DNA from: Pseudokineococcus lusitanus
Lineage (GTDB): Bacteria; Actinomycetota; Actinomycetes; Actinomycetales; Quadrisphaeraceae
Assembly (NCBI RefSeq): GCF_003751265.1
Contig: NZ_RJKN01000002.1
Span: forward strand, 496,001-560,000
Length of the DNA: 64,000 bases
Direction: 5' to 3'
Below, piece after piece: positions 1 through 64,000 of this stretch. Positions within the stretch are counted from its first letter, which is position 1, and each line of letters starts with the position of its first letter. The notes beneath the pieces were generated by a model, which worked only from the letters and a program-made list of their open reading frames with translations, ran no database searches and was not told where the DNA came from. The translations under genes and the position numbers were made by a program.

Positions 1-1102
1 CGTGGCGGGGCCGCGGGCCCGTGCGGTCGCGCTCGACGAGCACCAGGCGCCGGTGGCTCGTCGTCACCGGCATGACGGTGAAGCCGTCGTACCGGTGCAG
101 CCTCTTGCCCTTCGCCGCGGCCGTGAGGTTCTTGGCCAGGACGTCGACCTGCTTCCGCAGCCCGCCGCCCGACGAGCTGGTCTCCAGGGCGGCCACGTCG
201 CCGATCGACCAGACGGCGTCGGAGGCGCGCGAGCGCAGCGTCTCCGGGTCCACGTCGACCTGCCCCGCGGGCGCCCCGAGGCCGGCGTCGGTGACCCAGC
301 GCGGCCCGCGGTAGTGCGGCACGACGTGGGCGTGCGCGAGGTCGTCGAGCCGCACGGTGCCGGTCGGCGTCGTCAGCTCGACGGAGCGCAGGACGGGGTC
401 GACGCGCGCCACCCGGGTGTGCCGCAGGACGCGGACCCCGTACCGCTCGAACATCTTCTCGAGGCGGGCGTCCGCCTTCGGCACCTCGGTGACGTGCTCG
501 CCGGGCAGGGCGAGGACGACCTCGAGGTCGTCGAGGACGCCCGCGCGGCGCCAGGCGTCGCAGGCCATGAGCAGCGGCTTGAGGGCGGTGGCCGCGCACG
601 GCGCCGGCTCCGGCGGCACGGTGAAGAGGACGGTGCCCGAGCGGATCCCGCTTAGCGCCGGCCAGACGAGCGGCGCGGCGGAGGGCACGTACGTCGAGGT
701 GGCCCAGCCCGCCGAGTACGCGGACTGCAGGCCCGGGGTGTCGTCCCAGTCCTCCTGCGTGCCGGGGCAGACCACGAGCGTCGTGTACCGGAGGCGCCGG
801 CCGCGCCCCGTCGTGACCGTGCGGGTCGCGGTGTCGACCGCCGCGACGGCGTCCTTCACCCAGCGGACGCCGTCGGGGACGACCTTCCCCATCGGCTTCT
901 CCAGCGAGCGCATCCTCACCTCGCCGGCGCCGACGTAGTTCATCAGCGGGCGGTACCGGTGGACGGGCGAGGGCTCGACGAGGACGACGTCGCGCCACCC
1001 GTCCCTCAGCAGCCTCGCCGCCAGCGAGATGCCGGCGTTGCCACCACCCACGACGACGACCTCGGCGGGCTCGGGCAGGACGGCGGTGGCGGGGAGGGGC
1101 AC
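1..1102 (-). CDS. FAD/NAD(P) oxidoreductase, sulfide:quinone reductase-like (partial)
   Basis: The gene is read on the minus strand from a GTG at 1102 and runs off the left edge, so its C-terminus is missing. About 25 residues in it has a Rossmann FAD-binding motif, VVVVGGGNAGISLA, followed by VEPSPVHRYRPL and a VGAGE segment that resemble the flavoprotein subgroup containing type II sulfide:quinone oxidoreductases. Such enzymes pass electrons from sulfide or a related donor to quinone at the membrane. A second conserved stretch, SIGDVAALE, is the usual FAD-contacting Asp region near the end of the family. The reductive-centre cysteines cannot be judged confidently because the end is missing. 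The substrate is inferred only from family resemblance; a ferredoxin or NADH reductase is an alternative. Confidence 0.75.
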   Translation of the reverse strand, partial: MPLPATAVLPEPAEVVVVGGGNAGISLAARLLRDGWRDVVLVEPSPVHRYRPLMNYVGAGEVRMRSLEKPMGKVVPDGVRWVKDAVAAVDTATRTVTTGRGRRLRYTTLVVCPGTQEDWDDTPGLQSAYSAGWATSTYVPSAAPLVWPALSGIRSGTVLFTVPPEPAPCAATALKPLLMACDAWRRAGVLDDLEVVLALPGEHVTEVPKADARLEKMFERYGVRVLRHTRVARVDPVLRSVELTTPTGTVRLDDLAHAHVVPHYRGPRWVTDAGLGAPAGQVDVDPETLRSRASDAVWSIGDVAALETSSSGGGLRKQVDVLAKNLTAAAKGKRLHRYDGFTVMPVTTSHRRLVLVERDRTGPRPRH

Positions 1103-1148
1103 CTGCCGACCATCGCCGCGCGCGAGAGGGGGCGCCACCCGTGGGGGC

Positions 1149-2093
1149 TCAGCCCAGCGCGTCGACGACGACCTCGGTCGCGGCGGCGAGCAGGGCGTCG
1201 TCGTACGCCGCGTCCTCGCCCGCGTCACGGCGGTCGGACATCAGCGCGAGGACCAGCGGCGCCCGGTCCGGCGGGCGGACGACGGCGACGACGTCCCGGG
1301 TGCCGTACGCGGCAGCGCCGGACTTGTCGGCGACCACCCACCCGTCGGGCACGCCGGCGCGGACGAGCGCCGACGTCGTCGTCGTCCCGCGCAGCCAGGT
1401 GTCGAGCAGCTCGCGGTCGTCCACCGCGAGCGCGTCGCCGAGCAGCACCCGCTCGAGGGTGCCCGCGAGCGCCCGCGGGGTGCTCGTGTCCCGCTCGTCG
1501 CCCGGACCGACGTCGTTGAGGCCGGGCTCGGGACGGTCGGCGCGGGTGGTCGTGTCGCCGAGGTCGCGGAGCCAGTCCTGCAGCGCCGCGGGCCCGCCCA
1601 GCTCGTCGTAGAGGAGGTTGGCGGCGGTGTTGTCGCTGTCCTGCGCGGCGGCGCGGGCGACCTCCCGGAGCGGGAGACCGTCGTCGACGTGCTGCTCGGT
1701 GACGGGTGAGGAGGTGACCAGGTCGCCCGTCCCCCACGTGACGACGCGGTCGAGGTCGGCGTCGCCGTCGAGGACGGCGGCCGCGGAGAAGGCCTTGAGC
1801 GTCGAGGCCGCGGCGAAGCGCTCGTCCGCCCGGTGCTCGACCACCGCGCCCGACCCGGTGTCGAGCGCCATGACCCCGAGACGGGCGTCGAAGTCCTCCT
1901 CCAGCGCGGCGAGGCGCTCCGCCACCTGCGGGTCGGCGGCGGGCGGCGACGGCGGCACCTCGGCACCCGGCGAGGCGGTCGACGACGACGGCGGCGTGGC
2001 CGGCGGGTCGGCCGGACCCGTGGTTGTCGGCTCCGCCCCGCACCCGGCGAGCAGGAGCGCTGCGACGACGACGAGCGGGAGGGAGCGGGTCAC
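1149..2093 (-). CDS. bla: class A beta-lactamase, lipoprotein
   Basis: This encodes a serine beta-lactamase of about 314 residues that would hydrolyse beta-lactam antibiotics at the cell surface. The signal peptide ends in a lipobox (LLAGC), so the enzyme is probably lipid-anchored. Class A motifs are all present in order: STLK (active-site Ser and Lys), SDN, an omega-loop with PEPGLN carrying the general-base Glu, and KSG in place of the usual KTG. A linker rich in Pro, Ser and Thr separates the anchor from the catalytic domain. The GTG at 2093 is chosen because a TAGCGT box sits 7 bases before it, as in several leaderless genes nearby; an in-frame GTG at 2123 is possible. It lies just downstream of an SDR gene on the same strand. 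Confidence 0.9.
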   Translation of the reverse strand: MTRSLPLVVVAALLLAGCGAEPTTTGPADPPATPPSSSTASPGAEVPPSPPAADPQVAERLAALEEDFDARLGVMALDTGSGAVVEHRADERFAAASTLKAFSAAAVLDGDADLDRVVTWGTGDLVTSSPVTEQHVDDGLPLREVARAAAQDSDNTAANLLYDELGGPAALQDWLRDLGDTTTRADRPEPGLNDVGPGDERDTSTPRALAGTLERVLLGDALAVDDRELLDTWLRGTTTTSALVRAGVPDGWVVADKSGAAAYGTRDVVAVVRPPDRAPLVLALMSDRRDAGEDAAYDDALLAAATEVVVDALG

Positions 2094-2126
2094 CGCCCGG
2101 ACGCTACGAGGGGCCGGGCCCACGCC

Positions 2127-2861
2127 TCACCACGGCACCACCCCTGCGTCCTCGAAGAAGCCGCCGGTCGGGCCGCCGTCCGGCAGCGTCGCGAGCCGGA
2201 CCGGCGTCGCCGCCCCCTCCTGAGGGCTGCGGGTCCCACGGTGGCTGTTGAGGTCGGTGGCCACGAAGCCCGGGCACGCCGCGTTGACGAGGACGCCGGT
2301 GCCCTCGAGCTCGTGGACGTACTGGAGCATCACCGCGTTGAGGAAGGTCTTGCTGGGCGCGTAGGCGACGGCGACCGGGCCGGTGACGAGCTCCCCGCCG
2401 CCCGCCGCCTGCCGGGCCAGCGAGCCGACGCCGCTGGACACCAGGACGACGCGCGGGGACGCGGAGCGCCGCAGCAGCGGCAGCACGGCGTTCGTCACCC
2501 GGATCACGCCCAGCACGTTGGTCTCCACGACGGCGCGGACGACGTCGAGGTCCACGGTGCTCGGCCGCTGCTCCGGCCCGCCGGTGATGCCCGCGTTGTT
2601 GACGAGGGCGTCGAGCCGGCCGTACCGGTCCTCGAGGAGGGCCGCGGCCGCCCTCACGCTCGCGTCGTCGGTCACGTCGAGCGGGACGCCGAACGCCTCG
2701 ACGCCGCTTGCCCGCAGCCGCGTCACCGCCGCCTCCCGCCGCGCGTCGTCCCGCGCCCCGACGCCGACGGCGTGCCCGAGGGCGCCGAGGCCCGCCGCGA
2801 CCTCGTACCCGATCCCCTTGTTGGCGCCCGTGACGAGGGCCACCTTCTGCTGCTCGCTCAT
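2127..2861 (-). CDS. short-chain dehydrogenase/reductase
   Basis: This is an NAD(P)-dependent SDR oxidoreductase of 244 residues. It has the cofactor motif TGANKGIG near the N-terminus, the structural NNAG motif around residue 80 and the catalytic YAPSK (Tyr and Lys) near residue 150. The TGANKGIG form is typical of carbonyl-reductase-like SDRs. The ATG at 2861 places the Rossmann motif about 10 residues in, as usual; an upstream GTG at 2891 would add an unlikely tail. It is divergent from the LysR gene at 2966, with a palindrome between them, so the LysR protein probably controls it. The substrate is unknown. Confidence 0.88.
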   Translation of the reverse strand: MSEQQKVALVTGANKGIGYEVAAGLGALGHAVGVGARDDARREAAVTRLRASGVEAFGVPLDVTDDASVRAAAALLEDRYGRLDALVNNAGITGGPEQRPSTVDLDVVRAVVETNVLGVIRVTNAVLPLLRRSASPRVVLVSSGVGSLARQAAGGGELVTGPVAVAYAPSKTFLNAVMLQYVHELEGTGVLVNAACPGFVATDLNSHRGTRSPQEGAATPVRLATLPDGGPTGGFFEDAGVVPW

Positions 2862-2916
2862 GCCCCGAGCCTGCGTCCCTGGGCCGGTCACGGTCCAAGA
2901 CCACCGCGGTCGTCCT

Positions 2917-2935
2917 CGATACCGCAGGGGTATCG
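2917..2935. promoter_or_regulatory. LysR-type operator palindrome
   Basis: The inverted repeat CGATACC-N5-GGTATCG lies between the divergent SDR and LysR genes. It contains ATAC-N7-GTAT, which fits the T-N11-A pattern of LysR-family binding sites. It is 18 bases upstream of the TAGCGT box (2953-2958) that precedes the LysR start. Confidence 0.65.
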
Positions 2936-2965
2936 ACGCCGGTCGGGAGGCGTAGCGTCGTCGCC

Positions 2966-3811
2966 GTGGAGTCCCGGGAGCTGCGCTACTTCGTCGCCGT
3001 CGCCGAGGAGCTCCACGTCGGGCGCGCCGCCGAGCGGCTGGGCATGGCGCAGCCCCCGCTGTCCCGGGCGGTCGCGCAGCTGGAGCGCCGTCTGGGCGTC
3101 ACCCTGCTCGACCGCAGCCGCCCCCTGCGGCTCACCGACGCGGGGGCGGTGCTGCTGCGCGAGGGGCGCGCCGCGCTCGACGCCCTCGAGGCCGCCGAGC
3201 AGCGCACCCGCCGGGCGGCGCCGACGCCGGCCGGTGCCCCCGGCATCGCGATCGCCGTCAAGGCCGGCGCGTCCGACGAGCTCCTCGCCAAGCTGCTCGA
3301 CGCCTACGCCGCCGAACCGGGGGCGGTCCCCGTCGAGGTCGTCCTCTGCGGGCCCGCCCAGCAGGCACGGCTCCTGCGGACGGGTCGGGTGGACGTCGCC
3401 CTCCTCCACCCGCCGATCGACGACGTCGAGGGCCTCGACACCGAGGTCCTGCACGAGGAGGGCCAGGTCGCGCTGCTGCCCGCCGGCCACCCGCTGAGCA
3501 CGCGGGCGGCGGTGACGACGGCGGAGGTCGGGGACCTGCCGGGGCTGCCCGCGCCGCGGTGGCCCCGGGCCGACGGGACCTACCCCGACGGCCCGGGCCC
3601 CGAGGTGCACGACCACGCCCAGCTGCTGCAGCTCGTCGCGCTCGGGCGGACGACCGTCGTCGTGCCCGACCAGGTGCGCGGGCAGCTGCGCGGCGGTGTC
3701 GCGGCCATCCCGGTGACGGACGCGCCGCGCGTCACGACCGTCGTCGCCTGGCCGCCGCACAGCCGGTCGCTGCCCGTGGCGCGGCTCGTGACCACCGCGC
3801 TGCGGCTGTGA
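2966..3811 (+). CDS. LysR family transcriptional regulator
   Basis: This 281-residue protein has a typical LysR N-terminal winged helix-turn-helix: RELRYFVAVAEELHVGRAAE, then MAQPPLSRAVAQLE as the recognition helix region. The remaining part is the periplasmic-binding-protein-like effector domain. The GTG start is set by family length and by a TAGCGT box at 2953-2958 seven bases before it, which suggests a leaderless transcript. It is divergent from the SDR gene ending at 2127, and the shared palindrome at 2917-2935 suggests it regulates that gene and itself. The effector is unknown. Confidence 0.9.
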   Translation: MESRELRYFVAVAEELHVGRAAERLGMAQPPLSRAVAQLERRLGVTLLDRSRPLRLTDAGAVLLREGRAALDALEAAEQRTRRAAPTPAGAPGIAIAVKAGASDELLAKLLDAYAAEPGAVPVEVVLCGPAQQARLLRTGRVDVALLHPPIDDVEGLDTEVLHEEGQVALLPAGHPLSTRAAVTTAEVGDLPGLPAPRWPRADGTYPDGPGPEVHDHAQLLQLVALGRTTVVVPDQVRGQLRGGVAAIPVTDAPRVTTVVAWPPHSRSLPVARLVTTALRL

Positions 3812-3830
3812 CCGGCTGCGCGGCAGCGGC

Positions 3831-4529
3831 TCACCAGTCGAGCGGTCCGTGCCGGTCGCTGTAGGTGCCGGTGGGGCCGTCGATGCCGACGGTCGCCATC
3901 CGGACGATGACCTCTGCGCCCTCCTCCACGGTCTGCGGGCCGCTGTTCCCGTTGAACTCGGTGGCGGTGTACCCGGGGTCGACGCAGTTGACGCGCAGGT
4001 CGGGCAGGGCCGCCGCCCACTGGCTCGTGAGCATGTTGAGCGCCGCCTTCGACGACGTGTACGCCGGCGCCTGGAACGAGCTCTCCACCCGGCCGGGCTC
4101 GGAGGTGACGGCGTGCGAGCCGAGCCCGCTGGAGACGTTGACGACGACGCCGGCCGACGAGCGGCGCAGCAGCGGCAGGAAGGCGTGGAGGACCCGGACG
4201 GGGCCGAGGACGTTGACGGCGAAGACCTCCTCGACGTCCGCAGCGGTCACCTCGGGGGTCGGACGCGCCGTCCCGGGGATGCCGGCGTTGTTGACGAGGA
4301 CGTCGAGCGACCCGCCCGTGACGGCGCCGACCTCCTCCGCGGCCCGGGCGACGGTCGCGTCGTCCGTCACGTCGAGCTGCACGAAGCGGGCGCCGAGCGC
4401 GTCGGCGGCCTCGCGGCCCCGGTCGGCGTCGCGCGCGCCGACCCACACGTCGTGGCCGAGCCCGCGCAGCTGCCGCGCGGCCTCCCGGCCGAGTCCCTTG
4501 TTGGCACCGGTGATGAGGATGGATGACAT
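3831..4529 (-). CDS. short-chain dehydrogenase/reductase
   Basis: This is a 232-residue SDR with the same TGANKGLG cofactor motif as the gene at 2127-2861, an NNAG motif, and YTSSK as the catalytic Tyr/Lys pair. The ATG at 4529 gives MSSILITGANKG, a standard N-terminus. This ATG shares bases with the ATG of the divergent XRE regulator in the tetranucleotide CATG at 4527-4530, so the two coding regions overlap at their 5' ends. The two TGANKG-type SDRs are probably paralogues, each beside its own regulator. The substrate is unknown. Confidence 0.88.
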   Translation of the reverse strand: MSSILITGANKGLGREAARQLRGLGHDVWVGARDADRGREAADALGARFVQLDVTDDATVARAAEEVGAVTGGSLDVLVNNAGIPGTARPTPEVTAADVEEVFAVNVLGPVRVLHAFLPLLRRSSAGVVVNVSSGLGSHAVTSEPGRVESSFQAPAYTSSKAALNMLTSQWAAALPDLRVNCVDPGYTATEFNGNSGPQTVEEGAEVIVRMATVGIDGPTGTYSDRHGPLDW

Positions 4530-5544
4530 GACGACCACGCTGCGCCCCCGCCCGGCCCCGCACAACGGGTCGGTCGGGGGTACCACCGCGGGTCCCACCC
4601 TCGCGGGCACCGCCCGGCCCGTCGGGGCGCCGCGCGACGACCTCGCGGCGTGCCTGCGCGCCTGGCGCGAGCGCCTCTCCCCCGAGTCCGCCGGGCTGCC
4701 CGCCGCCCCGCTGCGCCGGGCGCGCGGCCTGCGGCGCGAGGAGGTCGCGTCCCTGGCCGGCATCTCCGTCAACTACCTCGTGCGCCTGGAGCAGGGACGG
4801 GCCCAGGCGCCGTCGGCGTCCGTCGTCGCGGCGCTGGCCGCGGCGCTGCGACTCGATCCCGACGAGTCCGAGCACCTGCACCGGCTCACCGGGCTCGCCG
4901 TCCCGACGCCGCGCGTCGCCGGCCGCGAGGTGACGCCGTCGCTGCGGCGGCTCGTCGACCGCTTCGCCGACGTGCCGCTCATCGTCGTCGACGCCGCGTG
5001 GGGCGTCGTGGCCGGCAACCCGCTGGCCGCCGTCTTCCTCGGCACGGACCCCGTCGGGGAGAACGCCGCGCGCCGCCAGTTCCTCGGCCCGCCGCTGGTG
5101 CGCCGGGCCGCCGTCGAGGACGCCGCCTTCGAGCGCGACGTCGTCGGCGAGCTGCACCGCCAGGCCGTCCGCCACCCCGACGACGCGGGGGTCCGCGCCG
5201 TCGTCGCCGAGCTCCGCGAGCACTCGCCGCGCTTCGCGGCGCTCTGGGCCGAGCGGCCCGTCGGCCTCCACGCCTCGTCCCGCAAGACCTTCGACCACCC
5301 CGCCGTCGGCACGGTGACCGTCGACTGCGACGTCCTCGAGGCCCGCGGCACCGACCTCCGCGTCGTCGTCTGGACCGCGGCGCCCGGCACGGCGGACGCC
5401 GCGGCGATGGACCGGATGCGGGAGCTGGCAGCGGCGAGCAGCGCGTGGACCGCCGCCGACGGGACGGCCCAGGACCTGTCCCGTGGTCAGGACGGGTCGA
5501 CGACCGGGACGTCGAAGGGGCGCGTCGCGACCCCGGTCCCGTAG
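4528..5544 (+). CDS. XRE-family regulator with MmyB-like ligand-binding domain
   Basis: The protein (338 residues from this ATG) has an N-terminal helix-turn-helix, with RRARGLRREEVASLAGISVN followed by YLVRLEQG, the signature of actinobacterial XRE/MmyB regulators. A PAS-like MmyB domain follows, ending with the conserved ASSRKTFDHPAVG motif. It is divergent from the SDR gene at 3831-4529, which it probably controls. The first 35 residues are low-complexity and the true start could be the in-frame ATG at 4519. No GTG or ATG occurs between 4531 and the HTH. Its last 58 bases overlap the 3' end of the convergent RES toxin gene. Confidence 0.85.
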   Translation: MTTTLRPRPAPHNGSVGGTTAGPTLAGTARPVGAPRDDLAACLRAWRERLSPESAGLPAAPLRRARGLRREEVASLAGISVNYLVRLEQGRAQAPSASVVAALAAALRLDPDESEHLHRLTGLAVPTPRVAGREVTPSLRRLVDRFADVPLIVVDAAWGVVAGNPLAAVFLGTDPVGENAARRQFLGPPLVRRAAVEDAAFERDVVGELHRQAVRHPDDAGVRAVVAELREHSPRFAALWAERPVGLHASSRKTFDHPAVGTVTVDCDVLEARGTDLRVVVWTAAPGTADAAAMDRMRELAAASSAWTAADGTAQDLSRGQDGSTTGTSKGRVATPVP

Positions 5545-6128
5545 GGCCGCAGCTCGGCGAGCAGGGCCACGTCCTCGACCAGGCGGCCCACGCGGGTGCG
5601 CCACCCCCGCAGACGCGTCCGCGGGCCGGCAGGGCCGAAGAGCGCGACGCCGAGCGCCCGCGCGGCGGGGTCGTGCCGGACGGGCGCCACGAGCCCGGGG
5701 TGCCCCGCCGCCCGCAGCGCCCGCGCCCACCGCTGGGGCAGCGCGTACGCGCTGCCGGCGAAGAGGTCCGCCGTGACGCCGTGGCGGCGGGCGCCTGCGG
5801 CGTGGAGGTCCGCGAGGGCCAGCGACGTCCCGGTGCGCTCCGCGGTCACCATCCGACGGCGCTCGACGTCCTCCCGGTCGACGAGGCCCGTGCCGCGGAA
5901 GACCTCGAGCCAGGCGCCGCTGCGTCGGTCGGCGAGGTAGCAGGTGCCCTCGGGGGGCGGGAGGTCGTACCGACCACCGCCGTCGGACGGGTCGCTCGAG
6001 AAGAAGAACGGCTCGCGGGCACGACCGTCCCTTCCCCGGGCCCGGACGACCCGGTGGAGGACGTCCCCGCTCCGCACCTCGCGGGTGGGGAAGCCGTCCA
6101 GCGACGGCGGTGGCGACGTCGCCGGCAT
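5487..6128 (-). CDS. RES-domain toxin (predicted NAD+ phosphorylase)
   Basis: This 213-residue protein is a RES-domain toxin. Known members (MbcT, ParT) degrade NAD+ by phosphorolysis or ADP-ribosyl transfer. An N-terminal LHRVVRA stretch supplies the conserved Arg, followed by FFSSDPSDGGGRYDLP, then TCYLADRRSGAWLEVF with the conserved Tyr and Glu. Its ATG at 6128 overlaps the stop of the upstream antitoxin as TGATG, so translation is probably coupled. Antitoxin-first order is the usual arrangement for this family. The 3' end overlaps the convergent XRE gene by 58 bases. The family call is strong; activity is inferred. Confidence 0.85.
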   Translation of the reverse strand: MPATSPPPSLDGFPTREVRSGDVLHRVVRARGRDGRAREPFFFSSDPSDGGGRYDLPPPEGTCYLADRRSGAWLEVFRGTGLVDREDVERRRMVTAERTGTSLALADLHAAGARRHGVTADLFAGSAYALPQRWARALRAAGHPGLVAPVRHDPAARALGVALFGPAGPRTRLRGWRTRVGRLVEDVALLAELRPYGTGVATRPFDVPVVDPS

Positions 6129-6679
6129 CAGGCGGCCAGCGCCCGCGCCCACGCCCTCGCGGAGGCCACGGCCGCGGCGACGTCGCCCTCCCGCAGGCGC
6201 TGGACGGGCGTGTCCCCGTCGAGGTCCGGCTGGGCGGAGACGAACCAGGACGCCACCGTCCACCGCGACACCAGGTCCTCCGGCAGCTCCCGGAGGACGC
6301 CGTCGACCCCGGCAAGGGGTGCGCCGCCGACGAGCTGGAAGCGCGGGTAGACCACGCGCCCCGACCCCGTGGTCAGGGCGAGGAGGCCTCGCCGCTTGCT
6401 GACGGCCTGCCGGGAGACGGGCCGGCCGTCCCGCGCGAGCACCGTCCGCAGGCCGTCGACGTCGTAGAAGCCGCCGAGGTGGTCGGTCCAGCGCTCCGCC
6501 GAGCCGAGCACGTGGTCGACGGCCTCCGCGGCCGCCACCCCGGGGTCGTCGATGCGGTCGAGCACCGTCCCTGCCGGGTCGCGCAGCAGCAGCTCGCCGA
6601 GCACCCGCTCGAGGAAGGACCGCTGCACGGCCGACGCCCGGCCGAGATCGGCACCCTCGTGAGCCACCGCGTGCGTCAT
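6128..6679 (-). CDS. antitoxin of RES system, Xre/MbcA/ParS-like
   Basis: This 183-residue protein precedes the RES toxin in the same operon. The middle contains a DNA-binding-like segment (SRQAVSKRRGLLAL, then GRVVYPRFQL) typical of actinobacterial antitoxins partnered with RES toxins. The C-terminus (SWFVSAQPDLDGDTPVQRL, then GDVAAAVASAR) matches the Xre/MbcA/ParS toxin-binding domain in which the antitoxin plugs the NAD+ pocket. The ATG at 6679 has a GAGG ribosome-binding site 7 bases upstream. Direct repeats at 6723-6739 upstream may be its operator, since such antitoxins usually autoregulate. Confidence 0.83.
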   Translation of the reverse strand: MTHAVAHEGADLGRASAVQRSFLERVLGELLLRDPAGTVLDRIDDPGVAAAEAVDHVLGSAERWTDHLGGFYDVDGLRTVLARDGRPVSRQAVSKRRGLLALTTGSGRVVYPRFQLVGGAPLAGVDGVLRELPEDLVSRWTVASWFVSAQPDLDGDTPVQRLREGDVAAAVASARAWARALAA

Positions 6680-6722
6680 CGAGCACCTCGTCCGGTCGTG
6701 GGGACCCCCATGCTCGGCCGCG

Positions 6723-6739
6723 CCTGTCAACCCTGTCAA
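6723..6739 (-). promoter_or_regulatory. TTGACAGG direct repeats upstream of toxin-antitoxin operon
   Basis: Two identical 8-base copies, TTGACAGG on the minus strand, lie 9 bases apart and 44 to 60 bases upstream of the antitoxin start. Each contains a perfect -35 hexamer, TTGACA. No good -10 was found at 17 bases, so these may be operator half-sites, a -35 element, or both. Confidence 0.45.
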
Positions 6740-6749
6740 CCCCGGAGCC

Positions 6750-7403
6750 TCAGCCCCACCCCTCGCCGAAGACCACCTCGCCGGGCGGCGGGAGCACCCC
6801 GTCCACCGGGTCGCCGAGGAAGGGGTCGAGCACCTCGTCGTCGTGCTCCGGCTCGGGTGCGGCCGGCGGGTCGGGCCGCAGGAGGACCCGTGCCCCGTGG
6901 AGGACCTCCAGGCCGTCGACCTCGTACCAGGGCTCGCCCTGCTCGTGCAGGAGCGCCTGGACGGCCATGGCCGGGCCGTCCACCGCGACGGCGGTGTCGG
7001 CGTCGTCCTCCTCGGGGCGCATCCGGCGGTGGGCGGCGCGGCCGGCGGCGACGAGGGCGTCGCCGTCCACGACGCCCAGGTCCCAGCGGCTCACGACGCT
7101 GATGGCGTCGGAGATCTCGACCGATCCCTCGTCCTCCTCGTCCTCGTCGTCCTCGAGGTGGTCGAGGTCGGCGTCGAGCGGCAGGACGTAGGCGCCGGTG
7201 TGGTCGGCGGCCCGCTCCTGCCAGTCGACGGCGGCCCGCGACACGGCGTCCGCGAGGGCGAAGAAGGCCGGCATCTCCGCCGACCCGCCGTGCATCCCCG
7301 CCGCGCCCTCGACGAAGCGGTCGAGCTCGGCGGTCAGCGCGGCCGTGGCCTCGCGCAGCCGGCGGGCGCTCTCGGGCGAGTACTGCTCCACGTGGTCGTC
7401 CAT
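6750..7403 (-). CDS. acidic hypothetical protein
   Basis: I do not recognise this 217-residue protein. The N-terminal third is helical (SARRLREATAALTAELDRF). A very acidic linker, LEDDEDEEDEGS, lies near residue 85, and a C-terminal part ends in PDPPAAPEPEHDDEV. No signal peptide or membrane segment is visible. The ATG at 7403 (MDDHVEQYSPESAR) is preferred because upstream codons are low-complexity. It lies upstream of the toxin-antitoxin operon on the same strand, but the 70-base gap with repeats argues for separate transcription. Confidence 0.65.
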   Translation of the reverse strand: MDDHVEQYSPESARRLREATAALTAELDRFVEGAAGMHGGSAEMPAFFALADAVSRAAVDWQERAADHTGAYVLPLDADLDHLEDDEDEEDEGSVEISDAISVVSRWDLGVVDGDALVAAGRAAHRRMRPEEDDADTAVAVDGPAMAVQALLHEQGEPWYEVDGLEVLHGARVLLRPDPPAAPEPEHDDEVLDPFLGDPVDGVLPPPGEVVFGEGWG

Positions 7404-7617
7404 GCCGAGGAGGGTGCCGTGCGGAGGGGCCGCGGGCGACGGAGTTGCCGCGCAGGCGCCCGTCGGGTCCGACGTCCCGCAGGTTCCCGGGCCCGGGATC
7501 ATGGCGTTCCTCGGACTCGACGCCCGACGTCGCACCCGGCCTCGCCGTCGGCCCCCGCGGCTAGCCTCGTCGACCAGCCGGGGCCGACGGGCGGCCCCCG
7601 CCCCCGAGGAGGCCGCC

Positions 7618-8037
7618 GTGGCCGGTCACCGCATCTTCGGCACCCCCTTCGCGAGCATCTACCCGCACTACGTCGCCAAGGCGGAGCGCAAGGGGCAGCG
7701 GCGGGAGGACGTCGACCTCGTCGTCTGCTGGCTCACCGGGTACGACGCCGCCGGCCTCGAGCGCGCGCTGACGACCGAGGTCGACCTCGAGACCTTCTTC
7801 GCCGAGGCGCCGGCCGTGACGCCGTACGCCACGCAGATCACCGGGCTGATCTGCGGCGTCCGGGTCGAGGAGGTCGAGGACCCGCTCATGCAGCAGATCC
7901 GCTGGATGGACAAGCTCGTCGACGAGGTCGCCCGCGGCAAGAAGCTCGGGTCGGTGCTGCGGGGCGACGACGTCGACGCCGCCCGGGTGCGGGCGGGGCT
8001 GCCCGCCGGGACGCCGTCGGTGGGGTCCCGCGCATGA
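7618..8037 (+). CDS. DUF2200 family protein
   Basis: This is a 139-residue cytosolic protein that matches the DUF2200 family: an N-terminal IFGTPFASIYPHYVAKAERK, then DLVVCWLTGYD and QITGLICGVRVEEVEDPLM, ending with the basic DKLVDEVARGKKLG. The family has no established function. The GTG at 7618 follows a GAGGAGG ribosome-binding site at about 7606. Its stop codon overlaps the ATG of the next gene (ATGA at 8034-8037), so the two are probably translated together. Confidence 0.82.
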   Translation: MAGHRIFGTPFASIYPHYVAKAERKGQRREDVDLVVCWLTGYDAAGLERALTTEVDLETFFAEAPAVTPYATQITGLICGVRVEEVEDPLMQQIRWMDKLVDEVARGKKLGSVLRGDDVDAARVRAGLPAGTPSVGSRA

Positions 8038-8264
8038 GCCGGCCGTCCACCCGCCGGGCAGCGGCGTCTCTCGCGCTCACGCTCGCCGTGGGGGGTGGCG
8101 CTACCGCCTGCCTGCGCGAGCGCGTCTGCCTCGAGGGCGAGCGGCAGGTGCGGTCGGTCGAGTTCCCCGAGGAGGGCAGCGCCTGCACCGAGGACGGCGT
8201 GGTGCCCGACGGCTTCGAGACCTTCCCGCCCGGCCAGGAGCCGACGGAGGTCCACGTCGGCTGA
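8034..8264 (+). CDS. small lipoprotein, SCO0607-like
   Basis: This is a 76-residue predicted lipoprotein. It has a basic N-terminus, a hydrophobic stretch (ASLALTLAVGGG) and a lipobox ending at Cys (ATAC), followed by a small domain with two further Cys residues (RVCLEGE and GSACTEDG) and the motif GFETFPPGQEP. The pattern resembles the actinobacterial SCO0607 family of small lipoproteins of unknown role. The ATG overlaps the stop of the DUF2200 gene. The family assignment is by memory of the motif and is moderate. Confidence 0.65.
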   Translation: MSRPSTRRAAASLALTLAVGGGATACLRERVCLEGERQVRSVEFPEEGSACTEDGVVPDGFETFPPGQEPTEVHVG

Positions 8265-8327
8265 CGCCGGTCGGGCCGGACGCGTCGTCTCGCGGCGGAG
8301 GGGTCCGGACGGTCCTACCGTCCTCGG

Positions 8328-9632
8328 ATGACCGGTCTGCGCGGCCTCCTCGGCCTGCTCCTCCTCGTCGGCGTGGCCGTCCTCGTCTCGCGTCACCGGC
8401 GCGGCATCCCCTGGCGCACCGTCGCGGCGGCCCTCGCCGTGCAGGTCGCCATCGCCGTCCTCGTGCTCCGCTTCGGCCCGGGCGCCGCCGCGCTGGCGTG
8501 GCTGTCCGAGCGCTTCGAGACCCTCGTCGACTACGCCCAGCAGGGCACGGCCTTCGTCTTCGGGCCGCTGCTCGAGCTCGGCGCCGAGGAGGGCGGCGCG
8601 GCCTTCGCGCTCACCGTCCTGCCGGTCATCATCTTCTTCGGCGCGCTCATCGGGCTGCTGCTGCACCTGCGGGTGGTCCAGTACGCGACGCACCACGTCG
8701 GCGGCGCCATCGCGAAGGTGCTGCGGGTCAGCGACGTCGAGGCGACGTACGCGTCGACCGTCGTCGTGCTCGGCCAGAGCGAGGCGCCGCTGCTCGCCCA
8801 GCCGTACCTGCACCGGCTGCGGACGAGCCAGGTCTTCACCGTCGCGGTCTGCAGCCTCACCGCCGCGGCCGGCTCGACGCTCGTCGGCTACTCGCTGCTC
8901 GGCGCCCCGCTCGACTACCTCCTCGCAGCCACCGCCATGAACGCCCCCGCCGGGCTGCTCATGGCGAAGATCATGTGGCCGGACACGACCCCGGAGACCG
9001 ACGAGGAGCGCCGGCTGCGGCTCGGCCTCGCCGCGGACGCCGACGTCGTCGACGACCCCGCCGAGGACGACGAGCAGGTCGACGTCCGCCACTACCGCGA
9101 CACCGAGTCCGCAGGTGTCCTCGACGCCCTGGGCCGCGGCGCCCTGGCCGGCGGCCGGATCGCCGTGACCGTCGGCGCGCTGCTCGTCGCCTTCGTCGCG
9201 CTCATCGCGCTGGCCAACGGGGTGCTCGGCACCGTCGGCGGCTGGTTCGGCGCCGACGACCTCACCTTCCAGGGCATCCTCGGGACGCTGCTCGCGCCGC
9301 TGGCCTGGCTCCTCGGCGTCCCGTGGTCCGAGGCCGCGACGGCCGGCTCCTTCATCGGGCAGAAGACGGTGCTCAACGAGTTCGTCGCCTACGCCGCCTT
9401 CGGCCCCCAGGTCGACCAGCTCTCGCCCGCGACGGTCGCCGTCGTGACCTTCGCGCTGGCCGGCTTCGCCAACTTCGCCTCGATCGCCATCACCGTCGGC
9501 GCGCTGTCCAGCCTCTACGCGCCGCTGCGCGCCGTCGTCGCGCGGATGGGGCTGCGCGTGCTGCTCGGGGCGTCGCTGGCCAACCTCGCCAACGCGGCGG
9601 TGGCCGGGGTGGTCATCACGGCCTTCGCCTGA
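8328..9632 (+). CDS. concentrative nucleoside transporter (NupC/CNT family)
   Basis: This is a 434-residue integral membrane protein that would import nucleosides with protons or sodium. Family hallmarks are FGPLLE, the core VVVLGQSEAPLLAQPYL, GSTLVGY and ATAMNAPAGLLMAKIM, and near the C-terminus IGQKTVLNEFVAY followed by FANFASIAITVG. A charged cytoplasmic loop (near residues 225-255) carries most acidic residues. Family length is normal. TACCGT sits 6 bases before the ATG, suggesting a leaderless transcript. It is convergent with the SDR gene ending at 9642, only 9 bases away. Confidence 0.93.
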   Translation: MTGLRGLLGLLLLVGVAVLVSRHRRGIPWRTVAAALAVQVAIAVLVLRFGPGAAALAWLSERFETLVDYAQQGTAFVFGPLLELGAEEGGAAFALTVLPVIIFFGALIGLLLHLRVVQYATHHVGGAIAKVLRVSDVEATYASTVVVLGQSEAPLLAQPYLHRLRTSQVFTVAVCSLTAAAGSTLVGYSLLGAPLDYLLAATAMNAPAGLLMAKIMWPDTTPETDEERRLRLGLAADADVVDDPAEDDEQVDVRHYRDTESAGVLDALGRGALAGGRIAVTVGALLVAFVALIALANGVLGTVGGWFGADDLTFQGILGTLLAPLAWLLGVPWSEAATAGSFIGQKTVLNEFVAYAAFGPQVDQLSPATVAVVTFALAGFANFASIAITVGALSSLYAPLRAVVARMGLRVLLGASLANLANAAVAGVVITAFA

Positions 9633-9641
9633 GCCAGCCCG

Positions 9642-10424
9642 TCACGAGCGCGTCGCGCCGATCCCCCCGTCGACCGACAGCACCGTGCCGTGGACCATCG
9701 CCGCGTCGTCGGACGCGAGGAAGACGGCGCCGCGGGCGACGTCCTCCGGCCGCACGACGACGCCGGCCGGCGTCCCCGCCGTCATGGCGTCGAGCACCGG
9801 GCGGAACGCCTCGTTGCCCGGCGTCAGCGTCACCCCCGGCGCCAGGGTGTTGACGCGCACGCCGCGAGGTCCGTACTCGGCGGCCCACGAGCGGGTCAGC
9901 TGCTCCGCCGCCGCCTTCGAGGCCGAGTAGAGCGCGCTGCCCGCGGTGCCGGTGCGCGCCATCCACGAGCCGACGGTGACGACGACGCCGCCGCCCCGCT
10001 CCGCCATCGCCGGCACCAGCGCGGCCACGAGCACGTGCGGCGCCCGGACGTTGACGGCGAGCATGCGGTCGAGGTCGTCGTCGGCGAGGTCCTCGGTCGG
10101 CCCGACGGGGTAGACGCCGGCGTTGTTGACGAGGACGTCGACGCGGCCGCCGAGGGCGTCGGTCGCCGCGGCGGCGAAGGCCCGCAGCTCCTCCGGGCTG
10201 CCGGCGAGGTCGACGGCGAGCAGGTCGGCCCGACCGCCCGCGGCGCGGACGTCCTCGACGACGGCGCGCCCGCGCCCGGCGTCGCGGCCGCTGACGAGGA
10301 CGTGGGCGCCCTCGGCGGCCAGGGCGGCGGCGACGGCGGCGCCGATGCCGCTCGTCGAGCCGGTGACGAGGGCGGTGCGGCCGTCGAGACGGCCTGCAGC
10401 GGTGGTGGTCGTGGTGGAGGTCAT
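9642..10424 (-). CDS. short-chain dehydrogenase/reductase
   Basis: This 260-residue classical SDR has TGSTSGIG for NAD(P) binding, VNNAG near residue 100, an active-site Ser in VTVGSWMA and YSASK as the catalytic Tyr/Lys. The ATG at 10424 leaves a short Thr-rich leader before the Rossmann motif. It is divergent from an XRE/MmyB regulator at 10526, the third SDR/regulator pair in the window. Three hexamer half-sites between the two genes are probably the operator. The substrate is unknown. Confidence 0.88.
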   Translation of the reverse strand: MTSTTTTTAAGRLDGRTALVTGSTSGIGAAVAAALAAEGAHVLVSGRDAGRGRAVVEDVRAAGGRADLLAVDLAGSPEELRAFAAAATDALGGRVDVLVNNAGVYPVGPTEDLADDDLDRMLAVNVRAPHVLVAALVPAMAERGGGVVVTVGSWMARTGTAGSALYSASKAAAEQLTRSWAAEYGPRGVRVNTLAPGVTLTPGNEAFRPVLDAMTAGTPAGVVVRPEDVARGAVFLASDDAAMVHGTVLSVDGGIGATRS

Positions 10425-10455
10425 GGGTCCATCCCGCCGGAGGACGGCGGTGCGC

Positions 10456-10492
10456 ACCAGGTCCGGTCGTGCCTGGTCACGGCAGGACCAGG
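10456..10492. promoter_or_regulatory. three-half-site operator between SDR and XRE genes
   Basis: The hexamers ACCAGG (10456-10461), CCTGGT (10472-10477) and ACCAGG (10487-10492) are spaced 16 and 15 bases apart in alternating orientation. The last two form a 7-base inverted repeat, CCTGGTC-N7-GACCAGG. They lie upstream of the TACCCT box (10514-10519) of the XRE gene. Confidence 0.6.
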
Positions 10493-10525
10493 CGCGCGGG
10501 TCACCGACGCTCGTACCCTCGCCGG

Positions 10526-11386
10526 GTGCCCCGCACGCGCGCCGAGCTCGGCGCCTTCCTCCGCTCCCGCCGCGACGCCCTCACCCCCGACCGGGCCGGC
10601 GTCCCCGCCGTCCCCGGGCTGCGGCGCGTGCCCGGGCTCCGCAAGGAGGAGCTGGCCGCCCGGGCCGGCGTGAGCCCCGACTATTACAGCCGGCTCGAGC
10701 AGGGCCGCCAGGCCGTCGTCTCGCCCCAGGTCCTCGACGCACTGGCCGGCGCGCTGCGCCTGGACGCCGTCGAGCGCGCGCACCTCCACGACCTCGCCGC
10801 CGGACGACGTCGCGACGACGCCCCCGCCCCGCGCCCGGCGCCCGACCCCGGGCTGCTGCGGATGATGGCCGGCCTCGACCACCTGCCCGTCCTCGTCCTC
10901 GGCCCGCGCGGGGAGGTGCTGGCGCGCAACGCCCTCGCCGTCGCCGTGCTCGGCGCGCCGCTCGAGCCCGGGACGTCGCTGGCGCGCTACCTCTTCGAGT
11001 ATCCGGCCGCCCGCGAGCGCCTCGTCGAGTGGACGGAGTACGCGCAGGCGTCCGTCGCCTCGCTGCGCCGGGAGACGGCCCGGCGCCCGCAGGACCGACG
11101 CCTCGCCCGCCTCGTCGCCTCGCTGAGGGCCGCCGACGAGGACTTCTCGCGCTGGTGGGAGGACCACGCCGTGCAGGACTACGTCTCGTCGCGGAAGACG
11201 TTCGAGCACCCCGTCGTCGGGCGGCTCGTCTTCGACGTCGAGTTCCTGCGCCCGGCCACCGACCCCGAGCAGCAGCTCGCCACGTACACCGCGGAGCCGG
11301 GGTCGCGGACGGCGCGGGCGCTGCCGCTGCTCGCCGCCGGGCCCGCCGCCCCGGTGGCCCTCACCGACGGCGTCGCCCTCGGCTGA
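10526..11386 (+). CDS. XRE-family regulator with MmyB-like ligand-binding domain
   Basis: This is a 286-residue homologue of the regulator at 4528-5544. The HTH reads PGLRKEELAARAGVSPDYYS then RLEQGRQ. The MmyB/PAS-like domain carries DHLPVLVLGPRGEVLARN and ends with the conserved SSRKTFEHPVVG. The GTG at 10526 is supported by a TACCCT box 6 bases upstream (leaderless type). It is divergent from the SDR gene ending at 9642 and probably represses it through the half-sites at 10456-10492. Confidence 0.9.
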   Translation: MPRTRAELGAFLRSRRDALTPDRAGVPAVPGLRRVPGLRKEELAARAGVSPDYYSRLEQGRQAVVSPQVLDALAGALRLDAVERAHLHDLAAGRRRDDAPAPRPAPDPGLLRMMAGLDHLPVLVLGPRGEVLARNALAVAVLGAPLEPGTSLARYLFEYPAARERLVEWTEYAQASVASLRRETARRPQDRRLARLVASLRAADEDFSRWWEDHAVQDYVSSRKTFEHPVVGRLVFDVEFLRPATDPEQQLATYTAEPGSRTARALPLLAAGPAAPVALTDGVALG

Positions 11387-11446
11387 CGACGACCGGCCGA
11401 CGCCGCTCGGCGCGACGGGAGCCCGCCGAGGTGGTGGCCTGGTCCC

Positions 11447-12367
11447 ATGCGCATCTTCTTCACCGGCGGCAGCGGCAAGGCCGGACACCACGTGGCGCCC
11501 TTCCTGGCGTCGCAGGGCCACCAGGTCACCAACGCCGACCTCACCCCGCTCGGCCACCCCGACGTCACCGACCTCCGGGTCGACCTCACCGACGCCGGGC
11601 AGGTGTACTCCGCGATGGCGGGCATGCCCACGATGGCGGACCTCGACGCGCCCGAGCCCGTCCAGGGGGGCCGAGGCTCCGCCTACGACGCCGTCGTCCA
11701 CTTCGCCGCCGTGCCGGCCATCGGCATCGCGCCCGACGCGACGACCTTCGAGACCAACATCCTGGCGCACTACCACGTGCTCGAGGCCGCGACCCGGCTC
11801 GGCATCCGCAAGGTGGTCTTCGCGTCGTCGGAGACGACCTACGGCATCTGCTTCGCCCAGGGCGAGCGCAAGCCCCTGTACGTGCCCGTCGACGAGGAGC
11901 ACCCGGTCGTCCCGGAGGACTCCTACGCGATGTCCAAGGTGGCCGGCGAGGTCGTCGCACGGTCGTTCCACGCCCGCACCGGTGCGGACGTCTACGGGCT
12001 GCGGATCAACAACGTCATGGAGCCGCACGAGTACGCCGAGAAGTTTCCGGCCTTCCTCGAGGACCCGTCGCTGCGGCGGCGCAACGTCTTCTCCTACATC
12101 GACACCCGTGACCTGGGGCAGATGACCCTGCGGTGCCTGGAGACCGACGGGCTCGGCTTCGAGGTCTTCAACGTCGCCAACGCCGACATGTCGGTGGCCG
12201 CGACGACGCAGGAGGTCGTCGAGCGCTTCTACGGGGGCGTCGAGGTCCGCAAGGAGATGGGCCGGGACGAGACCTTCTACTCGATCGACAAGGCCCGCCG
12301 GCTGCTCGGCTACGAGCCGCAGCACTCGTGGCGGGACGTGCTCGCGGACCCGCGCCGCGAGGGCTGA
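11447..12367 (+). CDS. NAD-dependent epimerase/dehydratase
   Basis: This 306-residue extended-SDR enzyme has TGGSGKAGHH as the nucleotide-binding loop, DAVVHFAAVPA in the middle, the SSETTYG strand and YAMSKVAGEVV as the catalytic Tyr/Lys. The family acts on sugar nucleotides or sugar acids; the specific substrate cannot be read. It follows the XRE regulator by 60 bases and may be co-transcribed. A strong hairpin at 12372-12414 closes the gene. Confidence 0.86.
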   Translation: MRIFFTGGSGKAGHHVAPFLASQGHQVTNADLTPLGHPDVTDLRVDLTDAGQVYSAMAGMPTMADLDAPEPVQGGRGSAYDAVVHFAAVPAIGIAPDATTFETNILAHYHVLEAATRLGIRKVVFASSETTYGICFAQGERKPLYVPVDEEHPVVPEDSYAMSKVAGEVVARSFHARTGADVYGLRINNVMEPHEYAEKFPAFLEDPSLRRRNVFSYIDTRDLGQMTLRCLETDGLGFEVFNVANADMSVAATTQEVVERFYGGVEVRKEMGRDETFYSIDKARRLLGYEPQHSWRDVLADPRREG

Positions 12368-12371
12368 GCGC

Positions 12372-12414
12372 GGCGGCGGCCCCTCGTCCTGCACCGCGGC
12401 GAGGGGCCGCCGCC
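12372..12414. terminator. bidirectional hairpin terminator
   Basis: A perfect 15-base stem with a 13-base loop lies between the convergent epimerase and Fpg/Nei genes. There is no U-tract, as is common in high-GC genomes. Confidence 0.75.
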
Positions 12415-12421
12415 CAGCGCG

Positions 12422-13246
12422 TCAGCGCGGCCGCTGCTGCTCGGCCGTGCACCACCACGTCGTCCGGCCGCCGACCTGACCGGTCGCCATGTCGGCGCCG
12501 CACCGCGGGCAGTGCCCGCCCTTGTGCCGGGAGCCGATGACCTCGCCGGTGTGGACGCCGCCGTGGCGGATGGCCGCCCGGGTCGCCGTCCGGAGAGTCT
12601 TGTGGAGGGCGGTCAGCTCGTCCGCCGTGAGCTCCCCGGCGGGGCGGTGCGGGTCTTCCCGCGCCTGCCACAGGATCTCGTCGGCGAGGAGGTTGCCGAC
12701 GCCGGCCAGCGTCGACTGGTCGAGCAGCCGCGCCTTGAGCGGCGCCGTCCCGCGGCCGACGCGCTCGCGGAACTCCTTCACGCCGATCTCCCCGGCGTCC
12801 GGCCCGACGTCGCCGAGGTCCGGGTCGAGGCGCACCCGCCCCAGCCGCCGCTTGTCGAAGAGCCGGAGGCTGCCGCCGTCCTCGAAGGCGAGCGTGAAGC
12901 GGTACCACTCGGGCTTGGCCACCGACTCGTCCGTGCCGTCGACACCGCGGACGGGGTCCCCGCCGTGGACGGTGCCGCCGTCGTTGGTCCTGACGATGAT
13001 GCGGCCGCTCATGCCGAGGTGGAGGCCCAGGCGGCGGTCGCCGTCGCCGCTGAGGTCGCACCACATCGTCTTGCCCCGCCGGTGCGCGGCGGTCAGCCGG
13101 CGCCCGACGAGCACCTCGCGGATCTCGCCCGGCAGGTGCGGGCGGCAGACCCAGTCGTCGGCGTCGTCGACGTCGGCGATGGTCCGCCCGAGCCCCGCCT
13201 CCTCGATGGTGGATCGGGCGAGCTCGACCTCGGGCAGCTCCGGCAC
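12422..13246 (-). CDS. Fpg/Nei family DNA glycosylase
   Basis: This 274-residue base-excision-repair enzyme removes oxidised bases. The N-terminus is the invariant MPELPEVE, giving the catalytic Pro and Glu after Met removal. RRGKTMW supplies the conserved Lys near residue 59, and GLHLGMSGRI is the family motif. The C-terminal zinc finger has CPRC and then WWCTAEQQ, so the fourth Cys of the usual C-X2-C pair is replaced (C-T-A-E). The finger may bind zinc through three Cys and another residue, or be altered. Whether it is Fpg- or Nei-like is not settled by sequence alone. Confidence 0.9.
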   Translation of the reverse strand: MPELPEVELARSTIEEAGLGRTIADVDDADDWVCRPHLPGEIREVLVGRRLTAAHRRGKTMWCDLSGDGDRRLGLHLGMSGRIIVRTNDGGTVHGGDPVRGVDGTDESVAKPEWYRFTLAFEDGGSLRLFDKRRLGRVRLDPDLGDVGPDAGEIGVKEFRERVGRGTAPLKARLLDQSTLAGVGNLLADEILWQAREDPHRPAGELTADELTALHKTLRTATRAAIRHGGVHTGEVIGSRHKGGHCPRCGADMATGQVGGRTTWWCTAEQQRPR

Positions 13247-13369
13247 CGGCCCAGGCTAGGTCGGGGCCGCCGGGGCGGCCCGCCGTCGCGAGGGCGGACT
13301 CGTTGACGCAGACCGGGCACCGGCCAAGGATGTGGACAACTCAGACGACGAAGTCGAGAGGACCCACCT

Positions 13370-15238
13370 GTGTCATCCCACCCGCGCCGCCTGCTCACCG
13401 GGCTCGGGGGCGCCTTGCTCGCCCTCGCCCTCCTGGGCGCCACCCCCACCACCGCCGCACCGTCGGCCTCCGCCGCCGACGCGCGCTCGTCCCTGACCGC
13501 GTCCCGCACCGTCCAGCCGGTGGTCGACGCCAACTTCGCCGACCCCGACCTCCTGCTCGTCGACGGCGTCTACCACGCCTACGCGACGAACTCCGGGGGC
13601 CAGAACGTCCAGCACCGCACGTCGCGGAACCTCCGCACGTGGACCGAGCAGCCGGACGTCGCGCCGGTGCTCGGCGACTGGGTGGGCGAGTGCAGCTTCG
13701 CCCCCGGCGGTGCGACCGACCGGTGCGTCTGGGCGCCCGAGGTCGCCGCCGTGGACGGCGGCTACGCGCTCTACTACACGGCCCGCGACGAGCAGTCCCA
13801 GCGCCAGTGCATCGGGGTGTCGACGTCGACGTCGCCCGGCGGCCCCTTCGTGCCCGTCGGCGACGACCCGCTCGTCTGCCCGACGGCGCAGACCCCGCCG
13901 GACCTCGGCGGCGCGATCGACGCCGGGACCTTCGTCGAGGACGGGCAGCTCTGGCTGCTGTGGAAGGCCGACGGCAACTGCTGCAGCAAGCCGGCGACGC
14001 TCTTCGTCCAGCCGATGTCGCCCGACGGGACCACGTTCACCGGCCCGGCCACCGAGCTGATCGACAACGACCTGCCGTGGGAGGGCGCGGTCGTCGAGGC
14101 GCCGACGCTGGCGAAGCACGACGGCACCTACTACCTCTTCTACTCCGCCAACGACTTCGCGGGCGGCAACTACCGGACGTCCTACGCGACGGCGACGAGC
14201 ATCACCGGCCCGTACACGAAGGCCGGCACCGAGCTGATGACCTCGGAGATGTTCGCGGGCGACGTCCGCGGCTCCGGCGGCCAGGACGTCATCACGACGC
14301 GCGACGGCGGCACGGCGATCGTCTTCCACGGGTGGGACCCGGCCTTCAGCTACCGCGGCATGTACGCGAGCCCGCTGGAGTGGGAGGACGGCGTCCCGGT
14401 CGTCACCGCCGCGGCCGACCGCTACGAGCTCGAGGACGGCACCGTCACGAACGCCCGCGTCGTCGGCGACGCCAGCGCCTCGGGCGGCGAGAAGGTCGGC
14501 GGGCTCGACTTCGCGGACAGCTCCGTGACCGTGCGGGTGCACAGCGACACGGCCGCCCGCGCCACCCTCGGCATCCGGTACGCCAACGGGTCCACCGACG
14601 GCGACCGGCGCGTGCTCGCCACCGACACGCTGACGGTCAACGGCCGGGACGCCGGCACGGTGACGTTCCGGCACACCGGCTGGGGCAACTGGCAGCGCGC
14701 CGAGGCCCGGGTGAAGCTCCAGGCCGGCTGGAACACGGTGACGCTGACGAAGGCCACGTACTTCGCCGAGCTGGACGCCCTCTACGTCGACGACCGGCGC
14801 CTCGAGCCGGCCGTCCCCGTCTACCCGGAGAGCCCCGCCGCGGCGACGCGCTACGAGGCCGAGGCCGGCGTCGTCACCAACGCCCGCGTCGTCGGGGACG
14901 CCGGCGCCTCCGCCGGGGCCAAGGTCGGCGGCCTCGACTTCGCCGACAGCTCGGTCGCGGTGCAGATCTACGCCGAGCGAGCGGGCCGGGCGACCCTCGG
15001 CATCCGCTTCGCCAACGGCTCGGAGCGCGGCGGGTACTCGCTGGAGGCCACGCACCGGATCAGCGTCGGCGGCGCCGACGCCGGCCTCGTCACCTACCCC
15101 CACACCCGGTGGGGCAACTGGCAGACCATCGAGCACGACGTGACGCTCGCGCAGGGCTGGAACACCGTGACGCTCACCCGCGTCAGCTGGTTCGCGGAGA
15201 TCGACGCCGTCGACGTCCTCGCGCCGCGGGGCCGCTGA
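13370..15238 (+). CDS. secreted glycoside hydrolase family 43 enzyme with two CBM6/35-like modules
   Basis: This is a 622-residue secreted enzyme, probably an arabinan- or xylan-active glycosidase. A signal peptide of about 35 residues ends in AAPSASA. The five-blade GH43 domain (about 50-345) shows FADPDLLLVDGVYHAY (catalytic base Asp near 58), WAPEVAAVDGGY, AIDAGTFVEDG and EAPTLAKHDGTYYLFY (catalytic Glu). Two similar modules follow, each starting RYE(L/A)E and containing TNARVVGDA, KVGGLDFADSSV, WGNWQ and WNTVTLT, typical of CBM6/CBM35 jelly-rolls. The modules are close to each other in sequence, implying a recent duplication. The GTG start follows a GAGAGG site. Confidence 0.87.
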   Translation: MSSHPRRLLTGLGGALLALALLGATPTTAAPSASAADARSSLTASRTVQPVVDANFADPDLLLVDGVYHAYATNSGGQNVQHRTSRNLRTWTEQPDVAPVLGDWVGECSFAPGGATDRCVWAPEVAAVDGGYALYYTARDEQSQRQCIGVSTSTSPGGPFVPVGDDPLVCPTAQTPPDLGGAIDAGTFVEDGQLWLLWKADGNCCSKPATLFVQPMSPDGTTFTGPATELIDNDLPWEGAVVEAPTLAKHDGTYYLFYSANDFAGGNYRTSYATATSITGPYTKAGTELMTSEMFAGDVRGSGGQDVITTRDGGTAIVFHGWDPAFSYRGMYASPLEWEDGVPVVTAAADRYELEDGTVTNARVVGDASASGGEKVGGLDFADSSVTVRVHSDTAARATLGIRYANGSTDGDRRVLATDTLTVNGRDAGTVTFRHTGWGNWQRAEARVKLQAGWNTVTLTKATYFAELDALYVDDRRLEPAVPVYPESPAAATRYEAEAGVVTNARVVGDAGASAGAKVGGLDFADSSVAVQIYAERAGRATLGIRFANGSERGGYSLEATHRISVGGADAGLVTYPHTRWGNWQTIEHDVTLAQGWNTVTLTRVSWFAEIDAVDVLAPRGR

Positions 15239-15243
15239 CCGCC

Positions 15244-15293
15244 GAGGTGGCAGTCCCTCGTCGTGCTCTTGCGCGACGAGGGGCTGCCACCTC
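15244..15293. terminator. hairpin terminator after GH43 gene
   Basis: A 20-base stem with one G-U-type mismatch and a 10-base loop begins 6 bases after the GH43 stop. The same CCCTCGTCG core recurs in hairpins at 22511 and 57995, so it is a common terminator form in this genome. Confidence 0.78.
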
Positions 15294-15363
15294 CTGGGCC
15301 CCGGCGGGGTCGCTGACGCCGGCAGCGCGCGCGACGCCGGGCCCGGTGGGGTAGAGACGCAGG

Positions 15364-16125
15364 GTGCGTCCTCACCCCACCGACGACCGGTCCGGCACAC
15401 CTGCGGACACGGCGGGCGTCGCCCGCTTCGGCGCCCGCGCGCTGCTGAGCGTCGCCACGCTCGCCCTCGGAGCCGCGGCCTTCCTGCTCCTGTGGCTGCT
15501 GGTCCGACGCTCGTGGGCGCCGCTGCAGGAGCTGGACGACGGCGTCGCCGAGGACCTCAACGCCCTCGTCAGCGGGTCGCCGGCCGCCGTCGCGGTGCTG
15601 CGGGCGATCACCACCCTCGGCAACACGTCGACCCTCGTCGTGGTGTTCGTCGTGCTCACGGTGGTCCTCCTCGTCCGCGGGCAGCGGCGTCTCGCCGTCT
15701 TCACCGCGGCCACCGGCCTCGGCGTCGCCGTCCTCGTACCGCTCACGAAGGCGCTCGTCGACCGGGCTCGACCAGCCCTCGACGCCCCCGTGGTGCCGCT
15801 GCCCTCCAGCGCCAGCTTCCCCAGCGGGCACTCCCTGGGCTCGCTCGTCGCGGTGACGGTCGTGGCCCTCGTCGTCCTGCCCTCCGTGCGACGTCGCGCG
15901 CGGCCCTGGGTCGTCGCGCTCGCCGTGCTCGTCGTCCTGGCCGTCGGGGTGAGCCGCCTGGCGCTCGGTGTCCACTTCGTCAGCGACGTGCTCGCGGGCT
16001 GGGCGCTGGGAGCGGTGTGGGTCACCCTGACCGCCGCGGCGTTCCGCGGCTGGCAGCACCGGAGCGGAACCATGTCGCGCGAGCCGCTCGACCCGCTGGA
16101 CGCGGCACCGGAGCAAGCCCCCTAG
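15364..16125 (+). CDS. PAP2 family phosphatase, membrane
   Basis: This 253-residue membrane protein has the three-part acid phosphatase signature: KALVDRARP, PSGHS and SRLALGVHFVSDVLAG. Such enzymes dephosphorylate lipid phosphates such as phosphatidate or undecaprenyl pyrophosphate. Four or more hydrophobic segments surround the motifs. The GTG at 15364 follows a TAGAGA box and gives a normal length. It is convergent with the truncated dehydrogenase gene at 16148. Confidence 0.9.
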   Translation: MRPHPTDDRSGTPADTAGVARFGARALLSVATLALGAAAFLLLWLLVRRSWAPLQELDDGVAEDLNALVSGSPAAVAVLRAITTLGNTSTLVVVFVVLTVVLLVRGQRRLAVFTAATGLGVAVLVPLTKALVDRARPALDAPVVPLPSSASFPSGHSLGSLVAVTVVALVVLPSVRRRARPWVVALAVLVVLAVGVSRLALGVHFVSDVLAGWALGAVWVTLTAAAFRGWQHRSGTMSREPLDPLDAAPEQAP

Positions 16126-16147
16126 CGCCACGGCGGATGCTCCCGCC

Positions 16148-16645
16148 TCACCCCGGCAGGACGACGACCTTGCCGGCGATCCGCCCCGCGGCGCCCTCGG
16201 CGTGGAGCGCGGCTAGCTCGTCGAGCGGGATGCGGCGCGTGACCTCGACGGTGAGCTCGCCGGCGTCGACGAGGCGGACGAGCTCGGCGAGGCGGTCGCG
16301 GTCGGGCAGGACGAAGACGGTGGCCGCGGTGACGCCGCGGGCGGCGTCGTCGGGGGTGGCCATGAACGCCGTCGTGCTGACGACCTTCCCGCCGTTGCGG
16401 ACGAGCGCCACCAGCTCGGCGAAGCGCTCGGGCTCGACGGGCGCGAGGTTGAGCAGGACGTCGACGGGCTCGGCGACGGCCTCGAGGAGGTCCGCCGTGG
16501 TGCGGTCGACGACCTCGTCCGCGCCCGCCGCGAGTACGGCGTCCCGGCTGCGAGGGCTGACCGTCGCGACGACGTGGACGCCGACCCGCTTCGCCAGCGC
16601 CACGGCGTACTTGCCGACGACGCGCAAGGCGCCGTCGACGCGCAA
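16148..16645 (-). pseudogene. C-terminal fragment of zinc-type alcohol dehydrogenase/quinone reductase
   Basis: Only the C-terminal half of a medium-chain dehydrogenase is present: KYAVALAKRVGVHVVATVSP begins where the Rossmann nucleotide-binding domain should be under way, and GADEVVD, DVLLNLAPVEP and GRIAGKVVVLPG follow in the normal order. The GroES-like catalytic half is absent. The junction coincides with an 18-base tandem repeat at 16623-16669, which encodes VDGALR copies. The upstream sequence leads into the T5orf172 gene. This looks like a gene cut by an insertion or deletion; no intact 5' half was found on the far side of the T5orf172 gene. Confidence 0.75.
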
Positions 16646-16669
16646 GGCGCCGTCGACGCGCAGGCGCCG
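16623..16669. repeat. 18-base tandem repeat at truncation junction
   Basis: Two exact copies of an 18-base unit and a partial third lie head to tail at the 5' edge of the dehydrogenase fragment. The unit keeps the reading frame. It marks the boundary with the lower-GC sequence to the right. Confidence 0.8.
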
Positions 16670-16700
16670 AACAACGCCAACGTGTCGGATAGGGCGTCGC

Positions 16701-18332
16701 TCACGCCGGACTCGAAGGCATCACCGTTGCACCGCCGGAAGAATCACGGTGACTCTGCCGGTACTCAAGCGCCTCAGCGAGCTCCTCGTACTGCAGAAGG
16801 TCGCCGCTGAGAGCAGCCAGGTGCTCCCTCGCCTCTGCCGGCGTTGCGTAGAAGAACTCACGTCGGTGGTTGACGCGGTTGACGCGTCGGTCACCCAAGC
16901 GCTTGTGCATGGCGGCCTCGATACCGACGGCATCTTCGGCAAAGAAGAGCGCATGCACGTCGAAGTTGAAGGGCACCGAGGCATCAGACAACTCGCGGAC
17001 GCGATCCATCGGCTCGAGGCGGCGCGTCATGCCAACCTTGACCATGCCTGGCCCGAAGGCGCCGAGATTTGAGATGACGTACACGTAACCCGCACGGACA
17101 TTAGCCGCCCGGTAGTCGACGTCGGCGATGGCCTTGTCAAGGTCATCGACCTGCTCTCGCAGGCGTGCGACGCCGTCCAAGTCGCCGCTCGCCTCGAGGG
17201 ACGCCAGGGCGTTGGCGTAGTGCTGTCTCTCCTTCTGCAGACGGAGGCGCTCGCGCTCGATCTCCTGCTCGACCTTCCGCTCCTCGCGCAGACGCTCCTT
17301 CTCCTCGCGCTCGCGCGCCTTCTCCTCCGCGAGCTTCTCCATGTAGTCCGCCGTCAGCGCGAGCTCCTTGAGCCGGAGACGGTGGTAGGCGGGAGCGATG
17401 CGGATGTCCATGGTCTTGCCGAGGCGCTCGATGGTGGCGACCACCTTCTCGAGGCGGGCGGTCGAGCTCTCCAACTTGTACGGCTTCAGATTGCGGACCT
17501 GCACGTCCGCCTCAGCGTTGTAGGCACGCAGCATCAATTTCGAGAAGTCCCTCACCATGGCCCGCCCCTGGGCGGCGGAACCGTTGACCGTCCACCCGGT
17601 GGCGGCCGTGATGGCGCCGCCGTCCTTGCGGGTCATCGCTTTGATGCTGTCCGACACCCTCGCCAGCTCGCTGCGGTAGCCGACGGCATCCGTGAGCGGG
17701 TGGCGGTAGGTGTAGACACCCGCCTCCTGCAGGACGGCGAGGTCCTCGGTGACGACCACCTGCTCTCGTGCCCCCGCCAGGCGAGTCTCAGCCTCGTCGA
17801 GCTGTCGTCTGACGTCGGCGAGCCGCTCGTCGGAGGTCGCGCGAGCTGCCGTCGTAGCAGCGTCCAACTCAGCCTGGTGAGCGGCGACAGCGTCCCGCTG
17901 GCGCCGCTCCTGCTCCACTATTTCACGGGCCAACGCGTCGCGTCGGCGCTCGAGGTCCACGACCTCGAGGACACCGAGACGCCGGAGGTCGCCCCTCAAC
18001 CTCTCCACGTCCGCTTGCAACGCCGCCCGTTCTTCGAGCAGCGACCGGGCCTGCTTGCGGGCGCCAAAGATCCCGACTTTCGCCTCGTGCGTCGGCGCCT
18101 TCACCGTCTTTTCGTCCGGCGGCGTGACCGCAACCGGTCGTGTAGCGCCGTCGACGACAGCGCCGCCTGTGGCAGCCCCGGGGCGGTGGTCGGCACGTCG
18201 CGAATCGTCGTCGACGAACAGCACCCAACCCTGCGGCGGTTCCGGCCAGGTCGGGTCGGGCCGCCAACCAGGAGGAGGGGTCCATCCCTCAGGTGGCGGC
18301 GGCCAGTTCGGCGGCGGGTTGAAGCGGGACAC
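16701..18332 (-). CDS. DUF4041 and T5orf172 (GIY-YIG-like) domain protein
   Basis: This 543-residue protein begins with Pro/Trp-rich repeats (PPPNWPPPPEGWTPPPGW), followed by a long coiled coil (about 95-215). A DUF4041 region (YRSELARVSDSIKAMTRKDG to ADVQVRNLKPYKLE) comes next, then a second charged coiled coil. The C-terminal T5orf172 domain reads AGYVYVISNLGAFGPGMVKV then GMTRRLEPMDRVREL, a GIY-YIG nuclease-superfamily fold. The family is found on phages and mobile elements. Its biochemical activity is not established. Base composition is lower in GC than its neighbours, and it sits beside a truncated gene, so it is probably acquired. A GTG at 18332 is chosen to start at SRFNPPP. Confidence 0.8.
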   Translation of the reverse strand: MSRFNPPPNWPPPPEGWTPPPGWRPDPTWPEPPQGWVLFVDDDSRRADHRPGAATGGAVVDGATRPVAVTPPDEKTVKAPTHEAKVGIFGARKQARSLLEERAALQADVERLRGDLRRLGVLEVVDLERRRDALAREIVEQERRQRDAVAAHQAELDAATTAARATSDERLADVRRQLDEAETRLAGAREQVVVTEDLAVLQEAGVYTYRHPLTDAVGYRSELARVSDSIKAMTRKDGGAITAATGWTVNGSAAQGRAMVRDFSKLMLRAYNAEADVQVRNLKPYKLESSTARLEKVVATIERLGKTMDIRIAPAYHRLRLKELALTADYMEKLAEEKAREREEKERLREERKVEQEIERERLRLQKERQHYANALASLEASGDLDGVARLREQVDDLDKAIADVDYRAANVRAGYVYVISNLGAFGPGMVKVGMTRRLEPMDRVRELSDASVPFNFDVHALFFAEDAVGIEAAMHKRLGDRRVNRVNHRREFFYATPAEAREHLAALSGDLLQYEELAEALEYRQSHRDSSGGATVMPSSPA

Positions 18333-18585
18333 GGACGGCACCCCCGTGGTCGTCAGAAGTCGATCTGCCGACGCTACGTCCCTGCTCGCGCCGTACGCAC
18401 GATTTTGAGGTCGAACAGGACGTGTGAGCGCCGCACACCACGCCAACGTCGCCACGGCCCTCGGAAGCGAGGTGTAACGGCCGAAACCGTGACGCCATCG
18501 CAGCAGTGGCGGACGAGTCGCGGACTACGTGCCGCCCGGACTCGCCGACGAGTGGAATGCCGGCGATTAGCGCCACTCACCCCAA
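18333..18585. other. intergenic region of lower GC, no gene seen
   Basis: This stretch upstream of the T5orf172 gene has visibly lower GC than the rest of the window. It holds a TAGCGT box on the minus strand near 18375 that could be a -10 element. A weak inverted repeat, GTGTG-N7-CACAC, occurs near 18425. No credible reading frame, tRNA or transposase remnant was seen. Confidence 0.5.
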
Positions 18586-19254
18586 TCAGCCGTCAAGGCT
18601 CGACCGTCCGCAGTGCAGCGGCACCGACTCGTAGGAGACCTCCTGCCCAGAAACGCCGCGGACGTCGAGCAGTGCCGTCTCGCCGTCCCATCGCAGGGTG
18701 TACGTACCACCGGAGAAGGGCATGTAGCCGTCGTCAGCCCAGTAGGAGCTCACCTCGCGACCTCTTACCTCACCAGCGGACAGCAGGTAGACCTCACCGG
18801 CGGCCAGCAGCAGTAGCGAGCCTTCTCGGACGACGACACGGCAGCCGCCGTCGCTCGCCGGTGCCAGGACCGAGTAGCTCGAGATGGTCGCGAGGAGTAG
18901 CCCGGCCCCGACCGCCGCCAGTGACACGAGGTAGACGGGCACCGTCGCCACGGCGACGAGGACGGCGTCTCCAGGGCTACGCCGTAGCGACGGGTCGGCT
19001 TCCTCCTGATGCCACCTCGCGAACGGCGCGCAGCAGAGCAGGACGAAGCCGGTGACATGCAGAAAAAGGAACGCCCACCACAGACGGGGCACGACGCCGC
19101 CGATGACGAAGGGCACCTTGTGGCTGCCGAGGCCTCCGACGACGAGGGCGGTGGCGGCGCAGAGCGACAGCATGCCGAGACCCCAGAGCCATCGCGGAAG
19201 AGCGAGGCCGACCTGGCGATCAGGTGCCGCCGTCGTTCCGTCCTCCGCGGTCAC
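18586..19254 (-). CDS. predicted membrane protein, unknown function
   Basis: I do not recognise this 222-residue protein. It has about three hydrophobic segments (LWGLGMLSLCAATALVVGG, LWWAFLFLHVTGFVLLCC, and AVLVAVATVPVYLVSLAAVG). A C-terminal extracellular or cytosolic beta-rich region of about 80 residues follows, with two Cys (GGCRVVV and LHCGRSS). The GTG at 19254 overlaps the stop of the upstream pterin dehydratase/VOC gene as GTGA, which supports this start and implies coupled translation. Confidence 0.7.
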   Translation of the reverse strand: MTAEDGTTAAPDRQVGLALPRWLWGLGMLSLCAATALVVGGLGSHKVPFVIGGVVPRLWWAFLFLHVTGFVLLCCAPFARWHQEEADPSLRRSPGDAVLVAVATVPVYLVSLAAVGAGLLLATISSYSVLAPASDGGCRVVVREGSLLLLAAGEVYLLSAGEVRGREVSSYWADDGYMPFSGGTYTLRWDGETALLDVRGVSGQEVSYESVPLHCGRSSLDG

Positions 19255-19898
19255 CGGTCCAGCGCCGTGCACACGCACACCCGGTTGCCCTCCGGGTCCG
19301 CCAGCACGACGAACGACGGCGCGTGTGAGGCGTCGACGACGGTCGCCCCCGCCGCCACCGCGGCGTCGACCCGCTCCTGCGCGACGTCGTGCGGCACCCA
19401 CACGTCGAGGTGGAAGCGCTGACGTGGCGTCTCGTGGGCGTCGGTGCCCTGGAACCACAGCAGCGGCACGCGGCCGCGGCGGTCGACGACGTCGTCGCCG
19501 TCCAACGCGCCGGCGTCGCCCGTCAGCAGCGCCGCCCACACCGGGCCGACGGCGGCGAGGTCGGCCGTGTCGAGGGCTACCTCCAGCTGCGCCAGCACCT
19601 CGGGCTGCGCCGTGAGGCCCAGGCCCGCCGCGATGTCGCTCACGCGGCGGGCGAGGCGCAGGTCGCGGCGGGTGACGCGGCCGACGTCGTGGCTGACGAG
19701 CGCGAGGTCGACGTGGCTGGGCCGCAGGTCGACGTCGGGGTGGTGGTCGAGCTCCTCGGCGGCGTCGGCGACGGCCGCGACGAAGCGGGCCCCGGTCGGC
19801 ATGTCGCCGGTGCGGAAGCGGGCGTGGAGGCCGTTGGCGAGGAGCCGCCAGTCGGCGAGGCCGGCGTCGTCGACGTCCTGCACGGTGATGGTCGCCAT
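19251..19898 (-). CDS. pterin-4a-carbinolamine dehydratase-like and VOC domain fusion
   Basis: This 215-residue protein joins two domains. Residues 1-100 match 4a-hydroxytetrahydrobiopterin dehydratase: WRLLANGLHARFRTGDMPTG, then AEELDHHPDVDLRPSHVDLA with the paired catalytic His, and VSHDVGRVTRRDLRLA. Residues 110-215 are a VOC (glyoxalase-like) domain ending in SFVVLADPEGNRVCV. The combination is known in actinobacteria but has no defined reaction. The ATG at 19898 gives MATITVQDVDD. It is coupled by GTGA to the membrane protein downstream. Confidence 0.82.
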   Translation of the reverse strand: MATITVQDVDDAGLADWRLLANGLHARFRTGDMPTGARFVAAVADAAEELDHHPDVDLRPSHVDLALVSHDVGRVTRRDLRLARRVSDIAAGLGLTAQPEVLAQLEVALDTADLAAVGPVWAALLTGDAGALDGDDVVDRRGRVPLLWFQGTDAHETPRQRFHLDVWVPHDVAQERVDAAVAAGATVVDASHAPSFVVLADPEGNRVCVCTALDR

Positions 19899-20023
19899 GG
19901 CGAGGAGCATGCTCCGCCGCGTGCGCGACGGGGGCAGAACGGCCGCCCGTCGTCGCGCGCGGGCGCGGCGAGCGGCATCCGGCTCGTCAGGAGCGGCCGC
20001 CCGGCGCCCGTACCGTGGAGGCG

Positions 20024-20953
20024 ATGCCTGCACCTGTCGCCCCTCCGCCGACGTCGAGCACCCGGGTCCCGATGGACGTCGGACGAGGGCTCCTCATGGG
20101 GACCGCGGAGGTGGTCCCCGGCGTCAGCGGCGGCACCGTCGCTCTCGTCCTCGGGGTCTACGAGCGGCTCATCGACACCGCGCACCACACGGTCACGGCC
20201 GCCCGCCGGCTCGTGATCGGCGACGTCGCGGGCGCCCGTGCGGAGATCGCCCGCGGCTCGTGGAAGGTCGTCGTCCCGCTGCTGCTCGGCAACGTCGTCG
20301 CGGTGCTCGTGGGCGCGCGGCTCGTCGAGCCCCTCCTCGACGACCACCCCGTCGGCTCGCGGGCCGTCTTCCTCGGCCTCGTGCTCGCGTCGCTCGTCGT
20401 GCCCGTGTCGATGGTCGGCCGCCGGTGGACGCCGCGCCTCGGCCTCCTCGCCGCCGCTGCCGCCGTCACCGCGACCGTCCTCACCGGCATCCCGCCCGCC
20501 ACGGCGGCCGACCCGTCGCTGCCGGTCGTGGCGGCCGCGGCGGCCGTCGCCATCTGCGCGCTCGTCATGCCGGGCGTCTCCGGCTCCTTCCTCCTCGCGA
20601 CGGTGGGGCTCTACGCACCGACGCTCACGGCGGTCAACGAGCGCGACGTCGCCTACCTCGCCGCCTTCGCCCTCGGCGCCACGGTGGGGCTCGCCCTCTT
20701 CGTCCGGCTGCTGCGGCACCTGCTGCACGCGCACCGCGCCGTGACGCTCGCCGTCATGACCGGCCTCATGGTCGGCTCGCTGCGCGCCCTCTGGCCGTGG
20801 CAGACCGACACCCGCGACCTCCTCGGCCCCGCGGGCGACGCGCTGCCCGTCCTCGGCCTCGTCGCGGCGGGGGTCGCCGTCGTCCTCGGTCTGCTCCTGC
20901 TCGAGCACCTCGTCACCCGACGCACGACGACGCCGCAGCCCCCGGTCGGCTGA
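20024..20953 (+). CDS. DUF368 membrane protein, probable undecaprenyl-phosphate translocase
   Basis: This 309-residue polytopic protein has the DUF368 signature RGLLMGTAEVVPGVSGGTVA and a repeat later in the protein, VMPGVSGSFLLATVGLY, showing the family's internal duplication. DUF368 proteins (PopT) have been shown to recycle undecaprenyl phosphate across the membrane for cell-wall synthesis. About eight hydrophobic segments are present. The ATG at 20024 is preferred to the GTG at 20015 because TACCGT ends 7 bases before it (leaderless type). It is divergent from the VOC gene. Confidence 0.85.
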   Translation: MPAPVAPPPTSSTRVPMDVGRGLLMGTAEVVPGVSGGTVALVLGVYERLIDTAHHTVTAARRLVIGDVAGARAEIARGSWKVVVPLLLGNVVAVLVGARLVEPLLDDHPVGSRAVFLGLVLASLVVPVSMVGRRWTPRLGLLAAAAAVTATVLTGIPPATAADPSLPVVAAAAAVAICALVMPGVSGSFLLATVGLYAPTLTAVNERDVAYLAAFALGATVGLALFVRLLRHLLHAHRAVTLAVMTGLMVGSLRALWPWQTDTRDLLGPAGDALPVLGLVAAGVAVVLGLLLLEHLVTRRTTTPQPPVG

Positions 20954-20961
20954 CGTCACGA

Positions 20962-20990
20962 CCTCACAGGCCCCGAGAGGTGCTGTGAGG
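20962..20990. promoter_or_regulatory. inverted repeat upstream of FNT-cyanase operon
   Basis: CCTCACAG-N13-CTGTGAGG is an 8-base inverted repeat starting 9 bases after the DUF368 stop. It may be the terminator of that gene or an operator for the operon that starts at 21091. Confidence 0.45.
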
Positions 20991-21006
20991 AAAGCGCGTC
21001 CCCGGC

Positions 21007-21022
21007 GTCACACGGCGGAAAC
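21007..21022 (+). promoter_or_regulatory. GlnR-like box
   Basis: GTCAC-N6-GAAAC fits the actinobacterial GlnR consensus GTnAC-N6-GnAAC at every fixed position. It lies about 70-84 bases before the FNT start. GlnR controls nitrogen assimilation, which suits a cyanase operon. Confidence 0.5.
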
Positions 21023-21090
21023 CACGGGGCGGCGCGCGCGCACCACGCTCCTGCACGACCGCACCTCCCGGGGCCACGCAGGAGCTCGCC

Positions 21091-21981
21091 ATGACGTACG
21101 TCAGCCCGCCCGACTTCGTCCAGAAGATGATCGACGCCGGCCACTCGAAGGTGCTCATGAGCACCCGCGACACGATCATCCGGGCCTACATGGCCGGCGC
21201 GATCCTCGCCCTCGCCGCCGCCTTCGCGGTGACCGTGACGGTGCAGACGGGCAACGCCCTCGTCGGCGCCCTGCTCTTCCCCGTCGGCTTCGTCCTGCTC
21301 TACCTCATGGGCTTCGACCTGCTCACGGGCGTCTTCACGCTCGTCCCGCTCGCCCTGCTGGACCGACGACCGGGCGTCACCGTCCGGTCGATGCTCCGGA
21401 ACTGGGGCCTGGTCTTCCTCGGCAACCTCGGGGGCGCCGTCACGGTCGCCCTCATGATGTCCGTGATCATGACCTACGCGTTCCAGACGCCGCCCACGGA
21501 CGTCGGCGCGCGGCTCGGCGAGATCGGCCACGCCCGGACCCTCGGCTACGCCGAGTACGGCGCCGCCGGGATGCTCACGCTGTTCCTGCGCGGCGTCCTC
21601 TGCAACTGGATGGTCTCCACCGGCGTCGTCGCCGCGATGATGTCGACGAGCACCTCGGGGAAGATCATGGCGATGTGGCTGCCCATCATCGTGTTCTTCT
21701 ACATGGGCTTCGAGCACTCGGTCGTCAACATGTTCCTCTTCCCGGCCGGGCTCATGATGGGCGGCGGCTTCTCCCTGGGTGACTACCTCGTGTGGAACGA
21801 GATCCCCACGGTCGTGGGCAACCTCGTCGGCGGGCTGCTCTTCGTGGGGCTCGTCCTCTACGCCACCCACGCCCGCACCGGCCGCAGCCGCCGCGCCGTG
21901 GAGCTCGAGCGCCTCGAGGCGGCCCGCCGGGCCGGGGACGACCAGGTCGTCCCCGCGCAGGCCGGCGCCCTCGCCCGCTGA
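21091..21981 (+). CDS. formate/nitrite transporter (FNT) family channel
   Basis: This 296-residue six-helix protein belongs to the FocA/NirC family of pentameric anion channels. Family features are MAGAILALAAAFAVTV, the LMGFDLLTGVFTLVPLALLD segment, the FLRGVLCNWMVSTG loop, and FFYMGFEHSVVNMFLFP with the conserved His pore motif. An AGGAG site lies 6 bases before the ATG. It is followed after 63 bases by cyanase, so it may carry cyanate, nitrite, formate or bicarbonate; the operon favours cyanate or bicarbonate, by inference only. Confidence 0.9.
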   Translation: MTYVSPPDFVQKMIDAGHSKVLMSTRDTIIRAYMAGAILALAAAFAVTVTVQTGNALVGALLFPVGFVLLYLMGFDLLTGVFTLVPLALLDRRPGVTVRSMLRNWGLVFLGNLGGAVTVALMMSVIMTYAFQTPPTDVGARLGEIGHARTLGYAEYGAAGMLTLFLRGVLCNWMVSTGVVAAMMSTSTSGKIMAMWLPIIVFFYMGFEHSVVNMFLFPAGLMMGGGFSLGDYLVWNEIPTVVGNLVGGLLFVGLVLYATHARTGRSRRAVELERLEAARRAGDDQVVPAQAGALAR

Positions 21982-22044
21982 CCCGTCCGCCCCTCACCAC
22001 CGGGCCGACGCCGGCCCGCACCCTCACCGGAGGAGCACGCCCCG

Positions 22045-22494
22045 ATGGACCCGATCATGAGCCGCCCCGACGCCGCCGCCCTCGTCCGCACGCAGATGTC
22101 CCGCAAGGGCCTGACGTGGACGAAGGTCGCCGAGGCGGTCGACGCGCCCCTCGTGTGGACGACGGCCGCGCTGCTCGGCCAGCACCCCATGACCGCGGCG
22201 CAGGCGAGCGCGGCGTGCGAGGTCCTCGACCTCGGCGACGACGTCGGCGAGAGCCTGCAGCAGCAGCCGTCCCGCTCGATCGACCCGACGCTGCTGCAGG
22301 ACCCGACGATCTACCGCTTCAACGAGGCCCTGGCCGTCTACGGTCCGGCCCTCAAGGCGCTGATCCACGAGGAGTTCGGCGACGGGATCATGAGCGCCAT
22401 CAACTTCCAGGTGGACATCGCCCGCCGGGCGCACCCGGACGGCGACCGCGTCGTCGTCACCTTCGACGGGAAGTTCCTCGACTACCGCTGGTGA
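22045..22494 (+). CDS. cynS: cyanate hydratase (cyanase)
   Basis: Cyanase converts cyanate and bicarbonate to ammonia and carbon dioxide (via carbamate), so it detoxifies cyanate and supplies nitrogen. The 149-residue length is normal for the decamer-forming family. The C-terminal catalytic region TIYRFNEALAVYGPALKALI then GDGIMSAINFQVD holds the catalytic Arg90, Glu93 and Ser116. The N-terminal half is the helical domain with TWTKVAEAVDAP. GGAGGAG precedes the ATG. It is in an operon with the FNT channel behind a GlnR-like box. Confidence 0.95.
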   Translation: MDPIMSRPDAAALVRTQMSRKGLTWTKVAEAVDAPLVWTTAALLGQHPMTAAQASAACEVLDLGDDVGESLQQQPSRSIDPTLLQDPTIYRFNEALAVYGPALKALIHEEFGDGIMSAINFQVDIARRAHPDGDRVVVTFDGKFLDYRW

Positions 22495-22510
22495 CCCCCG
22501 GCCGGCCGCA

Positions 22511-22554
22511 GCGGCAGCCCCTCGTCGCGCTCGTCCGCGACGAGGGGCGGCCGC
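22511..22554. terminator. bidirectional hairpin terminator
   Basis: A 19-base stem with one mismatch and a 6-base loop lies between convergent cynS and the patatin gene. It shares the CCCCTCGTCG core with other terminators in the window. Confidence 0.78.
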
Positions 22555-22563
22555 TCCTCGCCG

Positions 22564-24678
22564 TCAGGTGCTGTCGCGCGCCACGTACCGCAGCGCCAGC
22601 GGCGGCTGCGGCGCCCCGGCGTCGAGCTGCTCCGCGGGCGGCGTCTCCCCCGGCGCCGCCTCGAGCAGCGCCCCGACCGCCGCGAGCGCGCGGCGCCGCT
22701 GGTCGTCCGACACCCACGCGTACCCGGGCTGCTCGCCCGTCGGCAGGCGCAGGAGGTCGCGCAGGTCGCGCTCCCCCGGCCGGGCCGTCCCCGGACGCAG
22801 CGCCGCCGTCACCTCGCCCGCCGCCTGCTCGAGCAGCGGCAGGTTGGCCCGCAGCCGCGTCCACCGGTGGCGCTCCCAGCCGGTCCAGCCCTCGGCGTCC
22901 GCCTCGGCGAAGCGCTCCCGCAGCGCGACGCCGGCCGCCCGGCCCCGCGACGCGAGCCGCGCGATGGCCGCCGGCGGCATCCGCACGTCCCACCCACCGT
23001 CGCCCGGGTCGACGTCGACCTGCGCGATCCGGTCGCGGAAGCCCGGCAGCGGCAGCTGGGCGACGTCCGAGCCGTCCTGCAGCGCCCCGAGCACCGCCCG
23101 CCCGAAGTGCCACGTGCTCGTCCCTGCGAGCGGGTACCGGACGGGCGGCAGCGCGTCGTCGAGCGGCCCGGGCCCGCCCGGGTCGAGCGGGTCGGCGGGC
23201 GCGCCGCCCTGCCGCGCCGGCCGGAGCGTGACGCCGAAGGTCGGCCGGACGGGCGCCGCCGTGTCGAAGAAGTGGATGGGGAAGTTGCTCGTGACCCCGC
23301 CGTCGCTCGTCCAGACCCGGCGGGTCGTCGGCGCCGCGCCGGCCACCCGCGCGAGGACGGCGGCCAGCGCGGCGTCGTCGGGCCCGCTGCGTCCGTCGGC
23401 CGCCGGCCCGGGCGACGGCAGGACGTCGCCCGCCAGCACCTCGCCCACCACCGCCGCCACCCGCCGCGCGGCGTCCGCCGACGCGAGGACGTCGACCGTC
23501 CGGAAGGGCACCGCCGACAGGAGCAGCGGGAAGCTGAGGCTCGCCCGCACCGCGAGGACGACGGGCCAGTCCGACGCCGCCGGCAGCGGTACGAGCGGCC
23601 GCAGCTGCGCGTCGCGCACGCGCCGCGCCAGGCGCTCCGCCGGGTCGGCGGGCAGGGGCGGCGGGTGCGCCTCGACCCACGCGACGACGCGCTCGGGCAG
23701 CAGCCGCCGGAGCTCGGCCGGGTCGGCGTAGACCGGCGGCACGCCCGGGCGCCGCGGGTCGAGCGGCAGCCGCACCGGCCGCCCGTGCGTCAGCGACGTC
23801 GTGACGACCTGCAGCCGGACCGCCGCGCCGGCGGGCGCCTCGTCGAGCCCGGTCAACGGCGTGGCACCGGGACCGGCCCACAGGTGGCCGAAGGTCAGCG
23901 GGCCGGCGCCGTCGGGCAGGCCCGCGGCCTCGTCGAGGAGGTCGGTGACCCACGGCGTCAGCGCCGTGCCGTCGTCCGCCGTGCCGTCCGCGGGCATGCC
24001 CGTGCAGACGCCGAAGAGGTTGTCCGGCACGGCGACCTGCGCCGCCCGCAGGTGCACCCACGCCGCGCCGAGCACGACGCCGACCACCGTCAGCAGCAGC
24101 CCGAGCAGCCCCGCCACGACCCACCCCAGCGCCGGGAACGCCGAGACGGCCGCCGCGAGCAGCAGCACCCCCGGCACCGCGCCCACCGCGACCCTCCACC
24201 AGCCGCCGGGCGCCCGCCCCGCCGCGGCGACGCCGGTCAGCACCGCCCGCGGCCACGAGCCGCCGTCCCGCGCCGCGAGCACGGCCAGCACGAGGTCGAG
24301 CAGCGGCATCGTCGCCCGGGTCGGCACGAAGAGGTCGGAGAGCCGGGAGCCAGAGGGACGGCGCCCGCGCCGGGCGGTCGGCGTCGCGAGGTCGCCGGGC
24401 AGCCGTGCGAGGACGGCGAACCCGCCCCGTCCGGTGGCCCCGCCGTCGCGCCCCAGCTCCGCCGCCGCCGACACCGCCGCGGCGACGGCGCCCGCCGACG
24501 TCCCGCCCACCTGGACCAGCCGGTGCTCGCGCGCGATCTCGCAGACGGCCCACGGGTAGACGACGCCGCTCGTCACGCCGCCGCGCATGACGACGTCGCA
24601 CGTCGCTCGCGGGTCGGCGTAGGCGGCGGTGGAGCCGAGCGGCTCGGGCGGTGGCACGGGCGTCGTCGCAGGGCTCAC
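22564..24678 (-). CDS. patatin-like phospholipase, large membrane-associated form
   Basis: This 704-residue protein has the patatin acyl-hydrolase elements: oxyanion loop GGVTSG at 33-38, nucleophile elbow GTSAG with Ser61, and the DGG motif in WTSDGGVTSNFP near residue 445. Between the Ser and Asp halves is an insertion with two or three hydrophobic helices (near 185-245, PGVLLLAAAVSAFPALGWVV), so the enzyme is likely membrane-bound. It probably cleaves lipids. The length greatly exceeds minimal patatins (about 300). The GTG at 24678 is the best start but lacks a good ribosome-binding site. Confidence 0.82.
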   Translation of the reverse strand: MSPATTPVPPPEPLGSTAAYADPRATCDVVMRGGVTSGVVYPWAVCEIAREHRLVQVGGTSAGAVAAAVSAAAELGRDGGATGRGGFAVLARLPGDLATPTARRGRRPSGSRLSDLFVPTRATMPLLDLVLAVLAARDGGSWPRAVLTGVAAAGRAPGGWWRVAVGAVPGVLLLAAAVSAFPALGWVVAGLLGLLLTVVGVVLGAAWVHLRAAQVAVPDNLFGVCTGMPADGTADDGTALTPWVTDLLDEAAGLPDGAGPLTFGHLWAGPGATPLTGLDEAPAGAAVRLQVVTTSLTHGRPVRLPLDPRRPGVPPVYADPAELRRLLPERVVAWVEAHPPPLPADPAERLARRVRDAQLRPLVPLPAASDWPVVLAVRASLSFPLLLSAVPFRTVDVLASADAARRVAAVVGEVLAGDVLPSPGPAADGRSGPDDAALAAVLARVAGAAPTTRRVWTSDGGVTSNFPIHFFDTAAPVRPTFGVTLRPARQGGAPADPLDPGGPGPLDDALPPVRYPLAGTSTWHFGRAVLGALQDGSDVAQLPLPGFRDRIAQVDVDPGDGGWDVRMPPAAIARLASRGRAAGVALRERFAEADAEGWTGWERHRWTRLRANLPLLEQAAGEVTAALRPGTARPGERDLRDLLRLPTGEQPGYAWVSDDQRRRALAAVGALLEAAPGETPPAEQLDAGAPQPPLALRYVARDST

Positions 24679-24745
24679 GCGCGGATGCTCGCAGCCGCCC
24701 CCGACGGCGTCCGGCGGCGGGTGGGGGCCACGGCCTCGACCGCTC

Positions 24746-24799
24746 GAGACCGACGAACGACCGGTTCCCGGGCCCGGGAACCGGCCGTTCGTCGGTCTC
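24746..24799. terminator. 54-base near-perfect palindrome downstream of TetR gene
   Basis: A 27-base inverted repeat with a single mismatch and no loop is centred at 24772/24773 on CCCGGG-CCCGGG. It starts 6 bases after the TetR stop and precedes the patatin gene on the same strand. A terminator that separates the two genes is the simplest reading. Confidence 0.65.
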
Positions 24800-24805
24800 G
24801 CCGGG

Positions 24806-25474
24806 TCAGCCCGCCAGCCCCGCTCCCACCGTCGCGAGGGTCCGGACCAGCGCCTGCTCCCGCTCGTCCGGGTCGAGCCCGGCCAGGACCCCGACGAGCA
24901 GCTCGGCCAGCCCGTGCACGGCCGCCCACGCGGCGAGGTCCGCCCCCGCGCGCCCCCGCACGCCGAGCCCGCCGGCGGCGTCGAGCTCGTCGAGCCGGTC
25001 CTGCAGCATCGACCAGGGGTCCGGCCCGCCCACGCAGCCCGGCGGGCCGCCCGTGGTCGGCGGCCCGTTGAAGACGACGTGGAAGAGCCCCGGCTCGGCG
25101 ACGGCGTACTCGACGTACCCGCGCCCGACAGCGACGAGGCGCGCCCGCGCCAGGGCCACGGCGTCACCGGACGCCGGCACCGCCGCCAGCCGCTCCGCCA
25201 TCGCGACGCCCATCGCGCCGCGCGCGTGCTCGGCGACCGTCGCCAGCAGCTCGGCCTTCCCCGCGAAGTGGCGGTAGGCCGCGTTGGGGCTGACGCCGAC
25301 CTCGCGTGCCACCTCGCGCACCGACAGCCCGGTGGGCCCTGCGGCGCGGACCGCCGTCGAGGCCGCCGCCACGAGGGCGTTCCGCAGGTCGCCGTGGTGG
25401 TAGGTCGCGCGCTCCAGGGCCCCTCCCGACGTCGGGCGGCGCGACCCCGCGCCACATGTGGACAGCGTCCACAC
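24806..25474 (-). CDS. TetR family transcriptional regulator
   Basis: This 222-residue repressor has the TetR HTH: ATYHHGDLRNALVAAA, then LSVREVAREVGVSPNAAYRH and FAGKAELL. The C-terminal domain has PGLFHVVFNGP and is the ligand-binding part. The GTG at 25474 directly abuts a 17-base palindrome, suggesting a leaderless, autoregulated transcript; a CTG at 25419 after GGGAGGGG is a less likely start. It is divergent from the DUF4188 gene, which it probably represses through palindromes at 25457 and 25485. Confidence 0.9.
   Translation of the reverse strand: MWTLSTCGAGSRRPTSGGALERATYHHGDLRNALVAAASTAVRAAGPTGLSVREVAREVGVSPNAAYRHFAGKAELLATVAEHARGAMGVAMAERLAAVPASGDAVALARARLVAVGRGYVEYAVAEPGLFHVVFNGPPTTGGPPGCVGGPDPWSMLQDRLDELDAAGGLGVRGRAGADLAAWAAVHGLAELLVGVLAGLDPDEREQALVRTLATVGAGLAG
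25457..25473. promoter_or_regulatory. TetR operator 1 (perfect palindrome)
   Basis: TGTGGAC-AGC-GTCCACA is a perfect 7-3-7 palindrome immediately downstream of the TetR start codon on the minus strand. It matches the second copy at 25485. Confidence 0.7.
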
Positions 25475-25484
25475 CGTAGTCCTA

Positions 25485-25501
25485 TGTTGACGGCGTCCAC
25501 A
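25485..25501. promoter_or_regulatory. TetR operator 2
   Basis: TGTTGAC-GGC-GTCCACA repeats operator 1 with one arm mismatch. Centres of the two sites are 28 bases apart. It overlaps the probable divergent promoter region between TetR and the DUF4188 gene. Confidence 0.65.
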
Positions 25502-25547
25502 TCGACGCCGACGACCTCGGCCGGTCAGCACCACCGCAGGGGGAGCC

Positions 25548-26036
25548 ATGGGCACCACGGTCCACGCAGGACGCCGCACCGCCGACCTCGACGGGCAGGA
25601 CGTCGTCGTCTTCGTCATCGGCATGCGCATCAACCGGCTCCGCAGCCCGCGGCAGTGGCTGCCGGTCTTCCGGGCGATGCCGCTCATGCTCGCCGAGCTG
25701 GGCCGCCCCGAGCTGGGCCTGCTCCACGCCCGCACCTACTGGTCCGGGCGCACCTTCATGCTCCTGCAGTACTGGCGCAGCTGGGACCTGCTGCAGGCCT
25801 ACGCCTCTGCGGGTGACGCCGAGCACCTCCCCGCCTGGCGCGCCTTCAACCAGCAGGCCCGCCGCGGCGGCGACGCGGCCGGCATCTTCCACGAGACCTA
25901 CCTCGTCGGCCCGGGCCGTGCGGAGTCCGTCTACGTCTCGATGCCCGACCACGGGCTCGCCGCGGCGACCCGCTCGGCCCCCGTCCCGCCGCGCCGCCAG
26001 CGGGCCGCGGAGCGGATGCGCGGCGTCGACGCCTGA
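25548..26036 (+). CDS. DUF4188 family protein, monooxygenase-like
   Basis: This 162-residue protein belongs to DUF4188, related to the dimeric alpha/beta-barrel monooxygenase and phenylacetaldoxime dehydratase group. Visible motifs are VVFVIGMRINRLRSPRQWLP, LLHARTYWSGRTFMLLQYWR and IFHETYLVGPGRAESVYVSM. No cofactor motif can be assigned. GGGGGAG precedes the ATG. It is divergent from the TetR gene and is probably its regulated target, perhaps acting on a toxic small molecule; that role is inference. Confidence 0.8.
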   Translation: MGTTVHAGRRTADLDGQDVVVFVIGMRINRLRSPRQWLPVFRAMPLMLAELGRPELGLLHARTYWSGRTFMLLQYWRSWDLLQAYASAGDAEHLPAWRAFNQQARRGGDAAGIFHETYLVGPGRAESVYVSMPDHGLAAATRSAPVPPRRQRAAERMRGVDA

Positions 26037-26043
26037 GCCGGGC

Positions 26044-26091
26044 AGGTGGCTGCACGAGGACGCGCTCTACCGCGTCGTCGTGCAGCCACCT
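26044..26091. terminator. bidirectional hairpin terminator
   Basis: A 21-base stem with one mismatch and a 6-base loop lies between the convergent DUF4188 and metY genes. Confidence 0.78.
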
Positions 26092-26096
26092 CGACC

Positions 26097-27488
26097 TCAG
26101 ACCGCGGAGAACCCGCGCTCGAGGTCCGCCCGGATGTCGTCGAGGTGCTCCAGCCCCACGGACAGCCGCACGAGCCCCGGCGTCACGCCCGCCTTGACCT
26201 GGTCCTCGGGCGCCAGCTGGCTGTGCGTCGTCGACGCCGGGTGGATGACGAGGCTGCGCACGTCCCCGATGTTGGCCACGTGGCTGTGGAGCGTCAGCGC
26301 GTCGACGAAGCGTCGCCCCGCCTCCAGGCCCCCGCGCAGCTCGAAGGCGAGGACGCCGCCGGCGCCCCGCGGCGCGTACTTCTGCTGCCGCGCGTGCCAC
26401 GGGCTGGACGGCAGGCCCGCGTACTGGACCCGCTCGACCTCCGGCCGCTGCTCCAGCCACTCGGCGACCGCCTGCGCATTGGCCACGTGCCGCTCCACCC
26501 GCAGGCTCAGCGTCTCGATGCCCTGCCCGAGGAGGAAGGCGTTGAACGGCGAGATCGCCGGCCCGAGGTCGCGCAGCAGCTGCACCCTCATCTTGAGGAT
26601 GTATGCGAGGTTCGCGCCCAGCGCGCTGCCGACGCCGAGGTCCCGCGCGTAGACGAGCCCGTGGTAGCTCTCGTCCGGCTGGTTGAAGCCCGGGAAGCGG
26701 TCCGGGTGCTGCGCGTAGTCGAAGGTCCCGCCGTCGACGACGACCCCGCCGATCGCCGTCCCGTGGCCGCCGAGGTACTTCGTCGCCGAGTGCACGACGA
26801 CGTCCGCGCCCCACTCCAGCGGCCGCAGGAGGTACGGCGTCGCCACCGTCGCGTCGACGACGAGCGGCACGCCCACCTCGTGAGCGACGCCGGCCACGCC
26901 CTCGACGTCGAGGACGTCGCCGCGCGGGTTGGGGATGGCCTCCCCGTAGAAGACCTTCGTGTTGGGGCGCACCGCGGCGCGCCAGGAGTCAAGGTCGTCG
27001 GGGTCCTCGACGAACGTCGTCGTGACGCCGAGCTTGGGCAGCGTGTAGCGGAGCAGGTTGACCGTGCCGCCGTAGAGGCTGGGGCTCGCGACGACGTGGT
27101 CTCCCGCCTCGGCGACGTTGAGGATCGCCAGCGTCTCCGCCGACTGCCCCGACGCGACGAGCAGCGCGCCGACGCCGCCGTCGAGGTCGGCGATGCGCTT
27201 CTCGACGGCGTCCGTCGTCGGGTTGGTGATGCGCGTGTAGATGTTGCCGAGCTCGGCCAGCGCGAAGAGGTTCGCCGCCTGCTCGGTGTCGCGGAAGGCG
27301 AAGGACGTCGTCTGGTGGATAAGCAGCGCCCGCGAGCCGGTGCTCGGGTCGGGCGCGGCGCCGGCGTGGATCTGGCGGGTCTCGAAGGACCAGGCGGCGG
27401 GCGCCTCGTCGGCGACGCCGTGCGTCACCGGCTCCTCGTCGAGGCCGGTCGACGGCGTGGGGTGGTCGGCGGGAGGGGTGGTGGGCAC
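26097..27488 (-). CDS. metY: O-acetylhomoserine sulfhydrylase (bifunctional with O-acetylserine in some members)
   Basis: This 463-residue PLP enzyme makes homocysteine from O-acetylhomoserine and sulfide. It is a Cys/Met-metabolism family member: [52 protein letters not shown], and the PLP-binding [12 protein letters not shown] Pro/Thr-rich leader of about 30 residues precedes the fold. The GTG follows a GAGGAG site. The gene is preceded by a SAM-IV riboswitch, so high S-adenosylmethionine should shut it down. Confidence 0.93.
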
Positions 27489-27514
27489 AGGGGTCTCCTC
27501 GGCGAGGGGCTCGT

Positions 27515-27632
27515 GCGAGCCCGCGCTTGCCGCGCCCGGACGGGTGGCGGCCCGGTCTTCACCCGGGGCACCCCGCCGCAGGAGGAGGGTTGCCGGCCAG
27601 CGAGCCGGGGCTTGTCGCTGGCGCTCTTGACC
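27515..27632 (-). promoter_or_regulatory. SAM-IV riboswitch upstream of metY
   Basis: The leader shows the SAM-IV core in order on the minus strand: GGTCAAGAGCGCCAGC, CCCCGGCTCGCTGGCCGGCA, ACCCTCC, GGGGTGCCCCGGGTGAAGAC, then the 3' pseudoknot partner GCGGCAAGCGCGGGC. SAM-IV aptamers occur mainly in actinobacteria before methionine genes. The aptamer ends about 26 bases before the metY GTG, so ligand binding probably blocks ribosome access. Confidence 0.92.
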
Positions 27633-27688
27633 TGCCTCGACCCTAGGAGCGTCCGTCCGTCGAGCGGGACCCGTGTCTCACGGACCGG

Positions 27689-29479
27689 TCAGCGCGCCGC
27701 GCACCACCGGTCGAGCTCGTCCACGGGCAGCGGCCGTGCGTAGTGGTAGCCCTGCGCCATGTCGCAGTCGAGGTCCTCGAGGGCGCGGCGCTGGTCCGGC
27801 GTCTCGACGCCCTCCGCGACGGCCCGCAGCCCGAGGGAGTGCGCGAGGTGGACGCACGTGGCGACGATGGCCGCGTCACCGCGGCTCTCGGTGAGCCCCG
27901 CGACGAAGGACCGGTCGATCTTCAGCTCGTCGAGCGGGAACCGCTGGAGGTACGTGAGGCTCGCGTAACCGGTGCCGAAGTCGTCGACCGCGAGGGTGAC
28001 GCCGAGCGCCTTGAGCGCCCGCAGCGTCGCGGCGGCCGCGTCCGGGTCCTCCATGAGCGCCGTCTCGGTCACCTCGAGCGTGAGCAGCGCCGGGTCGAGC
28101 CCGTGCCGGTCCAGCACCTCGGCGACGAGCGGCACGAGGTCCGGGTCGCCGAGCTGGCGCGTCGAGAGGTTGACGGCGATCTCCGTCGTCGGGCCGCCTC
28201 CCGCCGTCCGCGCCCACGCCGCCCCCTGGGCCACGGCGGAGTCCAGCACCCACGCCCCGAGGCGGCGCACGAGGCCCGACTCCTCGGCGACGTCGATGAA
28301 GTCGCCGGGCTGGAGCAGCCCGCGCTCGGGGTGCTGCCACCGCACGAGCGCCTCGACGCCGGCCACACGGTCGCCCCGCAGGTCCATGCGGGGCTGGTAG
28401 TGCACGCGCAGCTCGCCCTCGGCGATGCCGCGGCGCAGCTCGCCGATGAGCCGGAGACGTCCGACGGCCGGGTCGACGACGTCCGGGTCGTGCAGCTCGA
28501 CACGGGCGCGGCCGCGTGCCTTCGCCCGGTGCATCGCGACGTCGGCGTGGTGGAGCAGCCGCTCCGGCGTCTCGTCGGGCGTGGCCCGGACGACCCCGAC
28601 GCTCGCCGTGACGACGATCTCGACGTCCTGCAGGAGCACGGGCGCCGTGACGACGTCGAGCACCCGCTCGGCCACCGCCCGCGCGGCGCCGTCGTCCCCG
28701 ACGTCGGCCACGACGACGAACTCGTCGCCGGACAGGCGCGCGACGACGCCGTCCGCGCGGACGGTCGCGGTGAGGCGCTGCGCGACGACGCGGAGCAGCT
28801 CGTCGCCGGCCTCCCGACCGAGGCTGTCGTTGACCGCCTTGAAGTGGTCGAGGCCGACGAAGAGCAGCGCCGTCCCGGCGGACGCCGGCCGGCCGCCCTC
28901 CGGCGCACCGGCGAGTCGGGCCAGCAGGCCGGCGCGGTTGGGCAGGCCCGTGAGGTCGTCCCGCAGCGCCCGCTGCCGCATCTCCTCCTCGACGGCGACC
29001 CGCTGCCGCTCGGCTTCCTGGGCACGGCGCAGCGCGTCGACGAGGTCACGCTCGTGCCGGCGCCGCTCGTGGGCGGCGAGGACGATGACGCGGATCTCGG
29101 CCGGCACCCCGTCGGCCGCCGGCCGGAGGGTCGCCGACAGCAGGACCGCCCGGCGGGAGCGGTCCGCGGCGATGACCTCGACCATCGTCTCGGCCACGGC
29201 ACCGGTGGCCCGCAGCCGCGGCAGGCAGGAGGCGCTCCAGAGGATGCGGTCGCCCACGGGCAGCAGCCGCGGCAGGCGCGTCCCGAGGAGCTCCTCCGCG
29301 GTGTAGCCGGCCCAGGCGCAGAAGGTCGCGTTGACCCGGGTGATGGTGCCGTCGTCCGCCGTCGTGAGGTAGCCGCAGGGGGCGTCGTCGTAGAGCTCCC
29401 GGAGCCGGTCCGCCTCGTCGGCCCGCGGCGGGCGCCCCTCCGGGGACGCGTCGGCGGAGGGCTCGAGCGTCGTCGTCAT
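27689..29479 (-). CDS. PAS-GGDEF-EAL c-di-GMP signalling protein
   Basis: This 596-residue cytosolic protein has a PAS domain (about 22-135, YDDAPCGYLTTADDGTITRV), a short coiled coil (135-170), a GGDEF domain (170-330) with SGDEF at 250-254, and an EAL domain (340-590). The EAL domain keeps its catalytic set: EALVRW, AVNLSTRQL, LEVTETAL, DDFGTGYASL, LKIDRSF and AEGVETPDQ. The GGDEF domain has VGLDHFK where DLDHFK is normal, losing a metal-binding Asp, so cyclase activity is doubtful. The ATG overlaps the stop of the RsbQ-like gene (ATGA), so the two are coupled. Confidence 0.92.
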   Translation of the reverse strand: MTTTLEPSADASPEGRPPRADEADRLRELYDDAPCGYLTTADDGTITRVNATFCAWAGYTAEELLGTRLPRLLPVGDRILWSASCLPRLRATGAVAETMVEVIAADRSRRAVLLSATLRPAADGVPAEIRVIVLAAHERRRHERDLVDALRRAQEAERQRVAVEEEMRQRALRDDLTGLPNRAGLLARLAGAPEGGRPASAGTALLFVGLDHFKAVNDSLGREAGDELLRVVAQRLTATVRADGVVARLSGDEFVVVADVGDDGAARAVAERVLDVVTAPVLLQDVEIVVTASVGVVRATPDETPERLLHHADVAMHRAKARGRARVELHDPDVVDPAVGRLRLIGELRRGIAEGELRVHYQPRMDLRGDRVAGVEALVRWQHPERGLLQPGDFIDVAEESGLVRRLGAWVLDSAVAQGAAWARTAGGGPTTEIAVNLSTRQLGDPDLVPLVAEVLDRHGLDPALLTLEVTETALMEDPDAAAATLRALKALGVTLAVDDFGTGYASLTYLQRFPLDELKIDRSFVAGLTESRGDAAIVATCVHLAHSLGLRAVAEGVETPDQRRALEDLDCDMAQGYHYARPLPVDELDRWCAAR

Positions 29480-30303
29480 CGGTCGAGGTACGCGAGGACG
29501 GCCGCCGCGGTCTCGGCGGGCGCGGACAGGTGCGGGCAGTGCCCGCTCGCGTCGAGGTGGACCAGGGTGCTGCCCGCCAGCCGGGCGAGGAGGTGGTCCC
29601 CGACCTCGGGCGGGGCGAGGACGTCGTCGACGCACTGCAGGACGAGCGCGGGCACGGTGACGCGGGCGAGCAGGTGCCGGACGTCGGAGTGGAAGGTCAC
29701 GCGGGCGAAGTGCCGGGCGATGTCCGGGTCGGTGGCCTGGAAGCTGCCCGTCAGCCGCTCGCCGAGCTCGGGGGTGCCGGGGTTGCCCATGACCATCGGC
29801 GCGATGGTCGCGGCCCAGGCGGAGTAGTTCGCGTCGAGGGACTCGAGCAGCTCGTCGACGTCCTCCCGCGAGAACCCGCCGACGTACCCCGTGGCCGGGT
29901 CGTCGATGTAGCAGGGCGAGGGCGCGACGAGCACGAGGCGCGAGAACCGCTCGGGCTCACGGACGGACGCGAGCAGCGCCATCATCGCGCTGATGCTGTG
30001 GGCCACGACGACGACGTCGCGCAGGTCGAGCTCCTCGCAGACCTCGAGCAGGTCGTCCACGTAGCCGTCGAGGGACCCGTACTTCTCCCGGTCGTACGCG
30101 GACAGGTCCGACCCGCCCGCACCGACGTGGTCGACGAGGACGACCCGGTGCTCGGCGGCGAGCGCGGGCAGCATCGCCTGCCAGGCGCCCTGCTCGGAGC
30201 CGAAGCCGTGCAGGAGCAGCAGCGCGGGTCCGTCGGGGCGTCCGACCTCCGTGACGTTGTTGCGGCTGACGGCGGTGCGCCGGGGGGCGCGGATGGCGGG
30301 CAC
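29476..30303 (-). CDS. RsbQ-like alpha/beta hydrolase
   Basis: This 275-residue hydrolase closely resembles Bacillus RsbQ. Shared features include RNNVTEVGRPDG near the start, the LLHGFGSEQGAWQAMLPALA region, VDHVGAGGSDLSAYD, and VLQCVDDVLAPP. The catalytic triad is Ser103 (AHSIS), Asp226 and His255 (GHCPH), with spacing near that of the RsbQ triad. RsbQ supplies or processes a small hydrophobic ligand for the PAS domain of its partner RsbP. Here the coupled partner is the PAS-GGDEF-EAL protein. The GTG at 30303 follows GAGGAGG. Confidence 0.88.
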   Translation of the reverse strand: MPAIRAPRRTAVSRNNVTEVGRPDGPALLLLHGFGSEQGAWQAMLPALAAEHRVVLVDHVGAGGSDLSAYDREKYGSLDGYVDDLLEVCEELDLRDVVVVAHSISAMMALLASVREPERFSRLVLVAPSPCYIDDPATGYVGGFSREDVDELLESLDANYSAWAATIAPMVMGNPGTPELGERLTGSFQATDPDIARHFARVTFHSDVRHLLARVTVPALVLQCVDDVLAPPEVGDHLLARLAGSTLVHLDASGHCPHLSAPAETAAAVLAYLDR

Positions 30304-30556
30304 GACGGTCCTCCTCGGGCACGAGGTCCACGCAGCGGGTTGCACGTCGCCTCGGCGGTGCATCGGCAGCGGCGGCCGTCACCTTGAGCCGACGCCGGAC
30401 GCTGTCTCACCCGTCCGCCCGTGCTGCCCGGGGCTGTCGACCTGCGCCGTTCCCCGTACGCCCGCCCCACCAAGCCGCTATCCCTGTGTCACCGGTCGCG
30501 ACCGAGCGTCCGGACGCCGCGCCCGACGGTCGGGCCTGCGCCCCAGGGAGGCCCCC

Positions 30557-31699
30557 GTGGTCACCACCCGCCCCATCCGCCGATCCCCCGCCCCGTCGCG
30601 CCGCCGTCGCACCGCCCTCGCCGGCGGCGTCGCCGCCCTCGCGCTGCTCCCCGCGAGCGCCGTCACCGCGAGCGCCGACCACCTCCCCGACGACGAGGTC
30701 GTCGCCCGCGACCTCAGCGGCGCCCTCTCGATCGCCGCGACGCGCGGCGGCGACCTGCTCGCCACCCGTTCCTTCGAGGGCGCCGTCGAGCGGATCGGCC
30801 ACCACGGCGCGCGGACCGACGTCCTGTCCCGCCCCGGCGAGGAGGTCGCCGGGCTCACCGCCACGGCCGACGGCTTCGTCAGCACCCGGTCCGCCGGGCT
30901 CGGCCCGGACGCGACCGCGCTCGTCGAGCGCACCGACCGCCGGGGCCGGACGACGACGGTCGTCGACCTCGCCGCCCACGAGCGCGCGACCAACCCCGAC
31001 GGCGACGCCCGCTACGGCTTGCTCGGCCTCGACGAAGGGTGCGCGGCCCAGGTGCCCGACGGCGTCCCGGTGGACGAGCCCGGCGAGGTCTACTCCCACC
31101 CCTACGCGACCGCGGACCTCGGCGCCGGCCGGCTGGCCGTCGCGGACGCCGGCGGCAACGCCGTCCACGTCGTCGACGCGCGCGGGCGCGTCCGGGCCAG
31201 CGTCGCGCTCCCGCCCCAGCTCATGGCCGCGGACGACTACCGCCTCGCCGACCTCGGCATCCCCGCCTGCGCGGCGGGCGCCACCTTCGCCGTCGAGCCG
31301 GTGCCCACGGACGTCGAGGTGGGTCCGGGCGGGGACCTCTACGTCAGCCTCCTGCCGGGCGGGCCGCTGGACGGCTTCGGCGGCGAGCGCGGGTCGGTGG
31401 TGCGGGTGGACGTCGACCCTGTGCTGGCGGGGACCGGTCCGGCGGTCGTCACGACGGTCGTCCGCTACCTCGACGGACCGACGGGCATCGCGGTCGGCCC
31501 CGACGGCAGCGTCTTCGTCAGCCAGGAGACGGGGTACGTCAAGGCCTTCTACCGCCCGACGCCGGACGCCGTCGGCACCGACCTGTACTGGGGCGGCGAC
31601 GGCGGGGACGTCGAGCTCGTCGGCAAGCACGTGTGGTTCTCGACCGGCGTGCTGCGGCCGGGCACCGGCGAGGTGCGCTCCGTCCGCGTCTACCGCTAG
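30557..31699 (+). CDS. ScyD/ScyE family secreted beta-propeller protein
   Basis: This 380-residue exported protein has a signal peptide ending around ASAVTASA and a repeat domain with NHL-like strands: VSTRSAGLGPDATALVERTD, RRGRTTTVVDLAAHE, EVYSHPYATADL, AVADAGGNAVHVVD, PTDVEVGPGGDLYVSLLPGG, PTGIAVGPDGSVFVS. The architecture matches the ScyD/ScyE family, named after cyanobacterial genes but widespread in actinobacteria without known role. The GTG follows GGGAGG. It is a paralogue of 32918-34066. Confidence 0.85.
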   Translation: MVTTRPIRRSPAPSRRRRTALAGGVAALALLPASAVTASADHLPDDEVVARDLSGALSIAATRGGDLLATRSFEGAVERIGHHGARTDVLSRPGEEVAGLTATADGFVSTRSAGLGPDATALVERTDRRGRTTTVVDLAAHERATNPDGDARYGLLGLDEGCAAQVPDGVPVDEPGEVYSHPYATADLGAGRLAVADAGGNAVHVVDARGRVRASVALPPQLMAADDYRLADLGIPACAAGATFAVEPVPTDVEVGPGGDLYVSLLPGGPLDGFGGERGSVVRVDVDPVLAGTGPAVVTTVVRYLDGPTGIAVGPDGSVFVSQETGYVKAFYRPTPDAVGTDLYWGGDGGDVELVGKHVWFSTGVLRPGTGEVRSVRVYR

Positions 31700-31705
31700 G
31701 CCGGC

Positions 31706-31735
31706 GTCGGGGCCGTCGGCGAGGACGGCCCCGAC
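31706..31735. terminator. bidirectional hairpin terminator
   Basis: A perfect 12-base stem (GTCGGGGCCGTC) with a 6-base loop lies between the convergent ScyD-like and membrane protein genes. Confidence 0.75.
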
Positions 31736-31746
31736 CCGCCGTCACA

Positions 31747-32706
31747 TCAGCCGACGACCGCCACCCGCTGCCCGCGCCGCCCGGGCAGGCAGGCGACGAG
31801 GGCGAGGACCACGGACACCCCGTCCTCGACGAGGGCCGCGGGCAGGTCGCCCGCGAAGGGACCGCGGCGGCTCGAGGCGTACCGGCGCCAGGCCAGCCCG
31901 CCGAAGGACGACGCCAGCGCCCCCAGCGCACCGGCGGCGGCGGGCGCCGTCGGGGCGCTGCCGTCCCGCGCGGCGAGCGTGGCCGCGCCGGCGAAGCCAC
32001 CGACGACCCGCCCGCCGAGCGGACCGGGAGCGGTGCGGTCCGGGGTCGCGGGCTGCTTGTCCATGACGACCTCCCCCACCACGGCGGCGGCCGCCGCGAG
32101 CTTCGCGGCCGTCCCGGCGCCGTCGGGACGGGCGTCCGTGAGGACGGGCGCGAGGGCGAGCGAGCTGCGGCCGCCGGTCGCGAGCCCGAGGAGGAAGGAG
32201 CGGCCGACCAGCCCCGCGGAGGCAGGCGTGCGCCGGACGTCGCCCGCCTGCGGGGAGAGCGCCTCGACGGTCGCGTGCGTCGCGAGGCCGTACGAGAGGT
32301 GCGGGACGGCGTCGGCCACCCAGTCGCCGGCCGCCCAGTCGCGCGGGTCGCTGACGCCGAGGGCGGCCATGGAGCCGTCGGTGGCCGCCATGGCGAGCGC
32401 CCCGGTGGCCGCCCCGCCCAGGAGGCCGGGCACCCGGTAGCCCCGGCGGTGCAGGACGCTCGTGACGACGCCGACCGCCAGCCCCGTGGCCGTCCCCGAC
32501 AGCGCGCCCAGGGCCGTCCGCCGGTTCCCGCGCTCGGCCCGCGAGCCGGGGATCTCCGTCCCGAGGCGGTCGACGAGCGCGTCGACCGTCTGCCCCGGCG
32601 CCTCGCTCTCGGGGCGGCCGCGCAGGAGCATGTCGGCGTAGGTGACGGCGTTGAGGACGGTCGTGCCGACGGCTCCGGCCGCGAGGCCACGGGTGAGTGC
32701 GCTCAT
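31747..32706 (-). CDS. predicted membrane protein, unknown function
   Basis: I do not recognise this 319-residue protein. It is rich in Ala and Gly with several weakly hydrophobic helices, starting GLAAGAVGTTVLNAVTYADM and including GYRVPGLLGGAATGALAMAA and LASSFGGLAWRRYAS. Glycine-zipper-like spacing is visible. The ATG at 32706 is a good start. It is divergent from the second ScyD-like gene and convergent with the first. Confidence 0.7.
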   Translation of the reverse strand: MSALTRGLAAGAVGTTVLNAVTYADMLLRGRPESEAPGQTVDALVDRLGTEIPGSRAERGNRRTALGALSGTATGLAVGVVTSVLHRRGYRVPGLLGGAATGALAMAATDGSMAALGVSDPRDWAAGDWVADAVPHLSYGLATHATVEALSPQAGDVRRTPASAGLVGRSFLLGLATGGRSSLALAPVLTDARPDGAGTAAKLAAAAAVVGEVVMDKQPATPDRTAPGPLGGRVVGGFAGAATLAARDGSAPTAPAAAGALGALASSFGGLAWRRYASSRRGPFAGDLPAALVEDGVSVVLALVACLPGRRGQRVAVVG

Positions 32707-32769
32707 GGGTTCACGCTGGGCGCCGGTGCTCGGCCCGGCAACCGCAGACGGGACCGCTGCGGCCGTTGT

Positions 32770-32785
32770 TGTGACCCGGGTCACG
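32770..32785. promoter_or_regulatory. CRP/GlxR-type site
   Basis: TGTGA-CCCGGG-TCACG differs by one end base from the CRP/GlxR consensus TGTGA-N6-TCACA. The core GTGACCCGGGTCAC is a perfect 14-base palindrome. It lies about 140 bases before the ScyD-like gene at 32918. Confidence 0.6.
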
Positions 32786-32799
32786 GCAGGTGTGCACCC

Positions 32800-32825
32800 G
32801 AACGGGTGACAGCCGGCCGCCGGAC
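32800..32825 (+). promoter_or_regulatory. candidate ECF-type promoter (near match)
   Basis: GAAC-N17-CGGAC has the same spacing as the two ECF-like promoters at 36233-36332 (GAAC-N17-CGTAC), with one base changed. It is 22 bases downstream of the CRP-type site centre. Confidence 0.4.
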
Positions 32826-32917
32826 GGAGTAGACCATTCGCGGCAGCGGGAGCAACGGCGCTCCCGCCGCCCCCGCGCCCGGTCGGCGGGTGCGGGCCTC
32901 CTGCCCAGGAGCACCGC

Positions 32918-34066
32918 ATGGACCACTCCACCCCGGCGCACTGCTGCGCCACCGACCCCACCGCCGGCCCGACCGGCTCCCGCACCCCTCGGCCACGACG
33001 ACGTCGGGCCGTCGCGGCGGGCGCGCTGCTCGCCACCGCGCTCGCCGGGACGCCCGCCGCCGCCACCGCCGCGGACGCCCCGGAGGTGCACGTCGTCGCG
33101 GAGGGCCTCGTCGGCCCGCTCTCGCTCGACGTCCAGGGCAACGGCGACGTCGTCGTCGCCCAGTCGTTCGCCGGGCTGCTCACCCGCGTCGGCGCGGACG
33201 GCACCCGGGCCGACCTCGTGACCCTGCCCGGCGCCGAGGTGGCCGGCGTCTCCGGCGCCTCCAAGGGGGGTGCCGTCTACACGCACAGCGAGGGCCAGGG
33301 CCCGGACGCCGTCGCCCGGGTCGAACGCGTGGACCGGCGGGGGCGCGTCACCGTCCTCGCCGACCTCGCCGCCCACGAGCGGGAGACCAACCCCGACGGC
33401 GCGACGACGTACGGCTTCCGCGACCTCGCGGCCTCCTGCCTCGACCAGCTGCCCGAGGAGTTCCCGGGTCGCTACACCGGCGAGGTCTACTCCCACCCCT
33501 ACGCGACGGCGGCGCGCAGCGGCGACCGGACGGTCGTCGCCGACGCCGGCGGCAACGCGCTGCTCCAGGTCGGGCCGACGGGCCGGGCCCGGACCCTCGC
33601 CGTCCTGCCCGCCCAGCCGGCGACGGTGACGGCGGACCTCGCGGCCGGCAACGGCCTGCCCGACTGCGTCGTGGGGTCGCAGTACTGGTTCGAGCCCGTG
33701 CCCACGGACGTCGAGGTGGGCCCCGACGGCAGCCTCTACGTGAGCCTCCTGCCCGGCGGGCCCGAGGACCCGAGCCTCGGGGCGCGCGGGTCGGTCGTCC
33801 GGGTCGACGGCAGCGGCCGCACGACGACCGTGCTGACCGGCCTGCTCGGCGCGACCGGCGTGGCCGTCGACGGGCGCGGCCGCGTCTACGCGACCGAGCT
33901 CTTCGGCGGCCGTGTCGTCCGTGCCGTACCGGGCAGCACGACGGGCGAGACGGTCGTCGACCTCCCGCTGCCCGCGGCCGTCGAGGCCTCGCGGGGCGAC
34001 CTGTGGGTGAGCACCGACGTCCTCAGCGAGACCGGTGGGGCTCAGGTGGTCCGCGTCGACCTGTAG
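32918..34066 (+). CDS. ScyD/ScyE family secreted beta-propeller protein
   Basis: This 382-residue protein is a paralogue of the gene at 30557-31699. It has a signal peptide (after a Cys-containing leader) ending in TPAAATAADA, and the same repeat motifs: GEVYSHPYATAA, VVADAGGNALLQVG, EPVPTDVEVGPDGSLYVSLL, GVAVDGRGRVYATELFGG. No catalytic motif can be named. Its upstream region carries a CRP-type site and a candidate ECF promoter like those between the CHRD and sigma genes, suggesting shared control. Confidence 0.86.
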   Translation: MDHSTPAHCCATDPTAGPTGSRTPRPRRRRAVAAGALLATALAGTPAAATAADAPEVHVVAEGLVGPLSLDVQGNGDVVVAQSFAGLLTRVGADGTRADLVTLPGAEVAGVSGASKGGAVYTHSEGQGPDAVARVERVDRRGRVTVLADLAAHERETNPDGATTYGFRDLAASCLDQLPEEFPGRYTGEVYSHPYATAARSGDRTVVADAGGNALLQVGPTGRARTLAVLPAQPATVTADLAAGNGLPDCVVGSQYWFEPVPTDVEVGPDGSLYVSLLPGGPEDPSLGARGSVVRVDGSGRTTTVLTGLLGATGVAVDGRGRVYATELFGGRVVRAVPGSTTGETVVDLPLPAAVEASRGDLWVSTDVLSETGGAQVVRVDL

Positions 34067-34092
34067 GCGCCCGACGGCGCCGACGGCGCACG

Positions 34093-34130
34093 CGCAGGGG
34101 TGGTCCGGGCTCGTCCGGGCCACCCCTGCG
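34093..34130 (+). terminator. hairpin terminator after ScyD-like gene
   Basis: A 16-base stem with one mismatch and a 6-base loop lies 26 bases after the stop codon. Confidence 0.72.
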
Positions 34131-34225
34131 GCGTCCCGAGGCGTGGGACGGCTGAGCCGGACGGGGCTGGTGGGACGAGGGCCTCGTCGACGACGTCGGC
34201 CCCGCCTTCCGCGGGATCCTGCGGA

Positions 34226-34249
34226 ACAACACCGTTGTCATTCGACAAC
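34226..34249. promoter_or_regulatory. ACAAC/GTTGT half-site cluster upstream of rpf
   Basis: Three half-sites, ACAAC (34226-34230), GTTGT (34234-34238) and ACAAC (34245-34249), form overlapping inverted repeats, including GTTGTC-N4-GACAAC. They lie about 40 bases upstream of the proposed rpf promoter. Confidence 0.4.
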
Positions 34250-34285
34250 CGCTCCCGCGCAGCCCTTTTCGACCACCCGGACGTC

Positions 34286-34315
34286 TTGTCACCGTCCTGT
34301 GACATGACTTACGGT
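34286..34315 (+). promoter_or_regulatory. probable rpf promoter
   Basis: TTGTCA, an 18-base spacer and TACGGT form a housekeeping-type promoter. An inverted repeat TGTCAC-N6-GTGACA overlaps the -35 and could be an operator. The predicted start would leave a structured leader of about 200 bases or more before rpf. Confidence 0.5.
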
Positions 34316-34353
34316 CGCGCGCGTCCTCACCGCCGCCCTCCGGGGCGTCGCGG

Positions 34354-34375
34354 TCCCCGGCACGGACGTGCCGGG
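34354..34375 (+). other. strong hairpin in rpf leader
   Basis: CCCCGGCACG-GA-CGTGCCGGGG is a perfect 10-base inverted repeat within the leader of rpf. A c-di-AMP (ydaO) riboswitch is known upstream of some actinobacterial rpf genes, but its conserved core was not recognised here. Confidence 0.55.
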
Positions 34376-34465
34376 GCGGACGGGGCCCGGACGCCGAGAC
34401 GGCGGCCGTGGTCCGACCGACGACGCGACCGCCCGCGCCCCTCCGCCCGGCGGTCGTCCACCTGA

Positions 34466-35317
<852 letters not shown>

Positions 35318-35326
35318 CGCAGAGGT

Positions 35327-35366
35327 GACGAGAGGGGGGCGACCGGTCGGTCGCCCCCCTCTCGTC
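35327..35366. terminator. rpf terminator hairpin
   Basis: A perfect 18-base stem with a GGTC loop begins 10 bases after the rpf stop. Confidence 0.82.
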
Positions 35367-35399
35367 GTCCGCGCCACCCCCGCACCTGCCCCCCGACGT

Positions 35400-35446
35400 G
35401 CGACCTCGTCGGGCTCCCCGGTGACGGGAGCGCCCGAGGAGGTCGC
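35400..35446 (-). terminator. CHRD gene terminator hairpin
   Basis: An inverted repeat (GCGACCTC...GAGGTCGC, with internal bulges) lies just downstream of the CHRD gene on the minus strand. With the rpf hairpin it insulates two convergent genes. Confidence 0.65.
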
Positions 35447-35472
35447 AGGTCGGGAGGAGGGGTGGGTCGGCG

Positions 35473-36183
35473 TCAGCCCTGCTGCGCCCCCCGACGCCGC
35501 AGGAGGACGACGCCGGCCGCACCGGCCGCGGCGACGGCGACGCCGCCGGCCACGAGCGCCGCGCTGCCGCCGTCGGCCACCGCACCGGCGCCGGTGTCCG
35601 CGCCGCCGACCGGGACGCGCACGAGCTGGCCGCGGACGGCGCCCGGCACGTACTCGGCGGTGTGGGTGTCGGCCGAGAAGGACGCCGGGTCCTCCTCGAG
35701 CTGGGCCAGCGTGAAGCCCTCGCCCGTGTCGTTCCCGTCGGGGCCCTCGATGCCCGTGGTGAACGGCCCCTGGAGGCAGCCGCTGCTCGTCAGCACGTCG
35801 CCGTCGCCCTCGGGGTTCGGGAAGGCGATGCGGGGCGGGCCGCCCTCGCCGGCGGGGGCCGCGTGGATGTGCGTGGCCGTGCGGGCCGGGCTCTCGTAGG
35901 GCGGCTCGACACCGTCGAGCGTGATGTCGTAGCAGATGACGTCCTCGTCGGCGTTGACGCGGAACATGAACTCGCCCGTCGCGTCGGGGTCGCCGGGGGC
36001 CGGGTTGCCCTCGGCGTCGACGACGTTGCTCCCCACCGCGTCGACCACGAACGCGCTGGTGAAGGAGTCCGGCTCGGCCACCTGCGTGGCGGAGGCCGGG
36101 ACGGCGGTGGCGGTGGCGGCCAGCGCGAGGGCGGCGAGAGAGCCACCCGTGGCGGCCAGGCGGCGGGTCGTCCGTGCGTCCAT
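35473..36183 (-). CDS. secreted CHRD-domain protein with C-terminal membrane anchor
   Basis: This 236-residue exported protein has a signal peptide ending near VPASATQ. A CHRD-like domain follows (GEFMFRVNADEDVICYDITL, TATHIHAAPAGEGGPPRIAF, GQLVRVPVGG). A C-terminal hydrophobic helix with a basic tail, GVAVAAAGAAGVVLLRRRG, resembles a surface anchor; no exact LPXTG motif is present. CHRD domains occur in secreted bacterial proteins of unclear role. A GGAAGG site precedes the ATG. An ECF-like promoter (36233-36258, minus strand) faces it. Confidence 0.85.
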   Translation of the reverse strand: MDARTTRRLAATGGSLAALALAATATAVPASATQVAEPDSFTSAFVVDAVGSNVVDAEGNPAPGDPDATGEFMFRVNADEDVICYDITLDGVEPPYESPARTATHIHAAPAGEGGPPRIAFPNPEGDGDVLTSSGCLQGPFTTGIEGPDGNDTGEGFTLAQLEEDPASFSADTHTAEYVPGAVRGQLVRVPVGGADTGAGAVADGGSAALVAGGVAVAAAGAAGVVLLRRRGAQQG

Positions 36184-36232
36184 GGGGCACCTTCCGACGG
36201 GGCGGCCCTCGGTGGCCGCCGTGCACGAGGGG

Positions 36233-36258
36233 GTACGTCGCCCACCGCCCCCGCGTTC
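36233..36258 (-). promoter_or_regulatory. ECF-type promoter for CHRD gene
   Basis: On the minus strand GAAC (36258-36255), a 17-base spacer and CGTAC (36237-36233) match the AAC/CGT pattern of ECF sigma promoters. The plus-strand promoter of the sigma gene has the identical elements and spacing. Confidence 0.65.
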
Positions 36259-36279
36259 ACGCCGGGCGACCACCACTGC

Positions 36280-36295
36280 TGTGACCCTCGTCACA
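36280..36295. promoter_or_regulatory. CRP/GlxR-type site (perfect consensus)
   Basis: TGTGA-CCCTCG-TCACA matches the CRP/GlxR consensus exactly. It lies between the two divergent ECF-like promoters. Confidence 0.7.
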
Positions 36296-36306
36296 CCAGC
36301 CGACGT

Positions 36307-36332
36307 GAACGTCGGCGCACCCGCCGACGTAC
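36307..36332 (+). promoter_or_regulatory. ECF-type promoter for sigma operon
   Basis: GAAC (36307-36310), a 17-base spacer and CGTAC (36328-36332) match an ECF promoter. The -35 lies inside an 18-base palindrome, GCCGACGT-GA-ACGTCGGC (36299-36316), and a third GCCGACGT copy overlaps the -10. Confidence 0.65.
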
Positions 36333-36434
36333 TCCTCCCCGGCGCGTACGGTGCTGGGCGCGCCCGACCCCCGCCCGGGGGCCCGTCCCCACGGGAGGAG
36401 GCGCCGACGTGGCCGAGACGACGACGGAGGTGCC

Positions 36435-37118
36435 GTGGCCTCGCCCTGGCGCCTCGGCGCGGCCCGTCCCGCGGCCGACGTCCCCGACGCCGCGGCGTCC
36501 CGTGCCCCCGCACCGCCGGCCGGCGACGGGCTCGACGTCGCCGCCGCCTTCGACGCCCACGCGGGCGAGCTCCTCGGCTTCGCCACGTCCGCCCTGGGCG
36601 ACCGGGCCGCCGCCGAGGACGCCGTCCAGGAGGTCTTCGTCCGGGCCTGGCGCTCGCGCGAGCGGTACGGCCCCGAGGGCGGCTCCGTGCGCACGTGGCT
36701 CTTCGCCATCGCGCGCAACGTCGTCGTCGACGTCCACCGGGCCCGCGCCCGGCGGCCGCGCCTCGTCGCGGACCCCGACCCGGACCACGGCCCGCTCGCC
36801 GACCACGGCGTCGCGCCGGGGGCCGACCCGGCGGCCGCGAGCGTCGACCGCCTGACCGTGCTCGACGCGCTGGGGGACCTGTCCGCCGCGCACCGCGAGG
36901 TGGTGGTCGAGGTCCACCTCGCCGGGACGCCCTACGCGGACCTCGCGGCGCGGACGGGCGTCCCCGTCGCGACGCTGCGGACGCGCATGTTCCACGCGCT
37001 CCGGGCGCTGCGGCGGGCGCTCGACGACCCGCCGGCGGACGACGACGACGGCACCGCAGCACCGCACGACCGCAGCAGCACGACGACGCAGGGAGGAGGT
37101 GGCCGCCGTGGCCGGTGA
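36435..37118 (+). CDS. ECF-family RNA polymerase sigma factor
   Basis: This 227-residue sigma factor has region 2 (FDAHAGELLGFATSALGDRA, then AEDAVQEVFVRAWR and GSVRTWLFAIARNVVVD) and region 4 (LTVLDALGDLSAAHREVVVE, PYADLAARTGVPVATLRTRM, HALRALRRAL). The N-terminal 50 residues are low-complexity. The GTG at 36435 follows a GGAGG site. It is followed by an overlapping anti-sigma gene and preceded by an ECF-like promoter, so it probably activates itself and the divergent CHRD gene. Confidence 0.9.
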   Translation: MASPWRLGAARPAADVPDAAASRAPAPPAGDGLDVAAAFDAHAGELLGFATSALGDRAAAEDAVQEVFVRAWRSRERYGPEGGSVRTWLFAIARNVVVDVHRARARRPRLVADPDPDHGPLADHGVAPGADPAAASVDRLTVLDALGDLSAAHREVVVEVHLAGTPYADLAARTGVPVATLRTRMFHALRALRRALDDPPADDDDGTAAPHDRSSTTTQGGGGRRGR

Positions 37119-37869
37119 CCCGCACGACGACGCGCACGACCCGCACGACCGGGACGACGTCGACGAGCGCTCGGCGCTCCTCGCCGCCGCGGCCACCGGC
37201 GACCTCGAGCCCGACGAGGCGGAGGCGCTCGAGGAGCTCCTCCGCACCGACCCCACGGCGTCCGACGAGCTGGCCGGGCTCCTGCGTGTCGCGGCCGCCC
37301 TGCCCGCCGCCGGCGCCGGCTGGAGCGCCGTCGAGCCGCCCGCCGCGCTGCGGGCCTCGGTCCTCGCGGCGACCTCGGGCCGCCGCGACGACGACGAGGC
37401 CCTCCCGGACCGCCGCGGCCGGGGCGCGTTGCCCCGCCCCCGGGCCCGGCGCACGGCCACCCTCCTCGCGGTGGCGGCGGTCGGCGTCGTGCTGGGCGCG
37501 GCCGGCGCCGTCGGCGTCGGCGCGGTCCTCGACGCCCCGCCGGAGGGCCCGCCCGGCACCCTCGGCGCGGTCGAGGCCGTCACGTGGCGGGGCGAGCCCG
37601 AGGGCGTCGACGCGCAGGCGTCCGTCGTCGCGCACACCTGGGGCACCGAGACCGTCGTCGACGTCACGGGCCTCGACCTGGGCGCGGGCTACGAGCTCGT
37701 CGTGCTCGACGCCACCGGTACGGAGGTCGCCTCGGGCGGCTTCGTCGGCGCCGAGGACGTGCAGGAGTGCCGCCTCAACGCGCCCGTCCTCCGCGAGGCG
37801 GCCGACCGCCTCGAGGTGCGCGACGACGACGGCGCCCTCGTCATGGCGGCGGACCTGCCGGCGGTCTGA
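37108..37869 (+). CDS. anti-sigma factor, single-pass membrane protein
   Basis: This 253-residue protein overlaps the sigma gene by 11 bases. Its N-terminus (about 20-75; LLAAAATGDLEPDEAEALEE, ELAGLLRVAAALP) is a helical anti-sigma domain without the HxxxCxxC zinc motif. A membrane helix (TATLLAVAAVGVVLGAAGAV) lies near 115-137, and a beta-rich external domain of about 110 residues follows, in the style of RskA. The GTG at 37108 has AGGAGG upstream; GTG 37099 is too close to it. Signal-induced proteolysis of such anti-sigma factors is common but not shown here. Confidence 0.82.
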   Translation: MAGDPHDDAHDPHDRDDVDERSALLAAAATGDLEPDEAEALEELLRTDPTASDELAGLLRVAAALPAAGAGWSAVEPPAALRASVLAATSGRRDDDEALPDRRGRGALPRPRARRTATLLAVAAVGVVLGAAGAVGVGAVLDAPPEGPPGTLGAVEAVTWRGEPEGVDAQASVVAHTWGTETVVDVTGLDLGAGYELVVLDATGTEVASGGFVGAEDVQECRLNAPVLREAADRLEVRDDDGALVMAADLPAV

Positions 37870-37874
37870 GTCCC

Positions 37875-37896
37875 GCCGGCCGGCCTCCCGGCCGGC
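37875..37896. terminator. bidirectional hairpin terminator
   Basis: A perfect 9-base stem GCCGGCCGG with a 4-base loop lies between the convergent anti-sigma and universal stress protein genes. Confidence 0.7.
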
Positions 37897-38295
37897 TCAG
37901 ACCTCGCCCGGCTTCACCGCGAGCACGGGCCTCGTCGAGCCGAGCAGGACCCGCTGCGCCGTGCTGCCGAGCAGCAGCTTCCCCACGGGGGACCGGCGGC
38001 GCAGCGCGATGACGACGACGGACGCCGCCACCTCGTCGGCCACCCGCAGCAGCTCCTCCGCGGCGTCGCCCTCGTGGGCGGCGCGCCGCACCTCCATCGT
38101 CACGCCGGCCTCGGCGGCCGCGGCGGCGAGCCGCGCGAGGTCGGCGTCGTCGGCCGCGTCGGCGCTGACGGGCGCCCCGGCGCGCGGGGTGTTGAGCAGG
38201 ACGAGCGGCTCGTCGCGCCGGCGGGCCTCGCCGAGGGCGGCGGCGACGGCGGCCTCGCCCTCGGCGGTCGGCAGGTACCCCACGAGGACGGTCAC
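37897..38295 (-). CDS. universal stress protein (UspA family)
   Basis: This 132-residue single-domain Usp starts VTVLVGYLPTAEGEAAVAAA and ends with the nucleotide-binding signature region LLLGSTAQRVLLGSTRPVLA. The typical G-2x-G-9x-G(S/T) spacing seems partly kept. Such proteins bind ATP and act in stress survival. The GTG overlaps the stop of tctA (GTGA), so it is the last gene of the transporter operon and may be linked to transport activity; a role for it there is inference. Confidence 0.87.
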   Translation of the reverse strand: MTVLVGYLPTAEGEAAVAAALGEARRRDEPLVLLNTPRAGAPVSADAADDADLARLAAAAAEAGVTMEVRRAAHEGDAAEELLRVADEVAASVVVIALRRRSPVGKLLLGSTAQRVLLGSTRPVLAVKPGEV

Positions 38296-39821
38296 ACGTG
38301 CTCCTTGACGTCGGGACGACCGGACCGGTCGTCGGAGGGGCGCAGCCGACGGCGCGCCGCGGTGAGGACCGGCAGCAGCACCACGACGAGGAACGCCACG
38401 AGCAGCACCCCGGAGATGGGGCGGGTGAAGAAGCCCGTCGGGTCGCCGTCGAAGAGCAGCAGCGACCGGCGGAGGTTGCTCTCGAGCAGCGAGCCGAGGA
38501 CGAAGGCGAGCACCAGCGGCCCGGGCTCGAAGCCGGCCTTCTTCATGAGGTACCCGAGGACGCCGAAGGCGACGACGAGGCCGATGTCGAAGACGCTGTT
38601 GCGCACCGTGTAGACGCCGATCAGCGTGACCATGACGGTGATCGGCGCGAGCAGGGTGCCGCGCACCCGCAGCACACGGACGAAGATCCCGACCATGGGG
38701 ATGCTCATGACGAGCAGGAGCACGTTCCCCAGGTACATCGAGTTGACGACGCCCCAGAACAGCTCGGGGTCCTCGGCGACCAGCCGCGGGCCCGGGGTGA
38801 CGCCCTGGATGAGCAGCGCGCCGAAGATGACGGCCATCGTCGCGTTGGCGGGGATGCCGAGCGTCAGCAGCGGGATGAACGACGACGTGGCGGCGGCGTT
38901 GTTGGCGGTCTCCGGGCCGGCGACGCCCTCGACCGCCCCCTTGCCGAAGCGCTCGGGGGTCTTGCTGCGCCGCTTCTCCAGCGCGTAGGCCGCCATCGAG
39001 GCGAGCACGGCCCCGCCGCCGGGCAGCAGGCCGAGGACGAAGCCGACGACCGAGCCGCGGCCGATGGCCCCGCGCGAGGCGCGCAGGTCCTCGCGGCCGG
39101 GCCACACCTTCTTCAGCTTCGGCGGCGCCTGGACGCCGCGGTGCCGCTGCTCGAGCGTGTGGAGGATCTCCCCGAGGCCGAACAGGCCCATGGCGATCGG
39201 CACGAAGTCGAGCCCGTCGGCGAGGCTGAGGCTGTCGAAGGTGAAGCGCTCGGCGCCCGTGAAGCCGTCGCGGCCCACGGTCGCCAGCAGCAGCCCGACG
39301 CACGCCGCCACGAGCGCCTTGACCTTGCCGCCGCCGCTGACCGTCGCCACGAGGAGGATGCCGAGCATCGCGAGCGCGGTGTACTCCGGCGGCCCGAAGT
39401 CGAGGGCGACGGACGCCACGACCGGCGCGAGGAAGGACAGCGCGACGATGGAGATCGTCCCGCCGACGAAGCTGCCGACGGCGGCGATGCCGAGGGCCGT
39501 GCCGGCGCGGCCCTGCCGGGCCATCGCGTAGCCGTCGAAGACGGTGACGACGGAGGACGCCTCGCCGGGCAGCCGCAGCAGCACCGAGGTGATGGTCCCG
39601 CCGTACTGGGCGCCGTAGAAGATGCCCGCCAGCATGATGATCGCGGTGACCGGCTCGAGGCCGATGGTCAGCGGCAGGAGCACGGCGATCGTCGCGGCCG
39701 GCCCGAGGCCCGGCAGGACGCCGATGAGCATGCCGACGACGACGCCGACGAGGCAGTAGAGCAGGTTCTGCGGCTCGGCCACGACGGCGAAGCCGTCGAG
39801 GACGGGGGCGAGGGAGTCCAC
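38292..39821 (-). CDS. tctA: tripartite tricarboxylate-type transporter, large membrane subunit (TctA)
   Basis: This 509-residue protein is the 12-helix permease of a TTT transporter. The conserved loop GVLPGLGPAATIAVLLPLT, GIFYGAQYGGTITSVLLRLP and GFVLGLLPGGGAVLASMAAY carry the family glycine motifs, and the AGPETANNAAATSSFIPLLT segment is highly conserved. A GGAGG site precedes the GTG at 39821. Together with TctB and TctC it imports a carboxylate; next to aldarate genes the substrate is probably glucarate or galactarate. Confidence 0.93.
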   Translation of the reverse strand: MDSLAPVLDGFAVVAEPQNLLYCLVGVVVGMLIGVLPGLGPAATIAVLLPLTIGLEPVTAIIMLAGIFYGAQYGGTITSVLLRLPGEASSVVTVFDGYAMARQGRAGTALGIAAVGSFVGGTISIVALSFLAPVVASVALDFGPPEYTALAMLGILLVATVSGGGKVKALVAACVGLLLATVGRDGFTGAERFTFDSLSLADGLDFVPIAMGLFGLGEILHTLEQRHRGVQAPPKLKKVWPGREDLRASRGAIGRGSVVGFVLGLLPGGGAVLASMAAYALEKRRSKTPERFGKGAVEGVAGPETANNAAATSSFIPLLTLGIPANATMAVIFGALLIQGVTPGPRLVAEDPELFWGVVNSMYLGNVLLLVMSIPMVGIFVRVLRVRGTLLAPITVMVTLIGVYTVRNSVFDIGLVVAFGVLGYLMKKAGFEPGPLVLAFVLGSLLESNLRRSLLLFDGDPTGFFTRPISGVLLVAFLVVVLLPVLTAARRRLRPSDDRSGRPDVKEHV

Positions 39822-39889
39822 CGGACCTCCGGGGGGACGGGTGGCCGGTCGCGGGGGCGACCGGGCACGGGCGGCGGGCGGGGCCCGGC

Positions 39890-40453
39890 TCAGAAGAGGT
39901 GGGGCACGGGGACCGAGAGCGCCCCGACGAAGATCGCGTAGAAGGCGGCGACGACGGCCAGGCTGGCCACGACCGACGTCCGCCAACCCTCGCGCCCGAG
40001 GACCCGCATCCACACGAGGCAGAGCAGGACGCCGGGGATCTCGAAGCCGATGCGCCCCACGAGGAGGGCGAAGGCGACCATCGTCCCCACGCCGAGGAGG
40101 ACGCCGGTCGAGTGCCGCGTGAAGGCCTCGGCGTCGTGCGTCCGGCGGGCGCCGACGACGAGCAGGACGCCGAGGACCGTCACGAGGACGCCGAGGACGA
40201 GCGGCCAGGTGCCCGCGTCCGGCTCCTGCGCGCTGCCGGCCCCGAGCCCCCACGACGCCACGACGGTGGCGACGCCGAGGGCGACGACGACGAGCGCGGC
40301 CACGAGGTGGGCCAGCGGCCCGGCCGTCGGCGGCCCCTCCTCCTCGACGGGGAGGGGGGCTGCCGGCGAGGCGAGCTCCACGGGGTCCGGGACGGGCCCG
40401 GGCGCGGCGTCGGGGACGCCCTCGGGGGTGCGGTCGTGCGACGGGGCGCCCAC
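39890..40453 (-). CDS. tctB: tripartite tricarboxylate-type transporter, small membrane subunit (TctB)
   Basis: This 187-residue protein has a Pro-rich N-terminal tail and four hydrophobic segments (LVAALVVVALGVATVVASWG, TWPLVLGVLVTVLGVLLVVG, VLLGVGTMVAFALLVG, VVASLAVVAAFYAIFVGAL), as expected for TctB. The GTG at 40453 has an ideal AGGAGG site 8 bases upstream; an earlier GTG at 40501 overlapping the tctC stop is possible. It sits between tctC and tctA in the usual order. Confidence 0.87.
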   Translation of the reverse strand: MGAPSHDRTPEGVPDAAPGPVPDPVELASPAAPLPVEEEGPPTAGPLAHLVAALVVVALGVATVVASWGLGAGSAQEPDAGTWPLVLGVLVTVLGVLLVVGARRTHDAEAFTRHSTGVLLGVGTMVAFALLVGRIGFEIPGVLLCLVWMRVLGREGWRTSVVASLAVVAAFYAIFVGALSVPVPHLF

Positions 40454-40497
40454 GGGCGTCACCTCCTGCCGGCCGTCGTCGGCCGTCCGGGACGGGC

Positions 40498-41526
40498 TCA
40501 CTGCTCGCCGAGCTGGATGCCGTACTCCTCCACGAGCCCGCGGTAGCGCTCGAGGTTGTCCGTCCACTGGGTCACGACCTCGTCGCCGGCCACCTCGTTG
40601 GGCACGAGGAGGCGGCTGTCGTTGAACTCCTGGTACCCGCTGTCGGCGAAGGCGGCGTCGAAGGCCTCCTGCAGGCGGGTGACGACCTCGTCCGGCGTCC
40701 CGCCCGGCGCGACGACGGCCCGCGACTGCTGCACCTCGGCGCCGTCGTAGCCGGACTCGACGGCCGTGGGCACGTCGGGGAGGAACTCGTTGCGCTCGGC
40801 GGCGAAGGTGACGAGCGGCACGAGGTCGCCCGCCTCGATCTGCTCGGCGGCCTCGCCGACCTGGATGGCGGCGACGTCGACCTGGCCGCCGAGGACGGCC
40901 GTGAGGGTCGGGGAGCCGCCGTCGAAGGGGACGGCCGTCGCGTCGACGCCGGCCTCGCCCATGAGGAGGGCGGTCGCGAGCTGGCTGCCCGTGCCGACGC
41001 CCGTGGTGCCGTAGTCGACCTGCGGCTGCGCGACGAGGTCCTCGACCGTGGCGATGCCCGAGTCCGGGGAGGTGACGAGCACGTAGTCGTCCTGCGAGAT
41101 GCCCGTGACGACGCTGTAGTCGGCGATGTCGACGGCCTCCTCGTCGCCGACGGCGATCGGGGTGATGTAGGCCAGGGTGCCGACGAAGGTCATGATCGTC
41201 GTGCCGTCGGGGTCCTCGCCGGCGAGCTGGCGGGCCGCGATCGCGCCGTTGGCGCCCGGCACGTTCTCCACGGAGATCGGCACGCCGAGGTCCTCGGACG
41301 CCAGGTCGGCGATCGCGCGGGCGATGACGTCGGTGCTGCCGCCCGGGTCCTGGCCGACGAGCATCGTGATGGGGCCGTCGGGGAAGGCCGCCGCGTCGCC
41401 GTCGCCGGAGCCGCCCGTCCCCCCACCGGTGCTCCCGCCGACGTTGCCGCCGCAGGCGCTCAGGGTGATGGCCAGGGCCGAGACCGCGGCGGTCACGGCG
41501 GCACGGCGGGCCAGGGTGCGGGTCAT
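40498..41526 (-). CDS. tctC: tripartite tricarboxylate-type transporter, substrate-binding lipoprotein (TctC)
   Basis: This 342-residue extracytoplasmic binding protein has a signal peptide with lipobox (ITLSAC) and a Gly/Ser linker. The mature part has VGQDPGGSTDVIARAIADLA, VENVPGANGAIAARQLA and YGTTGVGTGSQLATAL, typical of Bug-type receptors. GAGGAGG precedes the ATG. It is divergent from the LysR gene at 41661, with an inverted repeat between them. Confidence 0.93.
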   Translation of the reverse strand: MTRTLARRAAVTAAVSALAITLSACGGNVGGSTGGGTGGSGDGDAAAFPDGPITMLVGQDPGGSTDVIARAIADLASEDLGVPISVENVPGANGAIAARQLAGEDPDGTTIMTFVGTLAYITPIAVGDEEAVDIADYSVVTGISQDDYVLVTSPDSGIATVEDLVAQPQVDYGTTGVGTGSQLATALLMGEAGVDATAVPFDGGSPTLTAVLGGQVDVAAIQVGEAAEQIEAGDLVPLVTFAAERNEFLPDVPTAVESGYDGAEVQQSRAVVAPGGTPDEVVTRLQEAFDAAFADSGYQEFNDSRLLVPNEVAGDEVVTQWTDNLERYRGLVEEYGIQLGEQ

Positions 41527-41609
41527 GTCGTCCTCCTCGTCGAGAGCGTCACGCGGTGCACGTCGGGAGACGTCGTCGAGCTCCTGGCGCAGGAGGTTAG
41601 GCAGCCGCG

Positions 41610-41641
41610 GCGATGCCGGTCCATGTGCGAAACGGCATCGC
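41610..41641. promoter_or_regulatory. LysR operator between tctC and lysR
   Basis: GCGATGCCG-N14-CGGCATCGC is a 9-base inverted repeat. Its GATGCC/GGCATC core recurs in the palindrome at 42626 before the catabolic operon. It lies just upstream of a TACCGT box (41646-41651) of the LysR gene. Confidence 0.6.
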
Positions 41642-41660
41642 ACGATACCGTCCGCGCATC

Positions 41661-42629
41661 ATGCTGAGCCTGGACCAGGTCCGCTGCTTCGTCGCCGTCG
41701 CCGAGGAGCTGCACTTCGGCCGCGCCGCGGAGCGCCTGCGGATGACGCAGCCGCCGCTGAGCCGTGCGGTGCAGAAGCTCGAGCGGTCCGTCGGCGCGCT
41801 GCTGCTGGACCGGGACAACCGCGGCGTCCGCCTCACGGCCGCGGGCGAGGTCTTCCTCGTGGAGGCGCGCCGGCTCCTGGACCTCGCGGACGCCGCTCCC
41901 GTGCAGGCCCGCCGGGTCGCCGACGGCAGCCGCGGCACGCTCCGCGTCGGCTTCACCGCGGCGTCGGCGTACAAGGTGCTCGGGGACCTGCTCGACCGGC
42001 TCTCCACGGGCCTGCCGGACCTCGACCTGGAGCTCGTCGAGCTGGTCACCCGCGAGCAGGTGGCCGCCCTCGCGGGCGGCGAGCTCGACCTCGGGCTCGC
42101 CCGTCCGCCCTTCGACCGGACCGCCTTCGCCTCGCGGCTGCTGCGCCGCGAGCGCGTCCTCGTGGCCCTGCCGCCCGGGCACCCCCTCGCCGCCCCGACG
42201 GAGGACGCCGCCCCGGCCGCCCGTCGGGCGCCGGACGGCCCGCCGCTGGAGCCGGAGCTGCTCGCCGACGAGCGGCTCGTCCTCTACTCGCCGACGCAGG
42301 CGCGCTACTTCTACGACCTCGTCGTGGGCCTGGCGCCCGTGCGGCACGAGAACGTCGTCCACACGGTCAGCCAGGTCCACTCGATGCTCCTGCTCGTGCA
42401 GGCCGGGCGCGGCGTCGCGCTCGTCCCCGAGTCGGCCCTGGCCCTCGGCCTCGAGGGCGTCACGTACCGCGTCCTGCGCACGCGGCGCCCGGAGCCCGTC
42501 GAGCTCCACCTCCTGTGGTCGCGCGACGCCACGAATCCGGCGCTGCCGCGCGCCCTCGAGGTGCTGGCCGGGCCCGCCGCGACCCGACGGGCGTCCGCGA
42601 CGGCGGCAGGTGGGACGCCTCCGGCGTGA
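41661..42629 (+). CDS. LysR family regulator of aldarate locus
   Basis: This 322-residue LysR protein has the HTH SLDQVRCFVAVAEELHFGRA and MTQPPLSRAVQKLE, and an effector domain ending in HLLWSRDATNPALPRALEVL. It is flanked by the transporter (divergent) and the catabolic genes (same strand), so it is probably the aldarate-responsive activator. The ATG at 41661 gives the standard N-terminus; a TACCGT box lies 9 bases before it. Confidence 0.92.
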   Translation: MLSLDQVRCFVAVAEELHFGRAAERLRMTQPPLSRAVQKLERSVGALLLDRDNRGVRLTAAGEVFLVEARRLLDLADAAPVQARRVADGSRGTLRVGFTAASAYKVLGDLLDRLSTGLPDLDLELVELVTREQVAALAGGELDLGLARPPFDRTAFASRLLRRERVLVALPPGHPLAAPTEDAAPAARRAPDGPPLEPELLADERLVLYSPTQARYFYDLVVGLAPVRHENVVHTVSQVHSMLLLVQAGRGVALVPESALALGLEGVTYRVLRTRRPEPVELHLLWSRDATNPALPRALEVLAGPAATRRASATAAGGTPPA

Positions 42630-42646
42630 TGCCCTCCGGGTATCAC
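42626..42646. promoter_or_regulatory. operator palindrome before kdgD operon
   Basis: GTGATGCCC-TCC-GGGTATCAC is a 9-3-9 palindrome with one mismatch that overlaps the lysR stop codon. It is 18 bases upstream of the proposed kdgD promoter and shares GATGCC with the site at 41610. Confidence 0.6.
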
Positions 42647-42664
42647 GTCATGCACATCTCCTCA

Positions 42665-42694
42665 TGGACAGGCATCGTCGGACGTTCCTACGGT
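42665..42694 (+). promoter_or_regulatory. probable kdgD operon promoter
   Basis: TGGACA, an 18-base spacer and TACGGT form a housekeeping-type promoter. The start would fall near 42701, leaving a leader of about 43 bases before the kdgD GTG. Confidence 0.5.
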
Positions 42695-42743
42695 GCTCGG
42701 ACCACGCCGTCGTGAGGCGTGGCACCGACGCCTGGAGGCCCCC

Positions 42744-43718
42744 GTGACCGTGCCCGACGCCGCCCCGCCGGCCGTCCGCCCCTCGGCCCGCCGGCCGGCC
42801 ATGTCGCCGCAGGAGCTCAAGGAGCAGCTGCCGACCGGCCTGCTCTCCTTCCCGGTGACGCACTTCGACGACGACCTCCAGGTGGACGAGCGCCGCTACC
42901 GCGAGCACCTCGCGTGGCTGTCGGAGTTCCCCGTCGCCGGCCTCTTCGCCGCCGGCGGCACGGGCGAGGGCTTCTCGCTGTCCCTGCCCGAGGTGGACCG
43001 GGTCGTCCGCGCGGCCGTCGACGAGGCCGCCGGCCGGGTGCCCGTGCTCGCCCCCGCCGCGGGCAGCACCGTCAACGCCGTCGCGATGGCGCGCGCCGCG
43101 CAGGAGGCGGGGGCCGACGGGCTCCTGCTCATGCCGCCCTACCTCACCGAGGCCAGCCAGGAGGGCCTCGTCGAGCACGTCAGCGCCGTCTGCGCCGCGA
43201 GCGACCTGGGCGTCGTCGTCTACAGCCGCGCCAACGCCGTGCTGGGCGACCTCACGGTCGACGTCGTCGCCGACCGCAACCCCACGCTCATCGGCCTCAA
43301 GGACGGCGTCGGCGACGTCGAGCGCATGACCCGCACCTACGCGCGGCTCGGCGACCGCCTCGTCTACGTCGGGGGCCTGCCGACGGCGGAGACCTTCGCG
43401 CTCCCGCTGCTCGAGCTCGGCGTCAGCACCTACTCGTCGGCCATCTTCAACTTCGCGCCGGCCTGGGCGCTCGACTTCTTCGCCGCCGTCCGCGCCCACG
43501 ACCGGGCGGGCGTCTACCAGCGGCTCAACGACTTCGTCATCCCCTACCTCGACATCCGGGACCGCCGCCGCGGCTACGCGGTCTCGATCATCAAGGCCGG
43601 CCTCACGGCCGTGGGCCGCCACGGCGGGCGGGTGCGACCGCCGCTCACCGACCTCGCCGAGCACGAGGTGGCCGAGCTGGCCGCGCTCGTCGGCCGCCTG
43701 GCACCCGCCCCCGCCTGA
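42744..43718 (+). CDS. kdgD: 5-dehydro-4-deoxyglucarate dehydratase
   Basis: This 324-residue DapA-superfamily enzyme converts 5-keto-4-deoxyglucarate to 2,5-dioxovalerate (2-oxoglutarate semialdehyde) with loss of carbon dioxide and water. It has [18 protein letters not shown], the catalytic Tyr region [11 protein letters not shown] and the Schiff-base Lys in [10 protein letters not shown]. The GTG follows TGGAGG. It is the first gene of the catabolic operon kdgD, dehydrogenase, gudD, galactarate-type dehydratase. Confidence 0.92.
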
Positions 43719-43759
43719 CCGGCCCGCCGGCCACCGACCGCACCCCCCGAGGAGCCCCC

Positions 43760-45388
43760 GTGACGACCGCCTCCCCCACCACCTCCGCCCCCGCCGTGAC
43801 CGGCGTGTCCCTCGTGGCCGGGGAGGAGGTGCGCGGCGACGCCGGCGAGCTGCGCGCCGTCGACCCGCGCACGGGCGAGGCGACCGGCCCGATCTTCGCG
43901 CTCGTCGGCCCCGACGCCGTGGAGCGGGCGTGCCGCGCGGCCGCCGAGGCGTTCCCCGTCTACCGCGACCTCGCCCCCGCCGACCGCGCCGCCTTCCTGC
44001 GGCGCGCGGCCGACGAGGTCGACGCCCTCGGGGACCTCCTCACCCGGACCGGCTCCCTCGAGACTGGCCTCCCCGAGGCCCGCCTCGAGGGCGAGCGCGC
44101 CCGCACCGTGGGCCAGCTGCGGCTCCTGGCCGACGTCGTCGAGCAGGGCGACCACCTGGGGGCCCGCCTCGACACCGCGCTGCCCGACCGCACGCCGCTG
44201 CCCCGCCCCGACCTGCGGCTGGTCAAGGTGCCGGTCGGGCCGGTCGCCGTCTTCGGAGCCAGCAACTTCCCTCTCGCCTTCTCCGTCGGGGGCGGCGACA
44301 CGGCGGCCGCGCTGGCCGCCGGCTGCCCCGTCGTCGTCAAGGCGCACGGCGCGCACCCGGGGACCTCCGAGCTCGTCGGCCGGGCGATCACCCGGGCCGT
44401 CGCGGCCTCGGGCCTGCCGGCCGGGGTGTTCTCGCTCGTCTTCGGGCCCGGGAGCCAGGTCGGGCAGGCGCTCGTGGCCGACCCCCGCATCGCGTCGGTC
44501 GGCTTCACCGGCTCGCGCGCCGGGGGCCGCGCGCTGATGGGGACGGCGGCGGCGCGGCCCGTGCCGATCCCCGTCCACGCGGAGATGTCGGCGGTCAACC
44601 CGGTCGTCGTCCTGCCCGGCGCGCTCGACGAGCCCGCGGCGCTGGCCACCGCCTTCGTCGGGTCGCTCACGCTCGGCGCGGGGCAGTTCTGCACGAACCC
44701 CGGCGTCCTGCTGCTCCCGGCCGGCGGGGCGGGCGACGCCTTCGTCGCGGCCGCGGCGGCCGCGGTGGCCGACGCCACCGGCCAGCCGATGCTCACCGGC
44801 GGCATCGCGGACGCGTGCCGCCGCGGCACCGCCGCGCTCGTCGACCACGACGACGTCGAGGAGGTGGCGGCGGGCGGCACCGGCGCCGGGCCCAACGCCC
44901 CCGGTCCCCGGCTGCTCAGCACCACGGCGGCCGCGTACCGCGACCGGCCCGAGCTGCAGGAGGAGGTCTTCGGCGCCGTCGCCCTCCTCGTCCGCTACGG
45001 CTCGGACGACGAGCTGCTCGACGCGCTGCGCGCCACACAGGGGCAGCTGACCGCCACCCTCCACGCGGGTCCGGCGGACGGCGCGGACGCGGCCCTCGTC
45101 GAGCAGGTCGTGCCCCTGCTCGTCGAGCGCGCCGGCCGCGTGCTCTTCGGGGGCTGGCCGACGGGTGTCGAGGTCTCGCACGCGATGGTCCACGGCGGGC
45201 CCTGGCCCGCGACGTCGGACGGCCGCACGACGTCGGTCGGCACCCTCGCCGTCGACCGGTTCCTCCGCCCCGTCTGCTACCAGTCGGCCCCGCAGGACGT
45301 CCTCCCGCCGTCGCTGCGCGACGACAACCCCTGGCACCTGACGCGCCGTGTCGACGGCGTGCTGCGCCGCCCGGAGGAGCAGGCATGA
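43760..45388 (+). CDS. 2,5-dioxovalerate (2-oxoglutarate semialdehyde) dehydrogenase
   Basis: This 542-residue aldehyde dehydrogenase would oxidise the KdgD product to 2-oxoglutarate, feeding the TCA cycle. It has [18 protein letters not shown] (cofactor binding), [13 protein letters not shown], the catalytic Glu in HAEMSAVNP and the catalytic Cys in [10 protein letters not shown]. This [14 protein letters not shown] form is typical of the NADP-dependent dioxovalerate subgroup. AGGAG precedes the GTG. Its stop overlaps the ATG of gudD (ATGA). Confidence 0.9.
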
Positions 45389-46710
45389 GCACGCCCACCG
45401 TCGCCCGCGTCGAGGTCGTCCCCGTCGCCGGGCACGACTCCATGCTGCTCAACCTCTCCGGCGCGCACGCCCCCTTCTTCACCCGCAACGTCGTGGTCCT
45501 CACCGACTCCTCCGGCGCGACCGGCCTCGGCGAGGTCCCCGGCGGGGAGGCCATCCGCCGCACGGTCGAGGACGCCGCCGAGCTGCTCCTCGGGGAGCCC
45601 GTGGGGCGCGCCGGCTCGCTGCTGCGGCAGGTGGCCACCGCCTTCGCCGGGCGCGACGCCGGCGGCCGCGGCCTGCAGACCTTCGACCTCCGCACCACCG
45701 TCCACGCGGTGACCGGGCTCGAGTCGGCGCTGCTCGACCTGCTGGGGCAGCACCTCGGCGTCCCCGTGGCCGAGCTCCTCGGCGAGGGGCAGCAGCGCCG
45801 CGAGGTCCCGGTGCTGGGCTACCTCTTCTACGTCGGCGACCACGCGGGCAGCGGGCTGCCCTACGTCGTCGAGGACGCCCCGGCCGACGACTGGGAGCGC
45901 CTGCGCCGGCAGCCGGCCCTGACCCCGGACGCCGTCGTCGCGCTCGCCCGTGCGGCGCAGGAGCGCTACGGCTTCGCGGACTTCAAGCTCAAGGGCGGCG
46001 TGCTCCCGGGCGAGCAGGAGGTCGAGGCCGTCCGCGCCCTCGCCGCGGCCTTCCCCGACGCCCGCGTCACCCTCGACCCCAACGGCGGGTGGCTGCTCGA
46101 GGACGCCGTCCGCCTGCTGGGCGACCTGCACGGCGTCCTCGCCTACGCCGAGGACCCGGTGGGCGCCGAGGGCGGCTTCTCCGGCCGCGAGGTCATGGCC
46201 GAGTTCCGCCGCCGCACCGGCCTGCCGACGGCGACGAACATGGTCGCGACCGACTGGCGCCAGATGGCGCACGCGGTGCGCTCGGCCGCCGTCGACATCC
46301 CGCTCGCGGACCCGCACTTCTGGACGATGCGCGGCTCCGTGCGCGTCGCCCAGCTGTGCCAGGACTTCGGCCTGACGTGGGGGTCGCACTCCAACAACCA
46401 CTTCGACATCTCGCTGGCGATGTTCGCCCACGTGGGAGCCGCGGCGCCGGGCGACATCACCGCGCTCGACACCCACTGGGTCTGGCAGGACGGCCAGGCC
46501 CTCACGACGGCACCGATGCCGATCACCGACGGGCACCTCACGGTGACCGACGCGCCGGGCCTCGGCCTCGAGCTCGACCGCGAGGCGCTCGCCGCCGCGC
46601 ACGAGACCTACCGCGAGCACGGGCTCGGCGCGCGCGACGACGCCGTCGCCATGCAGCACCTCGTGCCCGGCTGGTCCTTCGACCCGAAGCGGCCCGCGCT
46701 CGTCCGCTGA
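45385..46710 (+). CDS. gudD: glucarate dehydratase
   Basis: This 441-residue enolase-superfamily enzyme dehydrates D-glucarate (and often L-idarate) to 5-keto-4-deoxyglucarate. The N-terminus [19 protein letters not shown] is characteristic. The proton-shuttle KxK lies in [10 protein letters not shown], metal ligands are in [12 protein letters not shown] and ATNMVATDW, and the catalytic His in GSHSNNHFD. It is translationally coupled to the upstream dehydrogenase. The length is normal. Confidence 0.94.
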
Positions 46711-46785
46711 CCGGCCGGCCCGCACCACCGGCCCGCCCCGCACCACCGCTCGCGCCCGCCCCGCCCACCGCCGCCCGGAGGACCC

Positions 46786-47964
46786 GTGACCACGTCGACC
46801 GCCCCCACCGTCCCCGACACCCGCCCGTCGCGGGCCGCCGCCGTCGTCGACCGGATCACCGGCGTGACGCTGTCGTCGGTGACGCTGCCGCTGGCGAACC
46901 CCATCAGCGACGCGAAGGTCTTCACCGGCCGGCAGAAGCCGATGACCGAGGTCGTCGTCCTCGTGGCGGAGATCCGCACCGAGTCCGGCCTCGAGGGCTT
47001 CGGCTTCGGGTACTCCAAGCGCGCCGGCGGCCCCGCCCAGCTCGCCCACGCCGTCGAGGTGGCGCCGGAGCTGATCGGCGAGGACCCCAGCGACATCGCC
47101 CGGCTGTGGACGAAGCTCGTCTGGGCCGGCGCGTCCGTCGGCCGCAGCGGCGCGTCGACGCAGGCCGTCGCCGCGATCGACGTGGCCCTGTGGGACCTCA
47201 AGGCCAAGCGGGCGGGGCTGCCGCTGGCCAAGCTGCTCGGCGCCCACCGGGACTCGGTCCGCTGCTACGACACCTCGGGCGGCTTCCTCCACGAGACGAT
47301 CGAGCAGGTGTGCGACAACGCGACCCGCACGCTCGAGGCCGGCATCGGCGCCCTGAAGATCAAGGTCGGGCTGCCCGACACCGCCGAGGACGTCCGTCGC
47401 GTCACGGCGCTGCGCGAGCACGTCGGCCCCGACGTGCCGCTCATGGTCGACGCCAACCAGCAGTGGGACCGGGCCCGCGCCGTCCGCGCCGTCCGCGCCC
47501 TCGAGCCGCTCGACCTCGTGTGGGTCGAGGAGCCGCTCGACGCGTACGACGCCGAGGGCCACGCCGACCTCGCGCGCACCTTCGACACCCCCATCGCCTC
47601 CGGCGAGATGCTCACGAGCGTCGCCGAGCACCTCGAGCTCGTGCGGCACCGCGCGGTCGACGTCATCCAGCCGGACGCGCCGCGGATCGGCGGCATCACG
47701 CAGTTCCTCAAGCTGGCGACCGTCGCGGAGCAGCACCACCTCACGCTCGCCCCGCACTTCGCGATGGAGATCCACCTCCACCTCGCCGCGGCGTACGCGC
47801 ACGAGCCGTGGGTCGAGCACTTCGACTGGTTCGCACCGCTCTTCCACGAGGAGCTGGAGACCTCCGGCGGCCGCATGCACCTGTCCGACCGCCCGGGCCT
47901 CGGCGTCACGCCCACCGACCGGCTGCGGGCGTGGACGACGCGGTCGGTGACCGTCGGGGCCTGA
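46786..47964 (+). CDS. enolase-superfamily dehydratase, L-talarate/galactarate type
   Basis: This 392-residue mandelate-racemase-group protein has the KxK motif in ALKIKVG, metal ligands in MVDANQQWD, WVEEPLDAYD and ASGEML, and the catalytic His in TLAPHFAMEIH. The N-terminus (LPLANPISDAKVFTGRQKPM) resembles talarate/galactarate dehydratases. It would extend the operon to galactarate, whose product also enters KdgD. The exact diastereomer preference is inferred. GGAGG precedes the GTG. A 75-base gap separates it from gudD. Confidence 0.88.
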   Translation: MTTSTAPTVPDTRPSRAAAVVDRITGVTLSSVTLPLANPISDAKVFTGRQKPMTEVVVLVAEIRTESGLEGFGFGYSKRAGGPAQLAHAVEVAPELIGEDPSDIARLWTKLVWAGASVGRSGASTQAVAAIDVALWDLKAKRAGLPLAKLLGAHRDSVRCYDTSGGFLHETIEQVCDNATRTLEAGIGALKIKVGLPDTAEDVRRVTALREHVGPDVPLMVDANQQWDRARAVRAVRALEPLDLVWVEEPLDAYDAEGHADLARTFDTPIASGEMLTSVAEHLELVRHRAVDVIQPDAPRIGGITQFLKLATVAEQHHLTLAPHFAMEIHLHLAAAYAHEPWVEHFDWFAPLFHEELETSGGRMHLSDRPGLGVTPTDRLRAWTTRSVTVGA

Positions 47965-47976
47965 GCCCTGCCGGCG

Positions 47977-48012
47977 GCGCGGCCGGCCCTGCTCACCCGG
48001 GGCCGGCCGCGC
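47977..48012. terminator. bidirectional hairpin terminator
   Basis: A perfect 13-base stem GCGCGGCCGGCCC with a 10-base loop follows the catabolic operon and overlaps the end of the convergent AraC gene. Confidence 0.72.
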
Positions 48013-48856
48013 CCGCCCGCTGCTGGGCCGCGAACCGTCCCGGAGTCTGCCCGGTGACGCGGGAGAAGTCCCGCACGAGGTGCGCCTGGTCCGCGTAGCC
48101 CAGTGCGGCGGCCACCTCGGCCTGCGTCGTCCGCCCGTCGCGCAGCAGGCCGACGGCCTCGTGGAGCCGCCGGCGCTGGACGAGCCACTTCGGCGTCAGC
48201 CCCACCCGGCGGTGCACGAGCCGCTGCAGGGCCCGCTCGGACAGCCCCGTCCCCGCGCACACCTGCGCGACGCGGGTGATGTCGGTCCGCCCCTCGACGA
48301 GGGCGACCACCCGGTCGACGAGCTCGCCCTCCGCGTCCACGGGCAGCAGGGGGCGCAGGAGGTCGCCGTACGCGGCCCGCACCTCGGCGTGCGCCGCGTC
48401 GCCGTGCGGGTCGGCGGCCATCGCCGTCCGGACGCGGTCGACGAGCCGCGCGCCGTCGGCGCCCAGCACGTCGACGAGGTCGGCCGTCCGGTCGACGAGC
48501 CCGGCGAGCGGCTGCCGGGCGACGAGGAGCCCCGCCGCGGGCGTGAGCATGACGCCGGCCGCCCACCCGTCGCCCGCGAGGACCGTCGTCGACATCCCCG
48601 ACGTCACGCCGACGAGGTGGGCGTACGTCGGCGTGACGACGAGGAGGCACACCGGGTGCTGCAGGACCCGCTGCGGCGCCTCGCGGTCGGGCGGCACCGA
48701 CCAGACAGGCAGCCAGAACCGCCGGACGAGCGGCGCGAGGTCGGGCGCGGGCGGGTAGCGGTGGATGCGGTGGGACGTGTCGCCGGGCTCGCGCAGGTGC
48801 GCCCGCTCGACGTCGTCGGGCCGCCCGCCCGCGGGGCCGCTGGTGTCGGGTTCCAT
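47993..48856 (-). CDS. AraC family transcriptional regulator
   Basis: This 287-residue regulator has a C-terminal double HTH: ITRVAQVCAGTGLSERALQR, then TTQAEVAAALGYADQAHLVR and DFSRVTGQTPGRF. The N-terminal sensing domain includes RRFWLPVWSVPPDREAPQ and VCLLVVTPTYAHLVGV, like DUF6597-type domains. It is divergent from the MDMPI-like gene at 48896 by only 39 bases and may control it. Confidence 0.89.
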   Translation of the reverse strand: MEPDTSGPAGGRPDDVERAHLREPGDTSHRIHRYPPAPDLAPLVRRFWLPVWSVPPDREAPQRVLQHPVCLLVVTPTYAHLVGVTSGMSTTVLAGDGWAAGVMLTPAAGLLVARQPLAGLVDRTADLVDVLGADGARLVDRVRTAMAADPHGDAAHAEVRAAYGDLLRPLLPVDAEGELVDRVVALVEGRTDITRVAQVCAGTGLSERALQRLVHRRVGLTPKWLVQRRRLHEAVGLLRDGRTTQAEVAAALGYADQAHLVRDFSRVTGQTPGRFAAQQRAGAAGPG

Positions 48857-48895
48857 CAAGACCCAGCCTGCCGCGCCTCCCTAGCGTCCGGCGGC

Positions 48896-49492
48896 ATGAC
48901 GACCCCCTCGGCTCCCTCCGCCGTCCCGACCGGCTCCCCGAGCGACGTCCGGGCGGACTACCTCGCCGCCGACCGCCGGCTGACGGCCCTGCTCGACGGC
49001 GTCGACGACGCCGGGTGGGCGTCGCCCTCGCCGTGCGAGGGCTGGGCCGCCCGCGACGTCGTGGCGCACCTCGTGGAGACCCAGCGCTCCTTCTGCGCCG
49101 AGCACGGCGTCGACCTCGGCGCCGCGGCGGACGTGCGGGCCGACCCGGCGGGCGCCTGGCGGGCGCACGCGGACGCGGTGGCGACGGCGCTCGAGGACCC
49201 CGCCGTCCCGGCCACGCCCTTCGACGGCTTCTTCGGCCCGACGACGCTCGGCGAGGCGCTCGGCCGCTTCTACGTGTGGGACATGGTCGTCCACCGCTGG
49301 GACGTCGCCCGCGCCGTCGGCGACCCGGCCGGCGCCACCTTCACGCCGGACGAGCTGCTGACGCTCGAGGTGGGCGCCGACTCCTTCGGCCCGGCCCTGC
49401 ACCTGGACGGCATCTGCCGCGCCGGGGTCGAGGCGCCCGCGGGCGCGTCCCGCGAGGTGCGCCTGCTCGCCCGGCTGGGCCGGACCGCCTGA
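48896..49492 (+). CDS. TIGR03086/maleylpyruvate isomerase N-terminal-like protein
   Basis: This 198-residue DinB-like four-helix protein matches the TIGR03086 group: LTALLDGVDDAGWASPSPCE, RDVVAHLVETQRSF with a metal-ligand His, and FYVWDMVVHRWDVARAVG with a second His. Relatives use mycothiol as thiol cofactor, though this one's reaction is unknown. A TAGCGT box 8 bases before the ATG suggests a leaderless transcript. It is divergent from the AraC regulator. Confidence 0.85.
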   Translation: MTTPSAPSAVPTGSPSDVRADYLAADRRLTALLDGVDDAGWASPSPCEGWAARDVVAHLVETQRSFCAEHGVDLGAAADVRADPAGAWRAHADAVATALEDPAVPATPFDGFFGPTTLGEALGRFYVWDMVVHRWDVARAVGDPAGATFTPDELLTLEVGADSFGPALHLDGICRAGVEAPAGASREVRLLARLGRTA

Positions 49493-49505
49493 CCCGGCCC
49501 GCGCG

Positions 49506-50252
49506 TCAGCGCACGAGCGCGCTGACCACCGACGGCGGGACGACGAGGTCGGCGCGCTCGCGGCTGCCGGCCGCGAGCGCGGCGTCGGGGTCGTCGACGG
49601 CGGCCATCCACGCGGTGGCCTCCTCGCGGCTCTTGCCGAACTCGACGTGGCGGGCGAGCAGGCGCTCCTCGCGGGCGCCCTCCTCGGCGTCGACGTACCA
49701 GACCTCGTCGAGGAGCTCCCCGCACGCGGACCAGGGCCCCTCCTCGAGCAGGAGGTAGTTGCCCTCCGTGACGACGAGGCGCGCGCCCGCCGGGACGGGC
49801 ACCGCGCCGGCGAGCGCCTGCTCGAGGTCGCGCTCGAAGGCGGGCGCGTAGACGACGTCCTCGTCGGCCGCGCGCAGCCGTCGCAGGAGGGCCACGTAGC
49901 CGCCGGCGTCGAAGGTCGGCGGCGTGCCCTTGCGGTCCCGCAGCCCCAGGCGCTCGAGCTCGACGTCGGCGAGGTGGAAGCCGTCCATGGGCACCTGCAC
50001 GGCGGCCGGCCCCTCGACGGTGCCCGTGCCGCGCAGCCGCGCGTCGGCCGCGGCCACGAGCGCCTGCGCGAGCGTCGTCTTCCCGGCGGCGGGGGCTCCC
50101 GCGACCCCGACGAGGACGCGCCCGCCGCCGGCGGCGTCGACGAGCGCGACCACCCGCTCGACGAGGTCGTCCAGCGTCGACGGCACCGCCGGCGCCTCCC
50201 CGGCGACGACCCCCGCGGCCGTGCCCCGGCCGTCCTCGTCGACCTCGTGCAT
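49506..50252 (-). CDS. P-loop nucleoside/sugar kinase family protein
   Basis: This 248-residue kinase has Walker A GVAGAPAAGKTTLAQAL, then VPMDGFHLADVELERLGLRD and RKGTPPTFDAGGYVALLRRL, and LVVTEGNYLLLEEGPW. The pattern fits the uridine kinase-like group that includes FrcK-type fructose kinases in polyol operons. AGGAGG precedes the ATG. It is divergent from an SDR gene at 50316, in a polyol-oxidation neighbourhood, so a sugar substrate is favoured; this is inference. Confidence 0.82.
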   Translation of the reverse strand: MHEVDEDGRGTAAGVVAGEAPAVPSTLDDLVERVVALVDAAGGGRVLVGVAGAPAAGKTTLAQALVAAADARLRGTGTVEGPAAVQVPMDGFHLADVELERLGLRDRKGTPPTFDAGGYVALLRRLRAADEDVVYAPAFERDLEQALAGAVPVPAGARLVVTEGNYLLLEEGPWSACGELLDEVWYVDAEEGAREERLLARHVEFGKSREEATAWMAAVDDPDAALAAGSRERADLVVPPSVVSALVR

Positions 50253-50315
50253 GCGTCCTCCTCGACGTCCGGTGCGCCCGCCGGGCGCGGGCGAGGACGA
50301 CCGTAGGGTGCCGGG

Positions 50316-51077
50316 ATGTCGCAGCACCTCCGGGGATCGGTCGTCGTCGTCACGGGCGGCGGGCGGGGCATCGGCCTCGCCTGCGCCGAGCGGGTCGCAC
50401 GGGCGGGCGCCGACGTCGCCCTGCTCGACCTCCTGCCCGAGGTGGAGTCCGTCGCAGCGGCTCTCCCGACGCCGTCGCCCGCCGTGGGCGTCGCCGCGGA
50501 CGTCACCGACCCGGCGTCCGTCGCCGCCGCGCTCGACGAGGTCTCCGCCCGCCTCGGCCGCCCCACCGCCCTCGTCCACGCGGCCGGCACGGCGCTCGTC
50601 GGCGACGCGCTGACGACGTCGGTCGAGGACTTCGAGCGCGTCCTGCGCGTCAACCTCACGGGCACCTTCGTCACGGCCCAGGCCTTCGCCCGGCTCTGCG
50701 TGGCGGCGGGGCAGCCGGGCGACGTCGTCGCCATCGCCTCGATGTCCGCCCGCGTCGTCAACGTGCCGCAGCGCCAGAGCGCCTACAACGCGTCGAAGGC
50801 GGGCGTCGAGGCGCTCGTCCGCTCGCTCGCCGTCGAGTGGGCCGACCTCGGGGTCCGCGTCAACGGCGTCTCCCCCGGCTACGTCGCCACGGAGCAGACG
50901 CTCGGCGTCCTCGAGGGCGACCCGGCGACGGCGGACGCCTGGCGCTCGCGGATCCCGCTGGGCGACGTCGCGCAGCCCGACGACGTCGCGGGCGTGGTCG
51001 AGTTCCTGCTGTCCCCGGCCTCGCGGTACGTGCTCGGGCAGTGCCTGCTCGTCGACGGCGGCTACACCGCCCTCTGA
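50316..51077 (+). CDS. short-chain dehydrogenase, polyol-type
   Basis: This 253-residue SDR has TGGGRGIG, HAAGTALVGDA (in place of NNAG), an active-site Ser in VAIASMSARVV and YNASK. The C-terminus has RVNGVSPGYVATEQ and LVDGGYTAL. It resembles polyol or sugar dehydrogenases such as sorbitol and galactitol dehydrogenases. TAGGGT lies 6 bases before the ATG (leaderless type). It is divergent from the kinase gene. Confidence 0.87.
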   Translation: MSQHLRGSVVVVTGGGRGIGLACAERVARAGADVALLDLLPEVESVAAALPTPSPAVGVAADVTDPASVAAALDEVSARLGRPTALVHAAGTALVGDALTTSVEDFERVLRVNLTGTFVTAQAFARLCVAAGQPGDVVAIASMSARVVNVPQRQSAYNASKAGVEALVRSLAVEWADLGVRVNGVSPGYVATEQTLGVLEGDPATADAWRSRIPLGDVAQPDDVAGVVEFLLSPASRYVLGQCLLVDGGYTAL

Positions 51078-51122
51078 CCCCGGCCCTTCCCGCCGCAGCC
51101 CCTTTCCGGCCTGCCGTCCCCA

Positions 51123-51189
51123 CCCGCGACGTGTGGCCATGACGCGGCCCGGGGCCCGCCCTTCCCGCGACGTGTGGCCATGTCGCGGG
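51123..51189. repeat. 41-base-spaced direct repeat and hairpin between convergent SDR genes
   Basis: The 19-base sequence CCCGCGACGTGTGGCCATG occurs at 51123 and 51164. The second copy continues into GTCGCGGG, forming an 8-base stem with a 10-base loop (51164-51189). The hairpin is a likely terminator; the direct repeat is unexplained. Confidence 0.7.
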
Positions 51190-51206
51190 AGAGGGCGGGC
51201 GGGGTG

Positions 51207-52046
51207 TCAGTGGAGCGTGTACCCGCCGTCGGTGACGAGGACCGTGCCGGTGCAGAAGGACGACGCGTCGCTGGCGAGGTAGACGACGCTGGCCGCCACC
51301 TCCTCGGGCGTCGCGTAGCGCTGCATCGGCGCGTCCTCGATCCACATGCGGCGGAAGCGCGGCTCGTCGACCGGCGCCATCTCCGTCTTGACGTAGCCCG
51401 GGGCGAGCGCGTTGACGCGGATGCCCATCGGCGCCCACTCCGCCGCCAGCGACTTCGTCAGCTGGTGCACCGCCGCCTTGCTCGCGTTGTAGACGGGCTG
51501 CATCTGCGGGCGGTTGACGATCTGCGCGCTGATGGAGCCGATGTTGACGACCGTGCCGCGCACGCCGTCCGGGCCCTGCTGCGCGAGGAACGGCGCCGCC
51601 ACCTGCGACGGCAGCCAGACGCCGGTGACGTTGGTCTGCAGCACTTGCTGGAAGTGCTCGTCGCTCACCTCGAGCGCCGGCTCGTGGATGCACGTGCCCG
51701 CGTTGTTGACGAGGACCTGCAGCCCGCCGAGCTCGGCGACGACGCGCTCGACGCCGGCCTGCACCTCGGCGCGGTCGGTGACGTCCATCCGCAGCCCCAG
51801 CGTGCGCCGGCCGGTGGACGCGGCGATCTCCGCCGCGGCCTCGACGGAGGCCGCCTCGTCCCGCGCCGCCACGGCGACGTCGGCGCCCGCCTCCGCGAGC
51901 GCCTGGGCGAAGGCGCGGCCGAGGCCGCGGTAGCCACCGGTGACGAGCGCGACCCGCCCGTCGAGCCGGAAGCGGTCCAGCACACCGCTCGCCGCGCGGG
52001 GGCCGTGGCCCTCGGTCTGCACCGCGCCGCTCGTCCCCTCGCTCAC
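51207..52046 (-). CDS. short-chain dehydrogenase/reductase
   Basis: This 279-residue SDR has TGGYRGLGRAF, VNNAGTCIHEP, the active-site Ser in NIGSISAQIVN, and YNASK. The ending SFCTGTVLVTDGGYTLH is typical of sugar or polyol dehydrogenases. The GTG at 52046 overlaps the stop of the upstream zinc dehydrogenase as GTGA, so the two are one operon. Residues 1-25 before the Rossmann fold are low-complexity. Confidence 0.87.
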   Translation of the reverse strand: MSEGTSGAVQTEGHGPRAASGVLDRFRLDGRVALVTGGYRGLGRAFAQALAEAGADVAVAARDEAASVEAAAEIAASTGRRTLGLRMDVTDRAEVQAGVERVVAELGGLQVLVNNAGTCIHEPALEVSDEHFQQVLQTNVTGVWLPSQVAAPFLAQQGPDGVRGTVVNIGSISAQIVNRPQMQPVYNASKAAVHQLTKSLAAEWAPMGIRVNALAPGYVKTEMAPVDEPRFRRMWIEDAPMQRYATPEEVAASVVYLASDASSFCTGTVLVTDGGYTLH

Positions 52047-53107
52047 GCCGGGCCGCCCGCGACGTCGACGACGGCCTTCATGCTCAGCGGGTCGCCGTCG
52101 GCCTCGAGCGCGTCGGCGACGTGGTCGAGGTCGTAGCGGGCGGTCACCATCCCGTCGAGGTCGACGGCGCCCGTGCGGGCGAGCTCGATGGCGCGGGGCC
52201 ACGTGTCGACGTAGCGGAAGACGCCGGTGAGGGTGATCTCGCGGGTGGCGATGAGCTGGACCGGCAGCTCGATCTCCTCGGCACCGAGGCCCACGAGGAC
52301 GACGGCGCCGCCGCCGCGGACGGAGCGGATGCCCGACTGCACGGCCGGGGTGGCGCCGGTGCAGTCGACGAAGGCGTCGGCCTCGAGCGTCTCGAGCTCG
52401 GCGGCCGCCTCGCGCGGGTCGAGGGCGCGCGTGGCGCCGAACTGCAGGATCCGCTCGCGGCGGGACTCGACGAGGTCGGTGACGACGACCTCGGACGCCC
52501 CGCGGGCACGGGCGGCCATGGCGACCATCGCGCCGATGGGGCCGGCGCCGGCCACGAGGACGCGGTCGCCGAGGCTGACCTGCGCCTTGTGCATCGCCCA
52601 GATGCCGACCGACAGCGGCTCGAGCAGGCCGACGGCCGCGTCGGACAGGCTGTCCGGCACCGGGTGCGCGAAGTCCGCGGGGGCGGTGACGTACTCGCAG
52701 AACGCGCCGTCGACCGGCGGCGTCGCGTAGAAGATCATGTTGGGGCACAGGTTCATCCGGCCCGCGTGGCACTGCCGGCAGCGCCGGCACGGCTTCTGGG
52801 GCTCGAGGGCGACGCGCTGGCCGACCCGCGCCTCGGGGACGTCGCGGCCGACGCCGACGACGGTGCCGCCGACCTCGTGCCCGAGCACGAGGGGCCCGGT
52901 GACGACCATGTCGCCGATCCGGCCCTCCTTGTAGTAGTGGACGTCCGAGCCGCAGACGCCCACGGACCCGACGCGCACGAGCACCTCGTCGTCGGCGGGC
53001 ACCGGCACCGGGCGCTCCTGCACCTCGACGGCGCCCACGCCGGTCATGACGCTGGCGCGCATGGTGCGGGGCACGGCCCCGACGTCGCTGCTGGCTGTGG
53101 TGGTCAC
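52043..53107 (-). CDS. zinc-dependent polyol dehydrogenase (L-iditol 2-dehydrogenase type)
   Basis: This 354-residue medium-chain dehydrogenase oxidises polyols such as sorbitol or xylitol to ketoses. The catalytic zinc ligands are in GVCGSDVHYY and GHEVGG, and the structural zinc site is CRRCRQCHAGRMNLCPN. The cofactor motif is AGAGPIGAM with Asp in VVVTDL, implying NAD. It is the first gene of a two-gene operon with the SDR at 51207. The reading frame begins with a GTG at 53107. Confidence 0.9.
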   Translation of the reverse strand: MTTTASSDVGAVPRTMRASVMTGVGAVEVQERPVPVPADDEVLVRVGSVGVCGSDVHYYKEGRIGDMVVTGPLVLGHEVGGTVVGVGRDVPEARVGQRVALEPQKPCRRCRQCHAGRMNLCPNMIFYATPPVDGAFCEYVTAPADFAHPVPDSLSDAAVGLLEPLSVGIWAMHKAQVSLGDRVLVAGAGPIGAMVAMAARARGASEVVVTDLVESRRERILQFGATRALDPREAAAELETLEADAFVDCTGATPAVQSGIRSVRGGGAVVLVGLGAEEIELPVQLIATREITLTGVFRYVDTWPRAIELARTGAVDLDGMVTARYDLDHVADALEADGDPLSMKAVVDVAGGPA

Positions 53108-53152
53108 GCTGGCCGCCTCTCGTCTCCGGCGGCGCTCCGGCGCACCGCCGGG

Positions 53153-55435
53153 TCAGATCATGCCCGCCCGGGTCCGGTCGCCGTCGGGGCGCCCGGTGGC
53201 CGGGCCCGCGGGTGCCGCCGCGAGGGGGAGCCGCGGCGCGGGCACGGGCGGCACGGGCGGCACGGGCGGCGGGTCGCCGAGGACGCCCGCCGCGTAGTCC
53301 GCCGCCGCGAGCGGCCGGGAGAACAGCCAGCCCTGGCCGTAGCGGACGCCGAGCTCGACGAGCCGGGCCCGCTGCTCCGGCGTCTCGACGCCCTCGGCGA
53401 GGACGTCCAGGCGCATGGTCCGCGAGAGCGCCGCGAGCCCCGCGACGACCTGGCTGCGGCCGGGCAGCGCCTGGACGACGGAGCGGTCCACCTTGAGCAG
53501 CGTGACGGGGAAGCGCTCGAGGTAGTCCAGCGACGTGTAGCCGGTGCCGTAGTCGTCGAGGTGCACCTCCACGCCGAGCCCGCGCAGCCGCTGCAGCGTC
53601 GCCGCGAGGCCGTCGTCGTCGGGCAGGGGCTCGTGCTCGGTGATCTCCACGCGCAGCTGGCGGCCGGGGACGCCGGCACGGGCGAGGCCGTCGGCCACCC
53701 GGTCGGCGAGCGCCGGGTCGAGCAGGCTCGAGCGGGTGAGGTTGACGCTGACGGGCAGCACGCGGCGGCGCTGGTCGCGCCAGCGGCCCATCTGCTCGAG
53801 CACCTCGGCGAGGACGGCGGCGTCGAGCTCGGCGTCCAGGCCCGTCGTCGCGACGTGGCCGAGGAACGCGTCGGGCGCGAGCAGGCCCTGCTCGGGGTGG
53901 CGCCAGCGGACGAGCGCCTCCGCGCCGACGACCTCGCCCGTCCGCAGCTCGACGAGCGGCTGGTAGTGCATCTCGAGGCGGCCGACCGCGGGCGACCGCC
54001 CGCCGAGGAGCTGGCGGACCTGGCTCGTGAGGGTGAGCCGCTCGACGACGGCCTCCCGCTGCTCCGGGGCGTAGACCCGCGCCCGGTCGCGGCCGTCGCC
54101 CTTCGCCGCGTAGAGCGCGACGTCGGCGCGCGTCAGCAGCTCCGACAGGCCGAGGCCCGGGACGGGGGGCGTGACGCCGACGCTCGCGGTGCAGCGCACC
54201 GAGACCCCGCCGGCGCCGTCCACGACGACCGACGCGCGCATGGCCGCGACGACGCGCTCGGCGACGGCGACCTCGCGGCCCGGGTGGACGAGGACGGCGA
54301 ACTCGTCGCCGCCGAAGCGCGCGACGACGCCGTCGTCCGCGACGGCCTCGAGGAGGCGGGCGCGCACGACGAGGAGGAGCTGGTCGCCGGCGTCGTGGCC
54401 GTAGCTGTCGTTGACGTCCTTGAAGTCGTCGAGGTCGACGAGCAGGAGCGCCCACGGGTGCTCGGCCTGGTCGTGGACGCGGGCGAGGCCGCGCCGGTTG
54501 CGGAGGTCGGTGAGGGGGTCGTGCTCGGCCTGGTGCTCGAGCCGCCGGGTCGCGGCGAAGGCGCGCAGCACCGCCGTGGCGGCGGAGAGGGTGCCGACGG
54601 CGATGTGGAGGGCCTCGGGCAGCGCGCCGGTGCCGAGCTGGCGGTCGACGGCCCAGAGCCCGGCGGGGGCCAGCACGAGCGGCAGCGCCGCGAGGACGAC
54701 CTTCGAGCCGGCGGCGCGCTCCACGAGCGCCTCGGCGACGAGGGCGGAGCGGGAGCTCGGCAGCAGCGCCGCGACGGCGAAGAGGAGGCTGCCGGCGCCG
54801 AGCGCGAGGGCGGGGAGGTCGCCGGCACCGGCCGCGAGCGGCTCGGCCAGGCCGCCGGTCGACATGAGGACGGCACCCAGCAGGAGCGTCACCCACGCCG
54901 GCTGGAGGCGGCGGCGCGAGAGGGCGAGCCGGCCGAGGAAGGCGGTGATGACGACCTGGACGCTCGCGAGGGCGGCGACCGGGCGCTCCTCTCCGAGGAG
55001 CTGCGCCACCTGCACGACGGCCAGCACGACGACGACGAGGACGGTCACGGTGTCGAAGAGGTCCGGCCGCCGACGGGCCCGCGCGACCCACCGCATGACG
55101 ACGACGACGAGGACCCCGGCCATGACGAGGCAGAGCGCGTCGCAGACCTGCTGGGCGACGACGACGTCGTGCGCCTGGGCGAGCCGGCCGACGCCCCACG
55201 TGGCCATGACGGCGGCGACGAGGAGCCAGAGCCACGCGTTGGTCTGCCGGTGCACGAGGACGCCGACGACCATGACCGCCGCGGTCGCGACGCCGCACAC
55301 GAGCAGGGGCGTGACGCCCGCCGCGAGCGCGGCGAGGGCCACGAGGAGGAGCACCACGACGGCAGCCGTCGGCAGCGCGGGCGGCCGGGCCCCACGGGCC
55401 GGCGCCCGACGACGTCGTGCCGGCGTCTCGCTCAC
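53153..55435 (-). CDS. membrane GGDEF-EAL c-di-GMP protein
   Basis: This 760-residue protein has about nine hydrophobic segments in the first 310 residues, starting AAVVVLLLVALAALAAGVTP. A GGDEF domain follows, with the intact metal motif LLLVDLDDFKDVND and FGGDEF, then an EAL domain with EALVRWRHPE, SVNLTRSSLL, VEITEHEPL, DDYGTGYTSL and LLKVDRSVV. Both catalytic sets look intact. The C-terminal tail has PPVPPVPP repeats from a tandem DNA repeat near 53237-53270. The GTG at 55435 is preferred to 55522. Confidence 0.9.
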   Translation of the reverse strand: MSETPARRRRAPARGARPPALPTAAVVVLLLVALAALAAGVTPLLVCGVATAAVMVVGVLVHRQTNAWLWLLVAAVMATWGVGRLAQAHDVVVAQQVCDALCLVMAGVLVVVVMRWVARARRRPDLFDTVTVLVVVVLAVVQVAQLLGEERPVAALASVQVVITAFLGRLALSRRRLQPAWVTLLLGAVLMSTGGLAEPLAAGAGDLPALALGAGSLLFAVAALLPSSRSALVAEALVERAAGSKVVLAALPLVLAPAGLWAVDRQLGTGALPEALHIAVGTLSAATAVLRAFAATRRLEHQAEHDPLTDLRNRRGLARVHDQAEHPWALLLVDLDDFKDVNDSYGHDAGDQLLLVVRARLLEAVADDGVVARFGGDEFAVLVHPGREVAVAERVVAAMRASVVVDGAGGVSVRCTASVGVTPPVPGLGLSELLTRADVALYAAKGDGRDRARVYAPEQREAVVERLTLTSQVRQLLGGRSPAVGRLEMHYQPLVELRTGEVVGAEALVRWRHPEQGLLAPDAFLGHVATTGLDAELDAAVLAEVLEQMGRWRDQRRRVLPVSVNLTRSSLLDPALADRVADGLARAGVPGRQLRVEITEHEPLPDDDGLAATLQRLRGLGVEVHLDDYGTGYTSLDYLERFPVTLLKVDRSVVQALPGRSQVVAGLAALSRTMRLDVLAEGVETPEQRARLVELGVRYGQGWLFSRPLAAADYAAGVLGDPPPVPPVPPVPAPRLPLAAAPAGPATGRPDGDRTRAGMI

Positions 55436-55614
55436 GTGCCCCTGGTCGGCAGCCCGGCGTGCGCGACGCACCGGCCGCGGCGGAGGGCACCCGGTCGGGC
55501 GCACCGCTGACGCCGTGGTCACCCGGACGGCGCACCGCGGGGTGGTAGACCGGGGCGGGCCGCCGCCCGGCGGCCGCGCCCGCGCGCCCGACGACCGCCC
55601 GCCCGAGGAGCCCC

Positions 55615-56676
55615 GTGACCGACCGAGAGCCCGGGCGGCTGCGCCTGGCCGTCGCCACCGCCCTGGACGACGGCGCCCGCGCCCTGCTCACCGAGCGCGA
55701 GCCCCGCGTCGACCTCGTCGTCGGGCCGGAGCTGCACGCCCCGGTCCGCTTCCCCGGCGACCAGGGGGGCGACCCGGACTTCCGCCGCACGCCCGAGCAG
55801 CAGGCCGAGTTCGAGCGCCTCCTCGACGGCGCCGACGCCGTCCTCGGCGTCCCCGACGACTCCCCCGCGGCGCTCGCCCGGCTCGTCCGCGCCAACCCCG
55901 GGCTGCGCTGGGTCCACACCCCCGCGGCGGGCGGCGGGCAGTCGGTGCGCGCGGCTCGGCTGACGCCCGAGGAGCTGGAGCGGGTCGCCGTCACGACGTC
56001 GGCCGGCGTGCACGCGCAGGCGCTGACGGAGTTCGCGCTGCTCGGGCTCCTCGCGGGCGCCAAGCGGCTGCCGCGGCTGCAGGCCGACTCGGCCGCGCAC
56101 CGGTGGGCCGGCTCGTGGCTCATGGGCCAGCTCGCGGGCTCCACCGTCCTCGTCGTCGGGCTCGGCGGCATCGGCACGGAGGTCGCCCGGGTGCTCTCCG
56201 CGCTCGGGGCGCGCGTCGTCGGCTCGAGCCGGCGCGGCCGCCCGGTCGAGGGCGTCGACGAGATGGTCCCCGCCGACCGGCTGGCCGAGGCCGCCGGGCG
56301 GGTCGACGCCGTCGTCGTCACGCTGCCCGGCACGCCCGCGACCAAGGGCCTCGTCGGCGCCGACGTCTTCGCCGCGCTGCGCCCCGGGACGACCTTCGTC
56401 AACGTCGGCCGCGGCACCGCCGTCGACGAGGAGGCCCTCGTCCGCGCCCTCGACGACGGCCGCGTCGGCTTCGCGGCGCTCGACGTCGTCGCCCGCGAGC
56501 CGCTGGACGAGGGCAGCCCGCTGTGGGACCGGCCCGACGTCCTCCTCAGCCCGCACACCGCCGCGCAGACGACGACGCTCGACCACCGCATCGCCGAGCT
56601 CGCCGCCGACAACGCCGGCCGCCTGCTCGACGGCCGGGAGCTCCGCAACCGCGTGGACGTCGTCGAGTTCTACTGA
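55615..56676 (+). CDS. D-isomer-specific 2-hydroxyacid dehydrogenase
   Basis: This 353-residue NAD-dependent enzyme reduces 2-keto acids or oxidises 2-hydroxy acids. It has the cofactor motif VVGLGGIGTEVARVL, the catalytic Arg in FVNVGRGTAVDE, the Glu in VAREPLDEGSPLW and the His in LSPHTAAQT. The N-terminal catalytic half has GADAVLGVPDDSP. GAGGAG precedes the GTG. The substrate is unknown; the polyol cluster upstream offers no firm clue. Confidence 0.9.
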   Translation: MTDREPGRLRLAVATALDDGARALLTEREPRVDLVVGPELHAPVRFPGDQGGDPDFRRTPEQQAEFERLLDGADAVLGVPDDSPAALARLVRANPGLRWVHTPAAGGGQSVRAARLTPEELERVAVTTSAGVHAQALTEFALLGLLAGAKRLPRLQADSAAHRWAGSWLMGQLAGSTVLVVGLGGIGTEVARVLSALGARVVGSSRRGRPVEGVDEMVPADRLAEAAGRVDAVVVTLPGTPATKGLVGADVFAALRPGTTFVNVGRGTAVDEEALVRALDDGRVGFAALDVVAREPLDEGSPLWDRPDVLLSPHTAAQTTTLDHRIAELAADNAGRLLDGRELRNRVDVVEFY

Positions 56677-56689
56677 CGCCGGCGCCCGT

Positions 56690-56749
56690 CCACCGGCACA
56701 GGGGCACCCACGTGCCCACGAGTCGCCCACCCACCGGCACAAGGGCACC
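56690..56749. repeat. 41-base-spaced direct repeat between convergent genes
   Basis: A 19-base sequence, CCACCGGCACAGGGGCACC, recurs at 56731 with one base changed. The spacing, 41 bases, equals that of the unrelated repeat at 51123. It lies after the hydroxyacid dehydrogenase gene. Confidence 0.7.
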
Positions 56750-56780
56750 GATGTGCCGGAGACGGACGGGGGCGCGCTCG

Positions 56781-57173
56781 TCAGCCCATGCCGTGGACCT
56801 TGTCGGCCTCCACGACGAGCACCACCCGCTGCTGGTCGCGGCCGCCGTACCAGGCGTAGGGGCGGCCGGTGTAGCGCTGCGCCAGCGCGTCGATGTGCTC
56901 GGCGGCGCCGTCCGTCGTCGTGCGGACGACGCGGCCGCGCACGGAGATGTAGCGGAACGGGTTCTCGGGGTCCTGGACGGCGACGCTGACCCGCGGGTCC
57001 CGCTCGACGTTCCGCGTCTTCTGGTAGCCGACGACGGTGTTGACGAGCACGTGCTCGCCGTCGGTGTCCACCCACGTCTGGGTCGTCTGCGGCGAGCCGT
57101 CCGGCATGAGCGTCGTGACGAAGGCGGGGCTCGGCGCACGCAGCAGGGCGAGCAGGTCCTCGGGCAGGTCCAC
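56781..57173 (-). CDS. PPOX-class F420-dependent oxidoreductase-like protein
   Basis: This 130-residue split-barrel protein resembles the pyridoxamine-phosphate-oxidase superfamily group that binds F420 or FMN. It has PAFVTTLMPDGSPQTTQTWV, VLVNTVVGYQKTRNVERDPR, and FRYISVRGRVVRTT. The C-terminus RVVLVVEADKVHGMG is typical. GGAGG precedes the GTG at 57173. It is divergent from the dihydrofolate reductase-like gene at 57305. The substrate is unknown. Confidence 0.85.
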   Translation of the reverse strand: MDLPEDLLALLRAPSPAFVTTLMPDGSPQTTQTWVDTDGEHVLVNTVVGYQKTRNVERDPRVSVAVQDPENPFRYISVRGRVVRTTTDGAAEHIDALAQRYTGRPYAWYGGRDQQRVVLVVEADKVHGMG

Positions 57174-57304
57174 GGTTCCTCCGGTGCTCGCGGCACCCGG
57201 GCGGTCCCGCTCCGCCCACCCTGCGCCGCGCCCGCCGCCCCCGCGCGCCGACCCGCCGCGCGTCCGACGGGTCCGCCCGCCGCCGCTCGGGCAGGCTGGT
57301 CCCC

Positions 57305-57976
57305 ATGAGCGCCGCAGCCGGCCCGACCGCCCACCACGGGGGGCCCGGCGGGGCCCCCGCCGCCCACGACGAGGCACCCGCCCACGCCGTCGCGCCCGCC
57401 CTCGAGGGGTGCGTCTTCATCGGCATGTCGGTGGACGGCTTCATCGCCCGCCTCGACGGCGACCTCGACTGGCTGACCGAGCGCGGCGAGGCCGCCGGGG
57501 ACGCCGGCTTCCGCGACTTCGTCTCGAGCGTGGACGCCGTCCTCATGGGCCGGGGCACCTACGAGGTCATCGCCGGCTTCGACAGCTGGCCGTACCAGGA
57601 CAAGCCCGTGCACGTGCTCTCCTCGTCGCTGCGCGACGGCGACGACGCCCGCGTCGTCGTGCACGCCGACCTCGAGGACGCCGTCGCGGCGCTGTCCGAG
57701 GCGGGCGTCGTGCGCGTCTACGTCGACGGCGGCCGGGCCGTGCAGGCGTGCCTCGCCGCGGGCCTGGTCACCGAGCTGACCCTCTCCCGCGTGCCCGTGC
57801 TCATCGGCTCCGGCGCCCCGCTGTTCGGCCCGCTGCCCGCGGACGTCGACCTGGAGCACCGCCGTACCGAGGTCCTGCCCGGCGGGATGGTGCAGACGAC
57901 GTACGGCGTCGTCCCGGCGCCGACCGCCGCGCCCGCGGTGGACGACCTCGCCGCCGACGAGTGGGGCGACGGCTGA
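57305..57976 (+). CDS. dihydrofolate reductase/RibD C-terminal-like protein
   Basis: This 223-residue protein has a low-complexity leader of about 33 residues, then the fold CVFIGMSVDGFIARLDGDLD, VLMGRGTYEVI, KPVHVLSSSL, VYVDGGRAVQACLAAGLVTE and PVLIGSGAPLFGPL. This is the YyaP/RibD-C family, related to dihydrofolate reductase and riboflavin reductase; its reaction is not known. The start of the leader is uncertain: ATG 57305 is the first in-frame ATG. A terminator follows. Confidence 0.85.
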   Translation: MSAAAGPTAHHGGPGGAPAAHDEAPAHAVAPALEGCVFIGMSVDGFIARLDGDLDWLTERGEAAGDAGFRDFVSSVDAVLMGRGTYEVIAGFDSWPYQDKPVHVLSSSLRDGDDARVVVHADLEDAVAALSEAGVVRVYVDGGRAVQACLAAGLVTELTLSRVPVLIGSGAPLFGPLPADVDLEHRRTEVLPGGMVQTTYGVVPAPTAAPAVDDLAADEWGDG

Positions 57977-57994
57977 CCCACCCGGCGCCGGACG

Positions 57995-58036
57995 CACGAC
58001 GAGGGGGACGCCCGGGCGGGCGTCCCCCTCGTCGTG
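57995..58036. terminator. bidirectional hairpin terminator
   Basis: A long stem (CACGACGAGGGGGACGCCC paired with its complement, tiny loop) lies between convergent genes. Confidence 0.82.
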
Positions 58037-58049
58037 GGTGGTGCGGGCG

Positions 58050-58619
58050 TCAGGCGCCGGCGCGCACCGTCCGCAGCGCGGCGGACCACTTCTCGAGCTG
58101 GCCGAAGAGCGCCTGGGCGGCGTCGGCGTGCTGCGGGCCCGGCGTGAACGTCGAGAAGTTCTCGAAGTCGGTGAAGAGGTTGAAGCCGAGCTGGCCGCGG
58201 ACGTGCGCGACCTGCAGCTCGGAGAGCACGAGGCGCAGCTGCTCGACGGCGCGGGCGCCCTGGAAGGAGCCGTAGGAGACGAGGGCCGCGGCCTTGTCGT
58301 TCCACTCGCCGTAGATGCTGTCGAGGGCGTTCTTCAGCACCGCGGAGAAGGAGTGGTTGTACTCCGGCGTGACGATGACGTAGCCGTCGTAGCGGCCGAT
58401 CGTCTCGGCGAAGCGGACGACCTCGGGACGCTCGGAGGCCTTCATCGACGGGCCCATCGGCTCGTCGAAGAACGGGAGCGGGTGGTCGCGGAGGTCGACG
58501 AGCTCGTAGGTGGCGCCCTCGCGCCCCTTCGCCTGCTCGAGGACCCAGTCGGCGACGGCGCCGCCGTTGCGGCCCTCGCGGGTGCTGCCGAGGATGACGG
58601 CGATCTTCAGGTCGGACAT
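58050..58619 (-). CDS. NADPH-dependent FMN reductase
   Basis: This 189-residue flavodoxin-fold protein has the FMN loop LGSTREGRNG and the conserved TPEYNHSFSAVLKNALD motif. Such enzymes reduce FMN, quinones or azo compounds in the cytosol. GAGGGAG precedes the ATG. It is divergent from the MarR gene; a TAGGTT -10-like box (58700-58695, minus strand) is followed by an inverted repeat at 58680-58693, fitting repression by MarR. Confidence 0.9.
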   Translation of the reverse strand: MSDLKIAVILGSTREGRNGGAVADWVLEQAKGREGATYELVDLRDHPLPFFDEPMGPSMKASERPEVVRFAETIGRYDGYVIVTPEYNHSFSAVLKNALDSIYGEWNDKAAALVSYGSFQGARAVEQLRLVLSELQVAHVRGQLGFNLFTDFENFSTFTPGPQHADAAQALFGQLEKWSAALRTVRAGA

Positions 58620-58679
58620 GGGGGACTCCCTCGCGTCGGGGCGTGCCCGTCGTCGACGGCGCCCGGTCGGGTGCGGAAA

Positions 58680-58693
58680 CTTGCTCGCGCAAG
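58680..58693. promoter_or_regulatory. MarR operator
   Basis: CTTGC-N4-GCAAG lies just downstream of the likely -10 of the reductase gene. A weaker relative, CTT-N8-AAG, lies at 58709-58722 before the MarR start. Confidence 0.6.
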
Positions 58694-58734
58694 CAACCTA
58701 GCACGGTGCTTCAGCGCACAAGTACTCTGGCCGG

Positions 58735-59259
58735 GTGACGGAGGAGCCGGAGGGGGTCGTCCCCCTCGACGCGGAGGAGGAGGCGTTCCTCCGCGCCCTC
58801 GCGCGGCTCCTCGTCACGCTGCCCCGGGTGCTCGAGGAGGACCTCCTCCGCGACGGCCGGATGTCGACGAGCGAGTACTTCGTCCTCGTCCACCTCTCCG
58901 AGGCGGCGGGCCGCCGCCTGCGGATGAGCGACCTCGCGCGGGCCGCGGCGCTGTCGCTGTCCGGCATCACCCGTGTCGTCCAGCGCCTCGAAGCGGCCGA
59001 CCTCGTGCGCCGCGAGCGCTCGCCCGAGGACGGGCGCGGGTGGTTCGCCGTCCTCACCGCCGGGGGCCTCGCCCGCCTGGAGGAGACCTGGCCCGCGCAC
59101 CTCGGCAGCACCCGGCGGCGGCTCTTCGACCACCTCGCGGGCGTCGACCTCGCGCCGGTCACGGCGGCCCTCGACGCCGTCGTCCGCTCCGCCGTCGAGG
59201 GGCCCTGCGCCGCCGAGGAGCCCGGGGCGTGCGACGGCCCGCCCGCCGGTCGCGGCTAG
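58735..59259 (+). CDS. MarR family transcriptional regulator
   Basis: This 174-residue winged-helix repressor has EYFVLVHLSEAAGRRLRMSD, LARAAALSLSGITRVVQRLE and RRERSPEDGRGWFAVLT, the MarR wing. TACTCT lies 6 bases before the GTG, suggesting a leaderless mRNA. It is divergent from the FMN reductase, its likely target. Its stop (TAG) shares the palindrome CTAG at 59256-59259 with the stop of the convergent PhzF gene. Confidence 0.9.
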   Translation: MTEEPEGVVPLDAEEEAFLRALARLLVTLPRVLEEDLLRDGRMSTSEYFVLVHLSEAAGRRLRMSDLARAAALSLSGITRVVQRLEAADLVRRERSPEDGRGWFAVLTAGGLARLEETWPAHLGSTRRRLFDHLAGVDLAPVTAALDAVVRSAVEGPCAAEEPGACDGPPAGRG

Positions 59260-60125
59260 AGCGCGACCTCGCCCGTCACGCCGAGCAGCGTCCCGCCGCC
59301 GACGCGGACCTCCCGGCCGCCGTCGCCGTCCACGACGTCGACGTGCACCCGTCCACGACGCCCGAGCGCCGTGCCCTGCGCGGCGACGTAGGGCGCCGAG
59401 AGCCGGCCGGAGCCGAGCAGCCACTGCGCGAGACCGGCGTTGAGGCTCCCGGTGACGGGGTCCTCGACGCCGACGGCCCCGAAGGCGAAGGCGCGGACCT
59501 CGACGTCGACGCCCTCCGCCGCGCCCGCCGGGTGGGGCCCGACGACGCCGACCTCGAGGCCGGCGAGCTCGGCCGGGTCGGGCTCGAGGGCGAGCACCGC
59601 GGCGGCGTCGCGCAGCAGGAGGCTCACCCAGCCGGGTCCGTTGTCCGTCCAGGCGGCGTCCACGACGTCGCCCTCCGCCAGCCCGAGCCCGCGCCGGAGC
59701 TGGGCGAGCAGGCCCTCGTCCACGGCGCCGCTGCGGACGAGGGGCGGCGCGGTGAAGGCGAGCCGCTCACCCCCGCCCGGCGTCGTGCCCCCGCGGTGGA
59801 CGGCGACGAGGCCGGCCCCGCACTCCTGCACGAGGTGCCCGGCCCGCGGCTCGCCGCCGGCCGCGAGCCATGCCCGCGCCGAGCCGAGCGTCGGGTGCCC
59901 GGCGAAGGGGAGCTCGCGCCCGGGCGTGAAGATCCGCAGCCGGTAGTCGGCCGACGGGTCGCGCGGCGGGAGCAGGAAGGTGGTCTCCGAGAGGTTGGTC
60001 CAGCGCGCGAAGGCCTGCATCGCGGCGTCGTCGAGGCCCTCGGCGTCGTGGACGACGGCCACGGGGTTGCCGAGGCCGGGCCCGGGGGCCTCGGTGAAGA
60101 CGTCGACCTGGGAGAAGCGGCGCAC
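59256..60125 (-). CDS. PhzF family isomerase/epimerase
   Basis: This 289-residue protein has the PhzF fold: FSQVDVFTEAPGPGLGNPVA, NLSETTFLLPP with the catalytic Glu, LPFAGHPTLGSARAWL and VEDPVTGSLNAGLAQWL. The family includes diaminopimelate-epimerase-like isomerases; only a few members act in phenazine synthesis, and no phenazine genes are nearby. The GTG at 60125 gives VRRFSQVDVF. The stop overlaps that of MarR. Confidence 0.88.
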   Translation of the reverse strand: MRRFSQVDVFTEAPGPGLGNPVAVVHDAEGLDDAAMQAFARWTNLSETTFLLPPRDPSADYRLRIFTPGRELPFAGHPTLGSARAWLAAGGEPRAGHLVQECGAGLVAVHRGGTTPGGGERLAFTAPPLVRSGAVDEGLLAQLRRGLGLAEGDVVDAAWTDNGPGWVSLLLRDAAAVLALEPDPAELAGLEVGVVGPHPAGAAEGVDVEVRAFAFGAVGVEDPVTGSLNAGLAQWLLGSGRLSAPYVAAQGTALGRRGRVHVDVVDGDGGREVRVGGGTLLGVTGEVAL

Positions 60126-60411
60126 CCGGGCATCCTGCCCGCCCTCACCACGGGCGGCCGCCGTACGGCAGGAGATGGTCGGCCCTCGCGGACCGACCGG
60201 ACCGCTGACCTGCGACGACGCCGGGGCGTCCCGAACGACGCCTGTCGCGCGGCGGCGCACCGGGTGGTCCACCGCCGGGGCACCTCATCCCCTGGTAGGA
60301 GGTCGGGTCCCACCCCCGGGCTGACGACGGCGCCCCGCCCCGCGCGGGAGGGTCGGACCACGAGGCCGCCCGGCGGCGGCCACCGACGACGGCACGACGG
60401 GGGCGACGGCG
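60126..60411. other. intergenic region, nothing recognised
   Basis: No convincing gene, RNA or repeat was seen in these 286 bases between the divergent PhzF and small hypothetical genes. Confidence 0.5.
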
Positions 60412-60639
60412 ATGAGCGGCGCGACGGCGGTACGGGTCGACCTGCCCGAGGAGGCCACCGGCCCCGCGCTGGCGGCCGCCGTGCGGCGCATCCGCCTCAC
60501 GCTCGCCCGGGGCGACGACGTCGTCGTCGACCCCGCCCGCGCCGCGTCCTGGCCGCCCGGGCCCCGGCTCGTGCTCGACGGCCTGCGCGACGCCGCCCGC
60601 CGCCGCGGCCGCTCGTGGGAGGAGCGCCCGACGCCCTGA
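60412..60639 (+). CDS. small hypothetical protein
   Basis: This is a possible 75-residue cytosolic protein, starting MSGATAVRVDLPEEATGPAL and ending RSWEERPTP. It reads RRIRLTLARGDDVVVDPARA in the middle, like a small STAS-like or antitoxin-like strand-helix unit, but no family is recognised. Codon third positions are G/C-rich. A terminator hairpin at its end supports a real transcript. Confidence 0.5.
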   Translation: MSGATAVRVDLPEEATGPALAAAVRRIRLTLARGDDVVVDPARAASWPPGPRLVLDGLRDAARRRGRSWEERPTP

Positions 60640-60653
60640 CGGACGTCGGGCGC
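60624..60653. terminator. bidirectional hairpin terminator
   Basis: A perfect 10-base stem GCGCCCGACG with a 10-base loop spans the stop of the small gene and precedes the end of the convergent methyltransferase gene. Confidence 0.7.
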
Positions 60654-60666
60654 CCTTCCCCCGGCC

Positions 60667-61377
60667 CTACGCCGGCCGGCGCAGGAGGACGACGGCGTCG
60701 CTGACCGTCCCCACCTGCCCGTCGGGCCCGGTGGCCTCGCGCTCGGGGTCGTCGACGCGGACGTCCTCCCAGTCGTCGAGCCCGACCGACGCCCGCAGCT
60801 GCCGCGCGGTCGGCACCTCGCCCTCGTCGTGCCAGCCCCACGGCGGCCGCACGGCCCCGTGGTCGACGACGAGCAGCAGCCCGCCCGGCTCCACGGCCGT
60901 GGCGACCCGCCGCAGCAGCGCCCCGCGGTCCCACTCCAGCGGCGACTGGAGGAAGCAGGCGCTGACGAGGTCGAACGAGCCGGACGGCAGCGTCGCCGTG
61001 AGGTCGTGCTGCTCCGTCGTCACCGCCACGCCCCGCTCCGCGGCCAGCTCCTGCGTGCGGGCGAGCGCCGTCGTCGCGACGTCGACGGCCGTGACCGTCC
61101 AGCCGCGGCCGGCCAGCCAGACGGCGTCGCCGCCCTCCCCGCACCCGAGGTCGAGGGCGCGGCCCGCCGCCAGGTCCTCCGCCACCTCGACGAGCCGGGC
61201 GTTGGGCCGGCCCGACCAGAGCCGCGGGGACTGCCGGTAGAAGTCGTCCCACGCCTCGGCCGCCGGACGACCGGGCGTGAACGCGGCCAGCCGGTCGTCG
61301 CCCCCGCCGTGCCCGCCGTGGCCGTGGCCGTGGCCCCCGTGGCCCCCGTGGCTCCCGTGGCCGCCGTGGCCGCTCAC
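60667..61377 (-). CDS. class I SAM-dependent methyltransferase with His-rich N-terminus
   Basis: This 236-residue enzyme has a Rossmann methyltransferase domain: GRALDLGCGEGGDAVWLAGR (motif I), VTAVDVATTAL, FDLVSACFLQSPLEW and GLLLVVDHGAVRPP. The first 27 residues are nearly all Gly and His (about ten His), a possible metal-binding tail. The GTG at 61377 overlaps the stop of the upstream flavoprotein (GTGA), so the two are coupled. Relatives include thiopurine and tellurite-type methyltransferases; the substrate is not known. Confidence 0.85.
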   Translation of the reverse strand: MSGHGGHGSHGGHGGHGHGHGGHGGGDDRLAAFTPGRPAAEAWDDFYRQSPRLWSGRPNARLVEVAEDLAAGRALDLGCGEGGDAVWLAGRGWTVTAVDVATTALARTQELAAERGVAVTTEQHDLTATLPSGSFDLVSACFLQSPLEWDRGALLRRVATAVEPGGLLLVVDHGAVRPPWGWHDEGEVPTARQLRASVGLDDWEDVRVDDPEREATGPDGQVGTVSDAVVLLRRPA

Positions 61378-62417
61378 GCCGGCACCCGCTCGCGGCGGGC
61401 GGCGACGGCCGCGTCGGTGTCGTCGGCGACGAGGTCGCGCACCGCGAGGGAGCCGACCATCATCCCGCCGGACGCGGCCAGGGGGACGGGCGCCATCGGC
61501 GCCGTGACGTTGCCGGCGAGGTACAGGCCCGGCACGGCCGTGGCGCCCGTCGGGTCGGCCGGCACGTGCTCGCCGAGCACCAACCCGCCCGGCCCGAGCA
61601 GCGGCTCCGGCCGCAGCCCCAGCCCCTCGAGCACGCCGCCGCCGCGGACGACGACCTGCGTCATGGTGACGAGGGCGCCGAGACGCACGACCCGCCCGTC
61701 GGCCAGGCGCACGCCCGTCAGCCGGTCGTCGTCGACCTCCGTGCCGACGACCTGCCCCTCGACCCATTCGACGTCGCGGGCCGCGAGGCGCTCCGCCAGC
61801 TCCTCCGACGGCGCCGGGCCCGTGTGCTGGAGGTAGACGACGCGGTCGGACCAGCCGCGCCACATGAGCGCCTGCTCGGCGCCGTGCGCGCTCGTCGACA
61901 GGACGCCGACCACCTCGTCCGCGACCTCGCGGCCGTGGCAGAAGGGGCAGTGCAGGAGGTCCAGGCCCCACCGCTCGGCGAGCCCCGGGACGTCCGGCAG
62001 GTCGTCGCCCACCCCCGTCGTCACGACGAGCCGCCGCGCCCGCACCGTGCGCCCGTCCTCGAGGGCGACCTCGAAGCGCGCTGCCCCCGGCAGCTCGGCG
62101 CCGTCGAGGCGGCGGGCCGACACGGCCGTCCCCGCGACGACCCGGCCCCCGTACGCCTCGACCTCGGCACGCCCCGTCGCCACGAGCTCGAGCGGCGGCA
62201 CGCCCTCGCGCCCGAGGAAGCCGTGGACCCCGTGCGCCGGCGCGTTGCGCGGCTGCCCGGCGTCGACGACGAGCGTGCTCCGCAGCGCCCGCGCGCTCGT
62301 CAGCGCCGCCGCGAGGCCGGCGACGCCGCCCCCCACGACGACGACGTCGTAGGTGCCCCCCAGGTCGACGTCCGCACCCGGCCGCCCCGCCCCTGCTGCT
62401 CCTGCTGCTGCCACCAC
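61374..62417 (-). CDS. thioredoxin reductase-like FAD/NAD(P) oxidoreductase
   Basis: This 347-residue flavoprotein has the FAD motif YDVVVVGGGVAGLAAALTSA, LVVDAGQPRNAPAHGVHGFL and the redox-active pair in LLHCPFCHGREVAD (C-P-F-C). A C-terminal GLYLAGNVTAPMAPVPLAAS binds FAD. The CPFC pair with a following His is typical of the small TrxR-like group found beside methyltransferases and cupin regulators in actinobacteria. GGAGGAG precedes GTG codons at 62417 and 62414. It is divergent from the XRE-cupin regulator. Confidence 0.9.
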   Translation of the reverse strand: MVAAAGAAGAGRPGADVDLGGTYDVVVVGGGVAGLAAALTSARALRSTLVVDAGQPRNAPAHGVHGFLGREGVPPLELVATGRAEVEAYGGRVVAGTAVSARRLDGAELPGAARFEVALEDGRTVRARRLVVTTGVGDDLPDVPGLAERWGLDLLHCPFCHGREVADEVVGVLSTSAHGAEQALMWRGWSDRVVYLQHTGPAPSEELAERLAARDVEWVEGQVVGTEVDDDRLTGVRLADGRVVRLGALVTMTQVVVRGGGVLEGLGLRPEPLLGPGGLVLGEHVPADPTGATAVPGLYLAGNVTAPMAPVPLAASGGMMVGSLAVRDLVADDTDAAVAARRERVPA

Positions 62418-62495
62418 GTGCTCCTCCGTCGGTCCCGGTCCCCGCGTCCACCGGTGGTGGACGCCTGCGGCAAGCCTGCGCCCACGCCTCGCCGG

Positions 62496-62524
62496 CTGGC
62501 AAACCTCCTTGCTGATCTGGCAAG
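62496..62524. promoter_or_regulatory. operator region of XRE-cupin regulator
   Basis: Direct copies of CTGGCAA lie at 62496 and 62517. An inverted repeat CTTGC-N7-GCAAG spans 62508-62524. The cluster sits between the divergent flavoprotein and regulator, 9 bases before the regulator ATG. Confidence 0.55.
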
Positions 62525-62532
62525 GTGCGCGC

Positions 62533-63129
62533 ATGTCCGCCGACCCCGACGACGACGCGACCGTCCTCGACGCCGTGGGCCCGCGGCTCAAGGCCCTGCG
62601 GGTCTCCGGAGACCGCACGCTGGCCGAGCTCTCGGCCACCACCGGCATCTCCGTGAGCACGCTGTCGCGCCTGGAGTCCGGGCAGCGGCGCCCCACGCTG
62701 GAGCTCCTGCTGCCGCTGGCCCGGGCGCACGACGTCCCCCTCGACGAGCTCGTCGGCGCGCCCGAGACGGGCGACCCGCGCATCCGCGCCCGGCCGGTCC
62801 AGCGCGGCGGCATGACGATGGTCCCGCTGACGCGGCGGCCCGGCGGCATCCAGGCGGTCAAGCTCCTCCTGCCCGTCGGCTACGGCCGCGGCCACGAGCA
62901 GCAGAGCCACGAGGGGTACGAGTGGATGTACGTCCTCGACGGCCGGGTCCGGCTGCGCCTGGGCCCGCACGAGCTCGTCATGGGTCCCGGCGAGGCGGCG
63001 GAGTTCGACACGCGGACGCCGCACGCCACGAGCAACGAGGGCGACGACGTGGCCGAGCTCCTCGTCCTCATGGGCCCGCAGGGGCAGAAGGCGCACCTGC
63101 GGGCACGGCCCGCCCGGCCCGCCGGCTGA
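62533..63129 (+). CDS. XRE-family HTH regulator with cupin domain
   Basis: This 198-residue protein has an N-terminal HTH (RTLAELSATTGISVSTLSRL then ESGQRRPTLELL) and a C-terminal cupin (HEQQSHEGYEWMYVLDGRVR, FDTRTPHATSNEGDD) that would bind a small ligand or metal through its His/Glu residues. The ATG at 62533 gives MSADPDDDATVL. It is divergent from the flavoprotein-methyltransferase operon and probably represses it. Confidence 0.9.
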   Translation: MSADPDDDATVLDAVGPRLKALRVSGDRTLAELSATTGISVSTLSRLESGQRRPTLELLLPLARAHDVPLDELVGAPETGDPRIRARPVQRGGMTMVPLTRRPGGIQAVKLLLPVGYGRGHEQQSHEGYEWMYVLDGRVRLRLGPHELVMGPGEAAEFDTRTPHATSNEGDDVAELLVLMGPQGQKAHLRARPARPAG

Positions 63130-63141
63130 CGGCGCGGCGCG

Positions 63142-64000
63142 TCAGCGCGGCTCGGGGACCGCGAGGAGGACGGCCCGGCCGGGCAGCGGGGGCGGCAGCA
63201 CGGCGCCCGGGCGGGGCGCCGTCGAGCCGTCGCCGTGGGCGACGACGCCGCCGCCGCGCTGCTTGGCGCGGTACATCGCCGCGTCGGCCCGCCGCAGCAG
63301 CGCCTCGCCGCCCGCGCCCTGCCCGGGCGCCGCGCTGACGCCGACGCTCGCGCCCACGACGACCCGTCCCGGGCCGAGCTCGTGCGGGACGGCGAGCGCG
63401 GCGTGGAGACGGCGGGCCAGCTCCTCGGCCTCCGGGAGCGAGCCCTCGGGCACGACGACGGCGAACTCGTCGCCGCCGAGGCGGACGGCGTGGCCGCCGC
63501 CGACCGCGCGCAGCCGGTCCGCGACCTGCCGCAGGAGGGCGTCGCCGGCGGCGTGGCCGTGGGTGTCGTTGACGGCCTTGAAGCCGTCGAGGTCGAGGAG
63601 CAGGACGGCGGTCGGCTCGTCGACCGACCGGGCCAGGTGCTCCAGCAGCGCCCGCCGGTTGCCGAGCCCGGTCAGCTCGTCGGTCTCGGCGTCGCGCCGC
63701 GCCCGCTGGTAGGCCGTCAGCGTCCGCAGCACGACGACGACCTTGCCGACGACGACGAGGACGGAGGCCGTCGCCGCGACGGACGCCGCGAGCGGCACGG
63801 GGGCGACCTGCGCGGCGAGCAGGACGCCGGTGCCGACGACGGTGAGGACGAGCGGGCCGATGACGGCCACGCGCTGGTCCTCGTCCCGCTTCACCACGCC
63901 GCGCGGGCGCGGCAGCACGGCCGCGAGCGCGAGCAGCCCGACGACGACGGCGGCGCAGGCGGCGAGGACCGAGCGCAGGTGGAGCAGCCCGACCCCCGCG
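63142..64000 (-). CDS. membrane GGDEF diguanylate cyclase (partial)
   Basis: The gene enters from the right edge, so the N-terminus is missing. At least three hydrophobic segments are visible (VLAACAAVVVGLLALAAVL, VIGPLVLTVVGTGVLLA, and LAASVAATASVLVVVGKVVV), then a GGDEF domain with DELTGLGNRRALLEHL, the intact metal motif LLLDLDGFKAVNDTHG and RLGGDEFAVV. The active site looks intact, so it should make c-di-GMP. No EAL domain follows. It is the third GGDEF protein in the window. Confidence 0.9.
   Translation of the reverse strand, partial: AGVGLLHLRSVLAACAAVVVGLLALAAVLPRPRGVVKRDEDQRVAVIGPLVLTVVGTGVLLAAQVAPVPLAASVAATASVLVVVGKVVVVLRTLTAYQRARRDAETDELTGLGNRRALLEHLARSVDEPTAVLLLDLDGFKAVNDTHGHAAGDALLRQVADRLRAVGGGHAVRLGGDEFAVVVPEGSLPEAEELARRLHAALAVPHELGPGRVVVGASVGVSAAPGQGAGGEALLRRADAAMYRAKQRGGGVVAHGDGSTAPRPGAVLPPPLPGRAVLLAVPEPR

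What the first reader, a model, noticed from the sequence alone, without database searches (positions are those of the whole stretch)
27689..30303. RsbQ-like hydrolase coupled to a PAS-GGDEF-EAL protein: a possible energy-sensing c-di-GMP switch
Seen: an alpha/beta hydrolase with an RsbQ-like triad (Ser103, Asp226, His255) and RsbQ-like flanking motifs overlaps by ATGA with a PAS-GGDEF-EAL gene. Known: in Bacillus, RsbQ is required with the PAS domain of the phosphatase RsbP to signal energy stress, probably by supplying a ligand. Inference: here the same hydrolase-PAS logic is wired to c-di-GMP turnover instead of a sigma-B phosphatase.
Basis: partly seen in the sequence, partly recalled or inferred. 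Interest (0 to 1): 0.75.

Follow-up and report, generated by a model that had tools for sequence, protein, structure and literature searches.

The report
RsbQ–PAS sensor driving c-di-GMP enzyme
Two overlapping genes encode a bacterial relative of plant strigolactone receptors and the c-di-GMP enzyme it probably switches; this pairing was described in 2011, so the locus is a well-conserved new example of a known sensor module, not a new kind of system.

Summary
The hydrolase (30303-29476, minus strand) overlaps a PAS-GGDEF-EAL gene (29479-27689) by ATGA. It is a true RsbQ relative: 48% identical to B. subtilis RsbQ, its best hit by sequence and by fold. One detail is wrong: the catalytic Asp is D227, not D226. 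The hydrolase groups with RsbQ. Of 131 homologues found in genomes of the window's phylum, 128 could be judged, and 120 of those have an RsbP-type PAS protein encoded immediately downstream: 87 phosphatases, 24 GGDEF-EAL, 4 GGDEF, 4 kinases, 1 undetermined. The idea is not new: Nadezhdin, Brody and Price (2011, PMC3183031) described this RsbQ-PAS module with phosphatase, kinase and diguanylate-cyclase outputs, three with EAL. The 'energy-sensing' label is unsupported; those authors call that assumption possibly gratuitous. What I add is a clade marker. The PAS F-alpha position matching RsbP F55 is aliphatic in 30 of 31 GGDEF-EAL partners (97 of 100 phosphatase partners: aromatic), and the RsbQ loop once proposed to touch RsbP is two residues longer. 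On the tree this is essentially one deep split, so it does not show co-evolution. Verdict: new member of a known kind.

The parts
29476..30303 (-). RsbQ-type alpha/beta hydrolase, 275 aa, GTG start; triad S103, D227, H255
   Evidence: 48% identity to B. subtilis RsbQ (125 of 260), fold match 1wom TM 0.93; triad S and D in 164 of 164 and H in 163 of 164 aligned homologues
29476..29479 (-). ATGA overlap of the hydrolase stop and the PAS-GGDEF-EAL start (translational coupling, inferred)
   Evidence: the same -4 spacing is the commonest one, 111 of the 157 pairs scored (a few loci there are copies of one another)
27689..29479 (-). PAS-GGDEF-EAL protein, 596 aa
29045..29434 (-). RsbP-type N-terminal PAS domain (residues 16-145)
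   Evidence: best match of the RsbP-type PAS profile in the genome, 5.7e-56 (the window is one of its nine rows); next place 1.5e-9
28967..29074 (-). single predicted helix, residues 136-171, joining PAS to GGDEF (signalling helix)
   Evidence: AlphaFold2 secondary structure; domain arrangement low confidence (pTM 0.47)
28505..28969 (-). GGDEF domain with SGDEF motif and no RxxD inhibitory site in register (register recalled)
27731..28441 (-). EAL domain, residues 347-583, with the catalytic motifs searched for (list recalled)

Best explanation
The two genes form one RsbQ-PAS sensory module with a c-di-GMP output. The hydrolase docks on the N-terminal PAS domain of its partner protein. Binding or turnover of an unknown small molecule in the hydrolase pocket changes the PAS dimer, and the change passes down the 36-residue helix to the GGDEF-EAL part, shifting c-di-GMP turnover. 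Shown here: gene order, family membership of both parts, conservation of the pair, intact triad, EAL motifs present, predicted linker helix. Inferred from B. subtilis RsbQ/RsbP: direct contact, need for the triad, direction of control. Inferred weakly: net output is probably c-di-GMP breakdown, because the EAL motifs are complete while GGDEF reads SGDEF and lacks the RxxD site.
For: RsbQ identity: 7.4e-80; proteins outside the RsbQ/KAI2/D14 group only from 5.9e-13 among the 60 shown; 125 of 260 identical to B. subtilis RsbQ. The PAS protein sits immediately downstream in 120 of 128 judgeable homologues, 120 of 125 if the three homologues under 43% identity are set aside. Pattern-found loci from several phyla: 40 of 40 judgeable also paired. 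The PAS is of the RsbP type and lacks the DIT motif, as in the 2011 class. It is the only close match to that PAS type, and the hydrolase the only close RsbQ match, in this genome. The adjacent genes of the window were not found in the flanks held for the homologous loci, including a sister genome of the same genus that keeps the pair. RsbQ and PAS distances correlate, r 0.80 over 155 pairs against a shuffled maximum of 0.18 (shared ancestry alone gives much of this). Published genetics: RsbQ binds RsbP-PAS and needs its triad.
Against: Three positions that matter in B. subtilis RsbP differ in the window PAS: F55 to L, Y59 to S, P86 to A. In B. subtilis F55A and Y59A are null and disrupt binding, and P86A is weak. 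Most other GGDEF-EAL partners keep H at the Y59 position (24 of 31), so the window is a minority even in its class. Numbering was carried over by spacing from C10, without the RsbP sequence itself. Five homologues with at least 43% identity and enough flank lack the PAS partner. No binding, catalysis or c-di-GMP data for this class were found in the searches.
Confidence: 0.8

Rival explanations
1. The hydrolase is a metabolic or detoxifying esterase that is merely co-transcribed with a c-di-GMP enzyme; the PAS domain senses something else.
For: Generic alpha/beta hydrolase models also match: NCBIfam enol-lactonase and esterase models from 1.9e-24, the 25 shown all far below their cut-offs. No activity data.
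Against: Pairing kept in 120 of 128 judgeable homologues with four output types; best matches are RsbQ and hormone-receptor hydrolases, not metabolic esterases; this PAS type has no second close match in the genome.
Confidence: 0.1
2. A version of the best explanation, model 2 of the 2011 paper: the hydrolase is itself the receptor, as in D14/KAI2. Ligand occupancy, not a delivered product, signals to the PAS; slow hydrolysis only resets it.
For: After RsbQ and one other bacterial hydrolase (3qvm), the nearest PDB relatives by sequence and fold are strigolactone and karrikin receptors; the RsbQ pocket positions F27, F136 and F196 are kept in the window, and V97 is I. Published as an explicit model.
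Against: No ligand known; sequence cannot separate receptor from ligand-producer.
Confidence: 0.45
3. A version of the best explanation, model 1 of the 2011 paper: the hydrolase makes a product that it hands to the PAS cleft; the PAS is the sensor.
For: Triad needed in B. subtilis; triad conserved here.
Against: The triad may be needed only for binding; PAS sequences are less conserved than RsbQ (27% against 48% average identity in the 2011 sets).
Confidence: 0.35

Closest known systems
RsbQ-PAS bipartite sensing module (Nadezhdin, Brody and Price 2011, PMC3183031)
   Same: RsbQ gene directly upstream of a protein whose most N-terminal domain is an RsbP-type PAS, no DIT motif, helix to the output; diguanylate-cyclase outputs already listed in both Gram lineages, three with a C-terminal EAL.
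   Different: In this clade the F-alpha position matching RsbP F55 is aliphatic and the RsbQ loop is two residues longer; the window has S at the Y59 and A at the P86 position. Figure 2 of the paper was not available, so I cannot say whether a close relative of this clade was among its 45.
B. subtilis RsbQ-RsbP energy-stress pair
   Same: Hydrolase with S-D-H triad, PAS partner, gene order.
   Different: Output is GGDEF-EAL instead of a PPM phosphatase.
KAI2 / D14 karrikin and strigolactone receptors
   Same: Same hydrolase family and fold.
   Different: 32-39% identity against 46-47% to RsbQ among the 50 fold matches listed; plant partners are not PAS proteins (recalled).

Membership tests
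RsbQ hydrolases | Ser-Asp-His triad (S96, D219, H247) | tested here: met
   window S103, D227, H255; S and D in 164 of 164 homologues, H in 163
RsbQ hydrolases | closest to RsbQ rather than other esterases | tested here: met
   1wom 7.4e-80; next groups 3qvm and KAI2/D14; outside that group 5.9e-13; fold 1wom rank 1
RsbQ hydrolases | pocket and gate residues F27, V97, F136, F196 | tested here: met
   window F34, I104, F144, F204; only V97 differs, conservatively
RsbQ hydrolases | hydrolase or ligand-binding activity | not testable with these tools
   needs protein
[quoted passage not shown]
   ATGA overlap
RsbQ-PAS module | PAS lacks the DIT motif | tested here: met
   window reads AAHERR where DIT would lie; no D[IVL]T in 34 of 34 GGDEF-EAL rows, the window's locus copy L058 among them; for comparison it occurs in 3 of 20 kinase and 1 of 97 phosphatase rows
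RsbQ-PAS module | nine characteristic PAS positions (75% consensus of the 2011 set) | tested here: inconclusive
   C10, L13, L48, Q53 (R), C56 (W) and E72 positions fit; F55 to L, Y59 to S, P86 to A differ; numbering transferred by spacing; which consensus class belongs to which position is in a figure that is not held
RsbQ-PAS module | helical or coiled-coil linker to the output | tested here: met
   36-residue helix 136-171; coiled-coil potential not scored
RsbQ-PAS module | direct RsbQ-PAS contact | not testable with these tools
   no complex prediction on hand; shown for B. subtilis only
bifunctional GGDEF-EAL enzymes | catalytic motifs | tested here: inconclusive
   EAL motifs (recalled list) present; GGDEF reads SGDEF, RxxD site absent; S or A at that place in all 9 rows examined, of which L009 and L202 are one sequence
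energy-stress sensors | response to energy depletion | not testable with these tools
   2011 authors: no experimental support for the assumption that the module senses energy, even in B. subtilis

The most novel reading that the evidence does not exclude
The c-di-GMP branch of actinobacterial RsbQ-PAS modules uses a re-shaped docking surface: an aliphatic F-alpha contact in the PAS and a 9-residue instead of 7-residue RsbQ loop. This would insulate it from phosphatase-type RsbQ-PAS pairs in the same cell. Two genomes (G137, G372) carry both kinds, each pair with its own interface type (L067/L141 and L098/L150).
Probability: 0.25. Interest if true: 0.5.

Novelty: new member of a known kind. Interest (0 to 1): 0.3.

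Why it matters
The signal of RsbQ was still called mysterious in 2011, no later identification turned up in the searches made, and RsbQ is the bacterial relative of plant strigolactone and karrikin receptors. A c-di-GMP output gives a simple biochemical read-out (c-di-GMP made or destroyed) with which the ligand and the direction of signalling could be tested outside the sigma-B network. The survey also shows one input module connected to several outputs: 11 changes of output type on the best RsbQ tree (fewer if its weakly supported branches are collapsed).

Tried and rejected
Unrelated-esterase reading: rejected. Chance adjacency: made unlikely and by the seven-locus control. Co-evolution of the RsbQ loop and the PAS F55 position: looked striking but rejected as evidence, because on the RsbQ tree with the loop columns removed only one of four independent loop changes goes with a change at F55; three do not. 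Output-specific interface: rejected in the strict form, since kinase-coupled L074/L076 and GGDEF-only L081 carry the long loop with V/M, three phosphatase-coupled rows have the long loop with F or Y, and Solirubrobacter GGDEF-EAL (L016) has the short loop with Y; the marker follows the RsbQ clade. The RsbQ tree was rooted on one distant paralogue, was a quick search, has 53 of 163 inner branches under 80 support and warns of long branches, so its root and deep order are not used. My first script picked wrong-frame downstream ORFs for some loci, corrected. A regex for loop length failed for some rows and was replaced by alignment columns. Full-length coordinates were recovered for only 8 of 19 loci tried, so motif counts rest on 9 rows. 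The profile for the PAS was built from nine of these same proteins, so its E-values for them are not independent. The genome searches scored at most 8 (order) or 6 (class, phylum) candidates per genome, so extra copies could be missed. Two kinase calls (L039, L040) rest on a weak local hit; Pfam found no family in L039.

Full report
Observation. The minus strand carries a 275-aa alpha/beta hydrolase from GTG 30303 to the stop at 29476 and a 596-aa PAS-GGDEF-EAL protein from ATG 29479 to 27689. They share ATGA. Pfam confirms the domains.

Identity of the hydrolase. The best solved relative by sequence is B. subtilis RsbQ (1wom, 7.4e-80), then an Oleispira hydrolase and the plant KAI2/D14 receptors. 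The first hit outside that group, among the 60 shown, is at 5.9e-13. Identity to RsbQ is 125 of 260 aligned residues. An AlphaFold2 model (mean pLDDT 93.2) matches 1wom first (TM 0.93, rmsd 1.3). The 25 NCBIfam models shown match only far below their cut-offs.

Identity of the partner. The PAS domain carries the APCGYL start and lacks the DIT motif. With a profile of nine RsbP-type PAS domains, the window's among them, the own genome gives this place at 5.7e-56 and one other at 1.5e-9. The genome has 33 GGDEF matches, one PilZ match and 12 SpoIIE-phosphatase matches, but one close RsbQ (the next hydrolase is at 1.6e-14). AlphaFold2 gives one helix, residues 136-171, between PAS and GGDEF, with poor confidence in domain arrangement (pTM 0.47). 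The EAL motifs searched for (a recalled list) are present. The GGDEF motif reads SGDEF, with S or A in that place in all nine rows examined, and the RxxD inhibitory site is not in register (register recalled). The nearest NCBIfam models are phosphodiesterases (DibA 3.9e-136), below their cut-offs.

Conservation of the pair. Searches with the hydrolase (E up to 1e-40 in the family search, 1e-45 in the others) hit 8 of 13 genomes of the family, 36 of 297 of the order, 74 of 394 of the class and 24 of 396 of the phylum. They gave 131 distinct homologues, the window's own included. Three lie at contig ends. Of the other 128, 120 have an RsbP-type PAS gene immediately downstream: 87 with phosphatase, 24 with GGDEF-EAL (the window included), 4 with GGDEF, 4 with histidine kinase, 1 with undetermined output (from the domain table with corrections; one of the 87, L114, is split by an apparent frameshift). 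The eight without are L094 (hydrolase frame interrupted by a stop, with a partial PAS match), L115, L135, L136, L140, L146, L187 and L188; three of these (L136, L187, L188) are below 43% identity. A separate pattern search of named genomes gave 41 loci: 40 judgeable, all with a PAS partner (10 GGDEF-EAL, 16 kinase, 13 phosphatase, 1 undetermined). Two of the 16 kinases (L039, L040) rest on a weak local hit, and Pfam found nothing in L039. That search selects by short peptides of the window protein, so its numbers are not a census, and some of its loci are the same genomes as in the other set. In the window's own family 8 of 9 homologues, the window among them, are GGDEF-EAL and one is a phosphatase. 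The two genes next to the pair, and two others further out, had no match at 1e-8 in the homologous loci longer than 4.5 kb, sister genome included. Those flanks reach up to about 6 kb, so only the nearest genes could be expected there. The pair thus stays together while its immediate surroundings change.

Prior knowledge. Of Nadezhdin, Brody and Price 2011 (PMC3183031) I read the abstract, the sections on module distribution, characteristic residues and substitution phenotypes, and the Discussion; the rest I saw only as passages. They report 45 RsbQ and RsbP-PAS pairs with phosphatase, kinase or diguanylate-cyclase outputs, three cyclases with EAL, and propose a common bipartite input module. 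They show by two-hybrid and pull-down that RsbQ contacts RsbP-PAS and that F55A breaks this contact, and they state that energy sensing by the module is an assumption without experimental support. The eLife 2025 paper (PMC12143880, passages) gives an AlphaFold2 model of RsbP with RsbQ. A 2020 SigB review (PMC7522486, passages on RsbQ) adds nothing on c-di-GMP there. A full-text search for 'RsbQ' with 'c-di-GMP' returned two papers: the 2011 one and an M. smegmatis paper that names both only in unrelated places (PMC10950880, passages). The library holds open-access papers only.

What is added. Numbering by spacing from C10, the PAS position of RsbP F55 is L or V in 30 of 31 distinct GGDEF-EAL partners (window included) and Y, H or F in 97 of 100 phosphatase partners. 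The Y59 position is H in 100 of 100 phosphatase partners and in 24 of 31 GGDEF-EAL partners, but S in the window. The P86 position is A in 20 of 31 GGDEF-EAL and in 2 of 100 phosphatase partners (per-row view). The hydrolase loop that Kaneko et al. speculated might touch RsbP (as reported) has nine residues in the window and in 29 of 30 GGDEF-EAL rows, and seven in 95 of 98 phosphatase rows. On an RsbQ tree built without the loop columns, the window falls in a 36-row set (support 98) of 29 GGDEF-EAL rows, 2 kinase, 1 GGDEF, 3 unassigned and the window. The loop changes four times, and only once together with the F55 position. So this is a clade marker, compatible with a re-tuned interface but not evidence for one. 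The best tree needs 11 changes of output type among four, so the input module has been re-wired repeatedly; some of those changes rest on weak branches. RsbQ and PAS distance matrices correlate at r 0.80, shuffled maximum 0.18 over 1000; shared descent explains much of that.

Mechanism. Most likely the hydrolase docks on the PAS dimer and, on binding or turning over an unknown small molecule, alters the helix that leads to GGDEF-EAL. The complete EAL motifs and degenerate GGDEF suggest a net phosphodiesterase, but this is a guess. The receptor model and the product-delivery model remain open.

Verdict. A clean, conserved, ordinary member of a module described in 2011. Interest 0.3: no surprise for a specialist, though it is a convenient handle on the unknown RsbQ signal.

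Noticed in passing
L194 (extends L074), L076, L128, L195 (extends L139): RsbQ-PAS pairs with histidine-kinase outputs in genomes of the window's phylum; the 2011 paper listed kinases for Gram-negative bacteria only. L194, L128 and L195 checked with Pfam.
   Followed up: partly
L189:3803-6175, L190:3813-6512: RsbQ partner proteins with two GAF stretches between the PAS and the phosphatase domain.
   Followed up: partly
L192:4986-5861 (same hit as L115): RsbQ homologue with no PAS partner, followed by a protease-like gene (by eye): a possible stand-alone RsbQ.
   Followed up: partly
L146:3986-5497 and 5073-6665: A third RsbQ homologue in genome G060 without a PAS partner, directly behind a gene that by eye looks like a methyl-accepting chemotaxis receptor.
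   Followed up: no
L114:2303-3486: PAS and phosphatase parts lie in two overlapping frames: an apparent frameshift in the partner gene.
   Followed up: no
L193:3771-5534 (same hit as L136): A 36%-identical hydrolase is followed by a PAS-GGDEF gene whose PAS did not match the RsbP-type profile; L187 and L188 are similar distant hydrolases near GGDEF or kinase genes.
   Followed up: no
window 30251-31699 and 32918-34066: Two neighbouring ORFs on the plus strand encode proteins that resemble each other by eye (no family search made).
   Followed up: no
window 54083-54529 and 63253-63690: Two more GGDEF domains in the same window (33 GGDEF matches in the genome).
   Followed up: no
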